Source: Candidatus Mediterraneibacter merdipullorum (lineage in GTDB: Bacteria; Bacillota; Clostridia; Lachnospirales; Lachnospiraceae). Taken from it: a stretch of 64,000 nt of DNA. Location of the stretch: positions 1 through 64,000 of the forward strand of contig DXAL01000023.1 of NCBI GenBank assembly GCA_019117125.1, written 5' to 3'. Within the stretch, counting starts at the first letter, position 1, and every line of letters starts with the position of its first letter. The position numbers were made by a program, and so were the translations under genes. Below are positions 1-64,000 of this stretch, one piece after another. The notes under the pieces were generated by a model. It was not told where the DNA came from. It made no database searches and worked only from the letters and a program-made list of their open reading frames with translations.

Positions 1-45
1 GTTGTCATTTCCCTCGCAAGGCACTTTTTATGGAGGTAAGCGAAA

Positions 46-255
46 ATGAATGTACGAAATGAAGTAAAATCACATCTTGTGTGCGAGGGAGTGACCATGC
101 AGGAGGTGTTGGAAAAATTGGAACAGCAGTATGGATGGAGCAGGAGCATTTCCAATCTGTCAGGGAAGCTCCATCGAGAAACGCTGCGATATAAGGAAGC
201 CGTGGAGCTGGCAGATGTGCTGGGTTACGAGATTGTTTGGAAAAAGAGGGGGTAA
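46..255 (+). CDS. Small helix-turn-helix-like protein of the mobile element
   Basis: A 69-residue protein. The N-terminal half (NVRNEVKSHLVCEGVTMQEV) followed by short helices and the RETLRYKEAVELADVLG segment looks like a minimal Cro/C1-type helix-turn-helix fold. Small proteins of this kind lie just upstream of xis in Tn916-like elements of gut Firmicutes. A GGAGG at 32-36 precedes the ATG at 46. It ends one base before the next gene, so the two are probably translated together. A regulatory or accessory recombination role is inferred from size and position; no function is proven. A preceding gene may end inside the first 49 bases (an ATGA overlap at 46-49 is possible), but too little is visible to identify it. 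Confidence 0.6.
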   Translation: MNVRNEVKSHLVCEGVTMQEVLEKLEQQYGWSRSISNLSGKLHRETLRYKEAVELADVLGYEIVWKKRG

Positions 256-492
256 GTGCCTATGGTGAAAGAACAGAATCAGAATGTAGATAAGTATGAT
301 ATTCCTGTCTGGAGAAAATACACTTTGAGTGTACAGGAAGCGGCAAAATATTTTCACATCGGAGATAAAAAGCTGCGAAAGCTGATTGACGAGAATCCAG
401 ATGCAGAGTTCATTCTGTGGAATGGGTCAAGACCTCAGATCAAGCGCAGAGTGTTTGAACAATATGTAGATGAAAAATTATCTGCCATATAA
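256..492 (+). CDS. xis: Tn916-type excisionase
   Basis: A 78-residue basic protein with a winged-helix/MerR-like DNA-binding pattern: YTLSVQEAAKYFHIGDKKLRKLI forms the helix-turn-helix and the following NGSRPQIKRRVFEQY segment the wing and last helix. This matches the excisionases of Tn916-family elements, which bend DNA at the element ends and steer the integrase toward excision. The frame can start at GTG 256 or ATG 262; the latter is better spaced from the purine run AAAGAGGGGG. It directly precedes the integrase gene, as in Tn916, with a hairpin between them. Confidence 0.85.
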   Translation: MPMVKEQNQNVDKYDIPVWRKYTLSVQEAAKYFHIGDKKLRKLIDENPDAEFILWNGSRPQIKRRVFEQYVDEKLSAI

Positions 493-517
493 AAACGGCA
501 AATACACGATAGATTCG

Positions 518-565
518 GAGCCAAGTTTGTGATATTATAGGTATATCATAGCTTGGCTCTTTTCT
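518..565 (+). terminator. Hairpin between xis and int
   Basis: An outer stem GAGCCAAG (518-525) pairs with CTTGGCTC (552-559), and an inner TGATAT/ATATCA stem lies inside it. The second outer arm is followed by TTTTC. This is a credible intrinsic terminator or attenuator that would limit readthrough from xis into int. Confidence 0.65.
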
Positions 566-598
566 ATGACAGTTAGGTTGATAGAAAGGAGAAACTGA

Positions 599-1840
599 AT
601 GTCAGAAGTAAGACGAGACAATAAAGGTCGCAAGTTATTTAATGGAGAGAGCCAGCGCAAAGACGGGAAATACGAATACAAGTATCAGGATGCATGGGGC
701 AAGAGAAAGACGGTGTACAGTTGGAAGCTGACACCGACTGACCGAGTTCCTGCAGGAAAACGTGATGATATTTCCCTGCGAGAAAAGATTAAGCAGATTC
801 AAAAGGATTTAAACAGCAATATCACACCGGATGGCGGTAATTTTTCAGTTCTTGAACTGGTAGAAAAATATATTTCACAGAAAACCGGTGTCCGTCACAA
901 CACAAGGTCAAATTATAACTTTGTGGTCAATGTGATTAAGAAAGAAGCCTTTGGGCAGAAGCGCATTGATAAGATTAAGGTGTCCGATGCCAAAGAATGG
1001 CTGATTAAGATGCAGCAGATTGATGGGCGAGGTTACAGTTCTATTCACACAATCCGTGGTGTGGTAAGACCTGCCTTTCAGATGGCGGTGGATGATGATT
1101 TGCTGGTAAAGAATCCATTTGAATTTCAGCTGAACACCGTTGTCGTAAATGATAGCGTCACAAGAGAAGCTATCACACGACAGCAGGAAAGAGATTTCTT
1201 GGAGTTTGTGAAGAACGACAAGCATTTCTGCAAGTACTATGACGGTATCTATATCCTGTTCAAGACAGGACTTCGTATCTCAGAGTTTGTTGGGCTGACG
1301 AAGAAAAACCTTGATTTTGAGAACAACAGAATCATCGTGGATCATCAGCTTCAGAGAACCAGAGATATGAAATATATCATTGAAGATACCAAGACAGAGA
1401 GTGGCGAACGTATGGTGCCGATGACACCGGAAGTGAAGGAAGCCTTTCAGCGTATCCTTGCCAACAGAAAAAATCCAAAGGTTGAGCCTATGGTAGATGG
1501 GTACAGCGGATTTTTGTATCTGGACAAGAATGGCAGACCGATGGTGGCGCTTCACTGGGAGAAATATTTTCAGCATATCCGTGAGAAGTACAACAAGATT
1601 TACAGAAGCCAGATGCCGAAAGTAACTCCTCATGTTTGCAGACACACTTTCTGTTCCAATATGGCGAAGTCCGGAATGAATCCGAAGACGCTTCAATATA
1701 TTATGGGTCATAGTGACATCAGCGTAACGCTGAACACCTATACGCATCTGAACTATGATGATGCAGAGGAAGAAATGCAGAAAGTAGTAGGTATAGCTTC
1801 TAAGAAATCGACAACGCACCGCAAAAGGTGCGTGTCGTAA
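599..1840 (+). CDS. int: Tyrosine integrase of Tn916 family
   Basis: A 413-residue site-specific recombinase. The N-terminal 70 residues (RKLFNGESQRKDGKYEYKYQ onward) resemble the Tn916 Int arm-binding domain that recognises repeats inside the element. A SAM-like core-binding domain follows, then the catalytic domain with Arg226 in GLRISEF, His345 and Arg348 in HVCRH, a GHSD box, and the nucleophile Tyr381 in NTYTHL. Length is close to Tn916 Int (405). AAAGGAG just upstream sets the ATG at 599. It is complete and looks active. Its 3' end carries an inverted repeat continuous with the element's terminal repeats. Confidence 0.95.
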   Translation: MSEVRRDNKGRKLFNGESQRKDGKYEYKYQDAWGKRKTVYSWKLTPTDRVPAGKRDDISLREKIKQIQKDLNSNITPDGGNFSVLELVEKYISQKTGVRHNTRSNYNFVVNVIKKEAFGQKRIDKIKVSDAKEWLIKMQQIDGRGYSSIHTIRGVVRPAFQMAVDDDLLVKNPFEFQLNTVVVNDSVTREAITRQQERDFLEFVKNDKHFCKYYDGIYILFKTGLRISEFVGLTKKNLDFENNRIIVDHQLQRTRDMKYIIEDTKTESGERMVPMTPEVKEAFQRILANRKNPKVEPMVDGYSGFLYLDKNGRPMVALHWEKYFQHIREKYNKIYRSQMPKVTPHVCRHTFCSNMAKSGMNPKTLQYIMGHSDISVTLNTYTHLNYDDAEEEMQKVVGIASKKSTTHRKRCVS

Positions 1841-1870
1841 ATCTTTTGAATTTACGACAGAATTTACGAC
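1809..1870. repeat. Terminal inverted/direct repeats next to int (candidate Int/Xis sites)
   Basis: An interrupted inverted repeat, CGACA then CGCACC with their complements, spans 1809-1837 over the int stop codon. GTCGTAAAT at 1834-1842 is the inverse of ATTTACGAC at 1850-1858, and ATTTACGAC is repeated at 1862-1870. A further GTCGTA lies at 1934-1939. Tn916-type integrases bind short repeats inside each end, so these are the natural candidates for arm-type sites; the assignment is inferred from position and repetition. Confidence 0.55.
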
Positions 1871-2000
1871 AAATGATGGCAAAAACAAGCCAAAATAAGC
1901 GTAGTTATACCAAGTTACGGTTGTTAAGCCTCTGTCGTAGAAATGCCGAAAAGTGGCGTAAAATCAAGGAAAATCAGCATTTTCAAGGAGTTTTAAATAT

Positions 2001-2465
2001 ATGATTAAAGTACTTTTCATCTGCCACGGCAATATCTGCCGTTCTACCATGGCCCAGTCCGTCTTCCAGCATATGGTGGACGAGTCGGGGCTTTCCGGCA
2101 TGTACCACATCGATTCGGCTGCTACGAGCCGGGAGGAAATCGGGAATCCGCCCCACTACGGAACCCGTGAGAAACTCCGTAGGGAAGGCATTCCCTGCGT
2201 CCCGCACCGGGCACGCCAGATGCAAAGAGAGGACTACGGCTGTTTTGACTATATCATAGGGATGGATTCGGCGAACATCCGGAACATCCTCCGCATCATC
2301 GGGAATCAGGACCCGGATGGGAAGGTGGCGAAACTTCTGGACTTTACGGAACGGAAAGGGGAGGATATCGCGGACCCGTGGTATACCGGTGACTTTGAAG
2401 CGACTTACCGGGACGCAAAAGAGGGCTGTGAAGCCCTCCTGGAAAAGACGCTCCTATGCTTCTAA
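2001..2465 (+). CDS. Low-molecular-weight protein tyrosine phosphatase
   Basis: A complete 154-residue LMW-PTP. The phosphate-binding loop CHGNICRS begins at Cys8, fitting the CX5R(S/T) signature with Cys8 as nucleophile and Arg14 as phosphate ligand. The general acid is the Asp of the ADPWY motif near the C-terminus. These cytosolic enzymes remove phosphate from tyrosine or arginine residues in Firmicutes. AAGGAG at 1985-1990 precedes the ATG. The mobile element ends immediately upstream, so the native promoter may have been displaced. The 3' end overlaps the convergent J-domain gene by 12 bases. Confidence 0.92.
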   Translation: MIKVLFICHGNICRSTMAQSVFQHMVDESGLSGMYHIDSAATSREEIGNPPHYGTREKLRREGIPCVPHRARQMQREDYGCFDYIIGMDSANIRNILRIIGNQDPDGKVAKLLDFTERKGEDIADPWYTGDFEATYRDAKEGCEALLEKTLLCF

Positions 2466-3167
2466 CGCATAGGAGAGCAGACGTTTCAGATTGTTGTGGA
2501 AGCGGCGGTTCCTGGACCGGAGCCGGAGTTTTTCGGTGCCGCTTTTTGTCTCTTCTATATAGGCGTCATACCGGGAGAAGAGGATGTGGTAGTCCATGTT
2601 CTGTTTCTGCCCCCAGCGCACGAGCATCCAGTTCATGGCGTCCGGGGACCAGTATTCCATCGGGATGCCTGCCATCTTGAGGATGGCGATGTAATGGATG
2701 GCCTGTTCGGACAGCTTTTCAATCTGGCGTCTGCGCCGCTCCTCCTCGCGCTGTTCCTCTTTCCGGTTCCGGAAAAGGAGCCGCTGCGGGAGCGTTTTTC
2801 TCTGAGGTTCCTGTTTCATCAGGATGGAACTTTTCCCGATGACCTCGTGCAGCCGGTTCGCCGTGTTCCAGTATGTGACGAAGGAGACGGCGTCTTCTTC
2901 CCCGTTTTCCGGACCGACGGTGAAGGTGCGGAAAACGCGTGTATTCTCTCCGAACATTTCCCGGTCGTAGCGCTTGCGCTGCTCGGAGTCGGAAAGGACA
3001 CGGTAGGCTTCGAGGATTTCCTGCATCAGCGCGGTAGTGTCGACATCGTTCTTTATATTTGCATCGGGATGGTATACTTTTGCAAGAGCAGTTTTTGCGG
3101 CTGCGATTTCTTCGGAAGTGGCATTTCTGGATACGCCGAGGATATCATAATAACTGTGTGCGTTCAT
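2454..3167 (-). CDS. J-domain (DnaJ-like) protein
   Basis: A 237-residue protein with an N-terminal J domain (about residues 4-70) including the HPD tripeptide at 33-35, which stimulates DnaK ATPase. The remaining 165 residues lack the Gly/Phe region, the zinc-binding CxxCxGxG repeats and the usual DnaJ C-terminal domains, so this is a J-domain co-chaperone with a private C-terminus, not DnaJ itself. That part contains a highly charged stretch rich in Arg, Glu and Gln that may be helical. A strong promoter lies upstream. The client or target is unknown. Confidence 0.85.
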   Translation of the reverse strand: MNAHSYYDILGVSRNATSEEIAAAKTALAKVYHPDANIKNDVDTTALMQEILEAYRVLSDSEQRKRYDREMFGENTRVFRTFTVGPENGEEDAVSFVTYWNTANRLHEVIGKSSILMKQEPQRKTLPQRLLFRNRKEEQREEERRRRQIEKLSEQAIHYIAILKMAGIPMEYWSPDAMNWMLVRWGQKQNMDYHILFSRYDAYIEETKSGTEKLRLRSRNRRFHNNLKRLLSYALEA

Positions 3168-3206
3168 CAGATTCTCCTTATCAATCTCATCTTTATTCCT
3201 ATGCTA

Positions 3207-3235
3207 AATATACGCCGGGCACCGGCAAAAGTCAA
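3207..3235 (-). promoter_or_regulatory. Sigma-A type promoter of the J-domain gene
   Basis: On the minus strand, TTGACT (3230-3235) and TATATT (3207-3212) are separated by exactly 17 bases, about 40 bases before the start codon. Confidence 0.75.
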
Positions 3236-3342
3236 TTGTTCTAAGAGACGGAAAATCCGTGCGGAAGTCCTGCTTTTCTGGGCATATTTCCGGATGGCGC
3301 CGCTTATATTGATAACAGACGAACGATGTGGGAGTTGGCGCG

Positions 3343-4563
3343 ATGAAGGATGCAAAGAAGAGGGCAGGGGCGGTTCTTGCAGCTGTTTTGACAGCGGCGT
3401 CCTGTCTCTTTTCCTCAGGAAGTGTAAGTGCAGAAGAGGCGGTGCCGGAAGATGCCGGGACGAAAGGCGCGGCGGTGGAGGTGAGCGCTCCGTCTGCGGT
3501 CCTGATGGAGGCGTCAACCGGCGTCATTATTTATGAAAAGGACGCAGATACCCCGCGTCCGCCGGCAAGCGTGACAAAAGTGATGACGATGCTCCTGATT
3601 TTTGACGCACTTGCGGATGGAGCGATACAACTGAAGGATGAAGTGACGGTCTCTGAGTATGCCGCCTCCATGGGAGGTTCCCAGGTCTTTCTGGAAGCGG
3701 GAGAAGTGCAGACCGTAGATACGCTGCTTAAGTGCATCGCAGTAGCCAGCGCCAACGACGCCTGTGTGGCGATGGCAGAGTACATCAGCGGAAATGAAGA
3801 GGAGTTTGTCTCCCGGATGAACCGGCGCGCAAAAGAGCTGGGAATGGAAGATACGAAGTTTGTAAACTGCAACGGGCTGGATGCGGAGGGGCATCTGACA
3901 AGTGCCGGGGATATCGCACGGATGTCGCGGGAGCTCATTACAGAGTATCCGCAGGTCCGTGATTACTCCATGATATGGATGGAGGATATCACCCACCGGA
4001 CTGCGAAAGGGTCGTCAAAGTTCGGTCTGACCAATACCAATAAGCTGGTGCGGCAGTATGAATATACGACCGGGCTGAAGACCGGCTCCACCGGCGACGC
4101 TGGTTTCTGCATCTCGGCGACAGCGGAAAAGAACGGCATCGAGCTTATCGCCGTGGTGATGGGTGCGGAAACTTCCAAAGAGCGTTTTGCGGACGCGGTG
4201 CGGCTTCTGGACTACGGATTAGGGAAATGCCAGCTCTATGAGGACGAGAGTGCGGCGGGCGTTCTGCCGGTCCCTGTGGAAAACGGCGTGAAAGATGAGG
4301 CCAGGACTGTGCGCAAGGAGAAATTTTCCTATCTGGATGCCGCAGGAAGCAGTCTTGCGGATGTAACGCGGGAAGTGCAGATGGCAGAGGGAATACAGGC
4401 TCCGGTCAGAAAAGGAGACAGGGTCGGCTGGCTGGTGTATACGCTGGACAGCAAAGAGATTGGAAAGACGGAAATCCTTGCGGCAGAGACCGTGGAGGAA
4501 GCCACGTATGCGGACCGGCTGTCAGAACTTCTGCGGAGACTCCTGCCGGGAGAGAAAAAGTAA
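3343..4563 (+). CDS. D-alanyl-D-alanine carboxypeptidase (PBP5/DacF family), copy 1
   Basis: A 406-residue secreted low-molecular-weight penicillin-binding protein (peptidase S11). After an Ala-rich signal peptide (about residues 1-30) come the three active-site motifs: SVTK with nucleophile Ser76 and Lys79, SAN in the second motif, and KTG in LKTGST. A C-terminal PBP5-type beta domain follows. It trims the terminal D-Ala of peptidoglycan stem peptides. The ATG at 3343 is preferred over an in-frame GTG at 3328 because GGAG sits 8 bases upstream. A second family member lies at 7801, so the two may divide vegetative and sporulation roles. Confidence 0.93.
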   Translation: MKDAKKRAGAVLAAVLTAASCLFSSGSVSAEEAVPEDAGTKGAAVEVSAPSAVLMEASTGVIIYEKDADTPRPPASVTKVMTMLLIFDALADGAIQLKDEVTVSEYAASMGGSQVFLEAGEVQTVDTLLKCIAVASANDACVAMAEYISGNEEEFVSRMNRRAKELGMEDTKFVNCNGLDAEGHLTSAGDIARMSRELITEYPQVRDYSMIWMEDITHRTAKGSSKFGLTNTNKLVRQYEYTTGLKTGSTGDAGFCISATAEKNGIELIAVVMGAETSKERFADAVRLLDYGLGKCQLYEDESAAGVLPVPVENGVKDEARTVRKEKFSYLDAAGSSLADVTREVQMAEGIQAPVRKGDRVGWLVYTLDSKEIGKTEILAAETVEEATYADRLSELLRRLLPGEKK

Positions 4564-4574
4564 AGCCCTGTCTC

Positions 4575-4605
4575 TTCCGGAAATGAAGCCCAATTCCTTC
4601 CGGAA
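4575..4605. repeat. Paired TTCCGGAA palindromes upstream of deoC
   Basis: The 8-bp palindrome TTCCGGAA occurs at 4575-4582 and again at 4598-4605, a 23-base period, immediately upstream of the deoC -35 box. The two copies could form a hairpin ending the preceding gene or serve as a two-site operator. Confidence 0.45.
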
Positions 4606-4614
4606 ATAAATTTC

Positions 4615-4643
4615 TTGTTCCATAGGGGAGGATGCCGTATAAT
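4615..4643 (+). promoter_or_regulatory. Promoter of deoC
   Basis: TTGTTC (4615-4620), a 17-base spacer and TATAAT (4638-4643), 45 bases before the deoC ATG. Confidence 0.75.
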
Positions 4644-4687
4644 ATAAGAACGGGTCAGGACCGGAACGATACGATGGAGGATGAAAG

Positions 4688-5374
4688 ATGGATTATGCGA
4701 AGATAATAGACCACACGCTGTTAAAGGCGGAGGCGTCCAAAGACCAGATAAAGAAGCTCTGCGATGAGGCAGTGGAATACGGATTCCATTCTGTCTGTGT
4801 GAATTCATGCTATGTGTATTACTGTGCAAAACTGCTGGAACACACCGGCGTGAAAGTATGTACGGTCATCGGCTTTCCGCTGGGAGCCATGTCCACGTCC
4901 GGCAAAGCGGCGGAAGCGGAAGAGGCGGTGCGCGACGGGGCGGATGAGCTCGACATGGTCATCAACGTGGGAATGATAAAAAGCGGCGACTGGGATTATG
5001 TGAAAGAGGATATCGCAGCCGTCGTGGAGAAGGCGAAAGGCAGAGGGGTTCAAGTCAAAGTCATCCTGGAGACCTGCCTTCTGACAGAGGAGGAAAAGAA
5101 ACAGGCGTGCCGTGCGGCCCGGGAGGCGGGCGCGGATTTTGTCAAGACTTCCACCGGTTTTTCGACCGGAGGCGCGACGGCGGAGGATGTGGCGCTGATG
5201 CGCAGGTGCGTGGGCGGCAGCATGGGCGTCAAGGCATCCGGCGGCATCCGGTGCCTGGAAGACGCTGAAAAGATGGTGGAAGCCGGTGCGGACCGCATCG
5301 GCGCCAGCGCGGGCATTGCCATTGTCCGGGAACAGGCGGAAAAGAACGGCTGCGGCACAGGGAGTGTGTCGTGA
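4688..5374 (+). CDS. deoC: Deoxyribose-phosphate aldolase
   Basis: A 228-residue class I aldolase that reversibly splits 2-deoxyribose 5-phosphate into glyceraldehyde 3-phosphate and acetaldehyde, feeding nucleoside sugar into glycolysis. The Schiff-base lysine is Lys153 in FVKTSTGF; the proton-relay lysine is Lys182 in GVKASGG and the conserved Asp89 is in ELDMVINVG. The length is typical. No phosphopentomutase or nucleoside phosphorylase is adjacent. It shares its own promoter with the metallophosphoesterase gene, whose start overlaps its stop. Confidence 0.96.
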
Positions 5375-6288
5375 TGCTGCGGCGGATGCTTGCAGGGGCG
5401 TTCGGGGCGCTCCTGGCGGCTGCCGGCGTGGAAATCTGGCGGGAACTCCATTCTTTTTCCGTTACGGAGTATGCGGCAGAGCTGCCGGATGAGAGCGGAA
5501 AAGACGAGGAAAGGAAGGTCCTGTTCCTGAGCGACCTTCACAACCGCTCTTATGGGAAGGACAACGAGAAGCTCCTGGATGCCATCCGGAGGCAGAAGCC
5601 GGACCTGATTCTCATCGGCGGCGACATGCCGGTGGGAAAGCCCGGCGTATCCCCGGAGCCGGCGCTGCACCTTGTAAGCCGGCTTACCAGGCTCTGTCCT
5701 GTCTGCTATGCCGCAGGGAACCATGAAAGCCGGATGAAAGAACGAAAAGACCTGTACGGGGATGTTTTTCCGGCATACAGACAGGCGCTGGAAGCACGCG
5801 GCGTCCTTTTTCTGGAAAATGAATCCCGGACGCTTCGGATAAAGGGCAGACCCATCCGAATCTGCGGGCTGGAGCTGCCGCTGTCCACGTACCGGAAATT
5901 CCGGAAAGAACATCTGACTGCAAAGGATATCTGCTCGTATGTGGGTCCGTGCGGCGATGCGGAAGAAGGTGACCGGCCGTATACGGTGCTGCTCGCCCAC
6001 AATCCGGCTTATATGGATGCATACCTGGACTGGGGCGCGGACCTCATCCTGTCGGGGCATCTCCACGGGGGACTCGTGCGCATCCCCTGTCTGGGCGGCG
6101 TTGTCACCCCGCAGGGTTTCCTGTTCCCCAGATATTCCGGGGAGATGACGAAAGTGGGAGGCAGCACGGTGATCGTAAGCCGCGGGCTGGGCACCCATAC
6201 CTTAAATATCCGGCTCTTTAACAGACCGGAGCTTGTAGTCATCCGCTTAAAAGAGAAGGGCAGTGCACCGGTGAAAAAAAGATTGTAA
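5374..6288 (+). CDS. Calcineurin-like metallophosphoesterase, membrane-anchored
   Basis: About 304 residues. An N-terminal hydrophobic segment (roughly residues 5-20) probably anchors it in the membrane. The dimetal phosphoesterase motifs follow in order: SDLH (Asp54, His56), GGDM (Asp84), GNHE (Asn116, His117), an LAHNP histidine and GHLHGG. This arrangement matches the YaeI/YkuE-like family, some of which act on lipid or cell-wall phosphoesters. The substrate cannot be read from sequence. GGAG at 5361-5364 favours ATG 5374, though GTG 5371 is possible; either overlaps the deoC stop codon. Confidence 0.88.
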   Translation: MLRRMLAGAFGALLAAAGVEIWRELHSFSVTEYAAELPDESGKDEERKVLFLSDLHNRSYGKDNEKLLDAIRRQKPDLILIGGDMPVGKPGVSPEPALHLVSRLTRLCPVCYAAGNHESRMKERKDLYGDVFPAYRQALEARGVLFLENESRTLRIKGRPIRICGLELPLSTYRKFRKEHLTAKDICSYVGPCGDAEEGDRPYTVLLAHNPAYMDAYLDWGADLILSGHLHGGLVRIPCLGGVVTPQGFLFPRYSGEMTKVGGSTVIVSRGLGTHTLNIRLFNRPELVVIRLKEKGSAPVKKRL

Positions 6289-6311
6289 ATGACGAAAGAC
6301 TCGATTATAAT
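6283..6311 (+). promoter_or_regulatory. Promoter of scpAB
   Basis: TTGTAA (6283-6288, containing the upstream stop codon) and TATAAT (6306-6311) are separated by 17 bases. Confidence 0.65.
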
Positions 6312-6356
6312 GTAGTACTGGTATCAGATACCTGAAAAAATGCTCAGGGAGAAACT

Positions 6357-7103
6357 ATGGGGATTCCTGTAAAACTGGAAGTGTTTGAAGGTCCGCTGGA
6401 CCTTCTGCTTCATCTTATCGATAAAAACAAAATAGACATTTATGATATACCGATTGTGGAGATAACGAATCAGTATATGGACTATATCCGCAGCATGCCA
6501 AAAGAGGACCTGAATGTGATGAGCGAGTTCCTCGTCATGGCAGCCACGCTCCTGGATATCAAATGCCGGATGCTTCTTCCCAAAGAGGTCAACGAGGACG
6601 GGGAAGAAGAGGACCCGCGCCAGGAACTTGTGGAACAGCTCCTCCAGTACAAGATGTACAAGTACATCGCCTGTGAACTCAAAGACCGGGAGACGGATTC
6701 CGACGGCATCCTGTACAAAAGTCCCACGGTCCCGGAAGAGGTGGCGGAGTATATCGAGCCGGTAGACCTGGACCGCCTCCTGGACGGGCTTACTGCCGGA
6801 CGGCTCCGGCAGGTGTTCCGGGATGTGATGAAGCGTCAGAGCGACAAGATTGACCCGGTCAGGAGCAAATTCGGGAAGATTGAGAAGGAGGAAGTCTCCC
6901 TCACGGATAAATTTTCCTATATCCACAGCTATATGGAGACTCACCGGAAGTTCAGCTTCCGCGCGCTTCTGGAAGAGCAGCACAGCAGGATGCACATCGT
7001 GGTGACGTTCCTGGCGATACTCGAGATGATGAAACTGGGCGAGATTCAGGTCGCCCAGGAGCAGACGTGCGGGGACATATTCATTGAAAGGACAGACAGA
7101 TAA
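6357..7103 (+). CDS. scpA: Segregation and condensation protein A
   Basis: A 248-residue kleisin. It opens with VKLEVFEGPLDLLLHLI, the hallmark N-terminal helix that binds the SMC neck, and carries the NVMSEFLVMAATLLDIK segment and a C-terminal winged helix ending in FLAILEMMKLGEI. ScpA closes the SMC ring and, with ScpB, organises and segregates the chromosome. The stop codon is followed directly by the scpB start, so the two subunits are translationally coupled. Confidence 0.95.
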   Translation: MGIPVKLEVFEGPLDLLLHLIDKNKIDIYDIPIVEITNQYMDYIRSMPKEDLNVMSEFLVMAATLLDIKCRMLLPKEVNEDGEEEDPRQELVEQLLQYKMYKYIACELKDRETDSDGILYKSPTVPEEVAEYIEPVDLDRLLDGLTAGRLRQVFRDVMKRQSDKIDPVRSKFGKIEKEEVSLTDKFSYIHSYMETHRKFSFRALLEEQHSRMHIVVTFLAILEMMKLGEIQVAQEQTCGDIFIERTDR

Positions 7104-7673
7104 ATGGAGATTGAGAAACTTCAGGCAGCCGTCGAGGCGATACTTTTTGCGATGGGAGACTCGGTCGAACTGGACAGGCTCGCCTCAGCGGTGGGGCACG
7201 ACGCTGAGACGACGAGAAAGCTCATCCACAATATGATGGACCGGTACGAGGAAGAGGACAGGGGCATCCGCATCATCGAACTGGACAACGCCTTCCAGCT
7301 CTGCACGAAAAAAGAGATGTACAGCTATCTCATCCACATCGCGAAGCAGCCCCGCAGGTATGTGCTCACAGACGTGCTCCTTGAGACGCTGTCCATCGTC
7401 GCTTACCGCCAGCCGGTCACAAAGCTGGAGATAGAGAAGATACGCGGTGTGAAATCGGACCATGCGGTGAATAAACTGGTGGAATACGGACTCATCGAAG
7501 AACGGGGCAGGCTGGATGCACCGGGGCGTCCGCTGCTCTTCGGGACGTCGGAAGAGTTCCTGCGCCGGTTCAGCCTTCAGTCCCTGGAGGACCTTCCGGT
7601 CCTGGACCAGGAACAGATTGCGCACTTCAAAGAAGAAGCGGAGGATGAGGCGCAGCTCACACTGGACGTGTGA
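7104..7673 (+). CDS. scpB: Segregation and condensation protein B
   Basis: A 189-residue protein with the two tandem winged-helix domains of ScpB; conserved text includes AVEAILFAMGDSVELDRLA at the N-terminus and LETLSIVAYRQPVTKLEIEKIRGVKSD in the second domain. It dimerises and binds the central region of ScpA in the SMC-ScpAB complex. Length is usual for the family. It starts on the base after the scpA stop. Confidence 0.95.
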   Translation: MEIEKLQAAVEAILFAMGDSVELDRLASAVGHDAETTRKLIHNMMDRYEEEDRGIRIIELDNAFQLCTKKEMYSYLIHIAKQPRRYVLTDVLLETLSIVAYRQPVTKLEIEKIRGVKSDHAVNKLVEYGLIEERGRLDAPGRPLLFGTSEEFLRRFSLQSLEDLPVLDQEQIAHFKEEAEDEAQLTLDV

Positions 7674-7700
7674 GCCGGGAACGGAAAGACCGGATGCAGC

Positions 7701-7776
7701 CATATCCGGCGGAAGGGGTCATATCCGGCGGATAGGGTCATATTTTACGGATAAGGTCATATATTCAGGATAAGGA
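7701..7776. repeat. Four tandem 19-nt repeats in the scpB-dac spacer
   Basis: Four consecutive 19-base units (7701-7719, 7720-7738, 7739-7757, 7758-7776), each beginning CATAT and ending in GGGGT, GGGT, AGGT or AGGA. The first two differ at only two positions and the last two are progressively diverged in the middle. The array lies between the scpB stop and the ribosome-binding site of the carboxypeptidase gene. It has no obvious coding role. Confidence 0.9.
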
Positions 7777-7797
7777 TACTGGAAAGAGGACCTTCAT

Positions 7798-9060
7798 ATG
7801 ATGACGAATCGTGTACATAGAGTCATTTTGCGGAAAGCAGGGAGCAAGTGTGTCTCCCTGTTTCTGTTTGTCCTGATGCTGTCCCTGCTGCTTCTGCCGG
7901 CTGTCCCTGCGACCGCTGAATCTGCTGTTTCGATGAAGCCTTCCGCACTTTATGCCCGCTGCGCGGTGCTCATGGACGGGGATACAGGACGGGTCCTCTT
8001 CTCCAAAAACGGGGAGGAGCAGGCGCCTATGGCCAGCACCACAAAGATACTGACCTGCATCATCGCCCTGGAGAACGGCAGTCTGTCTGATACGGTGGAA
8101 GTAAGTGAAGAGGCGGCTTCCCAGCCAAAAGTGAGGCTCGGGATGAAAGAAGGGCAGCGCTTTTCCCTGAAAGACCTGCTCTATTCCCTGATGCTGGAAT
8201 CTCACAATGACGCGGCGGTGGCGGTGGCGGAACACATCGGCGGCAGCGTCCCCGGATTCGCGGACATGATGAACCGGAAGGCAAAAGAGATTGGCGCAGA
8301 TTCCAGTTACTTCATCACGCCCAACGGGCTGGACGCGGAAGATGAGAACGGCGTCCATCACACGACGGCGAAAGACCTGGCGCTCATCCTGCGCTACTGC
8401 ATCATGGAATCCGGGATGCGGGATGAATTCCTGGAGATTACGCGGACGCCGTCGTACACCTTTTCGGACTGCAGCAAAGAGCGGGAGTACGCGTGCACCA
8501 ACCGCAATGCCTTCCTGAAGATGATGGACGGCGCCCTTACGGGAAAGACGGGATTTACCGCGGACGCCGGATACTGCTATGTGGGCGCGCTGAAAAGCGA
8601 TGACGGGCGGACCTTCATCGTCGCCCTCCTTGCCTGCGGATGGCCCGGGAACAAGAACTATAAATGGTCGGATACGAGGAAGCTCATGACCTACGGGCTG
8701 GAGCATTACACCTACCGGGATGTGGCGCCGGAAGAAGACTGCGGCAGCATCCGGGTCATCGGAGGATATGCGGGCGGATTCCCGGACAAGGGAGGGGTGG
8801 AAGTACCGGTCCGCTCCGGAGGAACTCCGGGCAGGATTCTCGCAGGTGCAGATGAAGAAGTGACGAAAAGGACGGAACTGCCCGCATCCCTCAGTGCGCC
8901 GGTGGAAGAGGGGGACCAGGTCGGGCGCATCGAGTATGCCGTGGACGGTATGGTGATGAAAGTATATCCGGTCTGTACAGCCGGGAGTGTGCAGGAGCGG
9001 ACGGCGGATATCTGCCGTTCCTGGATAGTCCGGAAGTATTTCCTGCAGAAGGGAGATTAA
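7798..9060 (+). CDS. D-alanyl-D-alanine carboxypeptidase (PBP5/DacF family), copy 2
   Basis: A 420-residue S11-family penicillin-binding protein. An N-terminal basic region and long hydrophobic stretch (about residues 19-40, ending ATAE) form the signal peptide. Motifs: STTK with Ser80 and Lys83, SHNDAAV as the second motif, and TGKTGFT as the KTG box, then a C-terminal beta domain. It removes terminal D-Ala from stem peptides outside the membrane. ATG codons occur at 7798 and 7801 after a GGAAAGAGGA site. It is paralogous to the gene at 3343; scpAB next to a dacF-type gene is a common order in clostridia. Confidence 0.92.
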   Translation: MMTNRVHRVILRKAGSKCVSLFLFVLMLSLLLLPAVPATAESAVSMKPSALYARCAVLMDGDTGRVLFSKNGEEQAPMASTTKILTCIIALENGSLSDTVEVSEEAASQPKVRLGMKEGQRFSLKDLLYSLMLESHNDAAVAVAEHIGGSVPGFADMMNRKAKEIGADSSYFITPNGLDAEDENGVHHTTAKDLALILRYCIMESGMRDEFLEITRTPSYTFSDCSKEREYACTNRNAFLKMMDGALTGKTGFTADAGYCYVGALKSDDGRTFIVALLACGWPGNKNYKWSDTRKLMTYGLEHYTYRDVAPEEDCGSIRVIGGYAGGFPDKGGVEVPVRSGGTPGRILAGADEEVTKRTELPASLSAPVEEGDQVGRIEYAVDGMVMKVYPVCTAGSVQERTADICRSWIVRKYFLQKGD

Positions 9061-9085
9061 AATATATCAATATAAATGATTAAAT

Positions 9086-9116
9086 TTGCCACTGGTGCAG
9101 CGCATTTCTGTATGAT
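9086..9116 (+). promoter_or_regulatory. Candidate leuA promoter with overlapping palindrome
   Basis: TTGCCA (9086-9091) and TATGAT (9111-9116) are 19 bases apart; TATAAG at 9119-9124 is an alternative -10. The imperfect palindrome GCCACTGGTGC overlaps the -35 box. The spacer (9061-9176) is far too short for a T-box. Confidence 0.4.
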
Positions 9117-9176
9117 AGTATAAGTGAGGATAAAATATAACAACCAAATTGATTAATTATAAGGAGAGTTACACAT

Positions 9177-11165
9177 ATGGAGAATTGGAAGAAATACAGA
9201 AAGACTTATTTTATGCCGCCTGAGCCGTGCTATGACTGGGTGAAGAAGGACGCCATCGAGAAGGCGCCCATCTGGTGCAGCGTTGACCTCAGGGATGGCA
9301 ATCAGGCGCTCATCGAGCCCATGAGCCTGGATGAAAAGCTCGAGTTCTTCCAGCTTCTTGTGGATGTGGGATTTAAAGTCATTGAGGTCGGATTCCCGGC
9401 AGCGTCCGAGACAGAGTATCAGTTCCTCCGGACGCTCATCGAGCAGAATATGATACCGGACGATGTGACCATCCAGGTGCTCACCCAGGCGAGAGAGCAC
9501 ATCATCCGGCGGACATTCGAGGCGGTAAAGGGAGCGCCCCATGCCATCGTGCACCTGTACAATTCCACCTCCGTGGCGCAGAGGGAACAGGTCTTCCGGA
9601 AGAATAAGGAAGAGATACTCGAGATTGCGGTGGAGGGCGCGAAACTCCTCAAGAAGCTCTCAAAAGAAACATCCGGGAACTTCACCTTTGAATACAGTCC
9701 GGAGAGCTTCCACGGAACGGAAGTGGACTATGCGCTGGAAGTGTGCAATGCGGTCCTCGACGTCTGGAAGCCCACAAAGAAGAATAAAGCCATCATCAAT
9801 CTCCCGACAACGGTGGAGAATTCCATGCCCCATGTATTTGCGAGCCAGGTGGAGTATTTCCATAAGCATCTCCGGGAGCGGGATACGGTGTTCCTTTCCC
9901 TGCATCCCCACAACGACAGGGGCTCCGGAGTCAGCGACGCGGAGCTGGGCGTGCTGGCGGGAGCAGACCGCATCGAAGGGACTCTGTTCGGCAACGGGGA
10001 GCGCACGGGAAATGTGGATGTGGTGACCCTTGCGATGAATCTGTTCTCCCAGGGCGTTGACCCGGAACTGGATTTCTCCAACATGAATGATATCATTGAA
10101 GTCTACGAGCGGGTGACGAGGATGAAAGTATCCCCGCGCCAGCCCTATGCAGGGGAACTGGTCTTTACGGCATTTTCCGGTTCCCACCAGGATGCCATCG
10201 CCAAAGGAATGGCGTGGAGGGAAGAGCACGATTCGGACATCTGGACTGTGCCCTATCTGCCCATCGACCCGCAGGATGTGGGCAGGAGATACGACTCCGA
10301 CGTCATCCGCATCAACAGCCAGTCCGGAAAAGGCGGCGTAAACTACATCCTCAAACAGAGCTTCGGCATCAGCCTGCCGGAGAAGATGCGGGAGGAAGTG
10401 GGATATCTGGTCAAAGATGTGTCGGATAAAGCCCACAAAGAACTGACGCCGGACAATGTATACCGGATTTTCGAGGATCACTATATCAATGCAAAGCAGG
10501 TGTTCACTCTGGACGAGTGCCACTTCAAGCAGGAGGACGGCATCATAGCCGAGGCGGTCATCCACCACAACAACAGCAGCCGCAAGATTATGGGAGTTGG
10601 AAACGGACGCCTGGATGCTGTCAGCAACGCCATCAAACATTATTTTGACATCAGCTATGAACTCGCGTTTTACGAGGAACACTCCCTGACCCGGGGTTCA
10701 TCTTCGCGGGCAGTCGCCTATGTGGGCGTCAACTGCAACCGGAAGCGCTACTGGGGCGTCGGCATCGACGCGGATATCATCAAGGCGTCTATCGAGGCGC
10801 TGGTCGTGGCGGTCAACAAGATACGGGAAATCTCCGAGTCCCAGGCGGGAAAAGACGAGCGGCTCCTTGAAATCACGAACTATATCTATGCGAATTACAA
10901 GAGCGTGACACTGGATGACCTGGCAGAGAAATTCTACCTGTCCAAGCCCTATCTCTCCAAGTATATCAAGGAGAAATCCGGCATGACGTTCGGGGATATC
11001 CTGAAAAAGATACGGATGAAAAAAGCCCGCGCCATGCTCAAGGGCAGCACCGCCACGGTAGAGAATATCGCAGAATCCGTCGGATATCAGAATGTGGAGC
11101 ATTTCAACAGGGTGTTCAAAAAGATGTACAACATCACTCCGATACAGTATCGGAACCGGAAATAA
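9177..11165 (+). CDS. leuA: 2-isopropylmalate synthase fused to a C-terminal AraC-type HTH domain
   Basis: A 662-residue uninterrupted protein. Residues 1 to about 390 are the TIM-barrel catalytic domain of type-2 LeuA ([17 protein letters not shown] near residue 33, [16 protein letters not shown] with metal-binding histidines, [15 protein letters not shown]). Residues about 440-555 resemble the leucine-binding LeuA dimer domain. Residues about 560-661 are a complete AraC/XylS DNA-binding domain with two helix-turn-helices, one around [20 protein letters not shown] and the second ending in the family signature [19 protein letters not shown] then ITPIQYR. The enzyme condenses acetyl-CoA and 2-oxoisovalerate in leucine synthesis. 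The extra domain suggests a leucine-responsive autoregulator, which is inference. No leuBCD is adjacent. Confidence 0.95.
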
Positions 11166-11196
11166 AGCATATGCGGCGCCGGTGCGCGCCGCGCAG

Positions 11197-11232
11197 GCCG
11201 GGGAGGACGATCCCCGGCTGATTTTCTGTTTG
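11197..11232 (+). terminator. Terminator after leuA
   Basis: GCCGGGGA (11197-11204) pairs perfectly with TCCCCGGC (11211-11218) around a 6-base loop, followed by a T-rich run TGATTTTCTGTTTG. Confidence 0.8.
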
Positions 11233-11288
11233 TACTCTTATCCTTTTAGTGGTATCATAAGAAAGTCGAAAAAACGGGAGGATAACAG

Positions 11289-13118
11289 ATGGATGTCAGA
11301 GAACGTATCGCCGCGCTGCGCCGGGAGATGGAGCGCTGCGGCATCGACGCATATATCGTGCCGTCGGCAGACCACCATCAGAGTGAATATGTGGGCGGAC
11401 ATTTTATGGCAAGACAGTATATCACCGGGTTTACCGGTTCCGCAGGCACTGCGGTCATCACCGGGGACTGGGCGGGACTGTGGACGGACGGGCGCTATTT
11501 CATCCAGGCGGCACAGGAGCTGGAGGGAAGCGGCATCACGCTCTTTCGCAGCGGAGAACCCGGCGTGGACACGCCGGAAGAGTTTCTGAAAAAGGAACTT
11601 CCCGAAGGAGGAACCCTCGGCTTTGACGGGCGGACCACCGGCGTGCTGGAGGGAAAACGGTACTGTGAACTGGCAGAGGAAAAGGGCGGCATGGCAGACT
11701 ACGGGCATGACCTGGTGGGCAGGATATGGAGCGGCCGCCCGCCGCTTCCGAAAGATAAGGTCTTCCTTCTTGATGAGAAATATGCCGGCGAGCCGGCAGG
11801 GACGAAGCTGAAAAGAGTCCGGGAGAAGATGGCAGAGGTCCATGCGGATGTCCATCTGCTCTCCAGTCTGGATGATATCGCATGGCTTTTGAATATCCGG
11901 GGGAACGATATCGCATACTGTCCCCTTGTTCTTTCCTATCTGCTCCTTTTTGCAGACCATGGGGTCCTCTATGGGGACCGGGAAAAATTTCCGGAGCAGG
12001 TCCTCGGGCACCTTGGGAAGGAGAATATCCGGATCAGACCCTACGCGCAGATTTACGATGATATCCGCGCGCTTCCGGCAGGGAGCACCATCCTGCTGGA
12101 TGCCAGCCGGGTGAACTATACGCTCTTTCGGAGGATCCCGGAAGGGGTCCGGACAGTGGAGCAGGAGAATCCCGAAGTCCGGATGAAATGCATCAAGAAC
12201 GAGACGGAAGTCTCCAATATGAAGCGCGCCCATCTCAAAGACGCCGTGGCGCACACCCGGTTCCTGTACTGGATGAAAAAAGCGGCGGCAGACGCGGGGA
12301 CTGCTCCGGGTACGCCGCTGCGGGATGAAAATGGAACTGTCATCACCGAGATGACGGCGGCAGAGAAGCTGGAAGAGCTGCGCGCCATGCAGGAAGGCTA
12401 CCTGGGGGCGAGCTTTGCTCCCATCAGCGCCTTTGCAGAACACGGCGCCATCGTGCATTACAGCGCCACACAGGAGAGCAGCCTGCCCCTTGCAACGGGG
12501 AAGATGCTCCTGACCGATACCGGGGGACATTATCTGGAAGGAACGACCGACATCACGAGGACCGTGGCGCTGGGAGATATCTCCCGCCGGGAAAAAGAAG
12601 ATTTCACCCTGACCGCCCGTGCCATGCTGCGTCTGATGGATACGGTGTTCCTGCACGGCTGCAGCGGTGCGAACCTGGACCTTTCTGCAAGGGAAGTCTT
12701 CTGGAAAGAGCGGGTCAACTTTGACCACGGGACCGGACACGGAGTGGGGTATCTTCTGAATGTCCACGAGGGACCGGTGAACTTCCGCTGGCGGGAAGGG
12801 GCTCATCCAGCGCCCTGTCTGGAAGAAAACATGGTCATCACCGATGAACCCGGTATTTATATCGAAGGTTCCCACGGGGTGCGCTTGGAGAATGTGCTGC
12901 TCGTGCGTCCGGATGTGACGAACGGATACGGCAGGTTCCTTCACTTTGAACCGCTCACTTTCGTGCCGGTGGACCTGGATGCACTGCTCCCGGAGAAGAT
13001 GACGGAGGAAGAAAGGCGGATATTAAACGATTACCATCGGACAGTCCGGGAAACACTCTCTGTGTATCTGGAAGGGGAAGAGCGGGAATGGCTCCGGGAA
13101 GCCACGCGCCCGGTCTGA
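11289..13118 (+). CDS. Aminopeptidase P family protein (Xaa-Pro aminopeptidase, M24)
   Basis: A 609-residue three-domain enzyme of the eukaryotic-type aminopeptidase P1 layout: two creatinase-like N-terminal domains (the first with YIVPSADHHQSEYVG and WTDGRYFIQA) and a C-terminal pita-bread domain. The five metal ligands are visible: Asp in LTDTGGHY, Asp in GTTDITRT, His in GTGHGVGY, Glu in TDEPGIYIEG and Glu in RLENVLLV. It should release the N-terminal residue from peptides with proline in position two, in the cytosol. It has its own transcription unit behind the leuA terminator. Confidence 0.93.
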   Translation: MDVRERIAALRREMERCGIDAYIVPSADHHQSEYVGGHFMARQYITGFTGSAGTAVITGDWAGLWTDGRYFIQAAQELEGSGITLFRSGEPGVDTPEEFLKKELPEGGTLGFDGRTTGVLEGKRYCELAEEKGGMADYGHDLVGRIWSGRPPLPKDKVFLLDEKYAGEPAGTKLKRVREKMAEVHADVHLLSSLDDIAWLLNIRGNDIAYCPLVLSYLLLFADHGVLYGDREKFPEQVLGHLGKENIRIRPYAQIYDDIRALPAGSTILLDASRVNYTLFRRIPEGVRTVEQENPEVRMKCIKNETEVSNMKRAHLKDAVAHTRFLYWMKKAAADAGTAPGTPLRDENGTVITEMTAAEKLEELRAMQEGYLGASFAPISAFAEHGAIVHYSATQESSLPLATGKMLLTDTGGHYLEGTTDITRTVALGDISRREKEDFTLTARAMLRLMDTVFLHGCSGANLDLSAREVFWKERVNFDHGTGHGVGYLLNVHEGPVNFRWREGAHPAPCLEENMVITDEPGIYIEGSHGVRLENVLLVRPDVTNGYGRFLHFEPLTFVPVDLDALLPEKMTEEERRILNDYHRTVRETLSVYLEGEEREWLREATRPV

Positions 13119-13120
13119 TG

Positions 13121-13158
13121 CAAACGGGGACCTGGAATACAAACGGGGACCGGGAAAT
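13121..13158. repeat. Two tandem 19-nt repeats after the aminopeptidase gene
   Basis: CAAACGGGGACCTGGAATA (13121-13139) is followed at once by CAAACGGGGACCGGGAAAT (13140-13158), matching at 16 of 19 positions. The unit length equals that of the array at 7701-7776 although the sequence differs. Confidence 0.85.
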
Positions 13159-13211
13159 GCGGTGTCCGGGACAGCGGGAAAATATACAGGAGAACAGTAA
13201 GGGATAGAGTT

Positions 13212-14138
13212 ATGGAAACAGCAGAAAATACGAAAAATGAACTGGTCCTGCGAATGGAAGACAAATATGAAAAAATGAGCAAGGGACAGCGCAGACTGGC
13301 GGATTACGTGCGTGAGAACTATGACAAGGCGGTCTTTCTCACAGCGGCAAAGCTCGGGGAGACTGTGGGCGTCAGCGAATCTACGGTGGTGCGGTTCGCC
13401 ATCCAGCTCGGGTACAAAGGGTATCCGGAATTTCAGAAAGCCCTGGAGGAACTGGTCCGGACGAAACTGAATTCCATCCAGAGGATGGAGGTGACATACG
13501 GGCGCATCTCCCAGAGCGAGATACTGGAGACGGTCTTAAATTCCGATATCGAAAAGATACGGCAGACCCTGGCGGTCATCGACCACCGGGCATTCGACCT
13601 CGCCATCGAGACCATTCTGAACGCCCGGAAAATCTATGTCATCGGAATCCGGAGCTGCGCGCCGCTGGCATCCTTTTTCAGCTTTTACCTGAATCTGGTC
13701 TGCGACGACGTCACGCCGGTCACCACGAACAGTTCGAGCGAGATATTTGAACAGCTCATCCGCATCGGCGAGGAGGATGTCATCATCGGCATCAGCTTCC
13801 CGCGGTATTCCATGCGGACGCTCAAGGCGCTGGAGTTTGCCAGCAACCGGAAGGCGAAAGTCATCACGCTGACGGACAGCATTCATTCTCCCATGAACCT
13901 GTATTCGTCCTGCAATCTCATCGCGCGCAGCGACATGGCGTCCATCGTGGATTCCCTTGTGGCGCCCTTAAGCGTGGTCAACTCTCTCATCGTTGCGCTC
14001 TGCATGAAGAAACAGGAAGAAGTCATCTCCACACTGGAGACGCTGGAGGACATCTGGGGCGAGTATCAGGTGTACAGCGGGGATGAGCTGAATCCCGTGA
14101 GTGCATCGCTGCCCGGAGAGGAAGCAGAAGATGAGTAA
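13212..14138 (+). CDS. MurR/RpiR family transcriptional regulator
   Basis: A 308-residue regulator. The N-terminal 80 residues form the RpiR helix-turn-helix (MSKGQRRLADYV and LGETVGVSESTVVRFAIQLGYKGYPEFQ). A SIS sugar-phosphate-binding domain follows (about residues 120-250: ARKIYVIGIRSCAPLASFF, GISFPRYSMRTLKALEFA). Such proteins sense phosphosugars and control carbohydrate or amino-sugar genes. The neighbouring flavoprotein gene starts inside its last codons (ATGAGTAA), so the two are co-expressed, but no sugar-use gene is near and the ligand is unknown. Confidence 0.92.
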   Translation: METAENTKNELVLRMEDKYEKMSKGQRRLADYVRENYDKAVFLTAAKLGETVGVSESTVVRFAIQLGYKGYPEFQKALEELVRTKLNSIQRMEVTYGRISQSEILETVLNSDIEKIRQTLAVIDHRAFDLAIETILNARKIYVIGIRSCAPLASFFSFYLNLVCDDVTPVTTNSSSEIFEQLIRIGEEDVIIGISFPRYSMRTLKALEFASNRKAKVITLTDSIHSPMNLYSSCNLIARSDMASIVDSLVAPLSVVNSLIVALCMKKQEEVISTLETLEDIWGEYQVYSGDELNPVSASLPGEEAEDE

Positions 14139-15372
14139 AGTGCTTGTGGCGGGCGGAGGAGCGGCAGGAATGATGGCTGCCGTATCAGCCGCCAGATGCG
14201 GATGTAAAGTCGAATTATATGAGAAGAACGACAGGCTGGGAAAGAAGCTGTTCATCACCGGGAAGGGCAGGTGCAACCTGACCAATGCCGCGGATATCGA
14301 AGACTTCTTCCCTGCGGTCGTGAGCAACCGGAAATTTCTCTACAGCGCCTTTTATACATTTACGAATGAACAGACTGTCCGCTTTTTTGAAGAGCTGGGC
14401 GTCCGCACGAAGACGGAGCGGGGCGGGCGCATCTTTCCCTGGTCCGACCATTCTTCGGATGTAATCAGGGCGCTGGAGCGGGAGATGGAGCGCCTGGGCG
14501 TTCGCGTAGTTCTGAACGCGGAGGTAAAGCGCCTTCTGATGGAAGACCACACAGTCACGGGGATACAGCTGTCATCCGGAGAGAAACGGTACGGGGACGC
14601 AGTCATTGCCGCCACCGGAGGCATCTCTTATCCCTCCACCGGCTCCACCGGAGACGGCTACCGGTTCGCCAGGGAATGCGGACATCATGTGACAGAGCTT
14701 TCCCCGGCGCTGGTCCCCATGGAGATAAAGGAGTGGTATGCCGGGGAGCTGATGGGGTTGTCCCTGCGCAATGTAGAAATCCATATCACAGACGGGAAAA
14801 AGGAACTGTACCGGGAGTTTGGAGAGATGCTCTTCACCCATTACGGGGTGACCGGTCCGACTGTCCTGAGCGCCAGCAGCATTGTCGGGAAAACGCTCAA
14901 AGAGCGGGAACTGACGCTCCACATCGACCTAAAGCCGGCTCTGACAGCGGAGCAGCTCGACCGCCGGGTGCTGCGGGAATTTGAGGCGAACCGGAACCGG
15001 TGCTTTAAGAACGCTGTGGACAGCCTGTTCCCGGCGAAGCTCCGCCCGGTGATGGTGGAGCTGTCCGGCATCCCGGCAGAGAGGCGGATTCACGAGGTCA
15101 CCCGGGAAGAGCGAAGCCGCTTCGTCCGCCTCATCAAAGATTTCCAAATGACGCTGACCGCACTGAGAGGATACAGCGAGGCAATCATCACGAGAGGCGG
15201 CGTGTCGGTCCGGGAGGTGGACCCCGGCACCATGGAATCCCGGCTTGCAGGACACCTCTATTTCGCAGGGGAGGTCCTGGACCTGGATGCGCTGACAGGC
15301 GGCTATAACCTGCAGATTGCCTGGAGCACCGGTTATCTGGCGGGGATTTCCGCCGCAAAACAGGAAGACTGA
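14131..15372 (+). CDS. BaiN/HI0933-like FAD-dependent oxidoreductase
   Basis: A 413-residue flavoprotein of the HI0933/BaiN (aminoacetone oxidase-like) family. The N-terminus KVLVAGGGAAGMMAAVSA holds the Rossmann dinucleotide motif (residues 8-14), followed by LYEKNDRLGKKLFITGKGRCNLTNA, a family signature. The C-terminal TRGGVSVREVDPGTMESR and GGYNLQIAWSTG segments complete the FAD site. Family members reduce or oxidise varied small molecules; BaiN-like enzymes have been linked to bile-acid metabolism in some Lachnospiraceae, but no bai operon is present here. ATG 14131, behind GGAGAGGAAG, is preferred over GTG 14101. Confidence 0.88.
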   Translation: MSKVLVAGGGAAGMMAAVSAARCGCKVELYEKNDRLGKKLFITGKGRCNLTNAADIEDFFPAVVSNRKFLYSAFYTFTNEQTVRFFEELGVRTKTERGGRIFPWSDHSSDVIRALEREMERLGVRVVLNAEVKRLLMEDHTVTGIQLSSGEKRYGDAVIAATGGISYPSTGSTGDGYRFARECGHHVTELSPALVPMEIKEWYAGELMGLSLRNVEIHITDGKKELYREFGEMLFTHYGVTGPTVLSASSIVGKTLKERELTLHIDLKPALTAEQLDRRVLREFEANRNRCFKNAVDSLFPAKLRPVMVELSGIPAERRIHEVTREERSRFVRLIKDFQMTLTALRGYSEAIITRGGVSVREVDPGTMESRLAGHLYFAGEVLDLDALTGGYNLQIAWSTGYLAGISAAKQED

Positions 15373-15396
15373 GGAAAAGAAAAAAGGAGAGAAAAA

Positions 15397-16053
15397 ATGG
15401 GATACAATGTAGCAGTTGACGGACCGGCAGGAGCCGGAAAGAGTACCATCGCGAAACTGGTCGCAAAGGAGAAAGGCTATATCTATGTGGACACCGGGGC
15501 CATGTACCGCGCTCTTGCCATCCATTTTCTGAAGAAAGGAGTCGCCCCGGAAGACACCGGTGCGGTCATCGATGCCTGCCGGGATGCAGATGTTTCCATC
15601 CGCTATGAGGGCGGTGTCCAGAATGTCTATCTGAACGGGGAGAATGTCACCGGCATGCTCCGGGCAGAGGAAGTGGGCAACATGGCTTCCAGAACATCGG
15701 CTATCCCTGAAGTGCGCGCAAAACTGCTGGAGCTGCAGCGCGCCCTCGCGCGGGAGAATGACGTCATCATGGACGGCAGGGATATCGGCACCAACATCCT
15801 TCCAGATGCGGATGTGAAGATTTATCTCACTGCCAGCGTGCAGACAAGGGCAAAGCGTCGCTATGACGAACTGAAAGAAAAAGGCGGGACGTGCGATCTG
15901 GCGCAGATTGAACAGGATATCCGGGAGCGGGATGAGCGGGATATGAACCGGGAGACCGCGCCCCTTAAGAAAGCGGAGGATGCAGTCCTCGTGGACAGCT
16001 CCGACATGACGATAGAGGAAGTCGTTGCAAAGATATGCAGCTGCTGCAGATAA
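15397..16053 (+). CDS. cmk: Cytidylate kinase
   Basis: A 218-residue CMP/dCMP kinase. The P-loop GPAGAGKST spans residues 9-17; YVDTGAMYRA and the substrate-binding DGRDIGT motif are present, as is a C-terminal LID region rich in Arg. It phosphorylates CMP and dCMP with ATP in pyrimidine salvage. AAAGGAG precedes the ATG. It is followed by ispH and the S1 protein gene, an order widely kept in clostridia. Confidence 0.97.
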   Translation: MGYNVAVDGPAGAGKSTIAKLVAKEKGYIYVDTGAMYRALAIHFLKKGVAPEDTGAVIDACRDADVSIRYEGGVQNVYLNGENVTGMLRAEEVGNMASRTSAIPEVRAKLLELQRALARENDVIMDGRDIGTNILPDADVKIYLTASVQTRAKRRYDELKEKGGTCDLAQIEQDIRERDERDMNRETAPLKKAEDAVLVDSSDMTIEEVVAKICSCCR

Positions 16054-16083
16054 AAGATCAGGTCAGGACGGGAGTGTGCCATT

Positions 16084-16935
16084 ATGAAAGTCATCAGAGC
16101 AAAGACGGCAGGATTCTGCTTCGGAGTAAAACGGGCAGTGGATACAGTCTATGAACAGGTAAAGACCTGCGGCGGACCGATCTATACTTACGGACCCATC
16201 ATCCACAACGAAGAGGTGGTAAAGGACCTGGAAGCAAAAGGCGTCCGCGTGCTCCGCACGGAAGAGGAACTGGACGCTGTGGAGGAAGGCACCGTCATCA
16301 TCCGCTCCCACGGCGTGGAGAAGCGGATATGCGACAAGCTGGAAGGAAAAGGCATCCGCGTCGTAGACGCCACCTGCCCCTTCGTAAAAAAGATACACAA
16401 TATCGTCCGAAGGGAGAGCGCACTGGGAAGCTATATCCTCATCATCGGCAATCCGGACCACCCGGAAGTGAGGGGGATACGGGGATGGGCGGGAGAAAAT
16501 TCCGCGGTCATCAGCAGTGCGGAGGACATCGATAAGGTCGATTTCGGTAAAAACCGGAAGATATGCGTCGTCTCCCAGACGACATTTAATTACAACAAAT
16601 TTAAAGATTTAGTTGAAATTATCAAGAAAAAGAGTTATGATATTAGTGTTTTAAATACAATCTGCAGTGCTACGAGAGAGCGTCAGACAGAGGCTCAGAG
16701 CATCGCAGAGACGGTGGATGCTATGATAGTGATTGGTGACAAACATAGTTCCAATACCCAGAAGTTATTTGAAATCTGCCGCAAGGCATGTAACAATACG
16801 TACTATATACAGACACTTGGCGATTTGGAATTGAATCAATTAGGGTCAGTGGAAACAGTAGGTATTACAGCAGGGGCATCCACGCCCAACAATATAATTG
16901 AGGAGGTTCAAAACAATGTCAGAATTATCTTTTGA
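16084..16935 (+). CDS. ispH: 4-hydroxy-3-methylbut-2-enyl diphosphate reductase
   Basis: A 283-residue iron-sulfur enzyme performing the last step of the MEP isoprenoid pathway, producing IPP and DMAPP. The three cluster cysteines are Cys12 in GFCFGV, Cys98 in DATCPFV and Cys194 in NTICSATRERQ; His41 and His76 are conserved. From about codon 168 (16588) onward the DNA becomes clearly AT-rich with A/T-ending codons, unlike the GC-rich 5' half. The last 20 bases overlap the S1 protein gene in another frame. In many clostridia these two products form one fused protein; here they are separate. Confidence 0.96.
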   Translation: MKVIRAKTAGFCFGVKRAVDTVYEQVKTCGGPIYTYGPIIHNEEVVKDLEAKGVRVLRTEEELDAVEEGTVIIRSHGVEKRICDKLEGKGIRVVDATCPFVKKIHNIVRRESALGSYILIIGNPDHPEVRGIRGWAGENSAVISSAEDIDKVDFGKNRKICVVSQTTFNYNKFKDLVEIIKKKSYDISVLNTICSATRERQTEAQSIAETVDAMIVIGDKHSSNTQKLFEICRKACNNTYYIQTLGDLELNQLGSVETVGITAGASTPNNIIEEVQNNVRIIF

Positions 16936-18019
16936 ACAGATGCTGGACGAGTCATTCAAAACAATCCACAACGGAGAGGTCGTCGACGGGACGGTCATCG
17001 ACGTAAAGCCCGATGAAATCATCCTGAACATCGGCTACAAGGCGGACGGCATCATCACAAAGAATGAATATTCCAACGACCAGTCTCTCGACCTGACAAC
17101 GGTTGTCTCCGTAGGGGATACCATGACGGTCAAAGTCCTGAAGGTAAACGACGGGGAAGGTCAGGTCCTTCTTACATACAAGAGGCTTGCAGCTGAAAAA
17201 GGAAATGAGAGACTGCGCGAAGCATATGAGAACAAAGAGGTGCTCAAAGCGACAGTCACCCAGATTCTGGGCGGCGGCATCTGCGCGACGGTGGACGAGG
17301 TAAGGGTGTTCATCCCGGCAAGCCTCGTATCCGATTCCTATGAGAAGGACCTTGGAAAATACGAGGGTCAGGAGATTGAATTCGTGATAAGCGAGTTTAA
17401 TCCGAGAAGGAACCGGGTCATCGGAGACAGGAGACAGCTCCTGGTGGCAGAGCGTGCGGAGAAGCAGAAAGAGCTGTTTGCAAAACTGCAGGCAGGCGAC
17501 AGGATAGACGGTGTTGTCAAGAATGTAACAGATTTCGGTGCATTCGTTGACCTCGGCGGCGTGGACGGACTCCTCCATATCTCCGAGATGTCATGGGGCA
17601 GAGTGGAGAACCCGAAGAAGCTCTTCCATGTAGGCGACCCGCTCACCGTCCTTGTGAAAGACATCCGTGACACAAAGATTGCCCTCAGCCTGAAGTTCCC
17701 GGAGACAAATCCGTGGGCGAACGCGGAGGAAGAATTTGCAGTCGGCACAGTCATTACAGGCAAGGTTGCACGTATGACAGACTTCGGCGCTTTTGTAGAG
17801 CTGGCGCCGGGCGTTGACGCACTCCTGCATGTTTCCCAGATTTCCAGGGCGCATGTGGACAAACCATCGGACGTGCTCGCAATCGGACAGGAGATTACGG
17901 CGAAGATTGTAGACCTCAACGTAGCTGAGAAGAAAATCAGCCTGAGCATGAAGGTTCTTGAGCCGGAGCACACAGAGGAAGAGACGGAGACCGCGTATAC
18001 CGACGAATCCGCAGAGTAA
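16916..18019 (+). CDS. S1 RNA-binding domain protein (ribosomal protein S1-like)
   Basis: A 367-residue protein with four S1 (OB-fold) repeats, at about residues 18-85, 95-165, 185-258 and 270-345. The third and fourth are the most canonical (KNVTDFGAFVDLGGVDGLLH and RMTDFGAFVELAPGVDALLH). An acidic tail rich in Glu follows. It is the Firmicute equivalent of ribosomal protein S1, which has fewer repeats than the six of E. coli S1, and probably assists mRNA binding. GAGGAGG at 16902-16908, inside ispH, sets the ATG at 16916. Confidence 0.92.
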   Translation: MSELSFEQMLDESFKTIHNGEVVDGTVIDVKPDEIILNIGYKADGIITKNEYSNDQSLDLTTVVSVGDTMTVKVLKVNDGEGQVLLTYKRLAAEKGNERLREAYENKEVLKATVTQILGGGICATVDEVRVFIPASLVSDSYEKDLGKYEGQEIEFVISEFNPRRNRVIGDRRQLLVAERAEKQKELFAKLQAGDRIDGVVKNVTDFGAFVDLGGVDGLLHISEMSWGRVENPKKLFHVGDPLTVLVKDIRDTKIALSLKFPETNPWANAEEEFAVGTVITGKVARMTDFGAFVELAPGVDALLHVSQISRAHVDKPSDVLAIGQEITAKIVDLNVAEKKISLSMKVLEPEHTEEETETAYTDESAE

Positions 18020-18063
18020 GCGTACAGTTCCCGAAAATCCGGGAAAAACAGAGAAGCATATCC

Positions 18064-18098
18064 ACCGGAGCAGCTGAGTAATGCTGCTCCGGTATTAT
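18064..18098 (+). terminator. Terminator after the S1 protein gene
   Basis: ACCGGAGCAGC (18064-18074) and GCTGCTCCGGT (18083-18093) form an 11-bp perfect stem with an 8-base loop, followed by ATTATTATG. Confidence 0.75.
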
Positions 18099-18163
18099 TA
18101 TGCGAAAATCCTGCAAATGTATGACAAAGAACTCGTATGCACTGTTTAAAATCGTTAAATTTT

Positions 18164-18282
18164 CGACAATATGTTTGATTAAATATGCAATTTTTGTCGT
18201 ATATCTACTGGATTTTCACTGCTTCATTCTATATAATGGTATAGGGAAATATGAAAGCAGGAACAGCGGTCCATACGCTGTT
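18164..18282 (+). promoter_or_regulatory. Rnf operon upstream region
   Basis: This AT-rich spacer holds an inverted repeat CGACAA (18164-18169)/TTGTCG (18194-18199), a consensus -10 box TATAAT at 18232-18237 without a convincing -35 box, and a 7-bp hairpin AACAGCG/CGCTGTT (18262-18282) between the -10 box and the rnfC ribosome-binding site. The inverted repeat could be an operator; no known Rex-type site is matched. Confidence 0.4.
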
Positions 18283-18315
18283 TATTTCTGCTGTTAAGAA
18301 AGGAAGAAAGATAGA

Positions 18316-19635
18316 ATGGGACTTCTGACATTCAGAGGCGGCATCCATCCGGATGATGGGAAACGCTTCTCAAAAGATCAGGCGATCCGCACGGTCATGC
18401 CGAAAGGCGACCTTGTATATCCTCTTTCGCAACATATCGGCGCACCTGCCAATCCTGTTGTGAAAAAGGGCGACCATGTCCTGAAAGGACAGGTCATCGC
18501 TGAGGCGGGCGGATTCGTCTCCGCCCCGGTATACGCGTCCGTGTCAGGGACGGTGAAGGGGCTGGAACAGCGGTTTAATCCCGCCGGTTCAAAGGTGGAA
18601 TGCATCGTTGTGGAAAATGACGGCGAGTATCAGGAAACAGAGTATGAGCCGGTAAAACCGCTGGGAGAGATGACAAGAGATGAAATCCTGGAGAAGATTG
18701 GAAACGCCGGGATTGTGGGAATGGGCGGAGCCGGATTCCCCACCCGTGTCAAGCTTTCTCCGAAGGAGCCGGACAAGATTGACTGCATCATCGCCAACTG
18801 CGCGGAGTGCGAACCGTACATCACTGCGGATTACAGGCGGATGCTCGAAAATACCGAAGAACTCGTAGACGGTATGCGCGTCGTGCTCTCCCTCTTCCCG
18901 AACGCAACAGGATATTTTGCAGTGGAAGACAACAAGAAGGACTGCGCGGAGCTGCTGAAGAAGGCGACTGCTGATGAGCCCCGCATGGAAGTGAAGCTGC
19001 TGATGACGAAGTATCCGCAGGGTGCGGAGCGCCAGCTCATCTACGCGGTCACAAAGCGTGCCATCAACTCGGCCATGCTCCCGGCGGATGCCGGATGCAT
19101 CGTGGACAACGTGGAGACTCTCATCGGCATACATACCGCTGTCACAGAAGGCAGGCCGCTGATGGAGCGCGTGGTGACCGTGAGCGGAGATGCGGTGGCA
19201 TCCCCGGGCAATTTCAAGGTGCTCCTGGGCACGAGCCACCAGGAACTCATCGAAGCGGCGGGAGGATTCACATCCACGCCTGAGAAGCTGATTTCCGGTG
19301 GCCCGATGATGGGATTCGCCATGGTAACGGCGGACGCTCCGGTCACGAAGACGTCTTCCTCCATCCTTGCATTCCGGAAAGATGTGGTTGCGCAGAATCC
19401 GGAGACCGCGTGCATCAACTGCGGGCGCTGCGTGGAAGTCTGCCCGAGCAGGATCATCCCTTCCAGGCTGGCGGACTGTGCGCTGCGGCAGGATGAAGAA
19501 GCTTTTGTTGCAATGAACGGACTGGAATGTGTGGAGTGCGGTTCCTGCAGTTATGTCTGTCCTGCAAAGAGACAGCTCAAACAGGCGATTGGCTCCATGC
19601 GCAAGACTGCGCTGGCAAACAAGAGGAAAAAGTAA
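18316..19635 (+). CDS. rnfC: Rnf electron transport complex subunit C
   Basis: A 439-residue peripheral subunit. The N-terminal barrel-sandwich region and the GMGGAGFPTRVKL motif (about residues 135-147) form the NADH/FMN-binding part. Two ferredoxin-type 4Fe-4S motifs follow, CINCGRCVEVCP starting near residue 365 and CVECGSCSYVCP near 405. RnfC passes electrons to NAD+ in the ferredoxin:NAD+ oxidoreductase that pumps Na+ or H+. It is the first gene of the six-subunit operon. Confidence 0.96.
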   Translation: MGLLTFRGGIHPDDGKRFSKDQAIRTVMPKGDLVYPLSQHIGAPANPVVKKGDHVLKGQVIAEAGGFVSAPVYASVSGTVKGLEQRFNPAGSKVECIVVENDGEYQETEYEPVKPLGEMTRDEILEKIGNAGIVGMGGAGFPTRVKLSPKEPDKIDCIIANCAECEPYITADYRRMLENTEELVDGMRVVLSLFPNATGYFAVEDNKKDCAELLKKATADEPRMEVKLLMTKYPQGAERQLIYAVTKRAINSAMLPADAGCIVDNVETLIGIHTAVTEGRPLMERVVTVSGDAVASPGNFKVLLGTSHQELIEAAGGFTSTPEKLISGGPMMGFAMVTADAPVTKTSSSILAFRKDVVAQNPETACINCGRCVEVCPSRIIPSRLADCALRQDEEAFVAMNGLECVECGSCSYVCPAKRQLKQAIGSMRKTALANKRKK

Positions 19636-19651
19636 GAGAGGTAAGAGGAAA

Positions 19652-20587
19652 TTGAACGAGAAATATAATGTGTCATCATCGCCGCACATCCGCGACCGCA
19701 TCAAGAGCAGCAGCATCATGCTCATGGTCGTCATCGGACTGCTTCCGGCAACGCTGTTCGGCATCTGGAATTTCCGCCATGAGAACGCATGGGTCCTTGT
19801 TGTCGTCACAACAGCTGCGGCTGTGCTGGCAGAATTTATCTGGGAAAAGTTAATGCATAAGCCGGTCACGGTCAATGACTTCAGCGCTGTCGTGACAGGG
19901 CTTCTCCTTGCGCTGAACCTTCCGCCCACACTGCCGTGGTGGATGGGCGTGGTGGGAGCTGTGTTTGCTATCATCGTTGTCAAACAGCTCTTCGGAGGCC
20001 TGGGGCAGAACTTTATGAACCCTGCCCTTGCAGCGCGCTGTTTCCTGCTCATCTGTTTTACGGGCAGGATGACCTACTTCGTGTATGACGGAGTGACCGG
20101 ACCGACGCCGCTGGCGGATTTAAAAGCCGGCGAAGCGGTCAATACGATGGATATGCTGTTCGGATTTACACGGGGAACGATCGGGGAGACGTCGGTCATC
20201 GCCATCATGGCGGGCGCCATGTTCCTGATACTGATGGGCGTCATCGACCTCCGCATACCGGGGTCCTATATCGTATCTTTTGTGGTATTTATCACCATAT
20301 TCGGCGGGCATGGCATTGACCCGCAGTATATCACGGCACACCTGTGCGGCGGCGGTCTGATGCTGGGCGCCTGGTTCATGGCGACGGACTATGTCACATC
20401 ACCGGTCACCAGCAGCGGCAAGGTCATATACGGGATATGCATGGGACTGCTCACCGGGCTGTTCCGCCTCTTCGGCGGTTCGGCGGAGGGAGTCTCCTAT
20501 GCCATCATCATCAGCAACCTGTTAGTGCCGCTCATTGAGAAGATTACTCTTCCAAAACCATTCGGCAAAGGAGGAGAGAGAGCATGA
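19652..20587 (+). CDS. rnfD: Rnf electron transport complex subunit D
   Basis: An approximately 311-residue membrane flavoprotein with about eight to ten hydrophobic helices. TTG 19652 (LNEKYNVSS) behind AGAGG is the likely start; no in-frame ATG lies nearby. Covalent FMN is expected on Thr152 in DGVTGPTPL (Asp146 to Thr152). The usual flavinylation signature has Ala where this protein has Pro151, a visible departure. Overlaps rnfG by 4 bases. Confidence 0.93.
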   Translation: MNEKYNVSSSPHIRDRIKSSSIMLMVVIGLLPATLFGIWNFRHENAWVLVVVTTAAAVLAEFIWEKLMHKPVTVNDFSAVVTGLLLALNLPPTLPWWMGVVGAVFAIIVVKQLFGGLGQNFMNPALAARCFLLICFTGRMTYFVYDGVTGPTPLADLKAGEAVNTMDMLFGFTRGTIGETSVIAIMAGAMFLILMGVIDLRIPGSYIVSFVVFITIFGGHGIDPQYITAHLCGGGLMLGAWFMATDYVTSPVTSSGKVIYGICMGLLTGLFRLFGGSAEGVSYAIIISNLLVPLIEKITLPKPFGKGGERA

Positions 20588-21213
20588 ACAAGATTATCAA
20601 GAATACACTCATCCTGACTGCGATTACTGTGGTGTCCGGACTCATGCTCGGCATCGTGTACGATATCACGAAGGAGCCCATCGCGCAGGCGCAGGAGAAT
20701 ACAAAGCAGGAGGCATACCGCTCTGTCCTTCCGGATGCGTCTGAATTTCATCCGGTGGATTTCGATGCGGATTCCGCCGCATCCCTTCTGTCAGAGAACG
20801 GCTATTCGTCTGATGCCATCGCAGAAATCGCAGAGGGCGTGGATGACAGCGGAGAGACCGCAGGTTATGTCATCAGCGTACAGTCGTCGGAAGCCTATGA
20901 CGGGTCGCTGACGCTCTCGGTCGGCATCGCTGCCGACGGAACGGTGAAAGGCATTGAGATGCTGGATATCAGCGAGACGGCAGGTCTTGGCATGAAGGCG
21001 GACGAACAGGAGTTCAAAGATCAGTTCAAAGACAAGAATGTGGAGAAATTTGCTTACACGAAGACCGGCGAGGACGGCGACAATATGATTGACGCCATCA
21101 GCGGCGCGACCATCACGACCAACGCCGTCACGAATGCCGTGGACTCTGCGCTTGTATATTACCAGAACGAACTGAGCGCAGGCTCACAGATGGGAGGCGG
21201 AGTCAATGAATAA
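20584..21213 (+). CDS. rnfG: Rnf electron transport complex subunit G
   Basis: A 209-residue protein with one N-terminal membrane helix (about residues 6-27) and an extracytoplasmic FMN-binding domain. The flavinylation motif DAISGAT at residues 170-176 is intact, with Thr176 as the FMN attachment site used by ApbE-type transferases. It relays electrons between membrane and soluble parts of the complex. Start overlaps rnfD (ATGA) and its end overlaps rnfE by 8 bases. Confidence 0.95.
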   Translation: MNKIIKNTLILTAITVVSGLMLGIVYDITKEPIAQAQENTKQEAYRSVLPDASEFHPVDFDADSAASLLSENGYSSDAIAEIAEGVDDSGETAGYVISVQSSEAYDGSLTLSVGIAADGTVKGIEMLDISETAGLGMKADEQEFKDQFKDKNVEKFAYTKTGEDGDNMIDAISGATITTNAVTNAVDSALVYYQNELSAGSQMGGGVNE

Positions 21214-22003
21214 ATGTACAGAACGTATTTTTAACGGACTTGTGAGGGAAAACCCGACGTTCGTGCTCATGCTCGGCATGTGTCCGACGCTGGCGGTCAC
21301 CACATCCGCGACCAACGGCATCGGGATGGGGCTGTCCACGACAGCCGTGCTCATCATGTCCAACATGCTCATATCCATCCTCAGGAAGATGATACCGGAC
21401 TCGGTCCGCATGCCGGCATTCATCGTCGTCGTGGCATCCTTTGTCACCATTGTGGATTTCCTGCTGGAAGGATTTGTGCCGAGCCTGTATTCCTCCCTCG
21501 GACTTTACATTCCGCTTATCGTGGTCAACTGCATCATCCTCGGCCGCGCGGAGAGCTATGCATCTAAAAATCCGGTGCTCCCGTCCATCTTTGACGGTGT
21601 GGGCATGGGACTGGGATTTACGGTGGGTCTGACGTGCATCGGCATCGTCAGGGAGCTCATCGGAGCCGGGCAGATATTCGGCAGACAGGTGATGCCGGAA
21701 TCCTATGAACCGTTCACCATCTTTATCCTTGCGCCGGGCGCCTTTTTCGTGCTGGCGTGCCTGGTCGCGCTCCAGAATAAAGTGAAAGGCAGTCTGGCGA
21801 AAAAAGGAAAGAAAGTACCGAAATCCGCCGGATGCGGCGATGGATGCGCCTCCTGCGCAAGCAGGGGAATCTGCGGCGGGCATCTGAGCGCGTCTGCAGA
21901 GACGGATAAGACCGCATCTGCGGAAACAGACAAACCGGTATCTGAAGAAACAGATAAGGCGGTATCTGCAGTGGAAGACAAGAAAGAACAGGAGGGGGCA
22001 TAA
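21206..22003 (+). CDS. rnfE: Rnf electron transport complex subunit E with Cys/repeat C-terminal tail
   Basis: A 265-residue integral membrane subunit. Residues 1 to about 195 are the RnfE/NqrD-type six-helix core (GMCPTLAVTTSATNGIGMG near the N-terminus). The remaining 70 residues are an unusual hydrophilic tail: a basic patch, four closely spaced cysteines (Cys210, 214, 217, 223), then four octapeptide repeats of the type ASAETDKT (residues 229-260). Typical RnfE ends soon after the last helix, so the tail is an add-on. rnfA starts on the base after its stop. Confidence 0.94.
   Translation: MNKCTERIFNGLVRENPTFVLMLGMCPTLAVTTSATNGIGMGLSTTAVLIMSNMLISILRKMIPDSVRMPAFIVVVASFVTIVDFLLEGFVPSLYSSLGLYIPLIVVNCIILGRAESYASKNPVLPSIFDGVGMGLGFTVGLTCIGIVRELIGAGQIFGRQVMPESYEPFTIFILAPGAFFVLACLVALQNKVKGSLAKKGKKVPKSAGCGDGCASCASRGICGGHLSASAETDKTASAETDKPVSEETDKAVSAVEDKKEQEGA
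21890..21985. repeat. Four 24-bp coding repeats in the rnfE tail
   Basis: Encodes ASAETDKT, ASAETDKP, VSEETDKA and VSAVEDKK in succession (residues 229-260 of RnfE). The repeat is in frame and decays toward its end. Confidence 0.85.
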
Positions 22004-22594
22004 ATGCAGGAATTGATTTTGATTGCGGTCGGCACCGCTTTTGTAAATAACGTTGTGCTCAGCCAGTTCCTGGGCATCTGTCCGTTCCTGGGCGTTTCCA
22101 AAAACGTAAAGACGGCAGCCGGTATGGGCGGCGCAGTGGTGTTCGTCATCACCATCGCCTCTTTTGTGACCGGGCTCATCTACAAGTTCATCCTCGGCAA
22201 TCCCGCCATCATGGGCGGTGAACTGGAATATCTGAACACCATCGTGTTCATCCTCGTCATCGCGGCCCTGGTGCAGTTTGTGGAGATGTTCCTGAAGAAA
22301 TCCATGCCGTCCCTGTACAACGCGCTCGGCGTTTATCTGCCCCTTATCACGACCAACTGTGCCGTGCTGGGCGTGGCGCTGACCAATGTGGAAAGCGGCT
22401 ACGGGCTCCTCACCGGCGTGGTGAACGGATTTGCAACAGCCTTCGGATTCCTCGTATCCATCGTTCTCATGGCAGGCATCCGGGAAAAGACAGAACATAA
22501 CGACGTGCCGGAATCATTTCGCGGAACGCCCATCGTGCTTGTGACAGCAGGTCTGATGGCGATTGCGTTCTTCGGATTCTCGGGACTGATATAG
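22004..22594 (+). CDS. rnfA: Rnf electron transport complex subunit A
   Basis: A 196-residue integral membrane subunit with six hydrophobic segments, homologous to RnfE and to NqrE. The opening segment NNVVLSQFLGICPFLGVSK carries the conserved membrane cysteine that, with its partner in RnfE, coordinates an intramembrane iron-sulfur centre in characterised complexes. Length is standard. It directly follows rnfE. Confidence 0.96.
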   Translation: MQELILIAVGTAFVNNVVLSQFLGICPFLGVSKNVKTAAGMGGAVVFVITIASFVTGLIYKFILGNPAIMGGELEYLNTIVFILVIAALVQFVEMFLKKSMPSLYNALGVYLPLITTNCAVLGVALTNVESGYGLLTGVVNGFATAFGFLVSIVLMAGIREKTEHNDVPESFRGTPIVLVTAGLMAIAFFGFSGLI

Positions 22595-22607
22595 GAGGAA
22601 AGATGGT

Positions 22608-23402
22608 ATGAGTATAACAGGTATCATTCTCGCCGTCATCGTAGTGGGCGGCACAGGACTTTTTATCGGCATCTTCCTCGGTGTTTCTGACAAAAAATTC
22701 GCAGTGGAGACCGATGAGAGAGAAGATGCGATCCTGGAAGTCCTTCCGGGAAACAACTGCGGCGGATGCGGCTATGCCGGGTGTTCCGGTCTTGCCGCGG
22801 CAATCGTGGCAGGAGAGGCGGAAGTGGGCGGCTGTCCGGTAGGCGGCGCTCCGGTTGCGGAGAAGATTGCGTCCATCATGGGCGTGGAGGCAGGCGCACA
22901 GGAAAGGAAGACTGCGTTTGTCAAATGTGCGGGGACCTGTGAGAAAGCAGGTACTGAGTACGAGTATTACGGTATCAAAGACTGTGTCATGGCGAGCCAG
23001 ATGCAGGACGGAGGAGCCAAGGGATGCGCGTACGGATGCCTCGGATACGGCTCCTGCGCAGCAGCCTGCCAGTTCGATGCAATCCATATCGTGGACGGCA
23101 TCGCAGTGGTGGACAAGGAAGCGTGCAAGGCGTGCGGAAAATGCGTGGAGGCATGTCCGAAGCACCTGATCGAGCTTATCCCGTATAAACAGCAGACATT
23201 TGTACAGTGCAATTCCAACGAGAAAGGAAAAGCCCTGATGGATGTATGCCAGGTCGGCTGCATCGGCTGCCGTCTGTGCGAGCGGAACTGTGAGGCAGGC
23301 GCCATCACAGTCAAAAATTTCCTTGCGCATATTGATGCGGAAAAATGTACGAACTGCGGGGTCTGTGCAGAGAAGTGCCCGCGGAAGATTATCCGCATCT
23401 GA
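22608..23402 (+). CDS. rnfB: Rnf electron transport complex subunit B
   Basis: A 264-residue subunit with an N-terminal membrane helix (residues 2-23), a 4Fe-4S domain with CGGCGYAGC (near residue 47), and several ferredoxin-like cysteine clusters, including CKACGKCVEACP, CIGCRLCERNC and a C-terminal CTNCGVCAEKCP. It accepts electrons from reduced ferredoxin at the cytoplasmic face. It is the last gene of the rnfCDGEAB operon; a strong terminator follows. Confidence 0.95.
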   Translation: MSITGIILAVIVVGGTGLFIGIFLGVSDKKFAVETDEREDAILEVLPGNNCGGCGYAGCSGLAAAIVAGEAEVGGCPVGGAPVAEKIASIMGVEAGAQERKTAFVKCAGTCEKAGTEYEYYGIKDCVMASQMQDGGAKGCAYGCLGYGSCAAACQFDAIHIVDGIAVVDKEACKACGKCVEACPKHLIELIPYKQQTFVQCNSNEKGKALMDVCQVGCIGCRLCERNCEAGAITVKNFLAHIDAEKCTNCGVCAEKCPRKIIRI

Positions 23403-23459
23403 ACAGGGAAGGAAAAATACAGGAAACCGGTTGAAAGACAAAAAGAAACAGAATAAGAA

Positions 23460-23526
23460 AGAGGATGCCCGGTGCTTTTGGGACAGCGATATGCTGCCAA
23501 AGCAGGGACATCCTCTGTTTTATTTT
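23460..23526. terminator. Bidirectional terminator between rnfB and apbE
   Basis: AGAGGATG (23460-23467) pairs with CATCCTCT (23509-23516), enclosing a second long imperfect stem (TGCTTTTGG with CCAAAGCA). GTTTTATTTT follows on the + strand and a T-rich run follows on the minus strand, so it can end both convergent units. Confidence 0.85.
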
Positions 23527-23549
23527 ATGCGTATCTGTCTGATATGGAT

Positions 23550-24551
23550 TCACTCTTCCAACTCTTCCAGTACAAGACCGCTGCTGCTCTTGTGTATCTC
23601 TCCGTCCTTTGTGACAAAGACCGCGTCCACACCGTCCAGACGCTGGATCAGCGCCATTCCGTCTTCCAGACCGAGGGCGAAGCATGCCGTGCTCAGCGCG
23701 TCTCCGTCCACGGATGCGTCAGACAGGATGGTGACCTGGTCCAGTTCATTCTGGATGGGATATCCGGTATCCGGGTCCAGGATGTGGTGATAGATGACGC
23801 CGTCTTTTTCAAAATACCGCTCATAATCGCCGGAAGAGACGACAGACCGGTCTGATACGGGTACGGCTGCCATCACCGTGCCGGTCCGGGCAAAGGGCTT
23901 CTGTATCCCGATGGTGAAATCCGTCCCGTCGTACCGGCTTCCGAGAGCGAGCATATTCCCGCCCAGGTCAATGAGCGCATGTTCCACGCCTTCGCTTTCC
24001 AGATACGCTTTCAGCCGGTCTGCGATATATCCTTTCGCGATGCCGCCCAGGTCAAGCCGTGCATCCGGGTCCGTGAGCGTGACTGTATTCCCCTCTACAC
24101 GGACGCAGCGGTAATCGATGTGTGAGACCGCCTCCCGGAATGCATCCCCATCAGGCAGTACCTTTTCCGTATTTTCGGTAAAATCCCACAGCGCGCTTGC
24201 GGATGCGATGGTGATGTCAAACCGTCCGTCCGAGAGTTCACCGTACGCAATCCCTGTCTCGATGAGTTCGGCTGTCTCCTCCGATACGGTCACCGGCTGC
24301 CCGTGGGCCCGGTTGATTTTTGAGACATCGCTGGTATCGATGGTCGCGCTGAAAAGTCCCTCGTAATAGGCGCAGAGTTCCCCGCAGCGGTCCATGATAT
24401 CCTGGGTGGCTCCCCATGCCCGGACCTGGACGACTGTATCAAAATACATTCCGTTCATGGAGAGGGCTTCCTGTTCCGGCGGCGTGCTGCACGCTGTCAA
24501 AAGGAGAACTCCTGCAAGGAGCGGGATGATTGCACTCTTTTTTCTGTCCAC
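23550..24551 (-). CDS. apbE: FAD:protein FMN transferase
   Basis: A 333-residue lipoprotein: the signal peptide ends in the lipobox LTAC with Cys21. The ApbE fold motifs GGIAKGYIADRLKAYLE, LIDLGGNMLALG and HHILDPDTGYPIQN plus DASVDGDALSTACFALG are all present. The enzyme attaches FMN to threonines in Dxx(S/T)GAT motifs; RnfG and RnfD encoded convergently next door are the obvious targets. It has its own promoter at 24623-24651. Confidence 0.95.
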   Translation of the reverse strand: MDRKKSAIIPLLAGVLLLTACSTPPEQEALSMNGMYFDTVVQVRAWGATQDIMDRCGELCAYYEGLFSATIDTSDVSKINRAHGQPVTVSEETAELIETGIAYGELSDGRFDITIASASALWDFTENTEKVLPDGDAFREAVSHIDYRCVRVEGNTVTLTDPDARLDLGGIAKGYIADRLKAYLESEGVEHALIDLGGNMLALGSRYDGTDFTIGIQKPFARTGTVMAAVPVSDRSVVSSGDYERYFEKDGVIYHHILDPDTGYPIQNELDQVTILSDASVDGDALSTACFALGLEDGMALIQRLDGVDAVFVTKDGEIHKSSSGLVLEELEE

Positions 24552-24622
24552 GTTGGTCTTCCCCGTCTTTCTTTTCTGTCTGTGCGCCTCTTTCCTCTGC
24601 CGGGAGAGAGGGCGCCGACGTT

Positions 24623-24651
24623 ATTATAACTGATTTTTGTCTGCGGGGCAA
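24623..24651 (-). promoter_or_regulatory. Promoter of apbE
   Basis: On the minus strand, TTGCCC (24646-24651) and TATAAT (24623-24628) with a 17-base spacer. Confidence 0.7.
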
Positions 24652-24673
24652 TGGCGCGTAATCGAACATGTGA

Positions 24674-24702
24674 TTGCAGAGTGGGATTGGTTGTGCTATG
24701 AT
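24674..24702 (+). promoter_or_regulatory. Promoter of the NusG-II/Gx transporter pair
   Basis: TTGCAG (24674-24679) and TATGAT (24697-24702) with a 17-base spacer, divergent from the apbE promoter. Confidence 0.7.
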
Positions 24703-24747
24703 AGCTTAGGTGAGAAATCGGAAGAATGACCGCAGAGGATGGCTGAT

Positions 24748-25104
24748 ATGAAGAAAAATGACCTGATACTGGCAGGAATCATACTGGCGGCCGCCGTTTG
24801 CCTCCTGGCATTGCAGATGTCGGGGGACCGGGACAATGCGCACCTGGTGAAGATTCGTTCCGGCGGAAAGGTATTCGGCGCTTACGACCTGTCCAGGGAC
24901 CGGACCATTGATATCAACGGGACAAACCGTCTCGTGATTGAGGACGGACAGGCGTGGATGGAATGGGCGGACTGTCCGGACCAGGTCTGTGTCCGGCACA
25001 GGGCAGTCTCAAAGACCGGAGAGAGCATCATCTGCCTGCCGAACCGGGTCGTCATCTCTGTGGAAGGACCGGAAGAGAGCGGGCTGGACGGCATGACATA
25101 CTGA
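24748..25104 (+). CDS. NusG domain II-containing exported protein
   Basis: About 118 residues: a short basic start, one hydrophobic helix (about residues 5-22), then a NusG domain II fold (KVFGAYDLSRDRTIDING, WADCPDQVCVRHRAVSKTGESIICLPNRV). Two cysteines in CPDQVC and one in IICLP are typical of this extracytoplasmic family. It is a common companion of Rnf, ApbE and Gx transporter genes in Firmicutes; its function is not established. ATG 24748 has a well-spaced AGAGGA, better than ATG 24739. Confidence 0.85.
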   Translation: MKKNDLILAGIILAAAVCLLALQMSGDRDNAHLVKIRSGGKVFGAYDLSRDRTIDINGTNRLVIEDGQAWMEWADCPDQVCVRHRAVSKTGESIICLPNRVVISVEGPEESGLDGMTY

Positions 25105-25117
25105 GAGGTTACCAGAG

Positions 25118-25627
25118 GTGAAAGACAGGAGCACATACAAACGAGCAGCATATTTTGGCGTACTGACCGCACTGGCGCTCATCTTCAGCTATGTGGAGAC
25201 GCTGATACCGGTTTCCTTCGGCGTCCCGGGCATCAAGCTCGGGCTTGCCAATCTGGTCACGGTCATCGTCCTCTACAAGACGAGCTGGCGGGAAGCGCTC
25301 CTCCTCCAGATGGTGCGAATCCTCCTGGCAGGTTTTCTCTTCGGGAACCTGTTCAGCATCCTGTACAGTCTGGCGGGAGGCATCCTCAGCCTGACGGTGA
25401 TGGCGCTGCTCGCACGGACCGGCAGGTTCGGGGTGCCCGGCGTCAGCGTGGCAGGAGGCGTGAGCCACAATACAGGACAGCTCCTTGTGGCGATGGCCGT
25501 GGTGGAGACGTACCGGGTCGGATATTACCTGCCCGTCCTCCTGATTGCCGGCGTTGCCACCGGGTGCGTGATTGGCATCGTATCCGGGGAAGTGCTGAAG
25601 CGGATACGGGATATGGATATGGGCTGA
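25118..25627 (+). CDS. Gx transporter family membrane protein
   Basis: A 169-residue membrane protein with about five hydrophobic helices. Motifs FSYVETLIPVSFGVPGIKLGLANL and HNTGQLLVA identify the family once labelled heptaprenyl diphosphate synthase component I and now treated as an ECF S-component-like transporter. GTG 25118 is the start, 13 bases after the NusG-II gene. The cargo is unknown; proximity to Rnf and ApbE suggests a flavin- or quinone-related role, which is inference. Confidence 0.8.
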   Translation: MKDRSTYKRAAYFGVLTALALIFSYVETLIPVSFGVPGIKLGLANLVTVIVLYKTSWREALLLQMVRILLAGFLFGNLFSILYSLAGGILSLTVMALLARTGRFGVPGVSVAGGVSHNTGQLLVAMAVVETYRVGYYLPVLLIAGVATGCVIGIVSGEVLKRIRDMDMG

Positions 25628-25718
25628 ACCGGAGAAAGTCCGGACGAAACACCCCGGAACAACCTGTCCCGGGGAAAGAAACAGAGAGAAGCAGAATGGA
25701 AACGGAGCGTGGAAAGCG

Positions 25719-26333
25719 ATGATATCTTATATCAGAGGGGAACTTGCGGCGGTAGAGCCGGAGAAAGCAGTGGTGGACGTAGGCGGAGTCGGCTTCGGGG
25801 TCTATATGCCCCGGCAGGCGCTCTCCCTTTTGCCCCAGCCGGGAAATGAAGTGAAACTGCATACTTATCTCAATGTAAAAGAAGACGCGCTCCAGCTCTT
25901 CGGATTCCTGACGCGAGATGACCTGGAGATATTCCGCCTTGTGATAGGCGTGAGCGGAATCGGTCCGAAAGGCGGCCTTAACATCCTTTCCTGCATGTCC
26001 CCGGATGAACTGCGCTTCGCCATCCTCTCCGGGGATGCCAAAGCCATATCCGCAGCGCCGGGAATCGGGAAAAAGACTGCGGAAAAGCTCATCCTGGAAC
26101 TGCGGGACAAGGTGGCCATCGAGGATGTCCTGGAAGCGGCGGCGCACGGGGGAGAGGCACAGCCTCAGCCTCAGCCCGATGCGGCAGAGGGCACCATGCA
26201 GGCGGAAGCGGTACAGGCGCTCGTCGCACTGGGATACGGCAGTGCAGAAAGCCTCCGGGCGGTCCGGAAGACTTCTCCGGACTGCGGCGATGTAGAAGAG
26301 ATATTAAAAGAGGCGCTCAAATACCTGTTTTAG
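25719..26333 (+). CDS. ruvA: Holliday junction DNA helicase subunit RuvA
   Basis: A 204-residue protein with the N-terminal OB domain (ISYIRGELAAVEPEKAVVDV), two central helix-hairpin-helix motifs (GVSGIGPKGGLNIL and APGIGKKTAEKLILEL) and the C-terminal RuvB-binding three-helix domain. An Ala/Pro/Gln linker joins domains II and III. RuvA tetramers clamp Holliday junctions while RuvB drives branch migration. The ruvB gene follows within 31 bases. Confidence 0.97.
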   Translation: MISYIRGELAAVEPEKAVVDVGGVGFGVYMPRQALSLLPQPGNEVKLHTYLNVKEDALQLFGFLTRDDLEIFRLVIGVSGIGPKGGLNILSCMSPDELRFAILSGDAKAISAAPGIGKKTAEKLILELRDKVAIEDVLEAAAHGGEAQPQPQPDAAEGTMQAEAVQALVALGYGSAESLRAVRKTSPDCGDVEEILKEALKYLF

Positions 26334-26363
26334 TACAGAAGAGCAAAATCAAAGGAGCAGGGC

Positions 26364-27386
26364 ATGTCCATGATGAAAAAACGAATCATAACAACAGAAA
26401 ACCTGGAAGAGGATATCAAGACCGAAAGCGAACTCCGTCCTCAGAGACTGGCGGACTACATCGGTCAGGAGAAGGCAAAGAAAACCCTTTCCGTCTATAT
26501 CGAGGCGGCGAAGGCAAGAGGGGAAGCCCTGGACCATGTGCTGTTCTACGGACCGCCGGGGCTTGGAAAGACCACCCTTGCAGGCATCATTGCCAATGAG
26601 ATGGGCGTCCATATGAAGGTGACATCCGGACCGGCTATCGAGAAGCCGGGAGAGATGGCCGCCATCCTGAACAGCCTCCAGGAACACGATGTGCTCTTTG
26701 TCGATGAGATACACCGTCTGAACAGGCAGGTGGAGGAAGTCCTTTATCCGGCGATGGAGGATTATGCCATCGACATCATGATAGGCAAGGGCGCGGGAGC
26801 CCGCTCCATCCGGCTGAACCTCCCGAAATTCACGCTGGTGGGCGCCACCACCAGGGCGGGCATGCTGACCGCGCCGCTCCGGGACCGGTTCGGCGTAGTG
26901 GACCGTCTGGAATTTTACACGGACGAGGAACTTACGACCATCATCCTCCGCTCGGCGGATGTGCTCGGCGTGGAAATTGAAGCGGACGGGGCGCTGGAAC
27001 TCGCCCGCCGTTCACGCGGGACGCCAAGGCTTGCGAACCGTCTCCTGAAGCGGGTCCGGGATTTCGCACAGGTGAAATACGACGGGAAGATTACAAAGAA
27101 GGTGGCGGAATATGCCCTGGACCTTCTCGATGTAGATAAATACGGGCTCGACCACATCGACCGCAGCATCCTGCTGACGATGATCGGGAAATTCCAGGGA
27201 GGTCCGGTGGGGCTGGACACGCTGGCGGCGGCAATCTCCGAAGACGCCGGCACACTGGAAGACGTCTATGAGCCCTATCTCCTGAAAAACGGCTTTATCC
27301 AGCGCACGCCGAGAGGGCGGACGGTGACGGCGCTCGCCTACAGCCATCTCGGGATACCTTTCCCGGCCGGCGCGGACGAGGAGTGA
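26364..27386 (+). CDS. ruvB: Holliday junction branch-migration ATPase RuvB
   Basis: A 340-residue AAA+ ATPase. Walker A is GPPGLGKTT, Walker B is DEIHRLN, sensor 1 lies in [20 protein letters not shown] and the C-terminal winged helix includes [13 protein letters not shown]. It forms hexameric motors on either side of RuvA. Complete and of ordinary length. The frame could also start at ATG 26373, three codons downstream. Confidence 0.97.
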
Positions 27387-27419
27387 TGCCGGCGGCATCC
27401 GGGATTCCGGAAAAAACAG

Positions 27420-27448
27420 TTGGTTTTTACTGGTAAATAGTTTATAAT
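27420..27448 (+). promoter_or_regulatory. Promoter of zapA
   Basis: TTGGTT (27420-27425), 17-base spacer, TATAAT (27443-27448), 28 bases before the zapA ATG. Confidence 0.7.
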
Positions 27449-27476
27449 GAACAGTAAGAAACACGAGGAGGATGCT

Positions 27477-27887
27477 ATGAGTTCAGCAAAACATTTTACA
27501 GAAGTATTAATTGGGGGAAAGGTATACACTCTGAGCGGATTCGAGGGCGAGGAATATCTGCAGAAAGTATCTTCCTATCTGAACCACAAGATTACGGAAT
27601 GTGCGAACAGCGAGGGATACCGGAAACAGAGCGCGGACACGCGGAACGTCCTGCTCGCCCTGAATATCGCGGACGACTATTTCAAGGCGAAGAAGCAGGG
27701 GGATTCCCTGGAGAGTGATATCGAACTGAAAGACAAGGAAATGTACGACCTCAAACATGAACTCATCTCCGCACAGATAAAGCTCGAGAACGCAGAGAAA
27801 GAACTGGCGAAGATGAAGGAAGAGAACAATGACCTCCAGATGCAGATTGTCAAGCTGGAGACGGAGATGAAGAACCGGAGAAGATGA
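27477..27887 (+). CDS. zapA: Cell division protein ZapA
   Basis: A 136-residue protein: residues 1 to about 80 are the ZapA domain (VLIGGKVYTLSGFEGEEYLQ, LLALNIADDYFKAKKQ), and the rest is a long coiled coil rich in Glu, Lys and Leu. ZapA binds FtsZ and promotes bundling at the division ring. GAGGAGG just before ATG 27477 decides this start over a longer in-frame ATG at 27447, which lies inside the promoter's -10 box. Confidence 0.92.
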   Translation: MSSAKHFTEVLIGGKVYTLSGFEGEEYLQKVSSYLNHKITECANSEGYRKQSADTRNVLLALNIADDYFKAKKQGDSLESDIELKDKEMYDLKHELISAQIKLENAEKELAKMKEENNDLQMQIVKLETEMKNRRR

Positions 27888-27926
27888 GAACACGGGAAAA
27901 TGACCGGAAATCCGGCGCATTTTATG

Positions 27927-27956
27927 CAGGCTGTCACAAACGACAGCCTGTTTCGT
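27927..27956 (+). terminator. Terminator after zapA
   Basis: CAGGCTGTC (27927-27935) and GACAGCCTG (27942-27950) form a perfect 9-bp stem with a 6-base loop, followed by TTTCGTTC. Confidence 0.75.
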
Positions 27957-27974
27957 TCATAGAAAGGATATGAG

Positions 27975-30449
27975 TTGGAGAAGATGACAGACAGGAAGAC
28001 AGAAATCCTCTCGCCGGCAGGCTCCTATGCGGCATTTGCAGCGGCGCTACGCGCCGGGGCGGACGCGGTGTACGCGGGAGGTCCCCGATTCGGAGCCCGG
28101 GCATACGCGGAGAACTTTACGGAGGAGGAGCTCGTCCGCGCAGTGGAGGAAGCACATCTCTTCGGGCGCAGGTTTTACCTCACAGTGAACACCCTGCTCA
28201 AGGACAGCGAGACCGAAGAACTCTTTGATTACCTTGCGCCCCTGTACGCGTGCGGGCTGGACGCGGTCATCGTCCAGGACCTGGGCGTGGCGGCATATAT
28301 CCGCAGATGTTTTCCGGGGCTTGACATCCACGCCAGCACCCAGATGACCATCACAGATGCGCCGGGCGCAAAGTTTGCAGAGGCGCAGGGCATGACGCGG
28401 GTCGTCCCCGCAAGGGAGCTCTCCCTTGCCGAGATACGCCGGATACGCAGCCAGACGGACATGGAGATCGAGTGTTTCGTCCACGGAGCCCTCTGCTTCT
28501 GTTATTCCGGGCAGTGCCTCTTAAGCAGCATGATCGGTGGAAGGAGCGGGAACAGGGGACAGTGCGCCCAGCCCTGCAGGCTCCCCGGCACGTTCGGCGG
28601 TCAGACCTGTTATCCTATGAGCCCGAAAGACATCTGTACGCTGGCGCTCATCCCGGAACTGGTGGAAGCCGGCATCGATTCCTTCAAGATAGAGGGCCGG
28701 ATGAAGAGCCCGGAGTATGTGGCGGGAGTGACTTTAATGTACCGAAAGTACACGGATCTGTATCTTGCAAAGGGAAGAGAAGGGTTTTCCGTCCGTCCGG
28801 AAGATCAGGAGATGCTCCTGGACCTTTACAACCGGGGCGGTTTTTCTTCCGGATATTATCAGATGCACAACGGAAGGGAGATGATGGCGTCTGACCGTCC
28901 GAACCACGCCGGCGTGCCGGCTCTTCAGATAACCGGGCAGCGGGGGAGGGAAGTGACCGGGAGAGCCCTCACCGGACTTGGAGCCGGTGATGTCCTTGAG
29001 GTTACCGGAGGGAAGGGAAACCATACCCTGGGACACCCGGTCCGCATGGGAGCGTCCGTATCGTTCCTCGTAAACCGGGGCGTGTATCTGAAAAAAGGCA
29101 GGGTCCTCAGCCGGGTGCGGAACGAAAGCCTGCTCCGGCACATCCGGGAGGAAGTCATCGGGCGGAAGGTGCAAAGACCGGTCCGGGGAATCCTGACCAT
29201 GCGCACGGGAAGCCCTGCATCCCTGGAAGTGGTCTGCGCAGACGGTCCCGGCAGATACTGCGCCTTGTCGGACGAAACCGTGCAGGAGTCCCTCAATCAG
29301 CCCCTCACCCCCGGACAGGCAGAGGAAAAGCTCAGACGGACGGGAAATTCGGAATTCTGTTTTTCAGAAGTGAAGATTCTTGCAGATGACAATATCTTCT
29401 TCCCGGTCCGCAAACTCAATGAGCTGCGGAGAATGGCTTTTGAAGGGCTCCGGGAAGACATCCTCTCCGCGTACAGAAGAAGTCCGGCATCCGGGCAGGA
29501 CATTCCCGTTCCGGCAGGTTCCGGGAGATGCGCATCCGCAGATGCCCCGGGACACACGCCTTCGGACAGCGGACAGAGCGTGTCTGCCCGCACGGTCTGC
29601 GCAGCGGCGCCCGGATTCTCGATTTCCGTGGAGACAAAGGAGCAGCTCGTCCGTCTTGCAGGGTGCCTGGAAAAGGACCGGGACCGGGTGGAGCGCGTCT
29701 ATTTCTCCTCCGACCTGCTCCTGACAGGGGACCGGGACGTCCGTTCTGTCATCGGCGATATCCGGGAGATGGGTCTGGAGGTCATGCCTGCGCTGCCGTA
29801 TATTTCCCGCAGCGGGGACGACCTGAGAGACATCCTGTATCCGGACGGCGCATCGGGCGGGGATCGGGTTCCTTTCGACGGCGTCCTGCTCAGAAACCTG
29901 GGACAGGTCCGCCTCCTGGAGGAATACGGATTTGACAAAAAGAAGATTCTGGACCATAATCTATATGTGTTTAACCGGTATGCGAAATCCTTCTGGAAGG
30001 ACTATGGCATCACCGGATATACGGCGCCGGCGGAATTAAATGCCCGGGAACTGGAGCGTCTCGGACTGGATGGCGCTGAGCTTTTGGTGTACGGGCGCGT
30101 GCCCCTTATGGTGTCCGCCCAGTGCATGCAGAAAAATACCGGCAGGTGCCGGAAGACGCCAAAGGTGGATATCCTGACGGACCGGAAGGGACATGCCTTC
30201 CCGGTGAAAAATGTATGCCGGCACTGTTACAATCTCATCTACAATGACCGTCCTCTCTGCCTTGTGCAGGAGAAAGACGCCGTTTTCCGGCTTTCTCCCG
30301 AAAGGCTGCGCATCAGCTTCACAGTGGAGGAACCCGGCGGCATCCCGGATATCCTGGACACGGTGAAAAGAGGCTTCACGCCGGAGGAAGAAGCGGTCAC
30401 ACCCGGATTTGAATATACGCAGGGGCACTTCCGAAGAGGCGTCCTCTGA
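27975..30449 (+). CDS. U32 family peptidase
   Basis: A large 824-residue member of the U32 family with the C-terminal collagenase-like extension. The TIM-barrel part starts with EILSPAGSYAAFAAALRAGA and holds the family signature FKIEGRMKSPEYVAGVTLMYRKY (around residue 235) and cysteines near CFCYSGQCLLSSMIGGRSGN. A low-complexity Pro/Ala/Ser linker (about residues 502-545) precedes a second domain with cysteines in CMQKNTGRC and VCRHCYNLIYN. Several U32 proteins modify tRNA or rRNA by hydroxylation rather than cleave collagen. TTG 27975 has AAAGGA six bases upstream; ATG 27984 is the alternative. Confidence 0.85.
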   Translation: MEKMTDRKTEILSPAGSYAAFAAALRAGADAVYAGGPRFGARAYAENFTEEELVRAVEEAHLFGRRFYLTVNTLLKDSETEELFDYLAPLYACGLDAVIVQDLGVAAYIRRCFPGLDIHASTQMTITDAPGAKFAEAQGMTRVVPARELSLAEIRRIRSQTDMEIECFVHGALCFCYSGQCLLSSMIGGRSGNRGQCAQPCRLPGTFGGQTCYPMSPKDICTLALIPELVEAGIDSFKIEGRMKSPEYVAGVTLMYRKYTDLYLAKGREGFSVRPEDQEMLLDLYNRGGFSSGYYQMHNGREMMASDRPNHAGVPALQITGQRGREVTGRALTGLGAGDVLEVTGGKGNHTLGHPVRMGASVSFLVNRGVYLKKGRVLSRVRNESLLRHIREEVIGRKVQRPVRGILTMRTGSPASLEVVCADGPGRYCALSDETVQESLNQPLTPGQAEEKLRRTGNSEFCFSEVKILADDNIFFPVRKLNELRRMAFEGLREDILSAYRRSPASGQDIPVPAGSGRCASADAPGHTPSDSGQSVSARTVCAAAPGFSISVETKEQLVRLAGCLEKDRDRVERVYFSSDLLLTGDRDVRSVIGDIREMGLEVMPALPYISRSGDDLRDILYPDGASGGDRVPFDGVLLRNLGQVRLLEEYGFDKKKILDHNLYVFNRYAKSFWKDYGITGYTAPAELNARELERLGLDGAELLVYGRVPLMVSAQCMQKNTGRCRKTPKVDILTDRKGHAFPVKNVCRHCYNLIYNDRPLCLVQEKDAVFRLSPERLRISFTVEEPGGIPDILDTVKRGFTPEEEAVTPGFEYTQGHFRRGVL

Positions 30450-30467
30450 TGAACAGGTGGTACGGAA

Positions 30468-31937
30468 ATGGCAAATATCGCGATACAGATTTCAAAATAT
30501 CTCATCATCGCCCTTATGATGGCGTATACCTTTTCCTGTTTCTCCATCTTCACACGGAATTATGAAGACGAGGAGAAGCGGGTGCTTATCCGCCAGGATG
30601 TGCTGCTCTTCCTGATGCAGCTTCTGGCATTTGCGACCATGTATCTGGCTGCAGATGACATGCGCATCCTCTTTCTCTACGGGGCGCTGGCAGTGGTGCT
30701 CCTGGGGGTCATCCTGCTGTACAATCTTATTTACCCGAATGTATCAAAGCTGGTTGTAAATAACATGTGCATGCTCATCACTGTGGGCATGATTATGATA
30801 ACAAGGCTGTCCTCGGATAATGAGACGCCTTACGGAACGGCGGTGCGCCAGCTCGTTTTCGTTGTCCTGGGCGTCACCTTCGGCCTGTTTGTGCCGGTCC
30901 TCATCCGAAAGCTCACATTCCTGGACCAGTGGACCTATATTTATGCGGGCGCCGGCGGTGCAGCGCTTCTTGCGGTCGCACTCTTTGCCCCCAGGTCAGG
31001 CGGCGCAAAGCTGGGATTTGAACTGTTCGGCATCAACGTACAGCCTTCGGAATTCGTAAAGATATTATTTGTCTTTTTTGTGGCGGCAAGCCTGAACAAG
31101 TCCACAGAGTTTAAGAATGTCGTCATCACGACTGCCGTGGCGGCAGCCCACGTGCTCATCCTGGTGGTCTCCACGGACCTGGGAGCAGCGCTCATCTTCT
31201 TTGTGGTATATCTGGTGATGCTCTATGTGTCCACCAGGCAGCCGCTCTATGCGGCAGCCGGCCTTGGCGCCGGAGTCCTTGCGGCTGTGGCGGGGTATCA
31301 TCTGTTCGGCCATATCGCGGTGCGCGTCGAGGCGTGGCAGGACCCCATCGCCACATACAGCGGGAGCGGATACCAGGTGGCACAGTCCCTGTTTGCCATT
31401 GGTACGGGAAGCTGGTTCGGGACCGGGCTGTTCCAGGGACGGCCGGATACGATACCGGTGGCGGAGACGGATTTTATCTTCTCCGCTGTGACAGAAGAGA
31501 TGGGCGTCATATTCGGTCTGTGCATTGTTCTGATTTGTGTAAGCTGTTATGTTATGTTCCTGAATATTGCCATGGAACTGCACCGGCGTTTTTATAAACT
31601 GGTGGCGCTCGGTCTGGGCACCTGCTACATCTTCCAGGTGTTCCTGCAGATTGGGGGCGTGACCAAATTCATCCCATCCACCGGGATGACGCTGCCGTTC
31701 GTGAGTTACGGAGGCAGCTCGATGCTCAGCACGATGATTATGTTCGGCATCATACAGGGACTTTATATCGTGCGGGAAGATGAAGAAGAGAAACGTGAGA
31801 AAGAAAAGGAGGCTCAAGATGGCCTGGGAAGAGCAGCAGCCCGAAAGAAGAGGACGGAAGTCCGGAAGAACGGGACCAAGTTCGAGGAAGTCCCCAGACA
31901 GAGGACGCGCAAAAAATCAGGAACGCGCCCGAAATAA
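30468..31937 (+). CDS. SEDS family peptidoglycan polymerase (FtsW/RodA/SpoVE)
   Basis: A 489-residue membrane protein with about ten to twelve hydrophobic helices; conserved stretches include NVQPSEFVKILFVFFVA, STDLGAALIFFVVYLVMLY, VAETDFIFSAVTEEMG and STGMTLPFVSYGGSSML. It polymerises lipid II glycans with its partner transpeptidase, here encoded by the next gene. A 45-residue Arg/Lys-rich cytoplasmic tail overlaps the partner's coding start by 119 bases. The sequence does not decide between RodA-, FtsW- or SpoVE-type use. Confidence 0.93.
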   Translation: MANIAIQISKYLIIALMMAYTFSCFSIFTRNYEDEEKRVLIRQDVLLFLMQLLAFATMYLAADDMRILFLYGALAVVLLGVILLYNLIYPNVSKLVVNNMCMLITVGMIMITRLSSDNETPYGTAVRQLVFVVLGVTFGLFVPVLIRKLTFLDQWTYIYAGAGGAALLAVALFAPRSGGAKLGFELFGINVQPSEFVKILFVFFVAASLNKSTEFKNVVITTAVAAAHVLILVVSTDLGAALIFFVVYLVMLYVSTRQPLYAAAGLGAGVLAAVAGYHLFGHIAVRVEAWQDPIATYSGSGYQVAQSLFAIGTGSWFGTGLFQGRPDTIPVAETDFIFSAVTEEMGVIFGLCIVLICVSCYVMFLNIAMELHRRFYKLVALGLGTCYIFQVFLQIGGVTKFIPSTGMTLPFVSYGGSSMLSTMIMFGIIQGLYIVREDEEEKREKEKEAQDGLGRAAARKKRTEVRKNGTKFEEVPRQRTRKKSGTRPK

Positions 31938-33336
31938 GGAATTTGCGCGCATTACCTATTTCTTTGTGATTCTGTTCATCGCGCTGATGGCGTACATCGT
32001 CTATTTCACTGCGCTTCGCGCAGGGACATTTGTCAACAGCCCATACAATCAGAGGCAGGATGCCTTCGCAAAGGACACGGTGCGCGGGAGCATCACGGAC
32101 CGCAACGGCAACGTCCTTGCGGAGACGGTGGTGGGGGACGACGGCACAGAGACCCGGCGCTACCCCTACGGCTCCCTTTTCGCCCATGTGGTGGGATACA
32201 GCAGCGATGAGCTTGGAAAGACGGGACTGGAGTCCGTGGAGAATTTTGAACTCCTGACGTCCAATGCCTTCTTTGTGGAAAAGATACAGAATGAATTCAA
32301 CGGAAAGAAAAATCAGGGCGACACGGTCGTCACCACCCTGGATGCAGACCTCCAGCAGGCGGCTGCGGCGGCTATGGGCGACTACAGGGGGGCGGTCATC
32401 GTCATGGAGGCGGATACCGGACGCATCCTCGCCATGGTTTCCAAGCCTGATTATGACCCCAATGACATTGCTTCCCGGTGGGAGGCGCTGAACACCGATG
32501 AAAAGAACAGCCCGCTTTTGAACCGCGCCACAGGCGGCTCCTATGCCCCCGGCTCTGTCTTCAAGACGGTGACAGCGCTGGCGTATATGCGCCAGGATGC
32601 CGCTTACCGTGATTATTCCTACGACTGCAGAGGGTCCATCACAGAGGGGGATACAACGATTCCGTGCGCCGGCGGAGCAGTGCACGGACAGGAAGACCTG
32701 GAAAGCTCCTACGCCAATTCCTGCAACTCCTCCTTTGTCAATATCGGACTGCACCTGGATATCAGCGGATTCCGGGATACAGCGGAGGACCTGCTGTTCA
32801 ATTCCTCCCTGCCGGGCGTGCTGGATTACTCCAAAAGTTCTTTTGTCCTGGATGAGGATTCGCCCACATCGGAAGTCATGATGACGGCGATGGGGCAGGG
32901 AAAGACGACGGTGAGCCCGTATCACATGACCCTCATCACCCAGGCGGTGGCAAACGGGGGCACGCTGATGGAGCCTTATCTGGTCGATTCTGTCACCAAT
33001 TACACCGGGACGGAAGTGCGCCGGAATGTCCCCCAGAGCTACGGACGGCTCATGACATCCGACGAGGCGTCGCAGCTCAAGGAATATATGGCGGCTGTTG
33101 TCAGTGAGGGGACCGGCTCCGTGCTCAGTGGAAGGTCCTACACGGTAGCAGGAAAGACCGGGACCGCAGAGTACAGCACAGACAGCAGCGACCGGACCCA
33201 CTCCTGGTTCACCGGCTTTACCGATATCGACAATCCGGAGCTTGTGATTACCGTAATCACGGAGGGTTCTGACGGGAGCGCGGGAGGCAAAGCGGTCTCC
33301 ATCGCAGGGACGATTCTGGATTCCTATTATAATTGA
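31819..33336 (+). CDS. Class B penicillin-binding protein (PbpA-like transpeptidase)
   Basis: About 505 residues. A very basic cytoplasmic N-terminus precedes one membrane helix (about residues 44-68), a small dimerisation region (GSITDRNGNVLAET), and the transpeptidase domain with SVFK, SCN and KTGTAEY motifs. The short N-domain and missing PASTA repeats resemble actinobacterial PbpA, which pairs with RodA. AAGGAGG at 31806-31812 picks ATG 31819 over ATG 31780. It is the cognate transpeptidase of the SEDS protein encoded just upstream. Confidence 0.93.
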   Translation: MAWEEQQPERRGRKSGRTGPSSRKSPDRGRAKNQERARNKEFARITYFFVILFIALMAYIVYFTALRAGTFVNSPYNQRQDAFAKDTVRGSITDRNGNVLAETVVGDDGTETRRYPYGSLFAHVVGYSSDELGKTGLESVENFELLTSNAFFVEKIQNEFNGKKNQGDTVVTTLDADLQQAAAAAMGDYRGAVIVMEADTGRILAMVSKPDYDPNDIASRWEALNTDEKNSPLLNRATGGSYAPGSVFKTVTALAYMRQDAAYRDYSYDCRGSITEGDTTIPCAGGAVHGQEDLESSYANSCNSSFVNIGLHLDISGFRDTAEDLLFNSSLPGVLDYSKSSFVLDEDSPTSEVMMTAMGQGKTTVSPYHMTLITQAVANGGTLMEPYLVDSVTNYTGTEVRRNVPQSYGRLMTSDEASQLKEYMAAVVSEGTGSVLSGRSYTVAGKTGTAEYSTDSSDRTHSWFTGFTDIDNPELVITVITEGSDGSAGGKAVSIAGTILDSYYN

Positions 33337-33367
33337 TATATATTGAGATGAAAAAAGAGCAGCGGTT

Positions 33368-33712
33368 ATGGAATTAAAACTTTACTGTGAACTGTATGTC
33401 AGCGAATGCTGGAGGGAAAAAAAGGAAAAGTTGATAAGCAGGCTGAAAAAGAACAGGCTCCAGCCACGGGTATATCTCATCACCCTCGCACAGGGCGGAC
33501 AGAACCACCTGGAGTTTTTTTCCAGCGTGCTCTTAAAGCAGCATGTCTTTGACAGCAGGGAACTGTTTCTGGTCGGCATCGCGGACGGATACGACGAGTG
33601 CCTTGCCATGACAGAAGAGATTGCCGGTCTTGTCTGCCGCAGGACCGGGGGTACGGACATCCGCGGATATATACTGGCACGGCAGGATGAATTTGAAAAG
33701 ACAGGACGGTGA
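33368..33712 (+). CDS. Conserved small protein of unknown function
   Basis: A 114-residue soluble protein I do not recognise. It is basic in its first third (several Lys/Arg, WREKKEKLISRLKKNRLQ) and has alternating beta-like stretches (VYLITLAQGGQNHLEFF, ELFLVGIADGYDECLAM), ending IRGYILARQDEFEKTGR. No signal peptide or membrane helix. It sits between the PBP gene and the YtfI-like gene, nearly touching the latter, so it is probably part of that operon and may serve the envelope or spore. Confidence 0.65.
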   Translation: MELKLYCELYVSECWREKKEKLISRLKKNRLQPRVYLITLAQGGQNHLEFFSSVLLKQHVFDSRELFLVGIADGYDECLAMTEEIAGLVCRRTGGTDIRGYILARQDEFEKTGR

Positions 33713-33716
33713 ATTG

Positions 33717-34781
33717 ATGGCACATATCTTACTCCTTATCCTGAAAATACTGGGCTTTCTCATCCTTGGCATCCTTGCGCTCATTCTGCTTCTCTGCATC
33801 GTCTTCCTGTTGGCGCCGGTGGTGTACCGGTGCAGGGTTTCCGGCGAAGACCGGGTGGAAAGCATCCGTGGTCTTGTCCGGTTTCACTGGCTTTTCCATC
33901 TGATATCCGGTGAAGTGCGCTATGAGGACGGCGCTTTTCGCTGGCGTCTGCGCCTGGCGTGGAAAAAACTGGGAAGCACAGACGAAGAGTCCTCTAAGTC
34001 TTCCGCATCGAAAACTGCCGGAGCGGAAGCGGAACAGGCAGCCCTTCCGGAGAAAAAAGGGGCGCGTCGGGAAGAGAATGTGCATCAGGAAGAGACGGCG
34101 CACCGGGAAGGGACTGCGCATCAGGAAGAGACTGCACATCAGCAGGAGCCCCCGCATCAGGAAGAGACTCCACATCAGCGGGAGACCGCGCATCACGAAG
34201 AGACGGCGCACCGGCAGGAGCCCGCGTATCAGCAGGGAACTGCAGAGCCGGGAGATGACGCACGGAAAGGGAAGGGCACTGCGGGAAAGAACGTGCGGAA
34301 AAGAGCAAAGCGCATTTGGGCGCGGATTTCCGCCATTCCTGAAAAATTACGGCGATTTTGGGAAAAGATAAAATATACATTTCACTCGATGTGTGATAAG
34401 ATAAAAGCACTGAGGAGAAAAAAAGAGAAAGTCAGGGCTTTTCTTGACAATCCCGCGCACCGGGAGGCATTTTCCCTTCTCCTGTCAGAGACGGGGAAGC
34501 TCCTGAAAAGGCTCAGACCAAGGAAGGCGGAAGCAGACCTGGAGTTCGGGTTTTCCGACCCGTCCCATACCGGGTATGCCCTTGCGCTTGTCAGTTTCCT
34601 TTATCCGGCAGTGGGAGAGTTTACGCAGATACGCCCTGATTTTGAACACCGGATATTCCGGGGCAGCCTTTTGCTCAGAGGGCGGATACGGATGCTCTAT
34701 GGCGTGATATTTGCGCTGAACCTGCTGCGCGACAGAAATGTGCGGACAACCTACAGGCATATCAGAAAATTTAAGTTATAA
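33717..34781 (+). CDS. DUF2953 (YtfI-like) protein with hexapeptide repeats
   Basis: About 354 residues. One N-terminal membrane helix (roughly residues 4-30), a short region with VRFHWLFHLISGEVRYEDGAF, then nine tandem hexapeptides of the type AHQEET (residues 122-175), a basic helical segment, and a C-terminal domain (LEFGFSDPSHTGYALALVSF, FRGSLLLRGRIRMLYGVIF) typical of DUF2953. In Bacillus the homologue YtfI pairs with sporulation protein YtfJ, encoded next here. The repeats interrupt the usual family layout. The start at ATG 33717 follows the hydrophobic segment; the Shine-Dalgarno site is weak. Confidence 0.8.
   Translation: MAHILLLILKILGFLILGILALILLLCIVFLLAPVVYRCRVSGEDRVESIRGLVRFHWLFHLISGEVRYEDGAFRWRLRLAWKKLGSTDEESSKSSASKTAGAEAEQAALPEKKGARREENVHQEETAHREGTAHQEETAHQQEPPHQEETPHQRETAHHEETAHRQEPAYQQGTAEPGDDARKGKGTAGKNVRKRAKRIWARISAIPEKLRRFWEKIKYTFHSMCDKIKALRRKKEKVRAFLDNPAHREAFSLLLSETGKLLKRLRPRKAEADLEFGFSDPSHTGYALALVSFLYPAVGEFTQIRPDFEHRIFRGSLLLRGRIRMLYGVIFALNLLRDRNVRTTYRHIRKFKL
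34080..34241. repeat. Nine 18-bp coding repeats in the YtfI-like gene
   Basis: Nine in-frame hexapeptide units: VHQEET, AHREGT, AHQEET, AHQQEP, PHQEET, PHQRET, AHHEET, AHRQEP, AYQQGT. Position two is His in eight of nine units. Confidence 0.95.
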
Positions 34782-34819
34782 GGACCCGGACAGAGACGGA
34801 GTCCTGTAAGGAGGAAAAA

Positions 34820-35230
34820 ATGGCGGAAGAAAGAAACAGTTTCAAATCAACACTGGAATCCCTGTTCCGGGGGATGGACGGCGTCGTGTCGTCCAAGACG
34901 GTAGTAGGTGATGCAATCCATATCGGAAGCACGATCATCCTCCCGCTGGTGGATGTCTCGTTCGGGATAGGCGCCGGAGCTTTTTCCGGGGAGAAGAAAG
35001 AGAAGGGGATGGGCGGCATCGGCGGAAAGATGTCCCCCTGCGCGGTCATCGTGATTCAGGACGGACGCACAAAGCTTGTCAATATCAAGAACCAGGACAC
35101 CATCACAAAGATACTGGATATGGTCCCGGATGTAATCGACCGGTTCACTTCGGATAAAGAGGATAAGATGACAGAGAAAGACGTCATGGACATTCTGGAT
35201 TCGGATGACGGGGAAGACGTTCAGAAATAA
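34820..35230 (+). CDS. ytfJ: GerW family sporulation protein YtfJ
   Basis: A 136-residue protein. TVVGDAIHIGSTIILPLVDVSFGIGAG is the GerW/YtfJ hallmark, followed by a Gly-rich loop (GMGGIGGKMSPCAVIVIQDG) and an acidic C-terminal end. In Bacillus the family is needed for normal spore germination. The preceding DUF2953 gene is its usual neighbour, which supports both calls. Confidence 0.92.
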   Translation: MAEERNSFKSTLESLFRGMDGVVSSKTVVGDAIHIGSTIILPLVDVSFGIGAGAFSGEKKEKGMGGIGGKMSPCAVIVIQDGRTKLVNIKNQDTITKILDMVPDVIDRFTSDKEDKMTEKDVMDILDSDDGEDVQK

Positions 35231-35284
35231 GCGTAAATACCGGCATATCCCGGACTGCCCGGGCATAGGATAGAAAAAGGGGAA

Positions 35285-35440
35285 ATGTCCGGAAGTGAGT
35301 CGATGAAGAAAGTATGCGGTTTTGCACTGTTCTGGATGGCAATCGGCATGTTTGTCATGATGCTGCTCCCAAGCCTTGTGTGGGGCGTTATTGTGACGAT
35401 TGTCCTTCTCGTGGCTGGCTACCGGCTTTTCTGCTGCTGA
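35285..35440 (+). CDS. Small hydrophobic protein (51 aa or 45 aa)
   Basis: A 51-codon frame starting at ATG 35285, or 45 codons from ATG 35303, which has GGAAGTGAG upstream. The product is two hydrophobic helices (CGFALFWMAIGMFVMMLL and VWGVIVTIVLLVAGYRLF) ending in Cys-Cys. It follows ytfJ by 54 bases and precedes a terminator, so it could be a small membrane protein of the same operon. No family recognised; the call rests on the ribosome-binding site, position and hydrophobic pattern. Confidence 0.5.
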   Translation: MSGSESMKKVCGFALFWMAIGMFVMMLLPSLVWGVIVTIVLLVAGYRLFCC

Positions 35441-35522
35441 GGCGCAGGGCGCCGGAACCTGTCCGCCGCCGCTGCACCTGCCAAAGCTGCGGAGATGGCA
35501 ACATAAGACTGTGACAAACAAA

Positions 35523-35555
35523 ACCCCGGAGCTGCATTTTCTGCGGCTCCGGGGT
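35523..35555. terminator. Terminator between the ytfJ operon and rpmB
   Basis: ACCCCGGAGC (35523-35532) pairs with GCTCCGGGGT (35546-35555), with extra inner pairs. Reading on the minus strand it is followed by TTTTGTTTGT, so it is the rpmB terminator and can also stop + strand transcripts. Confidence 0.85.
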
Positions 35556-35590
35556 CTGTGTCCGTGTCACTCAAATGTGAGGCTGTCTGC

Positions 35591-35776
35591 TTAGGCGCGC
35601 TCAACGCGTCCGGATTTCAGACAGGATGTGCAAACATACATTTTCTTTGATCCGCCCTCTGTCTTTACTCTGACGGATTTTACATTTGATTTCCACATTT
35701 TCGGTGTTTTTCTATGAGAGTGGCTTACGTTGTTTCCAAAGTGAGCACCCTTTTCGCAAATAGCACATTTAGCCAT
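35591..35776 (-). CDS. rpmB: 50S ribosomal protein L28
   Basis: A 61-residue ribosomal protein starting MAKCAICEKGAHFGNNVSHS. The CAIC and CTSC pairs form a zinc ribbon, marking this as the zinc-binding (C+) form of L28. AGGAGG precedes the start. It is transcribed alone, divergently from the Asp23 operon. Confidence 0.96.
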   Translation of the reverse strand: MAKCAICEKGAHFGNNVSHSHRKTPKMWKSNVKSVRVKTEGGSKKMYVCTSCLKSGRVERA

Positions 35777-35827
35777 GACTGCACCTCCTAACAATCTGAA
35801 CTGGTCATATAGACTCATAACACTGAT

Positions 35828-35856
35828 ATTCTATCAGAAAGAAATACCCATTGCAA
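35828..35856 (-). promoter_or_regulatory. Promoter of rpmB
   Basis: On the minus strand TTGCAA (35851-35856) and TAGAAT (35828-35833) are 17 bases apart. Confidence 0.7.
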
Positions 35857-35894
35857 GTATTTTTTAAAAAATCGACTCAAAAATCGAAACGCTG

Positions 35895-35923
35895 TTGTAA
35901 AATCAAATGAGTGATAGTATAAT
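35895..35923 (+). promoter_or_regulatory. Promoter of the Asp23-YloV-recG operon
   Basis: TTGTAA (35895-35900) and TATAAT (35918-35923) with a 17-base spacer. Confidence 0.75.
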
Positions 35924-35974
35924 AAACATGTTATTTATGGCAAAAATCCATTAAAAACCGGGAGGTATATATTG

Positions 35975-36334
35975 ATGAAAGGAAGTATGAGCACAGAACT
36001 CGGAATCATCACTGTCAATCCTGACGTGATAGCCAAATATGCCGGCTCTGTCGCTGTGGAGTGTTTCGGCATCGTCGGCATGGCGGCAGTGAATATGAAG
36101 GACGGCCTTGTCCGCCTTCTGAAGAGAGAGAGCCTGACCCACGGCATCCAGGTCGAGATATCGGAGGAGAACGCACTTACCCTGAATTTTCATGTCATCG
36201 TTGCATACGGCGTGAATATCCTTTCTGTTTCTGACAATCTTATGAGCAATGTAAAGTATAAGGTTGAAGAATTCACCGGAATGACGGTAGAAAAAATCAA
36301 CATCTTCGTCGAAGGTGTGAGAGTGATAGATTAA
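35975..36334 (+). CDS. Asp23/Gls24 family envelope-stress protein
   Basis: A 119-residue Asp23-family (DUF322) protein: GIITVNPDVIAKYAGSVAVE at the start and a C-terminal VEGVRVID. In Bacillus the equivalent YloU precedes yloV and recG-region genes, the same order as here. Asp23-type proteins are membrane-associated and linked to envelope homeostasis or fatty-acid metabolism. GGAGG at 35961-35965 favours ATG 35975. Confidence 0.92.
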   Translation: MKGSMSTELGIITVNPDVIAKYAGSVAVECFGIVGMAAVNMKDGLVRLLKRESLTHGIQVEISEENALTLNFHVIVAYGVNILSVSDNLMSNVKYKVEEFTGMTVEKINIFVEGVRVID

Positions 36335-36347
36335 GGAGGATATTGTC

Positions 36348-38012
36348 GTGGCAGTGAAAACGATAAATACGGAGATGCTTCGCAGGATGTTCCTTGCAGG
36401 GGCTGCAAATCTGGAAGCAAAAAAAGAATTCATCAATGAATTGAACGTATTTCCCGTACCGGACGGCGATACGGGGACCAATATGACGCTGACCATCATG
36501 TCGGCTGCAAAAGAAGTGCAGGCGCTCGAGCATCCGGATATGGTCTCGATGGCAAAGGCAATCTCTTCCGGGTCGCTCCGGGGCGCCAGGGGAAATTCCG
36601 GAGTCATCCTGTCGCAGCTTCTCCGTGGATTTACGAAAGAGATACGTGAATACGAGGCAATCGACGCTTCTGTGCTGGCAAAAGCATGCGACCGCGCTAC
36701 AGCGACCGCATACAAAGCGGTGATGAAGCCGAAGGAAGGGACCATCCTCACGGTCGCAAAGGGGATATCCCAGCGCGCACAGGAGCTCGCCGAGACGACG
36801 GAAGACCTGGAGGTCTTCATCCCGGAAATCCTCCGCCGTGCGGAGGAAGTGCTGGCCGAGACGCCGGAACTCCTTCCGGTGCTCAAGGAAGCGGGCGTCG
36901 TGGATTCCGGAGGACAGGGGCTTCTTGAAGTGCTCCGCGGCGCGTACGACGCGTTCCTCGGTAAGGAAATCGACTATACCGCGATTGAAGCGGGAAGCGC
37001 TGCGAAGATGGTGAAGCCGGACCAGCAGGCAGCGGCGGATATCAAGTTCGGATACTGCACGGAATTCATCATTATGACGGACAAACCGTTCACAGATGCC
37101 GATGAGACGGAGTTTAAGGCTTATCTGGAGTCCATCGGTGATTCCATCGTCTGCGTGGCGGATGATGATATCGTGAAGATACATGTCCATACGAACGACC
37201 CCGGGCTTGCAATCCAGAAGGCGCTGACATACGGACAGCTCTCCCGCATGAAGATTGACAATATGCGCGAGGAGCACCAGGAAAAGCTCATCCGCGACGC
37301 GGAGAAGGTGGCTGCCCAGCAGGCTGAGGCGAAGAAGAAAAAAGAACCCAGGAAGCCGGTGGGATTCATCGCGGTCTCCATCGGAGACGGGATGAACGAG
37401 ATATTCCGTGAACTGGGCGTGGATTATATCATCGAGGGCGGACAGACGATGAACCCGAGTACGGACGACATGCTCACCGCCATCGACCAGGTCAATGCGG
37501 ACCACATCTTCATCCTTCCAAACAACAAGAATATCATCCTTGCGGCGAACCAGGCCCAGACGCTGACGGAGGACAAAGACATCATCGTCATACCGACAAA
37601 GACGGTTCCCCAGGGAATCACCGCAGTAATCAGCTACATGCCGGAGGCGGATGTGGACACCAATCTGGAAGCAATGCAGGAGGGTATCAAAAATGTCCGC
37701 ACCGGTCAGGTAACCTATGCGGTCCGCGACACAAAGATTGACGATAAGGAAATCCACGAAGGCGATATCATGGGCATCGGCGACCAGGGCATCCTTGCAG
37801 TGGGACAGTCTGTCGAGGAGACGACAAAAGAGATGCTCGCTCAGCTCGTGGATGGAGATTCTGAGCTCATCAGCCTCTATTACGGACAGGATGTACAGGA
37901 GGAAGACGCTCAGAAATTTGCGGAAGCTGTGGAAGCGCTGTATCCGGATGTGGACATTGACGTCCATATGGGCGGACAGCCAATCTATTATTACGTCCTT
38001 TCTGTAGAATAA
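36348..38012 (+). CDS. DAK2/DegV-linked kinase-like protein YloV (FakA-like)
   Basis: A 554-residue protein that starts at GTG with a DhaL (DAK2) nucleotide-binding domain (NVFPVPDGDTGTNMTLTI holds the metal-binding Asp residues; SLRGARGNSGVILSQLLRG follows) and ends with the FakA-type C-terminal region (MNPSTDDMLTAI, LPNNKNIILAANQA). The family provides the ATP-binding subunit of fatty-acid kinase in staphylococci, acting with FakB/DegV proteins. No fakB-like gene is adjacent. In an operon with Asp23 and recG. Confidence 0.9.
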   Translation: MAVKTINTEMLRRMFLAGAANLEAKKEFINELNVFPVPDGDTGTNMTLTIMSAAKEVQALEHPDMVSMAKAISSGSLRGARGNSGVILSQLLRGFTKEIREYEAIDASVLAKACDRATATAYKAVMKPKEGTILTVAKGISQRAQELAETTEDLEVFIPEILRRAEEVLAETPELLPVLKEAGVVDSGGQGLLEVLRGAYDAFLGKEIDYTAIEAGSAAKMVKPDQQAAADIKFGYCTEFIIMTDKPFTDADETEFKAYLESIGDSIVCVADDDIVKIHVHTNDPGLAIQKALTYGQLSRMKIDNMREEHQEKLIRDAEKVAAQQAEAKKKKEPRKPVGFIAVSIGDGMNEIFRELGVDYIIEGGQTMNPSTDDMLTAIDQVNADHIFILPNNKNIILAANQAQTLTEDKDIIVIPTKTVPQGITAVISYMPEADVDTNLEAMQEGIKNVRTGQVTYAVRDTKIDDKEIHEGDIMGIGDQGILAVGQSVEETTKEMLAQLVDGDSELISLYYGQDVQEEDAQKFAEAVEALYPDVDIDVHMGGQPIYYYVLSVE

Positions 38013-38019
38013 CTGTGAG

Positions 38020-40080
38020 ATGAACAGCAGTTCAGGAATCGGTTCTCTGAAAGGAATCGGCGAAAAAACAGAAAAACTGTTTCAGAAAATGGGGGTCCGC
38101 ACAGTCGGCGACCTGATACGGTATTATCCCAGGACGTTTGACATCTATGAAGACCCGGTGCCCATCAGCGAGGCGGAGGAAGGAAAGACCGTCACCATCG
38201 CGGGAAGTGTGTTCGGGCGGATTCAGGTGTCCGGAAGCCGGTCCCTGCAGGTGACAACGCTGTATTTAAAAGACCTGACCGGAACGATAAAGGTCATCTG
38301 GTTCCGCATGCCTTTCCTGAGGAGCACTCTCGGGAAAGGCGGGATGCTCATTCTGCGCGGACGCGTTGTGAGAAGGCGGGACGGCCTTTTGATGGAACAT
38401 CCGGAAATCTTTTATCCGGCTTCCAGGTATGAGGATAAGCGCAGTACGATGCAGCCAGTCTATGCCCTTACGGGAGGACTGACGAACAATGCGGTCATCC
38501 GTGCGGTCCGCCAGGCGCTGGAGCATGCAGATGACTCCATGGACATCCTGCCGGAGCATCTCGCCGCACAGCACGGGTTCCTTCCGTATCAGGAGGCGGT
38601 TTGCGCCATGCATTTTCCGGAAGAAAAAGGGGCGTTTATCCGGGCCAGGGAGCGATTTGTCTATGAGGAATTCCTTGTCTTCCTCCTGTCCCTCCGGCAG
38701 ATGAAGGAGAGCGAAGGACGCGCGGAAAACCATTTCATCCTGAAAGACCGCCCGGAGCTGGAGCGGTTCCTCAAAGCGCTTCCCTACGACCTGACCGGCG
38801 CACAGAAAAAAGTGTGGCAGGAGATACGGGGCGACATGCAGGGAAAACATACCATGTCCCGTCTGGTCCAGGGAGACGTCGGCTCCGGGAAGACCATCAT
38901 CGCTTTCCTCGGCCTTCTCCTTGCCGGGCTGAACGGATATCAGGGGGCGCTGATGGCGCCGACGGAAGTACTGGCAAAACAGCATTATGAGAATACCGTC
39001 CGGCTGCTGGAAGAGTACCGTCTTCCCCTCAAAGCGGAACTGCTGACCGGTTCCATGACGGCGAAGCAGAAGCGGGAAGCGTATGAGCGCATCGCATCCG
39101 GGGAATCCTCCGTTATTATCGGGACCCACGCGCTCATTCAGGAGAAAGCGGTCTATCATGACCTTGCCCTCGTCGTCACAGACGAGCAGCACCGGTTCGG
39201 CGTGAAACAGCGGGAGGCGCTGGCGGGAAAGGGATTCCTGCCGCACATCCTTGTCATGAGCGCCACGCCCATCCCCCGCACCCTCGCCATCATCCTGTAC
39301 GGGGACCTGGATATCTCGGTCATCGACGAGATGCCGAAAGACCGTCTCCCCATCAAGAACTGTGTGGTGGATACCGGATACCGGGAGAAGGCATACCGGT
39401 TCATGAAAAAACAGGTGGAGCAGGGGCGGCAGTGCTATGTGATATGCCCGATGGTGGAAGAAAGCGAGAACCTGGAGGCGGAGAATGTACAGGACTATTC
39501 CCGGATGCTTTCCGAAGAGATGGGAAGCGGGATAACGGTGGGATGCCTCCACGGAAAGATGAAGCAGCAGGAAAAAGATGCGGTCATGGAGGCGTTCGGC
39601 AGAAACGAGATACAGATACTCGTGTCGACGACGGTCATCGAAGTGGGCATCGATGTGCCGAACGCAACGGTCATCCTGATTGAGAATGCCGAGCGGTTCG
39701 GACTTGCACAGCTCCATCAGCTGCGCGGCCGCGTGGGAAGAGGCAGGCATCAGTCCTACTGCATTTTCCTGTCCGCTTCCAAATCGGATGAGACAAAAGA
39801 ACGACTGGATATCCTCAACCGCTCAAACGACGGATTTTTCATTGCAGGAGAGGACCTGCGGCTAAGAGGTCCCGGCGACCTGTTCGGCATCCGGCAGAGC
39901 GGCATCCTGGATTTCCAGGTGGCGGATGTCTTTCAGGACGCGGCGCTGTTAAAGAAGGCGGGAGAGGATGCCGGAAGGCTCCTCGCGTCAGACCCGGGAC
40001 TTCAGGCGCCGGAGCACCGGAAGCTGAGACGCCATATCGAACAGAAGATAAACGAGACCATGCTGGAAACGACGCTTTGA
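38020..40080 (+). CDS. recG: ATP-dependent DNA helicase RecG
   Basis: A 686-residue helicase. The N-terminal wedge/OB domain (GVRTVGDLIRYYPRTFDIYE) precedes superfamily 2 motifs: Walker A GDVGSGKT, DEQH in VTDEQHRFGVKQR, motif III SATPIPRTLA, and motif VI HQLRGRVGRGRHQS. The TRG box region with RLRGPGDLFGIRQSG is present. RecG reverses stalled forks and processes branched DNA. It starts 7 bases after YloV. Confidence 0.97.
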   Translation: MNSSSGIGSLKGIGEKTEKLFQKMGVRTVGDLIRYYPRTFDIYEDPVPISEAEEGKTVTIAGSVFGRIQVSGSRSLQVTTLYLKDLTGTIKVIWFRMPFLRSTLGKGGMLILRGRVVRRRDGLLMEHPEIFYPASRYEDKRSTMQPVYALTGGLTNNAVIRAVRQALEHADDSMDILPEHLAAQHGFLPYQEAVCAMHFPEEKGAFIRARERFVYEEFLVFLLSLRQMKESEGRAENHFILKDRPELERFLKALPYDLTGAQKKVWQEIRGDMQGKHTMSRLVQGDVGSGKTIIAFLGLLLAGLNGYQGALMAPTEVLAKQHYENTVRLLEEYRLPLKAELLTGSMTAKQKREAYERIASGESSVIIGTHALIQEKAVYHDLALVVTDEQHRFGVKQREALAGKGFLPHILVMSATPIPRTLAIILYGDLDISVIDEMPKDRLPIKNCVVDTGYREKAYRFMKKQVEQGRQCYVICPMVEESENLEAENVQDYSRMLSEEMGSGITVGCLHGKMKQQEKDAVMEAFGRNEIQILVSTTVIEVGIDVPNATVILIENAERFGLAQLHQLRGRVGRGRHQSYCIFLSASKSDETKERLDILNRSNDGFFIAGEDLRLRGPGDLFGIRQSGILDFQVADVFQDAALLKKAGEDAGRLLASDPGLQAPEHRKLRRHIEQKINETMLETTL

Positions 40081-40131
40081 CCTGCAGGGTAAAATGTTAC
40101 GAATTTCCAGTTTAAAAGAACGAATCCTCCA

Positions 40132-40138
40132 CATACTA
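40132..40138 (+). promoter_or_regulatory. Candidate sigma-G -10 box of the SASP gene
   Basis: CATACTA matches the forespore sigma-F/G -10 consensus. The -35 side (around 40109) is weak. The position leaves a leader of about 145 bases before the SASP start codon. Confidence 0.4.
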
Positions 40139-40176
40139 TGGATGTGACAGGAAGGACCGAACAGACAGACGCATGA

Positions 40177-40263
40177 GGACCGGCTGCACACGCGGCCGTC
40201 TTCATACAGATGCAGCCGGTCCCGAATGCCGCACACAAACGAAAGTAACTTGACAGAAGTTAC
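40177..40263 (+). promoter_or_regulatory. Structured leader of the SASP gene
   Basis: GGACCGGCTGCA (40177-40188) pairs perfectly over 12 bases with TGCAGCCGGTCC (40211-40222). A second hairpin, GTAACTT (40245-40251)/AAGTTAC (40257-40263), ends just before the AAAGGAGG ribosome-binding site. Neither is followed by a T-run, so they look like mRNA leader structures rather than terminators. Confidence 0.6.
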
Positions 40264-40289
40264 GAAAATGCAAAAGGAGGAAATTGATC

Positions 40290-40496
40290 ATGGCAAGTCG
40301 TTCATCGAACAGAGCAGCTGTGCCTGAGGCAAAGGGCGCGCTGGACAAATTCAAGTACGAAGTGGCCAACGAGCTGGGGGTACCGTTATCTGACGGTTAC
40401 AACGGCGACCTCACTTCCAAGCAGAATGGTTCTGTAGGAGGATATATGGTCAAGAAAATGATCGAGCAGCAGGAAAAACAGATGGCGGGCAAATAA
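40290..40496 (+). CDS. Alpha/beta-type small acid-soluble spore protein
   Basis: A 68-residue DNA-binding spore protein. The germination-protease cut region KFKYEVANELGVPL (the conserved Glu-Val/Ala site) and the C-terminal GSVGGYMVKKMIEQQE helix are typical. It saturates spore DNA, changes it toward A-form and protects it from UV; it is degraded on germination. AAAGGAGG sets ATG 40290. Confidence 0.95.
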   Translation: MASRSSNRAAVPEAKGALDKFKYEVANELGVPLSDGYNGDLTSKQNGSVGGYMVKKMIEQQEKQMAGK

Positions 40497-40535
40497 CGCC
40501 GCCAGATTCCAGTTGTTGTTTCCGAAAGACAGGGA

Positions 40536-40567
40536 AAAGCGCCCGGGATTGACCTGGGCGCTTTTTT
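40536..40567 (+). terminator. Terminator after the SASP gene
   Basis: AAAGCGCCC (40536-40544) and GGGCGCTTT (40556-40564) form a 9-bp stem followed by a T-run. Confidence 0.88.
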
Positions 40568-40603
40568 CTGCTAAAATTCAGCATATGAAACGGGGTGGAA
40601 AAC

Positions 40604-41173
40604 ATGAGAGTGATCGCCGGAAGCGCAAGGAGTTTAAGGCTGAAGACACTGGACGGGCTGGAGACGAGACCCACGACAGACCGCATCAAGGAAACACTGT
40701 TTAATATCATCGGGCCGTCGGTATACGGCAGCATTTTTCTCGACCTGTTCAGCGGAAGCGGCGGCATCGGCATCGAAGCGCTGAGCCGTGGGGCGAAGGA
40801 AGCCGTGTTCGTGGAGCACAATCCGAAGGCGATGCAGTGCATCCGGGACAACCTGAAATTTACCCGTCTGGACGGGAAGGCATTGACCATCACGTCGGAC
40901 GTGATGGATGCGCTGTACCGGCTGGAGGGAGAGCACGTGTTCGACCTCATCTTCATGGACCCGCCCTATGACAGAGGACTCGAGAAAAAGGTGCTGGAAT
41001 ACCTCTCGGGCTCGGAGCTTGTCTATGATGATACGGTCATCATTGTGGAAGCGTCCCGGGATACGGATTTCTCCTACGCGGACCGGCTGGGATTTTCAGT
41101 GGTGCGCGAAAAGACATACAAGACAAACAAACATGTATTTATTGAGAAGGCGGGGGTGGAGGATATATGCTGA
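40604..41173 (+). CDS. rsmD: 16S rRNA (guanine966-N2)-methyltransferase
   Basis: About 189 residues. SAM-binding motif I is [20 protein letters not shown], and the catalytic DPPY lies in [14 protein letters not shown]-terminal [18 protein letters not shown] and [15 protein letters not shown] are signatures of RsmD. It methylates G966 in 16S rRNA. It corresponds to ylbH, and coaD (ylbI) follows with a 7-base overlap, as in Bacillus. Confidence 0.95.
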
Positions 41174-41664
41174 GGGCAATCTATCCGGGCAGTTTTGACC
41201 CGGTCACATACGGACATATGGATATCATCGAAAGGTCCCGCAAGATCGTGGACGAACTCATCGTCGGCGTATTGTGCAATAAAGCGAAAATGCCGTTGTT
41301 TTCTGCGGAAGAACGTGTTAAAATGTTAGAGGAAGTGACGAAAGAGTTCCGGAATGTCCGCATCGTGCCGTTTAACGGTCTCCTTGTCGATTTTGCGGCG
41401 GGGATGAAAGCCGACCTCATCATCCGCGGTCTGCGCGCGATTACGGACTTTGAATATGAACTTCAGATGTCGCAGACCAACCACAAACTGGAACCAAATG
41501 TTGAAACTATGTTTTTGACGACCAGTATTGAATATTCATATTTGAGTTCCACCACAGTGAGGGAGATTGCTGCCTTTGGGGGAGATCTGACACAGTTTGT
41601 GCCGGAAGCAGTTGCTGTGGAGCTTAGGAAAAAGATGAGTACAAAAGGAGAGTGTAAGAAATGA
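41167..41664 (+). CDS. coaD: Phosphopantetheine adenylyltransferase
   Basis: A 165-residue nucleotidyltransferase making dephospho-CoA from 4'-phosphopantetheine and ATP. The signature [19 protein letters not shown] carries the (T/H)xGH-type nucleotide motif, and the [20 protein letters not shown] segment includes the ISS-like motif. The DNA of the last third is more AT-rich than the first. Its stop overlaps the next gene (ATGA). Confidence 0.97.
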
Positions 41665-42236
41665 GCAGCCGTATTGAGCAGATCATCGAAGAGATTGAGG
41701 AGTACATTGACAGAGACTGTAAATTCCAGCCCCTGTCTACGACAAAAATCATCGTCAACAAGGAACATCTGGACGAACTCCTGAGGGAGCTCAGGATGAA
41801 GACACCGGATGAGATCAAGCGTTATCAGAAGATTATCGCGAACCGCGACGCCATTCTTGCCGATGCAAAGGCAAAGGCTGATGCCATGATAGAGGAGGCG
41901 CAGGTGCAGACGACGGAGCTTGTCAGCGAGCATGAAATCATGCAGCAGGCTTACGCGCAGGCAAATGAAATCGTGACACAGGCCACCGCGCAGGCACAGG
42001 AGATTGTGGACAATGCGACGCGGGATGCAAATGAGATACGCATCGGCGCGATCCAGTATACGGACGACCTGCTCGCAAACGCCGAGAGCATCATCGGACA
42101 CACGCTTGACAGTTATACGACAAAATACGACGGACTGATCAACTCCCTCCAGGAATGCTACGACACGGTCCGCTCCAACCGGGCGGAACTGGAGATACCG
42201 GAGGAGGATTCCGACAGTTACGGGAATCCGGAATAA
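41661..42236 (+). CDS. Coiled-coil protein, V-type ATPase subunit-like
   Basis: A 191-residue highly charged helical protein. After a short N-terminal region ([19 protein letters not shown]) comes a long coiled coil rich in Ala, Glu and Gln (about residues 60-150: [40 protein letters not shown]), similar in pattern to stalk subunits of V/F-type ATPases and to DivIVA-like scaffolds. No ATP synthase gene is nearby. It is translationally coupled to coaD and ends 5 bases from the convergent ylbJ. Function unknown. Confidence 0.75.
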
Positions 42237-42241
42237 ACCGG

Positions 42242-43222
42242 TCAGGACAGATAGAGATACAGAAAACCAAGAAGACTGGCTGCCGCTGCGGCAGTCAGTT
42301 TTTGTATGATGTACGGGGACATCGGTATCCCGGTCCCTTTGAGCATGCTCCTTGTCTGGGCTGCGGCACAGAATCCGCCAAAGGAAGTCAGTCCGAGGAC
42401 GAGCGGATAGCAGACGGTCATATCCGGGATGTCATTTCCCAGCATCCGGATGCCTCCGGTTATCTCCAGAAGAGGCAGAACAAACCGGATGACCGGGAGT
42501 GCGCCTGTCATTTCCTGGAACAGGCGGATGAGAATGGAGAAGAATATGATATAGAGCCCTACATGTACAATGGCTTCATAACTGTCATTCAGACCGGAAT
42601 CCAGCGCGGCAAGGTCAAAGGAGCGGTCCCCGGAGCCTGTTTTCCTGACGCTTTTTTGAAAACGCCGTCTGCCGCTGCGATACAGGTACCGGAAGGGGAA
42701 GCTTAAGAAGACCGGAACACCGGTCAGTATCAAAAGGGTGGGCAGGAGCAGGTCCTCTCTTCCGAGGGTGCCCCACACGACATAATTGATGATGAACCCG
42801 GGGCTTACATTATTGCAGAAGGAGAGGAGGTAGGCGCCTTCTTCCCGCGTGATGCTGCCGGTGCGCACCAGGTCAGCTGCGCTTTTTGCCCCCATGGGAT
42901 AGCCGCAGAGAAATCCGGTGAGCACAGCGTACGCTCCGGCATCCGAGGTGCCGAAAACGGCGGACGACGCCCTGCCGAACAGCTTTGCCACAAGGGTGAT
43001 GCCCCCGCAGGAGACCATCAGTCCGGAGACAAGCATAAAGGGAAACAGGGTGGGGAAGACCGTCTCTGCCCAGAGCAGGAGACCGCTCCTGGTTCCTTCA
43101 AACACGGCACGGGGACAGAACAGCATCGCTCCAAAGAGACAGAGGACAGGGACGCCTCTCCGGAAAACGGTCAGGAAAGGAACGCCTGGAAGAAGACGGT
43201 CCCTGCGCACACGGTATCTCAC
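42242..43222 (-). CDS. ylbJ: Sporulation integral membrane protein YlbJ
   Basis: A 326-residue polytopic membrane protein with nucleoside-recognition (Gate) domain features: GLLLWAETVFPTLFPFMLVSG, FLCGYPMGAKSAADLVR and LLSFCNNVSPGFIINYVVWG. About eight membrane helices. In Bacillus ylbJ follows coaD (ylbI) and is expressed in the mother cell for spore-coat resistance; here it is convergent with the coaD cluster. Confidence 0.92.
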   Translation of the reverse strand: MRYRVRRDRLLPGVPFLTVFRRGVPVLCLFGAMLFCPRAVFEGTRSGLLLWAETVFPTLFPFMLVSGLMVSCGGITLVAKLFGRASSAVFGTSDAGAYAVLTGFLCGYPMGAKSAADLVRTGSITREEGAYLLSFCNNVSPGFIINYVVWGTLGREDLLLPTLLILTGVPVFLSFPFRYLYRSGRRRFQKSVRKTGSGDRSFDLAALDSGLNDSYEAIVHVGLYIIFFSILIRLFQEMTGALPVIRFVLPLLEITGGIRMLGNDIPDMTVCYPLVLGLTSFGGFCAAAQTRSMLKGTGIPMSPYIIQKLTAAAAASLLGFLYLYLS

Positions 43223-43288
43223 GGAATCTCCTTTCCCCTCAGGAGGACAGCAGCTTCCCTGCGCTCCTGGGGATGTTTGTTTCTCTTT

Positions 43289-43317
43289 ACTTATATGATA
43301 TCCGCATGTTCTTTATG
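43289..43317 (-). promoter_or_regulatory. Candidate sigma-E-like promoter of ylbJ
   Basis: On the minus strand, CATAAA (43312-43317) lies 14 bases before CATATAAG (43290-43297), resembling mother-cell sigma-E spacing and -10 box. Tentative. Confidence 0.3.
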
Positions 43318-43385
43318 TGCGGCACATATAGTGATAAAGACCTGCCGGACCGGGTGGCCGGCAGGGAAAGATATAAGGGAAAGGG

Positions 43386-44246
43386 ATGTTGGAAGGATTG
43401 AAGCGGATTTCTGCGGGAACACTGCCCGGCTGTGTCATCCTGCTGTTTCTCCTGGTGTTCTTCAGCGCGCTGGGGATTCCCCGGCTTCGCTTCCTGAGCG
43501 GGCAGAGCCGCCTTTCCGCCGATACGGTGCAAAGCAGCGGCTTCCGGAGGCAGACCGTCCCCACGGAAGCGGCGGAGCGCATCCGCAAAATGGATGCCCC
43601 GGGCAGCTATCTGGCAGTATACTGGCTGGAGACCCGGTTTGGCGAAACCGGCGGCGACCTGACAGAAGAAGAGGCGGCTGCCTGCAGAAAGCGATGGGAA
43701 AGGACAGAGGGATGGGGCGGCTATCTTGGCGCATGCCAGGCGGTCTGGGATGACCTGGAATGTTTCCCGGTCGCGTCGAAAGGGAGCGGCATCCGGGTTT
43801 CTTTTGAAGACTCCTGGATGTTTGACCGGACATACCGGGAAGAGCGGGGCCACGAGGGAACTGACATCATGCCGGATGCGAACCGGCGCGGCGTGCTTCC
43901 GGTGGTCAGCATGACAGACGGAGTGGTGGAAAAGCTGGGCTGGCTGGAGCTGGGCGGTTACCGCGTCGGCATCCGGGCGCCGGGAGGCGCATACTTTTAT
44001 TATGCACATCTGGACTCCTATGGGGATATCCGGGAAGGCAGCGAAGTAAAGGCAGGGGACCTGCTGGGATTTATGGGAGACACCGGATACGGGACGGAAG
44101 AAGGAACGAAAGGAAAGTTTCCCGTCCACCTCCATGTAGGCATCTATATCGGAAGCGGGGAAGAGGAGGTCAGCGTCAATCCTTATGCGGCGCTGCGCTA
44201 TCTGGAAGAGAAAAAAACTGGGGTTTCAGTCATTCTGAAAACATGA
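43386..44246 (+). CDS. M23 family metallopeptidase
   Basis: A 286-residue protein with an N-terminal membrane anchor (about residues 14-32, CVILLFLLVFFSALGI) and a C-terminal LytM/M23 domain. Zinc ligands are visible as HxxxD in GHEGTD and HxH in VHLHVG. It likely cleaves peptide cross-links of peptidoglycan on the outer face. The upstream hairpin CCTGCCGG/CCGGCAGG (43341-43365) lies just before the AAGGGAAAGGG start region. Confidence 0.88.
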   Translation: MLEGLKRISAGTLPGCVILLFLLVFFSALGIPRLRFLSGQSRLSADTVQSSGFRRQTVPTEAAERIRKMDAPGSYLAVYWLETRFGETGGDLTEEEAAACRKRWERTEGWGGYLGACQAVWDDLECFPVASKGSGIRVSFEDSWMFDRTYREERGHEGTDIMPDANRRGVLPVVSMTDGVVEKLGWLELGGYRVGIRAPGGAYFYYAHLDSYGDIREGSEVKAGDLLGFMGDTGYGTEEGTKGKFPVHLHVGIYIGSGEEEVSVNPYAALRYLEEKKTGVSVILKT

Positions 44247-44282
44247 TACAATATCCTCTGTGAGGAAGATGGAGGTCAAAAG

Positions 44283-45698
44283 ATGAATCTGCCGGCAGCA
44301 TTTGAAGAAAAGATGAGACGCCTTCTGGGGGAAGCGGGATACAGCAGTTATCTGGACTGCTTTGAGAAACCGCGGTATTACGGACTGCGGGTGAACACGG
44401 CAAAGATTTCTGTGGAGGACTTTTTAAAGCTGGCGCCCTGGCCGTTAAGACCGGTGCCCTGGATTCGCAACGGGTTCTATTATGACGGGGAGAACTATCA
44501 GCCTGCCAAGCATCCGTATTACTTTGCAGGACTTTACTACCTGCAGGAGCCCAGCGCCATGACGCCTGCGGACCGGCTGCATGTGGAGCCGGGGGACCGG
44601 GTGCTCGACGTGTGTGCCGCGCCCGGAGGGAAGGCGACAGAGCTCGGCGCGAAGCTGTGCGGGACCGGCGTGCTCGCCGCAAATGACTTGAGCAGCTCCC
44701 GCGCGAAAGGACTTTTAAAGAACATCGAGCTGATGGGCATCGGCAATGTCCTGGTTCTCAGCGAGGAGCCGGGAAGGCTGATTCCCTATTTCCGGGGATA
44801 CTTTGACAAGATACTGATTGACGCGCCCTGCTCCGGAGAGGGGATGTTCCGCAAAGACAGCCGCATGATACGGGCGTGGGAGGGACACGGACCGGACTAT
44901 TTCTCAAAGATACAGAAGAGCATCGTCACACAGGCGGCGCAGATGCTCCGTCCGGGCGGGATGATGCTCTATTCGACCTGTACCTTCTCGCCGGAAGAAA
45001 ATGAGCAGACCATCGAGCATCTGCTGAAAGAATATCCGGAATTTACCGTTTGCCCCATGGAAGGATACGAAGGCTTTGTACCCGGAATGCCGGAGACGAC
45101 CGTCTCAAAAGACGCGCGCCTGAAGCATACGGTGCGGATATTCCCTCATCGCATGGAAGGCGAGGGACATTTTCTGGCGCTCCTGAAAAAAGACGGGGAG
45201 AGACGGGATGACGGCGGACATACCGGGGAGATAAAGAGTACTCCTGTCAGGGGAAACCGCACGGGCGGACCGGTTCCGGAGGAACTTGCCGCTTTCCTGG
45301 GCAGCATCCGGCGCACGTTCGCCCCGGAACGGATTGACGTCCGCGGCGGAAAAGTTTACTACATGCCGGAGGGGCTCCCGGATTTAAAAGGCGTTCGTTT
45401 CCTGCGCACGGGACTGCTGCTCGGCGAACTGAAAAAGAACCGGTTTGAGCCGAGCCAGGCTCTTGCCATGAATTTAAAGAAAGCGGAATACGACTGCTGC
45501 ATCGACTTTCCCGCGTCAGATGAGCGGACGCTCCGCTACCTGAAAGGGGAGACGCTGGATGTATCGGACCTGGCATCCCCGAAAGAAAAAGGATGGTACC
45601 TTGTCTGTGTAGACGGATATCCGCTGGGCTTCGGCAAACTCGCCGGACAGACGCTCAAGAACAAGTATCTTCCGGGATGGCGGTGGCAGTCTTCATGA
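44283..45698 (+). CDS. RsmB/RsmF-type rRNA cytosine-C5 methyltransferase
   Basis: A 471-residue NOL1/NOP2/Sun-family enzyme. SAM site VLDVCAAPGGKATELGAKL; the catalytic cysteines are in DAPCSGEGMFRK and YSTCTFSPEENE. A C-terminal RNA-binding extension (KFRFEPSQALAMNL-like region and RTLRYLKGE) fits the RsmF/YebU layout. It methylates cytosines in rRNA. Ends in an ATGA overlap with the next pseudouridine synthase. Confidence 0.92.
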   Translation: MNLPAAFEEKMRRLLGEAGYSSYLDCFEKPRYYGLRVNTAKISVEDFLKLAPWPLRPVPWIRNGFYYDGENYQPAKHPYYFAGLYYLQEPSAMTPADRLHVEPGDRVLDVCAAPGGKATELGAKLCGTGVLAANDLSSSRAKGLLKNIELMGIGNVLVLSEEPGRLIPYFRGYFDKILIDAPCSGEGMFRKDSRMIRAWEGHGPDYFSKIQKSIVTQAAQMLRPGGMMLYSTCTFSPEENEQTIEHLLKEYPEFTVCPMEGYEGFVPGMPETTVSKDARLKHTVRIFPHRMEGEGHFLALLKKDGERRDDGGHTGEIKSTPVRGNRTGGPVPEELAAFLGSIRRTFAPERIDVRGGKVYYMPEGLPDLKGVRFLRTGLLLGELKKNRFEPSQALAMNLKKAEYDCCIDFPASDERTLRYLKGETLDVSDLASPKEKGWYLVCVDGYPLGFGKLAGQTLKNKYLPGWRWQSS

Positions 45699-46420
45699 AG
45701 ATACGGTTGGACAAGTATCTGACCGATATGGGCGCAGGGACCAGGAGCGGGATTAAGAAAGAGATTCGGGCGGGAAATGTCCTGGTAAACGGACAGGTAC
45801 AGAAACGCCCGGAAGTGAAAGTAGATACAGAGGAAGACACTGTCACGCTGGATGGACAGGCAGTCGCCTACGCTGCCTTTGAATACTATATGCTGAACAA
45901 GCCGGCGGGCGTGGTGTCCGCCACATCAGACAAAAAAGAGACGACCGTTGTCGACCTGATACGGGAGAGGAAGCGAAGGGACCTTTTCCCGGTGGGGCGG
46001 CTGGACAAGGATACCGAGGGACTTCTCATCCTTACCAATGACGGAGGGCTTTCCCATCGGCTTCTTTCACCTTCAAAGCATGTGGATAAAGTCTATTTTG
46101 CGGTGACGGACGGTCCTGTGACCGAAGAAGAGGTCAGACGGTTCGCGGAAGGAGTGGACATCGGAGATGACGCTCCCACACTCCCGGCGCATCTTGTGAT
46201 TGAGTCGTCCGGGGAGCATTCCCGCATCCGGCTGACCATATGCGAAGGGAGATATCACCAGGTGAAGCGGATGTTCGCGGCAGTCGGCAGGAACGTCCTT
46301 TATCTGAAGCGCATCCGGATGGGCGGGCTCGCACTGGACGAGCGGCTTGCCCCGGGCGAATACCGCAGACTGACGGAAGAAGAGGTGGAACGATTATGCT
46401 CACAGGAAAAAAGGCTGTAA
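45695..46420 (+). CDS. RsuA-family pseudouridine synthase
   Basis: A 241-residue enzyme with an N-terminal S4 RNA-binding domain (MKIRLDKYLTDMGAGTR) and the RsuA catalytic domain; the active Asp is in VGRLDKDTEGLLILTNDG. It isomerises uridines in 16S or 23S rRNA. The ATGA overlap at 45695 decides the start. The family resembles RsuA/RluB/E/F; the exact target base is not readable. Confidence 0.93.
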   Translation: MKIRLDKYLTDMGAGTRSGIKKEIRAGNVLVNGQVQKRPEVKVDTEEDTVTLDGQAVAYAAFEYYMLNKPAGVVSATSDKKETTVVDLIRERKRRDLFPVGRLDKDTEGLLILTNDGGLSHRLLSPSKHVDKVYFAVTDGPVTEEEVRRFAEGVDIGDDAPTLPAHLVIESSGEHSRIRLTICEGRYHQVKRMFAAVGRNVLYLKRIRMGGLALDERLAPGEYRRLTEEEVERLCSQEKRL

Positions 46421-47073
46421 TATTTGATATGGACGGCTCTCTCGTCGATTCCATGTGGATATGGCCCGAGGTGGACCGGATATTCATGGACCGATATTCC
46501 CTCACGCCTCCCGCCACATTCCACAAAGATATCGAGGGGATGAGTTATACCGAGACCGCCCGCTACTTTGTGGATACCTTCCGGATGGAGCGGACGGTGG
46601 AACAGGTGATGCAGGAGTGGCGGGACATGACGGTGCGGCTTTATTCCACGGAAGTGTTTCCGAAGCCGGGCGCTGTGGAATTCCTGGACGAGATGAAGCG
46701 CAGGGGGATTTTCCTCGGCATCGCCACGAGCAACGACCGGGTCATCGCTGATGCGGCGCTCAATGCCCGCGCGCTCATGCCGTATTTTGATTCTGTGCGC
46801 ACGTCCTGCGAAGTGGCGGCGGGAAAGCCGGCGCCGGACGTCTATCTGAAGGTGGCGGAAGACCTCGGGGTGGAACCATCCGAGTGCCTCGTGTTCGAGG
46901 ACGTCCCGAACGGCATCCTTGCAGGGAAGAATGCGGGGATGGAAGTGTGCGCGGTGGACGACGCCTTTTCCCGGCCGCTGGAAGCGGAGAAGAAACGGCT
47001 TGCGGATTATTTCATCCGTGATTTTTATGATATCCCGGAACAGACATATGAAAGGTGCGGAAAAGAAAAGTGA
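46396..47073 (+). CDS. HAD superfamily hydrolase (beta-phosphoglucomutase-like)
   Basis: A 225-residue phosphatase/mutase. HAD motif I is VIFDMDGSLVDS (nucleophile Asp), motif II lies in GIATSN, and motif III/IV in FEDVPNGILAGKNAGM. The cap domain lies between. Typical substrates are sugar phosphates; the specific one is unknown. It overlaps the preceding gene by 25 bases. ATG 46396 with GAGGTGG upstream fits the family start. Confidence 0.9.
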   Translation: MLTGKKAVIFDMDGSLVDSMWIWPEVDRIFMDRYSLTPPATFHKDIEGMSYTETARYFVDTFRMERTVEQVMQEWRDMTVRLYSTEVFPKPGAVEFLDEMKRRGIFLGIATSNDRVIADAALNARALMPYFDSVRTSCEVAAGKPAPDVYLKVAEDLGVEPSECLVFEDVPNGILAGKNAGMEVCAVDDAFSRPLEAEKKRLADYFIRDFYDIPEQTYERCGKEK

Positions 47074-48947
47074 CACGATATGATTTTTTGCCGGTGAGCA
47101 GGGAAGATATGCTGGAACGCGGATGGGACCGGGTAGATTTTGCCTATGTGACAGGGGATGCCTATGTGGACCATCCCTCTTTTGGGACCGCCGTCATCAG
47201 CCGGGTGCTGGAATCCCGCGGATACCGCGTGGGCATCATCTCACAACCGGACTGGAGAGACCCGGAGAGCATCGCGGTCTTCGGTGAACCCCGGCTGGGA
47301 TTCCTCGTTTCGGCAGGCAATATGGATTCCATGGTCAACCACTACAGCGTATCCAGAAAACGCCGCAGGACCGACGCGTACACGCCGGGAGGCGGGACGG
47401 GGAAGCGCCCAGACTATGCCTGCGTTGTCTACGGGAATCTCATCCGGCAGACGTATAAGAAAACGCCGGTCATCCTCGGCGGCATCGAAGCCAGTTTGAG
47501 AAGGCTCGCCCATTACGACTACTGGTCCGACCGGCTGAAGCGCTCCGTCCTTCTGGACTCTGGGGCGGACATCATCTCTTACGGGATGGGGGAGCGCTCC
47601 ATCGTGGAGATTGCCGATGCACTGGACGCAGGCATACCGGTAAACGAACTGACCTACATCGACGGCACGGTCGTAAAGGTGAAAGACCGGGACCGGATAT
47701 ACGATGCCGTGTACCTGCCTTCCTTTGAGGAGATCAGGGCAGAGAAAAAGGCGTATGCCCGGAGTTTCTACACCCAGTATCTCAATACGGATGCAAGGAA
47801 CGCCAGGCGGCTGGCAGAGCCTTATCAGGACCACCTCTATGTGGTACAGAACCCGCCGGCCATGCCGCTGGATACGGCGGAGATGGACGATGTCTATGAC
47901 CTTCCGTACACAAGGACATACCACCCGGATTACGAGGAAAAAGGCGGCGTGCCCGCCATCAGTGAGATACGCTTCAGCCTCATCAGCAGCCGGGGATGCT
48001 TTGGCGGATGCAGCTTCTGCGCTCTGACCTTCCACCAGGGGCGCACCGTACAGGTCCGGAGCCATGCGTCGCTCTTAAAGGAAGCGGAAGGCTTTACACG
48101 GGAGCCTGATTTCAAAGGGTATATCCACGATGTGGGAGGTCCTACGGCAGATTTCCGCCATCCTTCCTGTAAAAAGCAGCTTGAACACGGGGTGTGCAAA
48201 GAACGCCAGTGCCTGTTCCCCAAGCCATGCAGGAACCTGGATGCAGACCACAGTGATTATGTGAGCCTGCTGAAAAAACTCCGGGATATCCCCGGTGTAA
48301 AGAAAGTATTTATCCGGTCCGGCATCCGGTTCGACTATCTCCTGGCAGATAAAAGGCGGGAGTTCCTGGAGGAACTGTGCCGGTATCACGTGAGCGGGCA
48401 GCTCAAGGTCGCGCCGGAGCATGTCGCCCCTGAGGTCCTCCGGCGGATGGGCAAACCGGAGCACCGGGTATACGAACAGTTTACGCGGGAGTTTGAGAAG
48501 ATGAACCGCAGGATTGGAAAAGAGCAGTATCTGGTTCCCTACCTGATGTCTTCCCATCCCGGATGTACGATGACGGAAGCGGTCCGGCTCGCCGAGTACT
48601 GCCGGGACCTGGGATATATGCCGGAGCAGGTCCAGGATTTTTACCCGACCCCATCCACCTTGTCGACCTGCATGTACTATACCGGGCTCGACCCGCGGAC
48701 CATGGAGCCGGTTTACGTCCCCAGGTCCCCTCATGAGAAAGCACTGCAGCGCGCGCTCATCCAGTACCGGGACCCGAAACTCTACGACCTGGTCTGTGAG
48801 GCGCTTCAGCGCGCGGGACGCATGGACCTGGTGGGATACGGGGAGAAATGCCTCATCCGTCCGCGCCGGACGGCGAAATATGAGACGCAGAAGCCGAAAA
48901 AGAAGAAACCGAAGAAAACCATACGGAATCTCCATAAAAAGAAGTGA
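47070..48947 (+). CDS. YgiQ family radical SAM protein
   Basis: About 625 residues. N-terminal DFLPVSREDMLERGWDRVDF and FAYVTGDAYVDHPSFG are YgiQ signatures. The radical SAM cysteines are in CFGGCSFCAL, following a cobalamin-binding-like domain. A long Lys/Pro-rich tail closes the protein. The reaction is unknown. GTG 47070 overlaps the HAD stop codon; GTG 47055 is an alternative. Confidence 0.9.
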   Translation: MTRYDFLPVSREDMLERGWDRVDFAYVTGDAYVDHPSFGTAVISRVLESRGYRVGIISQPDWRDPESIAVFGEPRLGFLVSAGNMDSMVNHYSVSRKRRRTDAYTPGGGTGKRPDYACVVYGNLIRQTYKKTPVILGGIEASLRRLAHYDYWSDRLKRSVLLDSGADIISYGMGERSIVEIADALDAGIPVNELTYIDGTVVKVKDRDRIYDAVYLPSFEEIRAEKKAYARSFYTQYLNTDARNARRLAEPYQDHLYVVQNPPAMPLDTAEMDDVYDLPYTRTYHPDYEEKGGVPAISEIRFSLISSRGCFGGCSFCALTFHQGRTVQVRSHASLLKEAEGFTREPDFKGYIHDVGGPTADFRHPSCKKQLEHGVCKERQCLFPKPCRNLDADHSDYVSLLKKLRDIPGVKKVFIRSGIRFDYLLADKRREFLEELCRYHVSGQLKVAPEHVAPEVLRRMGKPEHRVYEQFTREFEKMNRRIGKEQYLVPYLMSSHPGCTMTEAVRLAEYCRDLGYMPEQVQDFYPTPSTLSTCMYYTGLDPRTMEPVYVPRSPHEKALQRALIQYRDPKLYDLVCEALQRAGRMDLVGYGEKCLIRPRRTAKYETQKPKKKKPKKTIRNLHKKK

Positions 48948-48995
48948 GAGAACAAAGACCGAAAGAAAACCGGAGAAAAACCCGAGGACAGGATT

Positions 48996-50030
48996 ATGTT
49001 GGAACATGTCATCAACGGCAACGAAGCGGGACAGAGACTGGATAAATTTCTTGTCAAATATCTGCCTCTTGCACCAAAGAGCTTCTTCTACAAGATGCTG
49101 CGAAAAAAGAATATCACCCTGAACGGCAGGAAGGCGGCAGGCTCGGAGAAACTGGCAGAGGGAGACTGCATCCGGTTCTTCCTCTCAGAGGAGACGATGG
49201 GAAAATTCAGCGGGCAGAAGAAACCGGCGCAGAGGATGCCGGCACGCGCTCCCCGCTCCCTGCCCGCGCCGGATATCTTATATGAAGACCGGCATACGAT
49301 ATTCCTGAACAAGCCGGCCGGGATGCTCTCACAGAAAGCCGCATCCAATGACTATTCTCTTGTGGAATACCTGACCGGGTATCTGCTGGATTCCGGGCAG
49401 CTTACCGAAGACGACCTGCGCACATTCCATCCGGCAGTCTGCAACCGTCTGGACCGCAATACGAGCGGCATCGTGGCAGCCGGGAAGACGCTCCCGGCGC
49501 TCCAGGAATTAAGCCGGCTGTTCCGGGAGCGCGGCGTGAAGAAAGACTATCTCTGCCTGGTGGACGGGACCGTCCGGGAAGAGGCGCATATTGACGGCTA
49601 TCTGACCAAGGATGCAAAGACGAACCGGGTCCGCTTTTCCAAAACAGAATCTCCGGGCGCCGCAAGGATTGAGACGGGGTACTCTCCCCTGGCATACGGA
49701 GACGGCGTAACGCTTTTGGAAGTCCGGCTGTTCACGGGGAAGACCCATCAGATACGCGCCCACATGGCGTCAGCGGGATTCCCCATCATCGGGGACCCGA
49801 AATACGGGGACAAAAGGACCAACGACAGGTACCGGAAAGAGTTTGGACTTACCTGTCAGCTTCTGCACGCCGCCAGGCTCTCTGTCCCGGTAGACGCCGG
49901 ATGCGCGCTGGAAGAGCTGGCAGGAAAGACCATCCTGGCGCCGCTCCCGGAACTCTTCCGGAAGGTGTGCCGGGCAAAGAACATCGGAAAGGATTATCTG
50001 GAATGGCAACATGGAATTCAAGAGGGCTGA
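48996..50030 (+). CDS. RluA-family pseudouridine synthase
   Basis: A 344-residue enzyme: N-terminal S4 domain (AGQRLDKFLVKYLPLAPKSF), then the RluA/RluC catalytic fold with Asp in CNRLDRNTSGIV and the YHQIRAHMASAGFPIIGDPKYGD-like segment. It converts uridine to pseudouridine in rRNA or tRNA. It overlaps recU by 28 bases. Confidence 0.93.
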   Translation: MLEHVINGNEAGQRLDKFLVKYLPLAPKSFFYKMLRKKNITLNGRKAAGSEKLAEGDCIRFFLSEETMGKFSGQKKPAQRMPARAPRSLPAPDILYEDRHTIFLNKPAGMLSQKAASNDYSLVEYLTGYLLDSGQLTEDDLRTFHPAVCNRLDRNTSGIVAAGKTLPALQELSRLFRERGVKKDYLCLVDGTVREEAHIDGYLTKDAKTNRVRFSKTESPGAARIETGYSPLAYGDGVTLLEVRLFTGKTHQIRAHMASAGFPIIGDPKYGDKRTNDRYRKEFGLTCQLLHAARLSVPVDAGCALEELAGKTILAPLPELFRKVCRAKNIGKDYLEWQHGIQEG

Positions 50031-50539
50031 GAGGCTCGACCCTGGAGGAGTTTGTCAACCATACGAATGAGCGGTATATGGAACTGGGGCTTGCCCTCAT
50101 CCAGAAGATACCGACTCCCATCACCCCGGTGAAGATTGACCGGGAAAGCCGGCATATCACCCTTGCCTATTTTGACAAGGACAGCACAGTGGACTACATC
50201 GGAGCCGTCCAGGGCATTCCGGTGTGCTTCGACGCAAAGGAGTGCAGCGTGGACACCTTCCCCCTCCAGAATATCCATGCCCATCAGATGGACTTTATGG
50301 AGCGCTTTGAACAGCAGGGAGGCATCTCTTTTCTCCTCATCTATTTCCGGGAGCGCGAGGAACTCTATTACATGCAGTTCGCGCAGATACGCAGATTCTG
50401 GCAGCGCGGACAGGAGGGCGGACGCAGGAGCTTCCGGTATGATGAACTGGAGCCCGGATGGTTCATGAAACTGCGTCAGGGATACTTCGTCCCCTATCTG
50501 GATTTTATCCAGAAGGACCTGGACACAAGAGAAGAATAA
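50003..50539 (+). CDS. recU: Holliday junction resolvase RecU
   Basis: A 178-residue nuclease. Family motifs include LEEFVNHTNERY, IPTPITPVKID, the catalytic STVDYIGAVQGIPVCFDAKE (Asp, Asp, Glu-x-Lys) and FPLQNIHAHQMDFM. RecU cuts Holliday junctions produced with RuvAB, which is also in this window. The gene starts inside rluA. Confidence 0.93.
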   Translation: MATWNSRGLRGSTLEEFVNHTNERYMELGLALIQKIPTPITPVKIDRESRHITLAYFDKDSTVDYIGAVQGIPVCFDAKECSVDTFPLQNIHAHQMDFMERFEQQGGISFLLIYFREREELYYMQFAQIRRFWQRGQEGGRRSFRYDELEPGWFMKLRQGYFVPYLDFIQKDLDTREE

Positions 50540-50541
50540 AC

Positions 50542-50564
50542 CCTTCCGGTCCGGAAGGATTTTT
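50542..50564 (+). terminator. Terminator after recU
   Basis: CCTTCCGG/CCGGAAGG (50542-50549 and 50551-50558) followed by ATTTTT. Confidence 0.8.
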
Positions 50565-50575
50565 CCCTGCGGGGA

Positions 50576-50604
50576 TTGACAGGGAGGGAGAAAATCCGTA
50601 TAAT
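50576..50604 (+). promoter_or_regulatory. Promoter of the his operon
   Basis: Perfect consensus TTGACA (50576-50581), a 17-base spacer and TATAAT (50599-50604), followed by a leader of about 44 bases. There is no room for a T-box or long attenuator. Confidence 0.88.
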
Positions 50605-50654
50605 GACATAGGTAGTTTAACGTATTAGCACATTAAAGTGAAAGAGGAGAGCAT

Positions 50655-51905
50655 ATGGAACAGAAACTTCATACCCCGGAAGGCGTCCGGGATATCTACA
50701 GCAGGGAATGCGAAACCAAACTTGCACTTCAGAAGAAACTGAGCACCGTACTCCATCTGTACGGCTATCGGGATATACAGACACCTACCTTTGAATATTA
50801 TGATGTGTTCCGCGAGGAGATCGGCTCTACATCCATGCAGGAACTTTACCGTTTTTTTGACCGGGAGGGGAATATCCTTTCCCTCAGACCGGATATCACG
50901 CCGTCCATCGCACGGGCTGCGGCGACGCTCTTTGACGGGGAAGACTTTCCGGTCCGCCTCTGCTATGCGGGAAATACCTTTATCAACCATTCCAGCTATC
51001 AGGGCAGGCTCAAGGAGAACACCCAGCTGGGGGCAGAGCTCATCGGACTGGACTCCGTGGAAGCGGATGCAGAGATGATCGCCATGGTCGTGGACGGCTT
51101 AAAACGCGTAGGGCTGCGGGAATTCCAGGTCAGCATCGGGCATGTGGATTTCATCACCAGCCTCATGGAGGCTGCCGGGCTCGGAGAAGAGGAGAGCAGA
51201 GAAATCCGGACCCTCATCGCGAACCGGAATTACTTCGGAGTCGATGAACTTCTGGACGGAAAGAACGTAGAAGCACGCATCCGGGAAGCATTCCACATCC
51301 TTCCGGAACTGGTCGGGGGAGAGGAAGTGCTGGAACAGGCGTCCCGGTATTCGCCGGATGCGAAAGCCAGACTCGCAGTTGCAAGGCTTTCGCACATCTG
51401 CAGGCTGTTAAAACTTTACGGAGCCCAGGACCATGTTTCCTTTGACCTGAGCATGAGCGGGACTTACGGCTATTATACCGGCATCATCTTCCGCGCCTAC
51501 ACTTACGGGACGGGAGATGCCGTCGTGCGGGGAGGAAGATACGACCATCTCCTGGAAAAATTCGGAAAGAACACGCCGTCCATCGGTTTCGCCGTTATCC
51601 TCGACGAGCTGATGAACGCCCTTTCCCGGCAGAAAATCCGCACCGAAACCGTGCACCGGAACCTGCTTGTCTATACGGAAGCTACCGGGGAACAGGCAGT
51701 CTCCATGGCATGTGCATTCCGGAAGAAGGGACGCAATATCGAACTGCTCAAGAGAGACCCGGAAGAAGGACGCGCCGGATACGAGGCATATGCACAGCGC
51801 GCAGGCGCATCGGTCCTGCTCTTTTTCAGGGACGACGGAAAAATCGAGATGAAGAATCTGTTGACAGGCGAGGAGCGGCTTGCCGATATGGGAAATCAGG
51901 GATAA
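50655..51905 (+). CDS. hisZ: ATP phosphoribosyltransferase regulatory subunit
   Basis: A 416-residue class II aminoacyl-tRNA-synthetase-like protein: PEGVRDIYSRECETKLALQ, TPTFEYYDVF and LRPDITPSIARAAATL resemble HisRS core motifs. HisZ lacks tRNA charging and activates the short HisG encoded next. The RSC-type catalytic loops are preserved only as structure. First gene of the his operon. Confidence 0.93.
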   Translation: MEQKLHTPEGVRDIYSRECETKLALQKKLSTVLHLYGYRDIQTPTFEYYDVFREEIGSTSMQELYRFFDREGNILSLRPDITPSIARAAATLFDGEDFPVRLCYAGNTFINHSSYQGRLKENTQLGAELIGLDSVEADAEMIAMVVDGLKRVGLREFQVSIGHVDFITSLMEAAGLGEEESREIRTLIANRNYFGVDELLDGKNVEARIREAFHILPELVGGEEVLEQASRYSPDAKARLAVARLSHICRLLKLYGAQDHVSFDLSMSGTYGYYTGIIFRAYTYGTGDAVVRGGRYDHLLEKFGKNTPSIGFAVILDELMNALSRQKIRTETVHRNLLVYTEATGEQAVSMACAFRKKGRNIELLKRDPEEGRAGYEAYAQRAGASVLLFFRDDGKIEMKNLLTGEERLADMGNQG

Positions 51906-51918
51906 AGGAGTACAGATT

Positions 51919-52560
51919 ATGAGATATCTTACATTTGCCCTGACAAAAGGGCGTCTTGCCAGCAGGACCCTGGAACTGCTGGAGCGGCTTGGCATTACCT
52001 GTGAGGAAATGAAAGACAGAAATTCCAGGAAGCTCATCTTCACAAATGAAGAACTGAAACTGAAGTTTTTCCTGGCAAAAGGTCCCGATGTGCCCACTTA
52101 CGTGGAGTACGGGGCTGCGGATATCGGCGTTGTCGGGAAGGATACCATCATCGAAGAGGGACGCAAGGTCCATGAAGTGCTGGACCTTGGATTCGGGAAG
52201 TGCCGGATGTGCGTCTGCGGACGTGAGAGCGCAGCGGATTTGCTGAAACACCACGAACTCATCCGCGTCGCGACAAAATATCCGAAAATCGCGAAAGACT
52301 ATTTTTACAATAAAAAACATCAGACCGTGGAACTGATCAAGATGAACGGCTCCATCGAGCTGGCGCCTATTGTCGGTTTGTCCGAAGTCATCGTGGATAT
52401 CGTGGAGACCGGTTCCACACTGAAGGAAAACGGACTGGTCGTACTGGAGGAAGTATGCCCCCTTTCCGCGCGGATGATCGTTAACCCGGTCAGCATGCGC
52501 ATGGAAAACGACCGGGTGAAAAAACTCATCGCCGACCTGCGCGCGCTGTTAAGCGAGTAG
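51919..52560 (+). CDS. hisG: ATP phosphoribosyltransferase, short form
   Basis: A 213-residue HisG-short, needing HisZ. Motifs LTFALTKGRL at the N-terminus and ELAPIVGLSEVIVDIVETGSTL near residue 140. It catalyses the first step of histidine synthesis, ATP plus PRPP to phosphoribosyl-ATP. ATG 51919 behind AAAGGAG sets the start. Confidence 0.95.
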   Translation: MRYLTFALTKGRLASRTLELLERLGITCEEMKDRNSRKLIFTNEELKLKFFLAKGPDVPTYVEYGAADIGVVGKDTIIEEGRKVHEVLDLGFGKCRMCVCGRESAADLLKHHELIRVATKYPKIAKDYFYNKKHQTVELIKMNGSIELAPIVGLSEVIVDIVETGSTLKENGLVVLEEVCPLSARMIVNPVSMRMENDRVKKLIADLRALLSE

Positions 52561-52579
52561 GGGCAGGGGACACCCGGAG

Positions 52580-52616
52580 CAGACAGGTCGTACAGACAGG
52601 TCAGAACAGACAGACC
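52580..52616. repeat. Three short tandem repeats between hisG and hisD
   Basis: CAGACAGGTC at 52580-52589 and 52593-52602 and CAGACAGACC at 52607-52616, spaced 13 then 14 bases. Confidence 0.7.
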
Positions 52617-52645
52617 GCGCAGGCGGAAGAGACAGGAGGAAGAAG

Positions 52646-53938
52646 ATGCGGATTGAGAAACTGGATCAGGATACAAAAAAAGGGCTGTTGGAAAACCTCA
52701 TAAAACGCAGCCCGAACAACTACGGCAAATATGAAAAAGACGTGCTGGATATCCTGAATGCCGTAAAAGAAAAGGGAGACGAAGCACTGTTTGCATATAC
52801 AAAGCAGTTTGACAAGGCGTCGGTAAACGCCGGGAATGTCCTCGTCACAGAAGAGGAGATACAGGAAGCCTACCGTGAAGTGGGGGAGGAGCTTCTGGGC
52901 ATCATCCGGAAGTCTCTTGGCAATATCCGGACCTATCACGAGAAGCAGCGCCAGTACAGCTGGTTCGACAGCACCCCGGAGGGCACCATCCTCGGACAGA
53001 AAGTGACGCCGCTGGCGCGGGTTGGCGTCTACGTTCCGGGCGGGAAAGCGGCATATCCTTCCTCTGTCCTGATGAACATTGCTCCGGCAAAGGCGGCTGG
53101 CGTCGGTGAGATCATCATGGTGACGCCGCCGGGAAGAGACGGGAAAGTGACAGCCACCACCCTTGTGGCGGCAAAGGAAGCCGGTGCAGACCGCATCTAC
53201 AAGGCGGGCGGAGCGCAGGCAGTTGCCGCGCTGGCATACGGGACAGAGAGCATCCCGAAAGTAGACAAGATTGTGGGACCTGGAAATATTTATGTAGCCC
53301 TGGCGAAGAAATCCGTGTACGGACATGTCAGCATCGATTCCATCGCCGGACCCAGCGAGATACTCGTGCTGGCGGACGAGACGGCGGAGGCGAAGTTCGT
53401 CGCTGCGGACCTGCTCTCCCAGGCAGAGCATGACGAGATGGCGAGCGCCATCCTTGTGACGACAAGCGAAAAGCTGGCAGAGGAAGTCTCGGAGTGGACG
53501 GACCGTTTTATCCGTGAACTCTCCAGAGGGGACATCATCCAAAAATCCCTGGACAACTACGGATACATCCTGGTCGCGGATACACTGGACGACGCCATCG
53601 ATGCGGCGAACGAGATTGCATCGGAGCATCTGGAGCTTATGACGGAAAACCCCTTTGAAGTCATGACAAAGATACGCAATGCCGGAGCCATCTTTATCGG
53701 GCCTTATTCCAGCGAGCCGCTGGGGGACTATTTTGCGGGGCCGAACCATGTGCTCCCGACGAACGGGACGGCAAAGTTTTTCTCCCCCCTGTCCGTCGAT
53801 GATTTTATCAAAAAATCCAGCATCATTTCTTATTCAAGAGACGCGCTGGAAAAGATACATACGGATATCGAGAAATTTGCGGAGACGGAGCATCTGACCG
53901 CCCACGCCAACTCCATCCGCGTGCGCTTTGACAGATGA
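52646..53938 (+). CDS. hisD: Histidinol dehydrogenase
   Basis: A 430-residue zinc-dependent NAD enzyme oxidising histidinol to histidine. Recognisable signatures: YVPGGKAAYPSSVLMNIAPA, VDKIVGPGNIYVALAKK and SEHLELMTENPFEV; metal-binding Gln, His and Glu lie in QAEHDEMASAILV and ASEHLEL. Ordinary length. Confidence 0.97.
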   Translation: MRIEKLDQDTKKGLLENLIKRSPNNYGKYEKDVLDILNAVKEKGDEALFAYTKQFDKASVNAGNVLVTEEEIQEAYREVGEELLGIIRKSLGNIRTYHEKQRQYSWFDSTPEGTILGQKVTPLARVGVYVPGGKAAYPSSVLMNIAPAKAAGVGEIIMVTPPGRDGKVTATTLVAAKEAGADRIYKAGGAQAVAALAYGTESIPKVDKIVGPGNIYVALAKKSVYGHVSIDSIAGPSEILVLADETAEAKFVAADLLSQAEHDEMASAILVTTSEKLAEEVSEWTDRFIRELSRGDIIQKSLDNYGYILVADTLDDAIDAANEIASEHLELMTENPFEVMTKIRNAGAIFIGPYSSEPLGDYFAGPNHVLPTNGTAKFFSPLSVDDFIKKSSIISYSRDALEKIHTDIEKFAETEHLTAHANSIRVRFDR

Positions 53939-54010
53939 GCGCTGCGCGGGAACCGGACCGGCAGCAACTGTGCCGGACAACAGGGAAACAGACAAAAAGA
54001 GGAGGATATG

Positions 54011-54601
54011 ATGGAGAAGAGAAGCGCATCCTGCACAAGAAAGACAAAAGAAACGGATATCACGCTCAGCCTTGGCCTTGACGGGACAGGAAAGACCCGG
54101 ATCGATACCGGCATCCCGTTTTTTGACCACATGCTGGACGGGTTTGCACGCCACGGGCTCTTTGACCTGGAGGTAAAGGTGTCCGGCGACCTGGAGGTGG
54201 ACAGCCACCACACTGTGGAAGATACGGGCATCGTCCTGGGACAGGCGATAAGGGAAGCACTGGGAGACAAGGCAGGCATCCGGCGGTACGGCTACTTCAT
54301 CCTTCCGATGGATGAGACGCTGGCCCTTTCCGCCATCGACCTGTCCGGCCGCCCTTACCTGAACTATGACGCACAGTTCCCGGCAGCTTTCCTGGGAGCC
54401 CTTGACACGGAAACGATACGGGAGTTCTTCTATGCGGTCTCCTACAGTGCAGCCATGAACCTCCATCTGAAGATACTGGAGCCGGGAAACAGCCACCACA
54501 TGGCGGAGGCGCTCTTCAAAGCCTTCGGGAAAGCCCTGGACATGGCGGTATCCCCGGAACCAAGGATGCAGGAAGTATGGTCCACAAAGGGGACGCTGTG
54601 A
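54011..54601 (+). CDS. hisB: Imidazoleglycerol-phosphate dehydratase
   Basis: A 196-residue monofunctional HisB: ETDITLSLGLDGTGKTRIDTG, the manganese site HHTVEDTGIVLG, and the second HxxxH-like motif in NSHHMAEALFKAFGKAL. Dehydrates imidazoleglycerol phosphate to imidazoleacetol phosphate. ATG 54011 is 5 bases after GGAGG, better than ATG 54008. A CCGGCA/TGCCGG hairpin lies upstream (53958-53976). Confidence 0.95.
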   Translation: MEKRSASCTRKTKETDITLSLGLDGTGKTRIDTGIPFFDHMLDGFARHGLFDLEVKVSGDLEVDSHHTVEDTGIVLGQAIREALGDKAGIRRYGYFILPMDETLALSAIDLSGRPYLNYDAQFPAAFLGALDTETIREFFYAVSYSAAMNLHLKILEPGNSHHMAEALFKAFGKALDMAVSPEPRMQEVWSTKGTL

Positions 54602-54652
54602 CAGCCTGCGGCAGACAGAAGCGAAAAACAGACAAAAGGAGAAGAAAAATAC

Positions 54653-55936
54653 ATGAGTTATAAAAGACTGACGCCGTGTATATTCATCGCTCAGGGGAAG
54701 GCGGTGAAATGGTTTGACAACGACACGGTACTCTCGGAGGATGTGGTAGCGCTGGCGAAACAGTACTGCGACAGAGGGGCGGATGAACTGATTGTGTTCG
54801 ACCTCTCATCCTCGGATGAAGAGCACGATGAAGCCATTGACCTGATGCGCAAGATCAGCCGCGTCATCAGCATCCCCATGATAGCGGGAGGCAATATCCG
54901 CAGGGCGGAAGACGTCAAAAAAATACTCTACGCAGGGGCGAAACGCGCCATCCTTAATTTTTCCAAGGCACTTTCCATCGACCTCATACAGGAAGTATCC
55001 CTGCGGTTCGGGAAAGAGCGCATCGCCGTATCCCTCAATGATTTTGACACCCTGTTCAAACAGCAGCACCTGATTGAGGAATACAGCACGGAAATCGTGT
55101 TCATGCACCGGCTGGACTTAAATTCCGTGATGAACGTCACGGAACTGCCGTGTGTGGTCCTCACGGATACCATGGAGCAGAGCGAGATTCTGCGCATCCT
55201 GAAGTGCGATGGAATCAAAGGGGTGTCCGGACTGTTCATCAGCGACCTGAATATGGATTTCAACGAGTTCAAGGAAGTCTGTGCAGACGAGGGGATACAG
55301 ATGACGTCGTTTGAGAGCATCCTTGACTTTTCCGAACTGAAGCTGGATGCAAACGGGCTCATCCCCGTCATTGTACAGGACTATAAGACGAGCGAAGTGC
55401 TCATGATGGCGTATATGAACGAGGAAGCCTTTGAGAATACGGTAAAGACCGGGCGCATGACCTATTTCAGCAGGAGCAGGCAGTGCCAGTGGGTGAAAGG
55501 CGAGACATCCGGGCATTTCCAGTATGTAAAATCCCTTGCCGTGGACTGTGACAAAGATACGCTCCTGGCAAAAGTGGAGCAGGTCGGAGCTGCCTGCCAC
55601 ACCGGGAACCGCTCCTGTTTCTACACGACCATCGTAGGTGCAGACTACGACGCGAAGAACCCGCTCCAGGTGTTTGAATCGGTCTACCGCACCATCCTGG
55701 ACCGGAGGGAGCATCCGAAAGAAGGCTCCTATACCAATTATCTGTTTGAGAAGGGCATTGACAAAATCCTCAAGAAAGTAGGAGAGGAGGCGACGGAAAT
55801 CATCATCGCCGCCAAGAATCCCAACCCGGAGGAAATCAAATATGAGATTGCAGACTTCCTGTACCACGCCATGGTGCTCATGGCAGAAAGGGGCGTCACC
55901 TGGGAGGACATCACTGGTGAACTTTCGGACAGGTAG
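54653..55936 (+). CDS. hisIE: HisF-like pseudoenzyme domain fused to HisI-HisE
   Basis: A 427-residue protein in three parts. Residues 1 to about 215 resemble HisF/HisA ([31 protein letters not shown]), but the two catalytic aspartates of HisF are replaced: the site equivalent to Asp11 is Phe in PCIFIAQG and that of Asp130 is Asn in VSLNDF. Residues about 222-315 are phosphoribosyl-AMP cyclohydrolase ([28 protein letters not shown]), and about 325-427 phosphoribosyl-ATP pyrophosphohydrolase ([31 protein letters not shown]). It supplies steps two and three of the pathway. The N-part probably has a structural role. Confidence 0.9.
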
Positions 55937-55955
55937 GATGTTCTGACCGGATATG

Positions 55956-55993
55956 CAGGGGCATAGATTATTGATAAGTAATTTATGCCCCTG
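55956..55993 (+). promoter_or_regulatory. Long hairpin after hisIE
   Basis: CAGGGGCATA (55956-55965) and TATGCCCCTG (55984-55993) form a 10-bp stem, with inner ATTA/TAAT pairing. No T-run follows, so it is either a weak terminator or a regulatory site next to the following gene. Confidence 0.45.
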
Positions 55994-56001
55994 AGGTCTG
56001 T

Positions 56002-56349
56002 ATGAACGAATCCGAACTGCGCAGGAGAGAACTGCTGCGGCAGACGCGCAAACTGTATGACGAAAGAAGGGAAGTTCCCGCTGTCCATCCAAGATACGGC
56101 AGAATCTGTCAGGAACTGTACAGCCCCCGCGGTGAAGAAGGGGAAAAGCCGTCCGGCGGTTCGTTCTACATCCGTCTCGTGGCGGGCATCATCTGTTTTA
56201 TCTGTTTTGTGTACATGGACCAGAGCGACGCGGATATCGCGGAAGTAAACAGCACTTCCATTGTAAATGAGATAGAAAAGGATATTGACGCCGGCCTCAT
56301 CGGGGGATTGCGAAAACAGGCAGAGGACCTTATAATGTACAGGGAATAA
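56002..56349 (+). CDS. Small single-pass membrane protein
   Basis: A 115-residue protein I do not recognise. An N-terminal Arg/Glu-rich cytoplasmic segment (MNESELRRRELLRQTRKLYD), a single hydrophobic helix (about residues 57-71, YIRLVAGIICFICFVYM) and a C-terminal acidic, helical extracytoplasmic part. Likely located in the same unit as the radical SAM protein 23 bases downstream. GAGG at 55993-55996 precedes the ATG. Confidence 0.6.
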   Translation: MNESELRRRELLRQTRKLYDERREVPAVHPRYGRICQELYSPRGEEGEKPSGGSFYIRLVAGIICFICFVYMDQSDADIAEVNSTSIVNEIEKDIDAGLIGGLRKQAEDLIMYRE

Positions 56350-56372
56350 AATGAGAAAAAACAGGAGAGACC

Positions 56373-58238
56373 ATGCGAAAGACAGCATTAAGTGATGAAA
56401 TCTTATTGAATATCGAAAAGCCGGCGCGCTACATCGGCGGGGAAGTCAACTCCGTGTACAAAGACGCCCGGAATGTGGACATCCGGTTTGCCATGTGCTT
56501 TCCGGACGTATACGAGATTGGCATGTCCCATCTGGGGATACAGATACTCTATGACATGTTCAACCGGAGGGAGGATACCTGGTGCGAACGGGTCTATTCT
56601 CCGTGGCTCGACCTGGACAAAGAGCTTCGCAGGCTCCGTCAGCCTCTCTTTGCGCTGGAATCCCAGGACGAAGTGCGCAAATTTGATTTTCTGGGCATCA
56701 CCATCCAGTTTGAGATGTGCTACACGAACATCCTCCAGATACTGGACTTAAGCCACATCCCGCTCCACGCCGCAGACCGGACGAAGGACCATCCCTTCGT
56801 GATAGGAGGAGGCCCCTGCGCGTATAATCCGGAGCCGCTGGCAGAGTTTTTTGATATGTTCTACATCGGCGAAGGGGAGACGGCATATGACCGCCTCTTT
56901 GACGTCTACAAAGAATGGAAATCATCCGGCGCTTCCAGGCAGGATTTCCTCCGGGCGGCGGCAGGCATCGAAGGGATATACGTGCCTGCATTTTACGACG
57001 TGGAGTACCGGGAGGACGGCACCATCGCCTCATTTGCGCCAAATGACCCGTGCGCACCCCGGACCGTGCGCAAACAGGTTGTCATGGACATGACGGAGGC
57101 GCCGTACCCGATGAAGCCGGTGGTCCCGTACATCAAGGCGACCCAGGACCGGGTCGTCCTGGAGATACAGCGGGGCTGCATCCGGGGCTGCCGCTTCTGC
57201 CAGGCAGGGATGATTTACCGCCCGACCCGGGAGCGGAGCGCGGATACGCTCAAAGAATATGCCCGCGCCATGCTTGCCAATACAGGGCATGAGGAGATAT
57301 CCTTAAGTTCCCTGAGCTCCAGCGACTACTCAAAGCTCGGGGAGCTGGTGACGTTCCTGATTGATGAATTTAAGGACAAAGGCATCAATATCTCCCTTCC
57401 GTCTCTGCGCATCGACGCCTTTTCCCTGGACGTCATGAGCAAAGTCCAGGACATCCGGAAGAGCAGCCTGACCTTTGCGCCGGAAGCCGGCTCCCAGCGG
57501 ATGCGCGACGTGATAAACAAAGGACTTACGGAAGAGGAGATACTCACAGGAGCGGGACAGGCGTTCGAGGGAGGATGGACAAAGGTCAAACTCTATTTCA
57601 TGCTCGGGCTTCCCACGGAAACGGAGGAAGACATGAAGGATATCGCAAGACTGTCCGACCGTGTGGCGCGCAGGTATTACGAGATACCAAAGGAACAGCG
57701 CCGGGGCAGATGCCAGATTACGGCAAGTTCTTCCTTTTTTGTGCCAAAGCCGTTTACCCCGTTCCAGTGGGCGTCCATGCATCCTGCGGAAGAATACGAC
57801 CGGAGAGCCCATCTTGTCAACGACGAGTTCAGGGAACAGCTCAACCGGAAGAGCCTGAAGTACAACTGGCACGACGCAGATGTCACGGTACTGGAAGGCG
57901 TTATGGCAAGAGGCGACCGGAGGGTGGCAAAGGTCATCGAACGCGCATACCGTCTGGGCTGCCTTTTTGATTCCTGGACGGAATCCTTTCACAATGACCT
58001 CTGGATGCAGGCGTTTGCCGATACCGGTGTGGATATCGCCTTTTATACGCAGAGGGAGCGGAAGGAAGACGAGAGGTTCCCGTGGGATTTCATCGATATC
58101 GGCGTGACCCGCTCCTTCCTCTGGCGGGAATGGAAGCGCGCGCAGGAAGGGATTGTCACGCCAAACTGCAGGGAATCCTGTTCGGGCTGCGGCGCGGCCG
58201 GATTCGGAGGAGGTGTCTGCCATGAAAGCAAGGATTAA
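56373..58238 (+). CDS. TIGR03960-family B12-binding radical SAM protein
   Basis: A 621-residue radical SAM enzyme. After a B12-binding-like N-terminal domain, the FeS motif CIRGCRFCQAG (about residues 269-279) binds the 4Fe-4S cluster. The C-terminal end is Cys-rich (ESCSGCGAAGFGGGVC). In Lachnospiraceae this protein is encoded next to a small TIGR03936 protein, as here, upstream of RNase G. Substrate unknown. Confidence 0.92.
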   Translation: MRKTALSDEILLNIEKPARYIGGEVNSVYKDARNVDIRFAMCFPDVYEIGMSHLGIQILYDMFNRREDTWCERVYSPWLDLDKELRRLRQPLFALESQDEVRKFDFLGITIQFEMCYTNILQILDLSHIPLHAADRTKDHPFVIGGGPCAYNPEPLAEFFDMFYIGEGETAYDRLFDVYKEWKSSGASRQDFLRAAAGIEGIYVPAFYDVEYREDGTIASFAPNDPCAPRTVRKQVVMDMTEAPYPMKPVVPYIKATQDRVVLEIQRGCIRGCRFCQAGMIYRPTRERSADTLKEYARAMLANTGHEEISLSSLSSSDYSKLGELVTFLIDEFKDKGINISLPSLRIDAFSLDVMSKVQDIRKSSLTFAPEAGSQRMRDVINKGLTEEEILTGAGQAFEGGWTKVKLYFMLGLPTETEEDMKDIARLSDRVARRYYEIPKEQRRGRCQITASSSFFVPKPFTPFQWASMHPAEEYDRRAHLVNDEFREQLNRKSLKYNWHDADVTVLEGVMARGDRRVAKVIERAYRLGCLFDSWTESFHNDLWMQAFADTGVDIAFYTQRERKEDERFPWDFIDIGVTRSFLWREWKRAQEGIVTPNCRESCSGCGAAGFGGGVCHESKD

Positions 58239-58962
58239 ATTCAGAAAATACGGGATACTCCGCTTTATCGGGCATCTGGATGTGATGCGGTACTTCCAGA
58301 AAGTGATGCGCCGGGCAGGAATCCCCATTGCCTTTACCGGCGGATTCAGCCCCCACATGGTCATGTCCTTTGCAAGCCCGCTTGGCATTGGCCTGGAAAG
58401 CGACGGGGAGTATCTGGACGTGGAATTATCTGCGCCCGTCGAAAGTGCAGAAGCCGTGCGCAGGATGAATGAAGCCGGTGTGGAAGGCATCGAAGTGCTG
58501 TCATTCCGGCAGATTGCGGATGAAAAAAAGATGACAGGCATGACCATTCTTGCCGCAGCGGATTATCTTATCGCGCCTGGGGACGTCCCGCATGCAGCCG
58601 GAGCCATCCCCTGGGACTGGAAGGAGAAGTTCGCTTCCTTTCTGGAGCAGGAGGAGATACGCGTGATAAAGCAGACCAAGAGAAGCGAGCGGGAAGTGGA
58701 TATCCGCCCTCTGGTCTTTTCGTGGAAATCCGTGCCGGAGGGGATCGTCGTCCGCCTCGCGGCGGGAAGTTCGGAAAATCTCAAGCCGGAACTGCTCATG
58801 GACACCTTTGTCCGGACCTGGCCTGAGCCGGACAAAGAGAAAGCCCTGCACGGACCCGTATTTTCCTTCCGCAGGCTGGAGCTCTATGCCTTCCTGTCAG
58901 AAAAAGGGCAGGAGGGCGGATTTGTGTCACTGGAATCACTTGGGCATGACATCACAACATAA
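58222..58962 (+). CDS. TIGR03936-family (DUF2344) radical SAM-associated protein
   Basis: About 246 residues, beginning MKARIKFRKYGILRFIGHLD. It includes RYFQKVMRRAGIPIAFTGGFSPH and FASPLGIGLESDGEYLDVEL, typical of DUF2344. It overlaps the radical SAM gene by 17 bases, so it is translated with it and probably acts as its partner. GGAGGAGGTG sets ATG 58222. Confidence 0.92.
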   Translation: MKARIKFRKYGILRFIGHLDVMRYFQKVMRRAGIPIAFTGGFSPHMVMSFASPLGIGLESDGEYLDVELSAPVESAEAVRRMNEAGVEGIEVLSFRQIADEKKMTGMTILAAADYLIAPGDVPHAAGAIPWDWKEKFASFLEQEEIRVIKQTKRSEREVDIRPLVFSWKSVPEGIVVRLAAGSSENLKPELLMDTFVRTWPEPDKEKALHGPVFSFRRLELYAFLSEKGQEGGFVSLESLGHDITT

Positions 58963-58977
58963 GAGGGACAGAGAACA

Positions 58978-60174
58978 ATGAAACGAAAGATACTCATTGA
59001 AAAAGCAGAAGGACAGGTCCGCACATTTATCCTTGAGGATGACAAAATCGCGGAGATACACTGTTCCTCTGAACAGGAAGATGGGGCAAAGGATCATCGG
59101 CTCGGAAACATCTATGTCGGCAGGGTAAAAAATATCGTCCCCAATATCGGCGCTGCGTTCATTGAAATTGAGAGCGGGTTCAACTGTTATTACGATGTGA
59201 AAGATGTCTCGATGACGTTCTTCACAAAAAAGACAGGGAAAAAGCCCCTCTGCATCGGAGATGAGCTTGTCGTCCAGATAAGCAAGGAGGCATCCCGGAC
59301 CAAGGTCCCTACTGTGACCGGAAATCTGAGCTTTACCGGGAGATATGCCGTGCTCACCCACGGGAATAAGCGGATCGGCGTATCGTCCAAGCTGCCCCGC
59401 AGCATGCGGGAGAAGTTCCGGGAGCAGCTCGGCGGCTATCAGGAGGAAAACTTCGGCATCATCGTCCGGACCAATGCAAAAAATGTGGAGTTTGCAGAAG
59501 TAATGAAGGAGATTGAATCCCTCCGTGAACAGTACCGGCAGCTTCTGTCGGCTGCACCCTACCGGACCTGTTTCTCCTGCCTGAGGTCGTCTCCTCCAGG
59601 GTACATCACAGACCTGAAAAACGTATATATGGACGGCATGGAAGAAATCATTGTGGATGACAGGGAATTGTATACAAGGATACAATCATACTTTGAAAAG
59701 GAATCTCCGGAACTGTGCCGGATACTCCGGCTCTACGATAATCCGGATTTCCCCCTGTGCAAGCTGTACGGAACGGAAAGCGCCCTGAAAAAAGCGCTCC
59801 AGGAACGGGTCTGGCTCCGGCACGGAGGATATCTTGTGATACAGCCCACAGAAGCGCTGACCGTCATCGACGTCAATTCCGGGAAGCATACCGGGAAAGG
59901 AAGCAGCGAAGAGAGCATCATGAAAATCAATCTGGAGGCGGCAGAGGAGGCGGCGCACCAGATACGGGTAAGGAACCTTTCCGGCATCATCCTCATTGAC
60001 TTCATCAATCTGGAACAGCCGGAGAATATCAGCACCCTGCTCCGGGAGTTCCGCGCTGTGCTGGAAGCTGACCCGGTCCAGACGACGCTGGTGGATATTA
60101 CGCCCCTGAACCTGGTGGAAATCACCCGGAAAAAGGTATACCGTCCTCTGGCGGAACAGGTGGAAGGAATCTGA
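58978..60174 (+). CDS. Ribonuclease E/G family protein
   Basis: A 398-residue endoribonuclease with an embedded S1 domain (GNIYVGRVKNIVPNIGAAFIEI) and the catalytic DNase-I-like part: metal-binding Asp in TVIDVNSGK and Asp in IILIDFINLE. The C-terminus ends shortly after LVEITRKKVYRPLAEQ, before the CPxCxGxG zinc-link region found in E. coli RNase E/G, so that segment is absent. It should process rRNA and degrade mRNA. Confidence 0.9.
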   Translation: MKRKILIEKAEGQVRTFILEDDKIAEIHCSSEQEDGAKDHRLGNIYVGRVKNIVPNIGAAFIEIESGFNCYYDVKDVSMTFFTKKTGKKPLCIGDELVVQISKEASRTKVPTVTGNLSFTGRYAVLTHGNKRIGVSSKLPRSMREKFREQLGGYQEENFGIIVRTNAKNVEFAEVMKEIESLREQYRQLLSAAPYRTCFSCLRSSPPGYITDLKNVYMDGMEEIIVDDRELYTRIQSYFEKESPELCRILRLYDNPDFPLCKLYGTESALKKALQERVWLRHGGYLVIQPTEALTVIDVNSGKHTGKGSSEESIMKINLEAAEEAAHQIRVRNLSGIILIDFINLEQPENISTLLREFRAVLEADPVQTTLVDITPLNLVEITRKKVYRPLAEQVEGI

Positions 60175-60183
60175 AACTTTTCA

Positions 60184-60212
60184 TTTACAAGTCTTCGCCA
60201 AAGATATATAAT
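60184..60212 (+). promoter_or_regulatory. Promoter of the aspartokinase gene
   Basis: TTTACA (60184-60189) and TATAAT (60207-60212) with a 17-base spacer. No lysine riboswitch fits in the short gap. Confidence 0.7.
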
Positions 60213-60243
60213 GAAGCAGATTACATGTGGAGGAAAAAAAGAA

Positions 60244-61563
60244 ATGATAAAAGTAGTTAAGTTCGGAGGGAGTTCACTTGCAAACGCGGAACAGTTCAAA
60301 AAGGTAAAGGCGATCATCACCGAAGATGAGACCCGCCGTTACGTGGTACCGTCTGCGCCGGGCAAACGGTTTGCAAGCGACACCAAAGTGACGGACATGC
60401 TCTACGGCTGCTATCACGCGGCGGAAGAAGGGCAGGACATCTCCGGACTGCTCACAGGTATCCGGGACAGATATCAGGATATCATCAGCGGACTGGGATT
60501 GGACCTGTCGCTGGACAGTGAATTCGCCCGGATTGGAGAGGATTTCAAAAACAGGGCCGGAGAGGACTATGCTGCTTCCCGCGGGGAATTCCTGAACGGA
60601 AAAATCATGGCTGCATATCTTGACATCCCCTTTGTGGATGCAGCCGAGGTCATCCGCTTCCATGACGACGGAAGCTTTGACGCGGAAAAGACGGACGAGC
60701 TGCTCAGGAACCGTCTTGCGAAGCTGGATGCTGCGGTCATCCCCGGATTTTACGGCGCAAAGGAGAACGGAACAGTGGCCACCTTCTCGCGGGGCGGTTC
60801 CGATATCACCGGGTCCCTTGTCGCCCTTGCCGTGAGGGCAGACCTCTATGAGAACTGGACCGATGTATCCGGTTTCCTCATCGCGGACCCGCGAATCGTC
60901 AAGAAGCCGAAATCCATTGAGACCATCACATATAAGGAACTGCGCGAGCTGTCCTACATGGGAGCCAGCGTCCTCCATGAAGACGCCATATTCCCGGTGC
61001 GCAAAGCCGGCATCCCCATCAATATCCGGAACACGAACCGTCCCGAGGATAAAGGGACGCTCATTGTGGAGAGCACCTGCAGCCGCCCGAAATACACCAT
61101 CACCGGCATTGCCGGGACCGACGGCTTCGTGGCTGTCACAGTGGAAAAGGCGATGATGAACTCGGAAGTGGGCTTCTGCCGCAAGGTTCTCCAGGTATTT
61201 GAGGACAACGGCGTGTCCATCGAACACATGCCTTCCGGCATCGACACCATGTCCATTTTTGTAAATAAGGAAAACTTTGAGGAAAAGGAGCAGAAGATAC
61301 TTGCCGACATCAACCGCTCCGTCAGCCCGGACCACATCGAGCTGGAGTCCGACCTGGCGCTCATCGCCGTCGTGGGCAGAGGCATGAAGTCGACGCGGGG
61401 TACGGCGGGCAGGATTTTCTCTGCACTGGCACACGCCCACATTAACGTCAAGATGATCGACCAGGGTTCCAGTGAGCTCAACATCATCATCGGCGTCAGA
61501 CACGAAGACTTTAAAGCTGCGATACGGGCGCTCTACGAGATATTCGTCCTCACGCAGATCTGA
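60244..61563 (+). CDS. Aspartate kinase
   Basis: A 439-residue kinase phosphorylating aspartate for lysine, threonine and methionine synthesis. KFGGSSLANAEQFKKVK opens the catalytic domain; TFSRGGSDITGSLVALAV is the nucleotide/substrate loop; two C-terminal ACT domains follow (FVAVTVEKAMMNSEVGF, LIAVVGRGMKSTRGTAGRIF). ACT domains normally mediate feedback by lysine or threonine. ATG 60244 behind GGAGG is used. Stands between RNase G and the L21 operon. Confidence 0.95.
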   Translation: MIKVVKFGGSSLANAEQFKKVKAIITEDETRRYVVPSAPGKRFASDTKVTDMLYGCYHAAEEGQDISGLLTGIRDRYQDIISGLGLDLSLDSEFARIGEDFKNRAGEDYAASRGEFLNGKIMAAYLDIPFVDAAEVIRFHDDGSFDAEKTDELLRNRLAKLDAAVIPGFYGAKENGTVATFSRGGSDITGSLVALAVRADLYENWTDVSGFLIADPRIVKKPKSIETITYKELRELSYMGASVLHEDAIFPVRKAGIPINIRNTNRPEDKGTLIVESTCSRPKYTITGIAGTDGFVAVTVEKAMMNSEVGFCRKVLQVFEDNGVSIEHMPSGIDTMSIFVNKENFEEKEQKILADINRSVSPDHIELESDLALIAVVGRGMKSTRGTAGRIFSALAHAHINVKMIDQGSSELNIIIGVRHEDFKAAIRALYEIFVLTQI

Positions 61564-61580
61564 CAGAGGAGAGCACAGAT

Positions 61581-62000
61581 ATGAATATCCTGTTCTTTTT
61601 AAAACCGAAGAGCGAAGTTGCCTATGTCTACGACTACGGCACTCTGCGGCAGGTGCTCGAGACGATGGAGTACCACAAGTATGCCTGCATCCCGATGCTC
61701 AACCGGGAGGGAGAGTACGTCGGGACCATCACGGAAGGGGACCTTCTGTGGGGCATCAAGCGGTATGCCGACCTGAACATCCGGGAAGCGGAGAATATCT
61801 TCATCTCCGATTTTCCGAGAAAAATGGATTACGCGCCGGTCTCTGTGGATTCCGACATGGAAGACTTGATACGCAAGTCCATGGACCAGAATTTTGTCCC
61901 GGTGGTGGACGACCAGAAGAAATTTATCGGCATTGTAACGAGAAAGAGCATCATCGAATACTGTTATGAAAAGATAAAAGAATGTAAAGAAAAGTGTTGA
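61581..62000 (+). CDS. CBS-domain protein
   Basis: A 139-residue protein made of two CBS domains (GTLRQVLETMEYHKYACIPML-type first unit and SMDQNFVPVVDDQKKFIGIVT second), so one Bateman module. Such modules bind adenine nucleotides or SAM and regulate partners. It follows the aspartokinase by 17 bases and may be co-expressed; the partner protein is not identified. Confidence 0.88.
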   Translation: MNILFFLKPKSEVAYVYDYGTLRQVLETMEYHKYACIPMLNREGEYVGTITEGDLLWGIKRYADLNIREAENIFISDFPRKMDYAPVSVDSDMEDLIRKSMDQNFVPVVDDQKKFIGIVTRKSIIEYCYEKIKECKEKC

Positions 62001-62026
62001 CGGTATCCGAATCAATATGCTATACT
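61997..62026 (+). promoter_or_regulatory. Promoter of rplU-prp-rpmA
   Basis: TTGACG (61997-62002) overlaps the CBS stop codon; TATACT (62021-62026) is 18 bases downstream. Confidence 0.75.
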
Positions 62027-62029
62027 TCA

Positions 62030-62117
62030 ATAGTATGCCGCACAGCGAGGTTTTTTAAGCCCTGCATTTATCCCGCAGGCACCGAAGCTGGCGAGTAATG
62101 GATATAGGAGGTGCTAT
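62030..62117 (+). promoter_or_regulatory. Ribosomal protein L21 leader (candidate)
   Basis: The rplU leader holds the short conserved-looking CCGCACAGCGAGG element, a CCTGC/GCAGG hairpin and a CGAAGCTGGCGAG segment just before the AGGAGG site. Firmicute rplU operons carry an L21 leader with such features, thought to bind L21 as feedback; match judged by eye. Confidence 0.55.
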
Positions 62118-62426
62118 ATGTACGCGATTATAGCAACAGGTGGCAAACAGTACAAAGTAGCAGAAGGCGATGTCATCCGCGTAGAGAAGCTCGGCGTGGA
62201 CGCAGGCGCAACTTACACATTTGATCAGGTGCTTGCAGTGAACAATGACAAGCTCGTTGTCGGAAATCCGACCGTGGAAGGCGCTACAGTCACAGCTTCT
62301 GTAATTGGCGATGGCAAGGCGAAGAAAGTTGTTGTCTACAAGTACAAGAGAAAAACAGGCTACCACAAGAAAAACGGACACAGACAGCAGTACACAGCGG
62401 TCAAGATCGACAAGATCAACGCTTAG
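62118..62426 (+). CDS. rplU: 50S ribosomal protein L21
   Basis: A 102-residue ribosomal protein: [20 protein letters not shown] and [18 protein letters not shown] are L21 signatures. First gene of the canonical rplU-prp-rpmA-obg cluster of Firmicutes. Confidence 0.98.
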
Positions 62427-62429
62427 GCA

Positions 62430-62762
62430 ATGGTCAGAGCAACCATTTATAAGACCGGCAGGCATGAATATGCGGGATTTGACCTGTCCGGACATGCAGG
62501 ATATGACGAGAACGGGAACGACGTCGTATGTGCGGCGGTTTCAGCCCTTGTCATCAACGCCATCAACTCCGTGGAACATTTCACAGAGGATGAGACAAGC
62601 TGCATCACGGACGAAGAGAGCGGGAACATCCGGTTCCGCTTCAAAGGCACACCCTCGCATGATGCCTCGCTTTTGCTGGATTCCATGGTTCTTGGTCTGG
62701 AACAGATAGAGGACAGCAGGGAATATGAACCATACATTGATATAATTTTCAAGGAGGTGTAA
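62430..62762 (+). CDS. prp: Ribosomal-processing cysteine protease Prp
   Basis: A 110-residue protease. His21 in [14 protein letters not shown] and Cys34 in [10 protein letters not shown] are the catalytic pair. Prp removes the N-terminal extension of L27, encoded next. Located between rplU and rpmA as in Staphylococcus. Confidence 0.95.
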
Positions 62763-62767
62763 GGACC

Positions 62768-63052
62768 ATGATGAAAATGAACCTTCAGTTTTTTGCTCAT
62801 AAAAAAGGAGTCGGTTCCACAAAGAACGGACGTGACTCCGAGGCGAAGAGACTGGGCGCCAAAAGAGCGGACGGACAGTTTGTAAAAGCCGGAAACATCC
62901 TCTACAGACAGCGCGGAACAAAGATTCACCCGGGTGTAAACGTAGGACGCGGCGGAGATGACACACTTTTCGCACTGGTAGACGGTATTGTGAGATATGA
63001 AAGAAAAGGAAGAGATAAGAAGCAGGTTTCTATCTATCCGGCAACTGAGTAG
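62768..63052 (+). CDS. rpmA: 50S ribosomal protein L27 with Prp-cleaved extension
   Basis: A 94-residue precursor. The extension MMKMNLQFF followed by AHKKGVGST matches the Firmicute type cut by Prp before the Ala, exposing the N-terminus that reaches the peptidyl-transferase centre. The start at ATG 62768 (AAGGAGG upstream) gives the same nine-residue extension as S. aureus L27. Ends the three-gene ribosomal unit. Confidence 0.96.
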
Positions 63053-63066
63053 ATCAGAGCAGTCAG

Positions 63067-63094
63067 GCCCCAGACCTCAAAGTCTGGGGCTTTT
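63067..63094 (+). terminator. Terminator after rpmA
   Basis: GCCCCAGAC (63067-63075) and GTCTGGGGC (63082-63090), 9-bp stem with a 6-base loop, followed by TTTT. Confidence 0.88.
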
Positions 63095-63158
63095 GTAACA
63101 TTATCCGCTCTGTCCGGCGCAGGCAGGAGCAGGGCAGGATTTCAGGAAAGGAGCAGTT

Positions 63159-64000
63159 ATGTTCGCTGACAGAGCAAAGATATATATCAAATCCGGAAAG
63201 GGCGGGGACGGTCACTGCAGCTTCCGCCGGGAACTCTACGTCCCGAACGGCGGACCCGACGGCGGAGACGGCGGCAGAGGCGGAGACCTCATCTTTGAAG
63301 TCGACGAAGGACTCAACACCCTTTCTGATTACCGCCACCGGCGCAAGTACGCGGCGGGAGACGGAGAACCCGGCGGAAAGAGAAGGTGCCACGGGAAAGA
63401 CGGGAAAGACCTGGTCCTCTATGTCCCCGAAGGGACCGTCATCAAAGAAGCGGCATCCGGCAAAGTCATCGCGGATATGTCCGGGGACAACCGCCGCCAG
63501 GTCGTATTAAAAGGCGGAAAAGGGGGGCTTGGCAACCAGCATTTTGCAACGGCGACCATGCAGGTGCCAAAATATGCGCAGCCCGGACAGCCCTCCCGTG
63601 AACTGGAAGTCTGCCTGGAGCTGAAGGTCATCGCAGACGTGGGACTTATCGGATTTCCGAACGTAGGGAAATCGACCCTTCTTTCCAGAGTGACGAATGC
63701 GGAACCGAAAATCGCCAACTATCACTTCACGACGCTGACGCCGAATCTGGGAGTTGTGGACCTGGACGGGGCGAAAGGATTTGTGATGGCGGACATCCCC
63801 GGACTCATCGAAGGCGCATCCGAAGGCGTGGGTCTGGGACACGAATTCCTAAGGCACATCGAACGCACGAAACTCATGATTCATGTTGTGGATGCGGCGG
63901 GAAGCGAGGGACGCGACCCGGTTGATGACATTTACAAGATTAACGCGGAGCTTCAGGCGTACAATCCGGAAATCGCAGAACGTCCCCAGGTCATCGCCGC
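63159..64000 (+). CDS. obgE: GTPase Obg (5' part, cut by window end)
   Basis: The first 280 codons are visible. The Gly-rich Obg fold ([32 protein letters not shown]) is followed by the GTPase domain with G1 GFPNVGKST, switch [11 protein letters not shown] and a partial core. AAAGGAG precedes ATG 63159. It is a ribosome-associated GTPase involved in 50S maturation and stress. Lies behind the rpmA terminator, as in most Firmicutes. Confidence 0.97.

Follow-up and report, generated by a model that had tools for sequence, protein, structure and literature searches.

Ada, a DNA methyltransferase fused to an AraC-type domain, activates its own promoter, but it responds to damage by irreversible self-methylation and not by allosteric sensing of an end product. 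Regulators of the AraC/XylS family such as AraC, MarA and SoxS comprise a complete two-HTH domain. The protein described here shares this domain, whereas its sensing and dimerisation part is replaced by a whole biosynthetic enzyme. Of the proteins BirA, NadR and PutA, none is known to catalyse the committed step of amino-acid synthesis or to contain an AraC domain. These three are described as enzymes with a second role as DNA-binding regulators (PMC8249747, PMC6978683). The 2-isopropylmalate synthase (LeuA) of Mycobacterium tuberculosis (1SR9, 3FIG) shows the same barrel, linker domain and leucine-binding C-terminal dimer domain as the present protein; the alignment of both stops before the AraC part and, unlike the fusion, the M. 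tuberculosis enzyme is without a DNA-binding domain. For Clostridia, T-box control of branched-chain amino acid synthesis has been described (PMC2494555). In contrast to the T-box, in which an RNA senses tRNA charging, the system considered here would use a protein operator.

In the present study, a 64,000-nucleotide stretch of the genome of Candidatus Mediterraneibacter merdipullorum (referred to as the window) was analysed, in which leuA is fused to an AraC-type domain. Among the matches listed in the literature searched, no title or beginning of an abstract described a LeuA-AraC fusion. Altogether, we consider it likely that the fusion is an autoregulatory, bifunctional 2-isopropylmalate synthase which binds its own dyad operator, is tuned by leucine and has largely replaced the T-box.

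Architecture and distribution of the fused gene

The leuA-araC fusion gene (9177..11165, + strand) consists of one open reading frame of 662 codons with an ATG start, encoding 662 amino acids. Pfam profiles above their curated cut-offs place, on the same strand, the catalytic TIM-barrel (HMGL-like) at residues 31-307 (9267..10097), the IPMS_D2 linker domain at residues 327-393 (10155..10355) and the LeuA_dimer leucine-regulatory domain at residues 422-549 (10440..10823). These are followed by a variable linker with a high dN between the LeuA and the AraC part (residues 550-560, 10824..10856, + strand) and by the AraC/XylS two-HTH DNA-binding domain (residues 561-662, 10857..11162, + strand), which was delimited by Pfam, alignment and an AF2 model. 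HTH_18 (PF12833) matches residues 582-661 over its complete profile (positions 1-80 of 80) with 76.1 bits compared to a cut-off of 33.6, and the NCBIfam model NF002991 for 2-isopropylmalate synthase matches residues 5-548 (profile positions 3-550 of 550) with 815 bits compared to a cut-off of 455. The description in the initial annotation of an uninterrupted 662-codon frame joining a full type-2 LeuA to a full AraC/XylS domain is thus borne out by the reading frame, Pfam and NCBIfam. Both its score and the residues kept assign the protein to the type-2 2-isopropylmalate synthases, and it unites an enzyme and a DNA-binding domain within a single chain, as is characteristic of a trigger enzyme.

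No second LeuA of comparable strength was found in the genome, which comprises 2.31 Mb on 55 contigs and is 94% complete; one other place matches part of the barrel with 31.6 bits. Judged by the translations, the genes upstream of the fusion include scpA, scpB and that of a D-alanyl-D-alanine carboxypeptidase, an aminopeptidase-P-like gene follows downstream, and leuCD lie on a separate contig (C25) behind argH- and asd-like genes.

In an alignment of 59 fused proteins, R39, D40, E176, H243, H245, N279 and H337 were invariant (positions counted by hand). R39, D40, E176, H243 and H245 align with R80, D81, E218, H285 and H287 of the M. tuberculosis LeuA, and the residues aligned with H379 and Y410 of that enzyme, the latter being Y360 of the fusion, were invariant as well. 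We take the seven residues named first to be the catalytic and metal-binding ones of the fusion. The same invariance was observed for G475, G477 and L479 of the GNGxL loop, which align with G531, G533 and L535. According to PMC10464499, the exchange Y410F in the M. tuberculosis LeuA abolishes leucine sensitivity, and in PMC11057210 the leucine pockets of the regulatory domain are placed at its dimer interface.

The AF2 model of the fusion (mean pLDDT 82.9, pTM 0.64) comprises seven helices from residue 561 to 660, with pLDDT values of 81-90 for ten-residue blocks. Due to the pTM of 0.64 and an rmsd of 16-21 for the full-chain fit to the M. tuberculosis crystal structures, the placement of the domains in this model is unreliable. 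The 50 matches listed of a fold search were LeuA and other barrel enzymes and are uninformative on the AraC part.

Full-length matches to the fusion without stops were present in at least 89 of the 397 family genomes (own genome included), in named isolates as well as in metagenome assemblies, and, among the matches listed, 363 of the 397 (own genome included) showed a LeuA with an E value of 1e-60 or lower. The fusion is cut by a contig end in G163 and split in G061. The locus sample, consisting of the best 80 of 92 confirmed stretches, spans Mediterraneibacter, Ruminococcus torques, Schaedlerella, Muricomes, Butyrivibrio and others; it is biased to fusions, since one of the six seed peptides sits in the AraC part. 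All its loci were full length except for L109 (contig end), L089 (frameshift) and L099 (stop codon). The frameshift in L089 lies at a G run near the junction and the stop in L099 is a single in-frame TAG in the barrel; both are possibly assembly errors. In a class-wide sample of 391 genomes, 13 matches over the fusion were found among those listed, including the own one. Three of these lie outside the family of the window (G471 and G607 of family f14, G609 of family f73). The operator treated below accompanies the fusion in the three out-of-family loci (L253-L255), which suggests either joint transfer or an earlier origin. In addition to the fused LeuA, G022, G108, G471 and G607 possess an unfused one with about 51-52% identity to the query.

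Operator-like sites in front of leuA

The upstream regions of fused leuA have a 33-bp element in common, with the outline TTAAAATAnATCAAnnnAAnTGATTAAaTTT. The element is a dyad, as its position weight matrix (PWM) agrees with the reverse complement at a single shift, with a mean column r of 0.70 compared to 0.56 for the next best. Such a dyad would suit the binding of a dimer. AraC, by comparison, uses a direct-repeat operator. The window contains two exact copies 73 bp apart, while none occurred in 100 shuffles of the window. Candidate site 1 (9055..9087, core 9058-9083, + strand), located by pattern and PWM upstream of the promoter, overlaps the last codons of the upstream gene, which ends at 9060. 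Candidate site 2 (9128..9160, core 9131-9156, + strand) overlaps the presumed transcription start.

An extended -10 element of the form TGnTAnnnT, TGATAGTAT (9113..9121, + strand), lies at a fixed offset from site 1, and a ribosome-binding site AAGGAG (9161..9166, + strand) was recognised by its sequence. In 120 of 123 loci, TGnTAnnnT starts at one and the same distance from site 1, as would be expected of a contact between an activator and the polymerase. With TAnnAT taken as the -10 element, site 1 comes to lie at about -73 to -41, a geometry like that of AraC, which acts at I1-I2 plus a second distant site. A sigma-70-like hexamer pair was absent in 9000-9200, but since shuffles contain 1.0 on average, this absence alone means little.

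Among the 127 loci with a site, 95 showed two, 31 one and a single locus three. The spacing in the 96 loci with at least two sites was 73 bp (54 loci), 63 bp (17), 74 bp (16), 76 bp (4), 75 bp (2) and 72, 70 and 106 bp (one each). Accordingly, 87 of the 96 show 63 or 73-74 bp; 63 and 73.5 bp correspond to six and seven turns of 10.5 bp. Since related loci are not independent, these site and spacing counts do not constitute a statistical test. In L022, L023, L033 and L037, site 1 overlaps by eye an intrinsic-terminator-like sequence (AAGGAAAGTGATTAAA..TCACTTTCCTTTTTT), and operator and terminator would therefore share bases in that sub-clade.

The occurrence of the operator differs between fused and unfused leuA. 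Of 133 non-redundant fused loci, 125 gave a PWM score above 18 and two more gave 14.8 and 16.8 (127/133 in total), compared to 0 of 25 unfused leuA loci with an operator (highest score 7.0). The six fused loci without a site above 12 are L034, which has only 47 bp upstream, L092, L097, L108, L145 and L156; judged by eye, L145 is degenerate and L092, L097, L108 and L156 are variants with changed spacing or bases. Among 20 further short-leuA loci, 19 scored at most 7.5, and L266, where the AraC part lies in another frame, scored 23.8. Since this first PWM was trained on the loci scored, a held-out PWM derived from 48 close relatives served as a check. It ranked 69 of 75 fused loci (<80% identity, two split loci included) above all controls, comprising 375 first-order Markov-resampled sequences and 44 unfused loci (highest 10.2). 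The six failures were L092, L097, L108, L145, L156 and L159.

Away from leuA, the pattern hardly occurs beyond chance. In the own genome, the two exact sites at leuA are accompanied by two other matches with 3 mismatches each, compared to 1 for the control. Within 23 fused genomes, the pattern was found up to 1 kb upstream of leuA in 21 (G322 and G207 without a match), and elsewhere 21 matches, all with 2-3 mismatches, compare to 20 for a reversed-pattern control. As the number of matches away from leuA thus equals that of the control, leuA seems to be the only target. The unfused G153, which lies outside these counts, showed no pattern match and one control match. Among 24 genomes taken as unfused, the sole match placed at leuA belongs to G061, where a different frame directly after leuA encodes the AraC part; a further genome taken as unfused, G028, showed one 3-mismatch match, with the position of leuA not among the matches listed. 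The PWM gave no site above a score of 5 in LeuC-like regions, one from each of nine genomes, and no operator above chance near the eleven T-box matches that the own genome contains. The leuB and ilv promoters were part of the genome-wide pattern search alone. The initial annotation had expected a regulon of leuA, leuCD, leuB and ilv genes. This expectation is not supported, with the operator confined to leuA beyond chance, and a shared leu/ilv operator was dropped, as nothing above chance appeared genome-wide, in the LeuC-like regions or in the T-box regions; a looser operator elsewhere is conceivable.

T-box occurrence and phylogeny of leuA

At the gathering score of Rfam RF00230, a T-box precedes leuA in 32 of 44 unfused, compared to 6 of 40 fused distinct loci. 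The unfused loci comprise subsets with 17/19 (L122 and L124 without T-box; split L138 left out), 13/19 (split L266, itself without a T-box, left out) and 2/6 (L207 being the same gene as L139). A regular expression for the T-box disagrees with Rfam at some loci (e.g. L268); the Rfam counts are used throughout. Fused leuA with a T-box are L142, L143, L144, L147, L161 and L193, while the match in L156 stays below the gathering score. In all six, site 1 precedes the T-box and site 2 is missing.

Within the window, no Rfam family reaches the gathering score. The earlier remark that the spacer in front of leuA leaves no room for a T-box therefore holds, and of the eleven T-box matches in the own genome none lies on the contig of leuA (C52). 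The more general proposal of a trigger enzyme with transcriptional control in place of the T-box is well supported: the operator tracks the fused domain and T-boxes are far rarer in front of fused leuA, but since six fused loci keep a T-box downstream of the operator, the replacement is incomplete. A strict exclusion of fusion and T-box is rejected by the same six loci. A plausible path would lead from operator plus T-box to operators alone. In the unfused loci L133 and L264, a match to the Clostridiales-1 sRNA was observed between the T-box of leuA and leuA.

In a tree of LeuA domains, 65 fused rows fell into one set with the unfused L122, L123, L124, L131 and L133 (support 95). With 20 more rows, the unfused L122, L123, L124, L264, L267, L268 and L270 were located inside a set of 72 (support 87), and L131 and L133 just outside of it (support 83). 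Both trees leave out L089, L099, L109, L154, L155 and near-duplicates. All nine of these nested or neighbouring unfused loci are without the operator. L123, L131, L133 and L264 show a T-box, whereas L122, L124, L267, L268 and L270 have none at the gathering score, so that losing the domain need not entail T-box control.

The AU test rejected a clade formed by the fused rows alone, with no losses (p 0.03). The split locus L266 was placed among unfused rows in the free tree with weak support. Grouping it with the fused and nested rows was not rejected (AU p 0.77), and placing it with the fused rows raises the likelihood. One origin of the fusion followed by several losses would be the simplest reading, with root and direction provisional. 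In an underpowered comparison of independent pairs, of which three lie on starred branches, the operator went the same way in, on average, 2.9 and 2.6 of the 3 and never the opposite way (median p 0.25).

Proposed mechanism and alternative explanations

Many gut bacteria have a DNA-binding domain on this first enzyme of leucine synthesis. Since the sites precede the gene of the enzyme and seem confined to it, the enzyme probably controls its own production. The fusion dimer would make isopropylmalate, and its C-terminal AraC domain would bind the conserved operator-like dyad of site 1 directly upstream of its own promoter. As this promoter combines an extended -10 element with the lack of an evident -35 consensus, binding at site 1 would recruit RNA polymerase. 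Site 2 over the transcription start would allow the same protein to repress, either alone or by bridging both sites; this arrangement would apply to many lineages including that of the window, mostly at a distance of six or seven helical turns. By occupying the regulatory domain of LeuA beside the linker, leucine probably tips the balance from activation towards repression, and for such a switch of DNA binding by leucine the conserved leucine-regulatory region is the evidence. The sole clear target would be leuA itself, with T-box control largely taken over in the fused clade and the operator layered on the T-box in some lineages.

We slightly favour an even more specific reading, in which the committed enzyme of leucine synthesis acts as the leucine-sensing AraC-type factor of its own gene through a two-site, helically phased activator-repressor arrangement, which would have originated once in Clostridia and acted first alongside the T-box before replacing it in most of the lineages sampled. 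If true, this would be a clear and widespread case of control by an RNA, the T-box, being overtaken by a regulator built into an enzyme, with possible intermediates (operator together with T-box, a single operator, two operators, loss of the domain) still present in living genomes. It would offer a model for enzymes acquiring DNA-binding functions, in the form of a gut-bacterial system of one gene and one operator that links enzyme allostery to transcription and is open to direct experiment.

Different explanations can be given for parts of these observations. The fusion could bind its own operator as an autogenous activator or homeostat that senses the amount of enzyme instead of leucine, which we consider rather unlikely. 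Such sensing would agree with the single site in 31 of the 127 loci and with the linker between LeuA and AraC part, which is the least conserved of four regions compared, so that a tight allosteric coupling is not assured. In 951 pairs with 86-98.5% identity among 78 genes of exactly 662 codons, median dN rose from 0.033 in the AraC part (566-662) through 0.045 in the barrel and 0.060 in the leucine domain to 0.167 in the linker (550-565). Due to the saturation of dS, only the order of these values is used and their ratios are rough. Sensing of leucine is in turn favoured by the complete leucine-regulatory domain with its invariant key positions and by the usual control in relatives, the T-box, which is itself a sensor of amino-acid supply. 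The same dN order bears on the idea that the AraC domain is a passive passenger or a mere stabiliser of the enzyme. Although several relatives possess a LeuA lacking this domain, its median dN is below that of the barrel, the helix QNVEHFNR of its second HTH is conserved, and it co-occurs with the operator, also in the held-out PWM test. A passenger was therefore rejected and is given very little probability.

It is also improbable that the operator, although real, is bound by a separate regulator of the AraC family, with the LeuA-fused domain contacting, for example, that regulator or RNA polymerase. Candidates would be at hand, as 15 further places in the genome match the AraC part. A separate regulator is nonetheless hard to reconcile with the absence of the operator from the nine unfused loci that lie within or next to the fused set, with the joint occurrence of fusion and operator in three loci of other families, and with the operator being kept in two loci with the AraC part just downstream in another frame. 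Furthermore, one target per genome beyond chance is as expected of a dedicated autoregulator. The initial annotation had pointed to a sequencing error joining two adjacent genes as a threat to its interpretation. A few related records show a frameshift at or near the junction (L089, L138, L266), but because at least 89 of the 397 family genomes match the whole fusion without stops, such an artefact, whether of sequencing or of assembly, is refuted, with a negligible probability left to it.

Two split loci deserve description in their own right, both of which have kept the operator. In G061 (L138 / L155), leuA ends with TAA TGA; the AraC part comes next, in a different frame that has its own ATG codons. 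As the operator is kept, enzyme and regulator may therefore be separate proteins in this genome. In L266 (G078), leuA ends at a TAG soon after a run of eight A, and the AraC part continues in another frame, which could result from an assembly error, a real split or slippage giving both forms.
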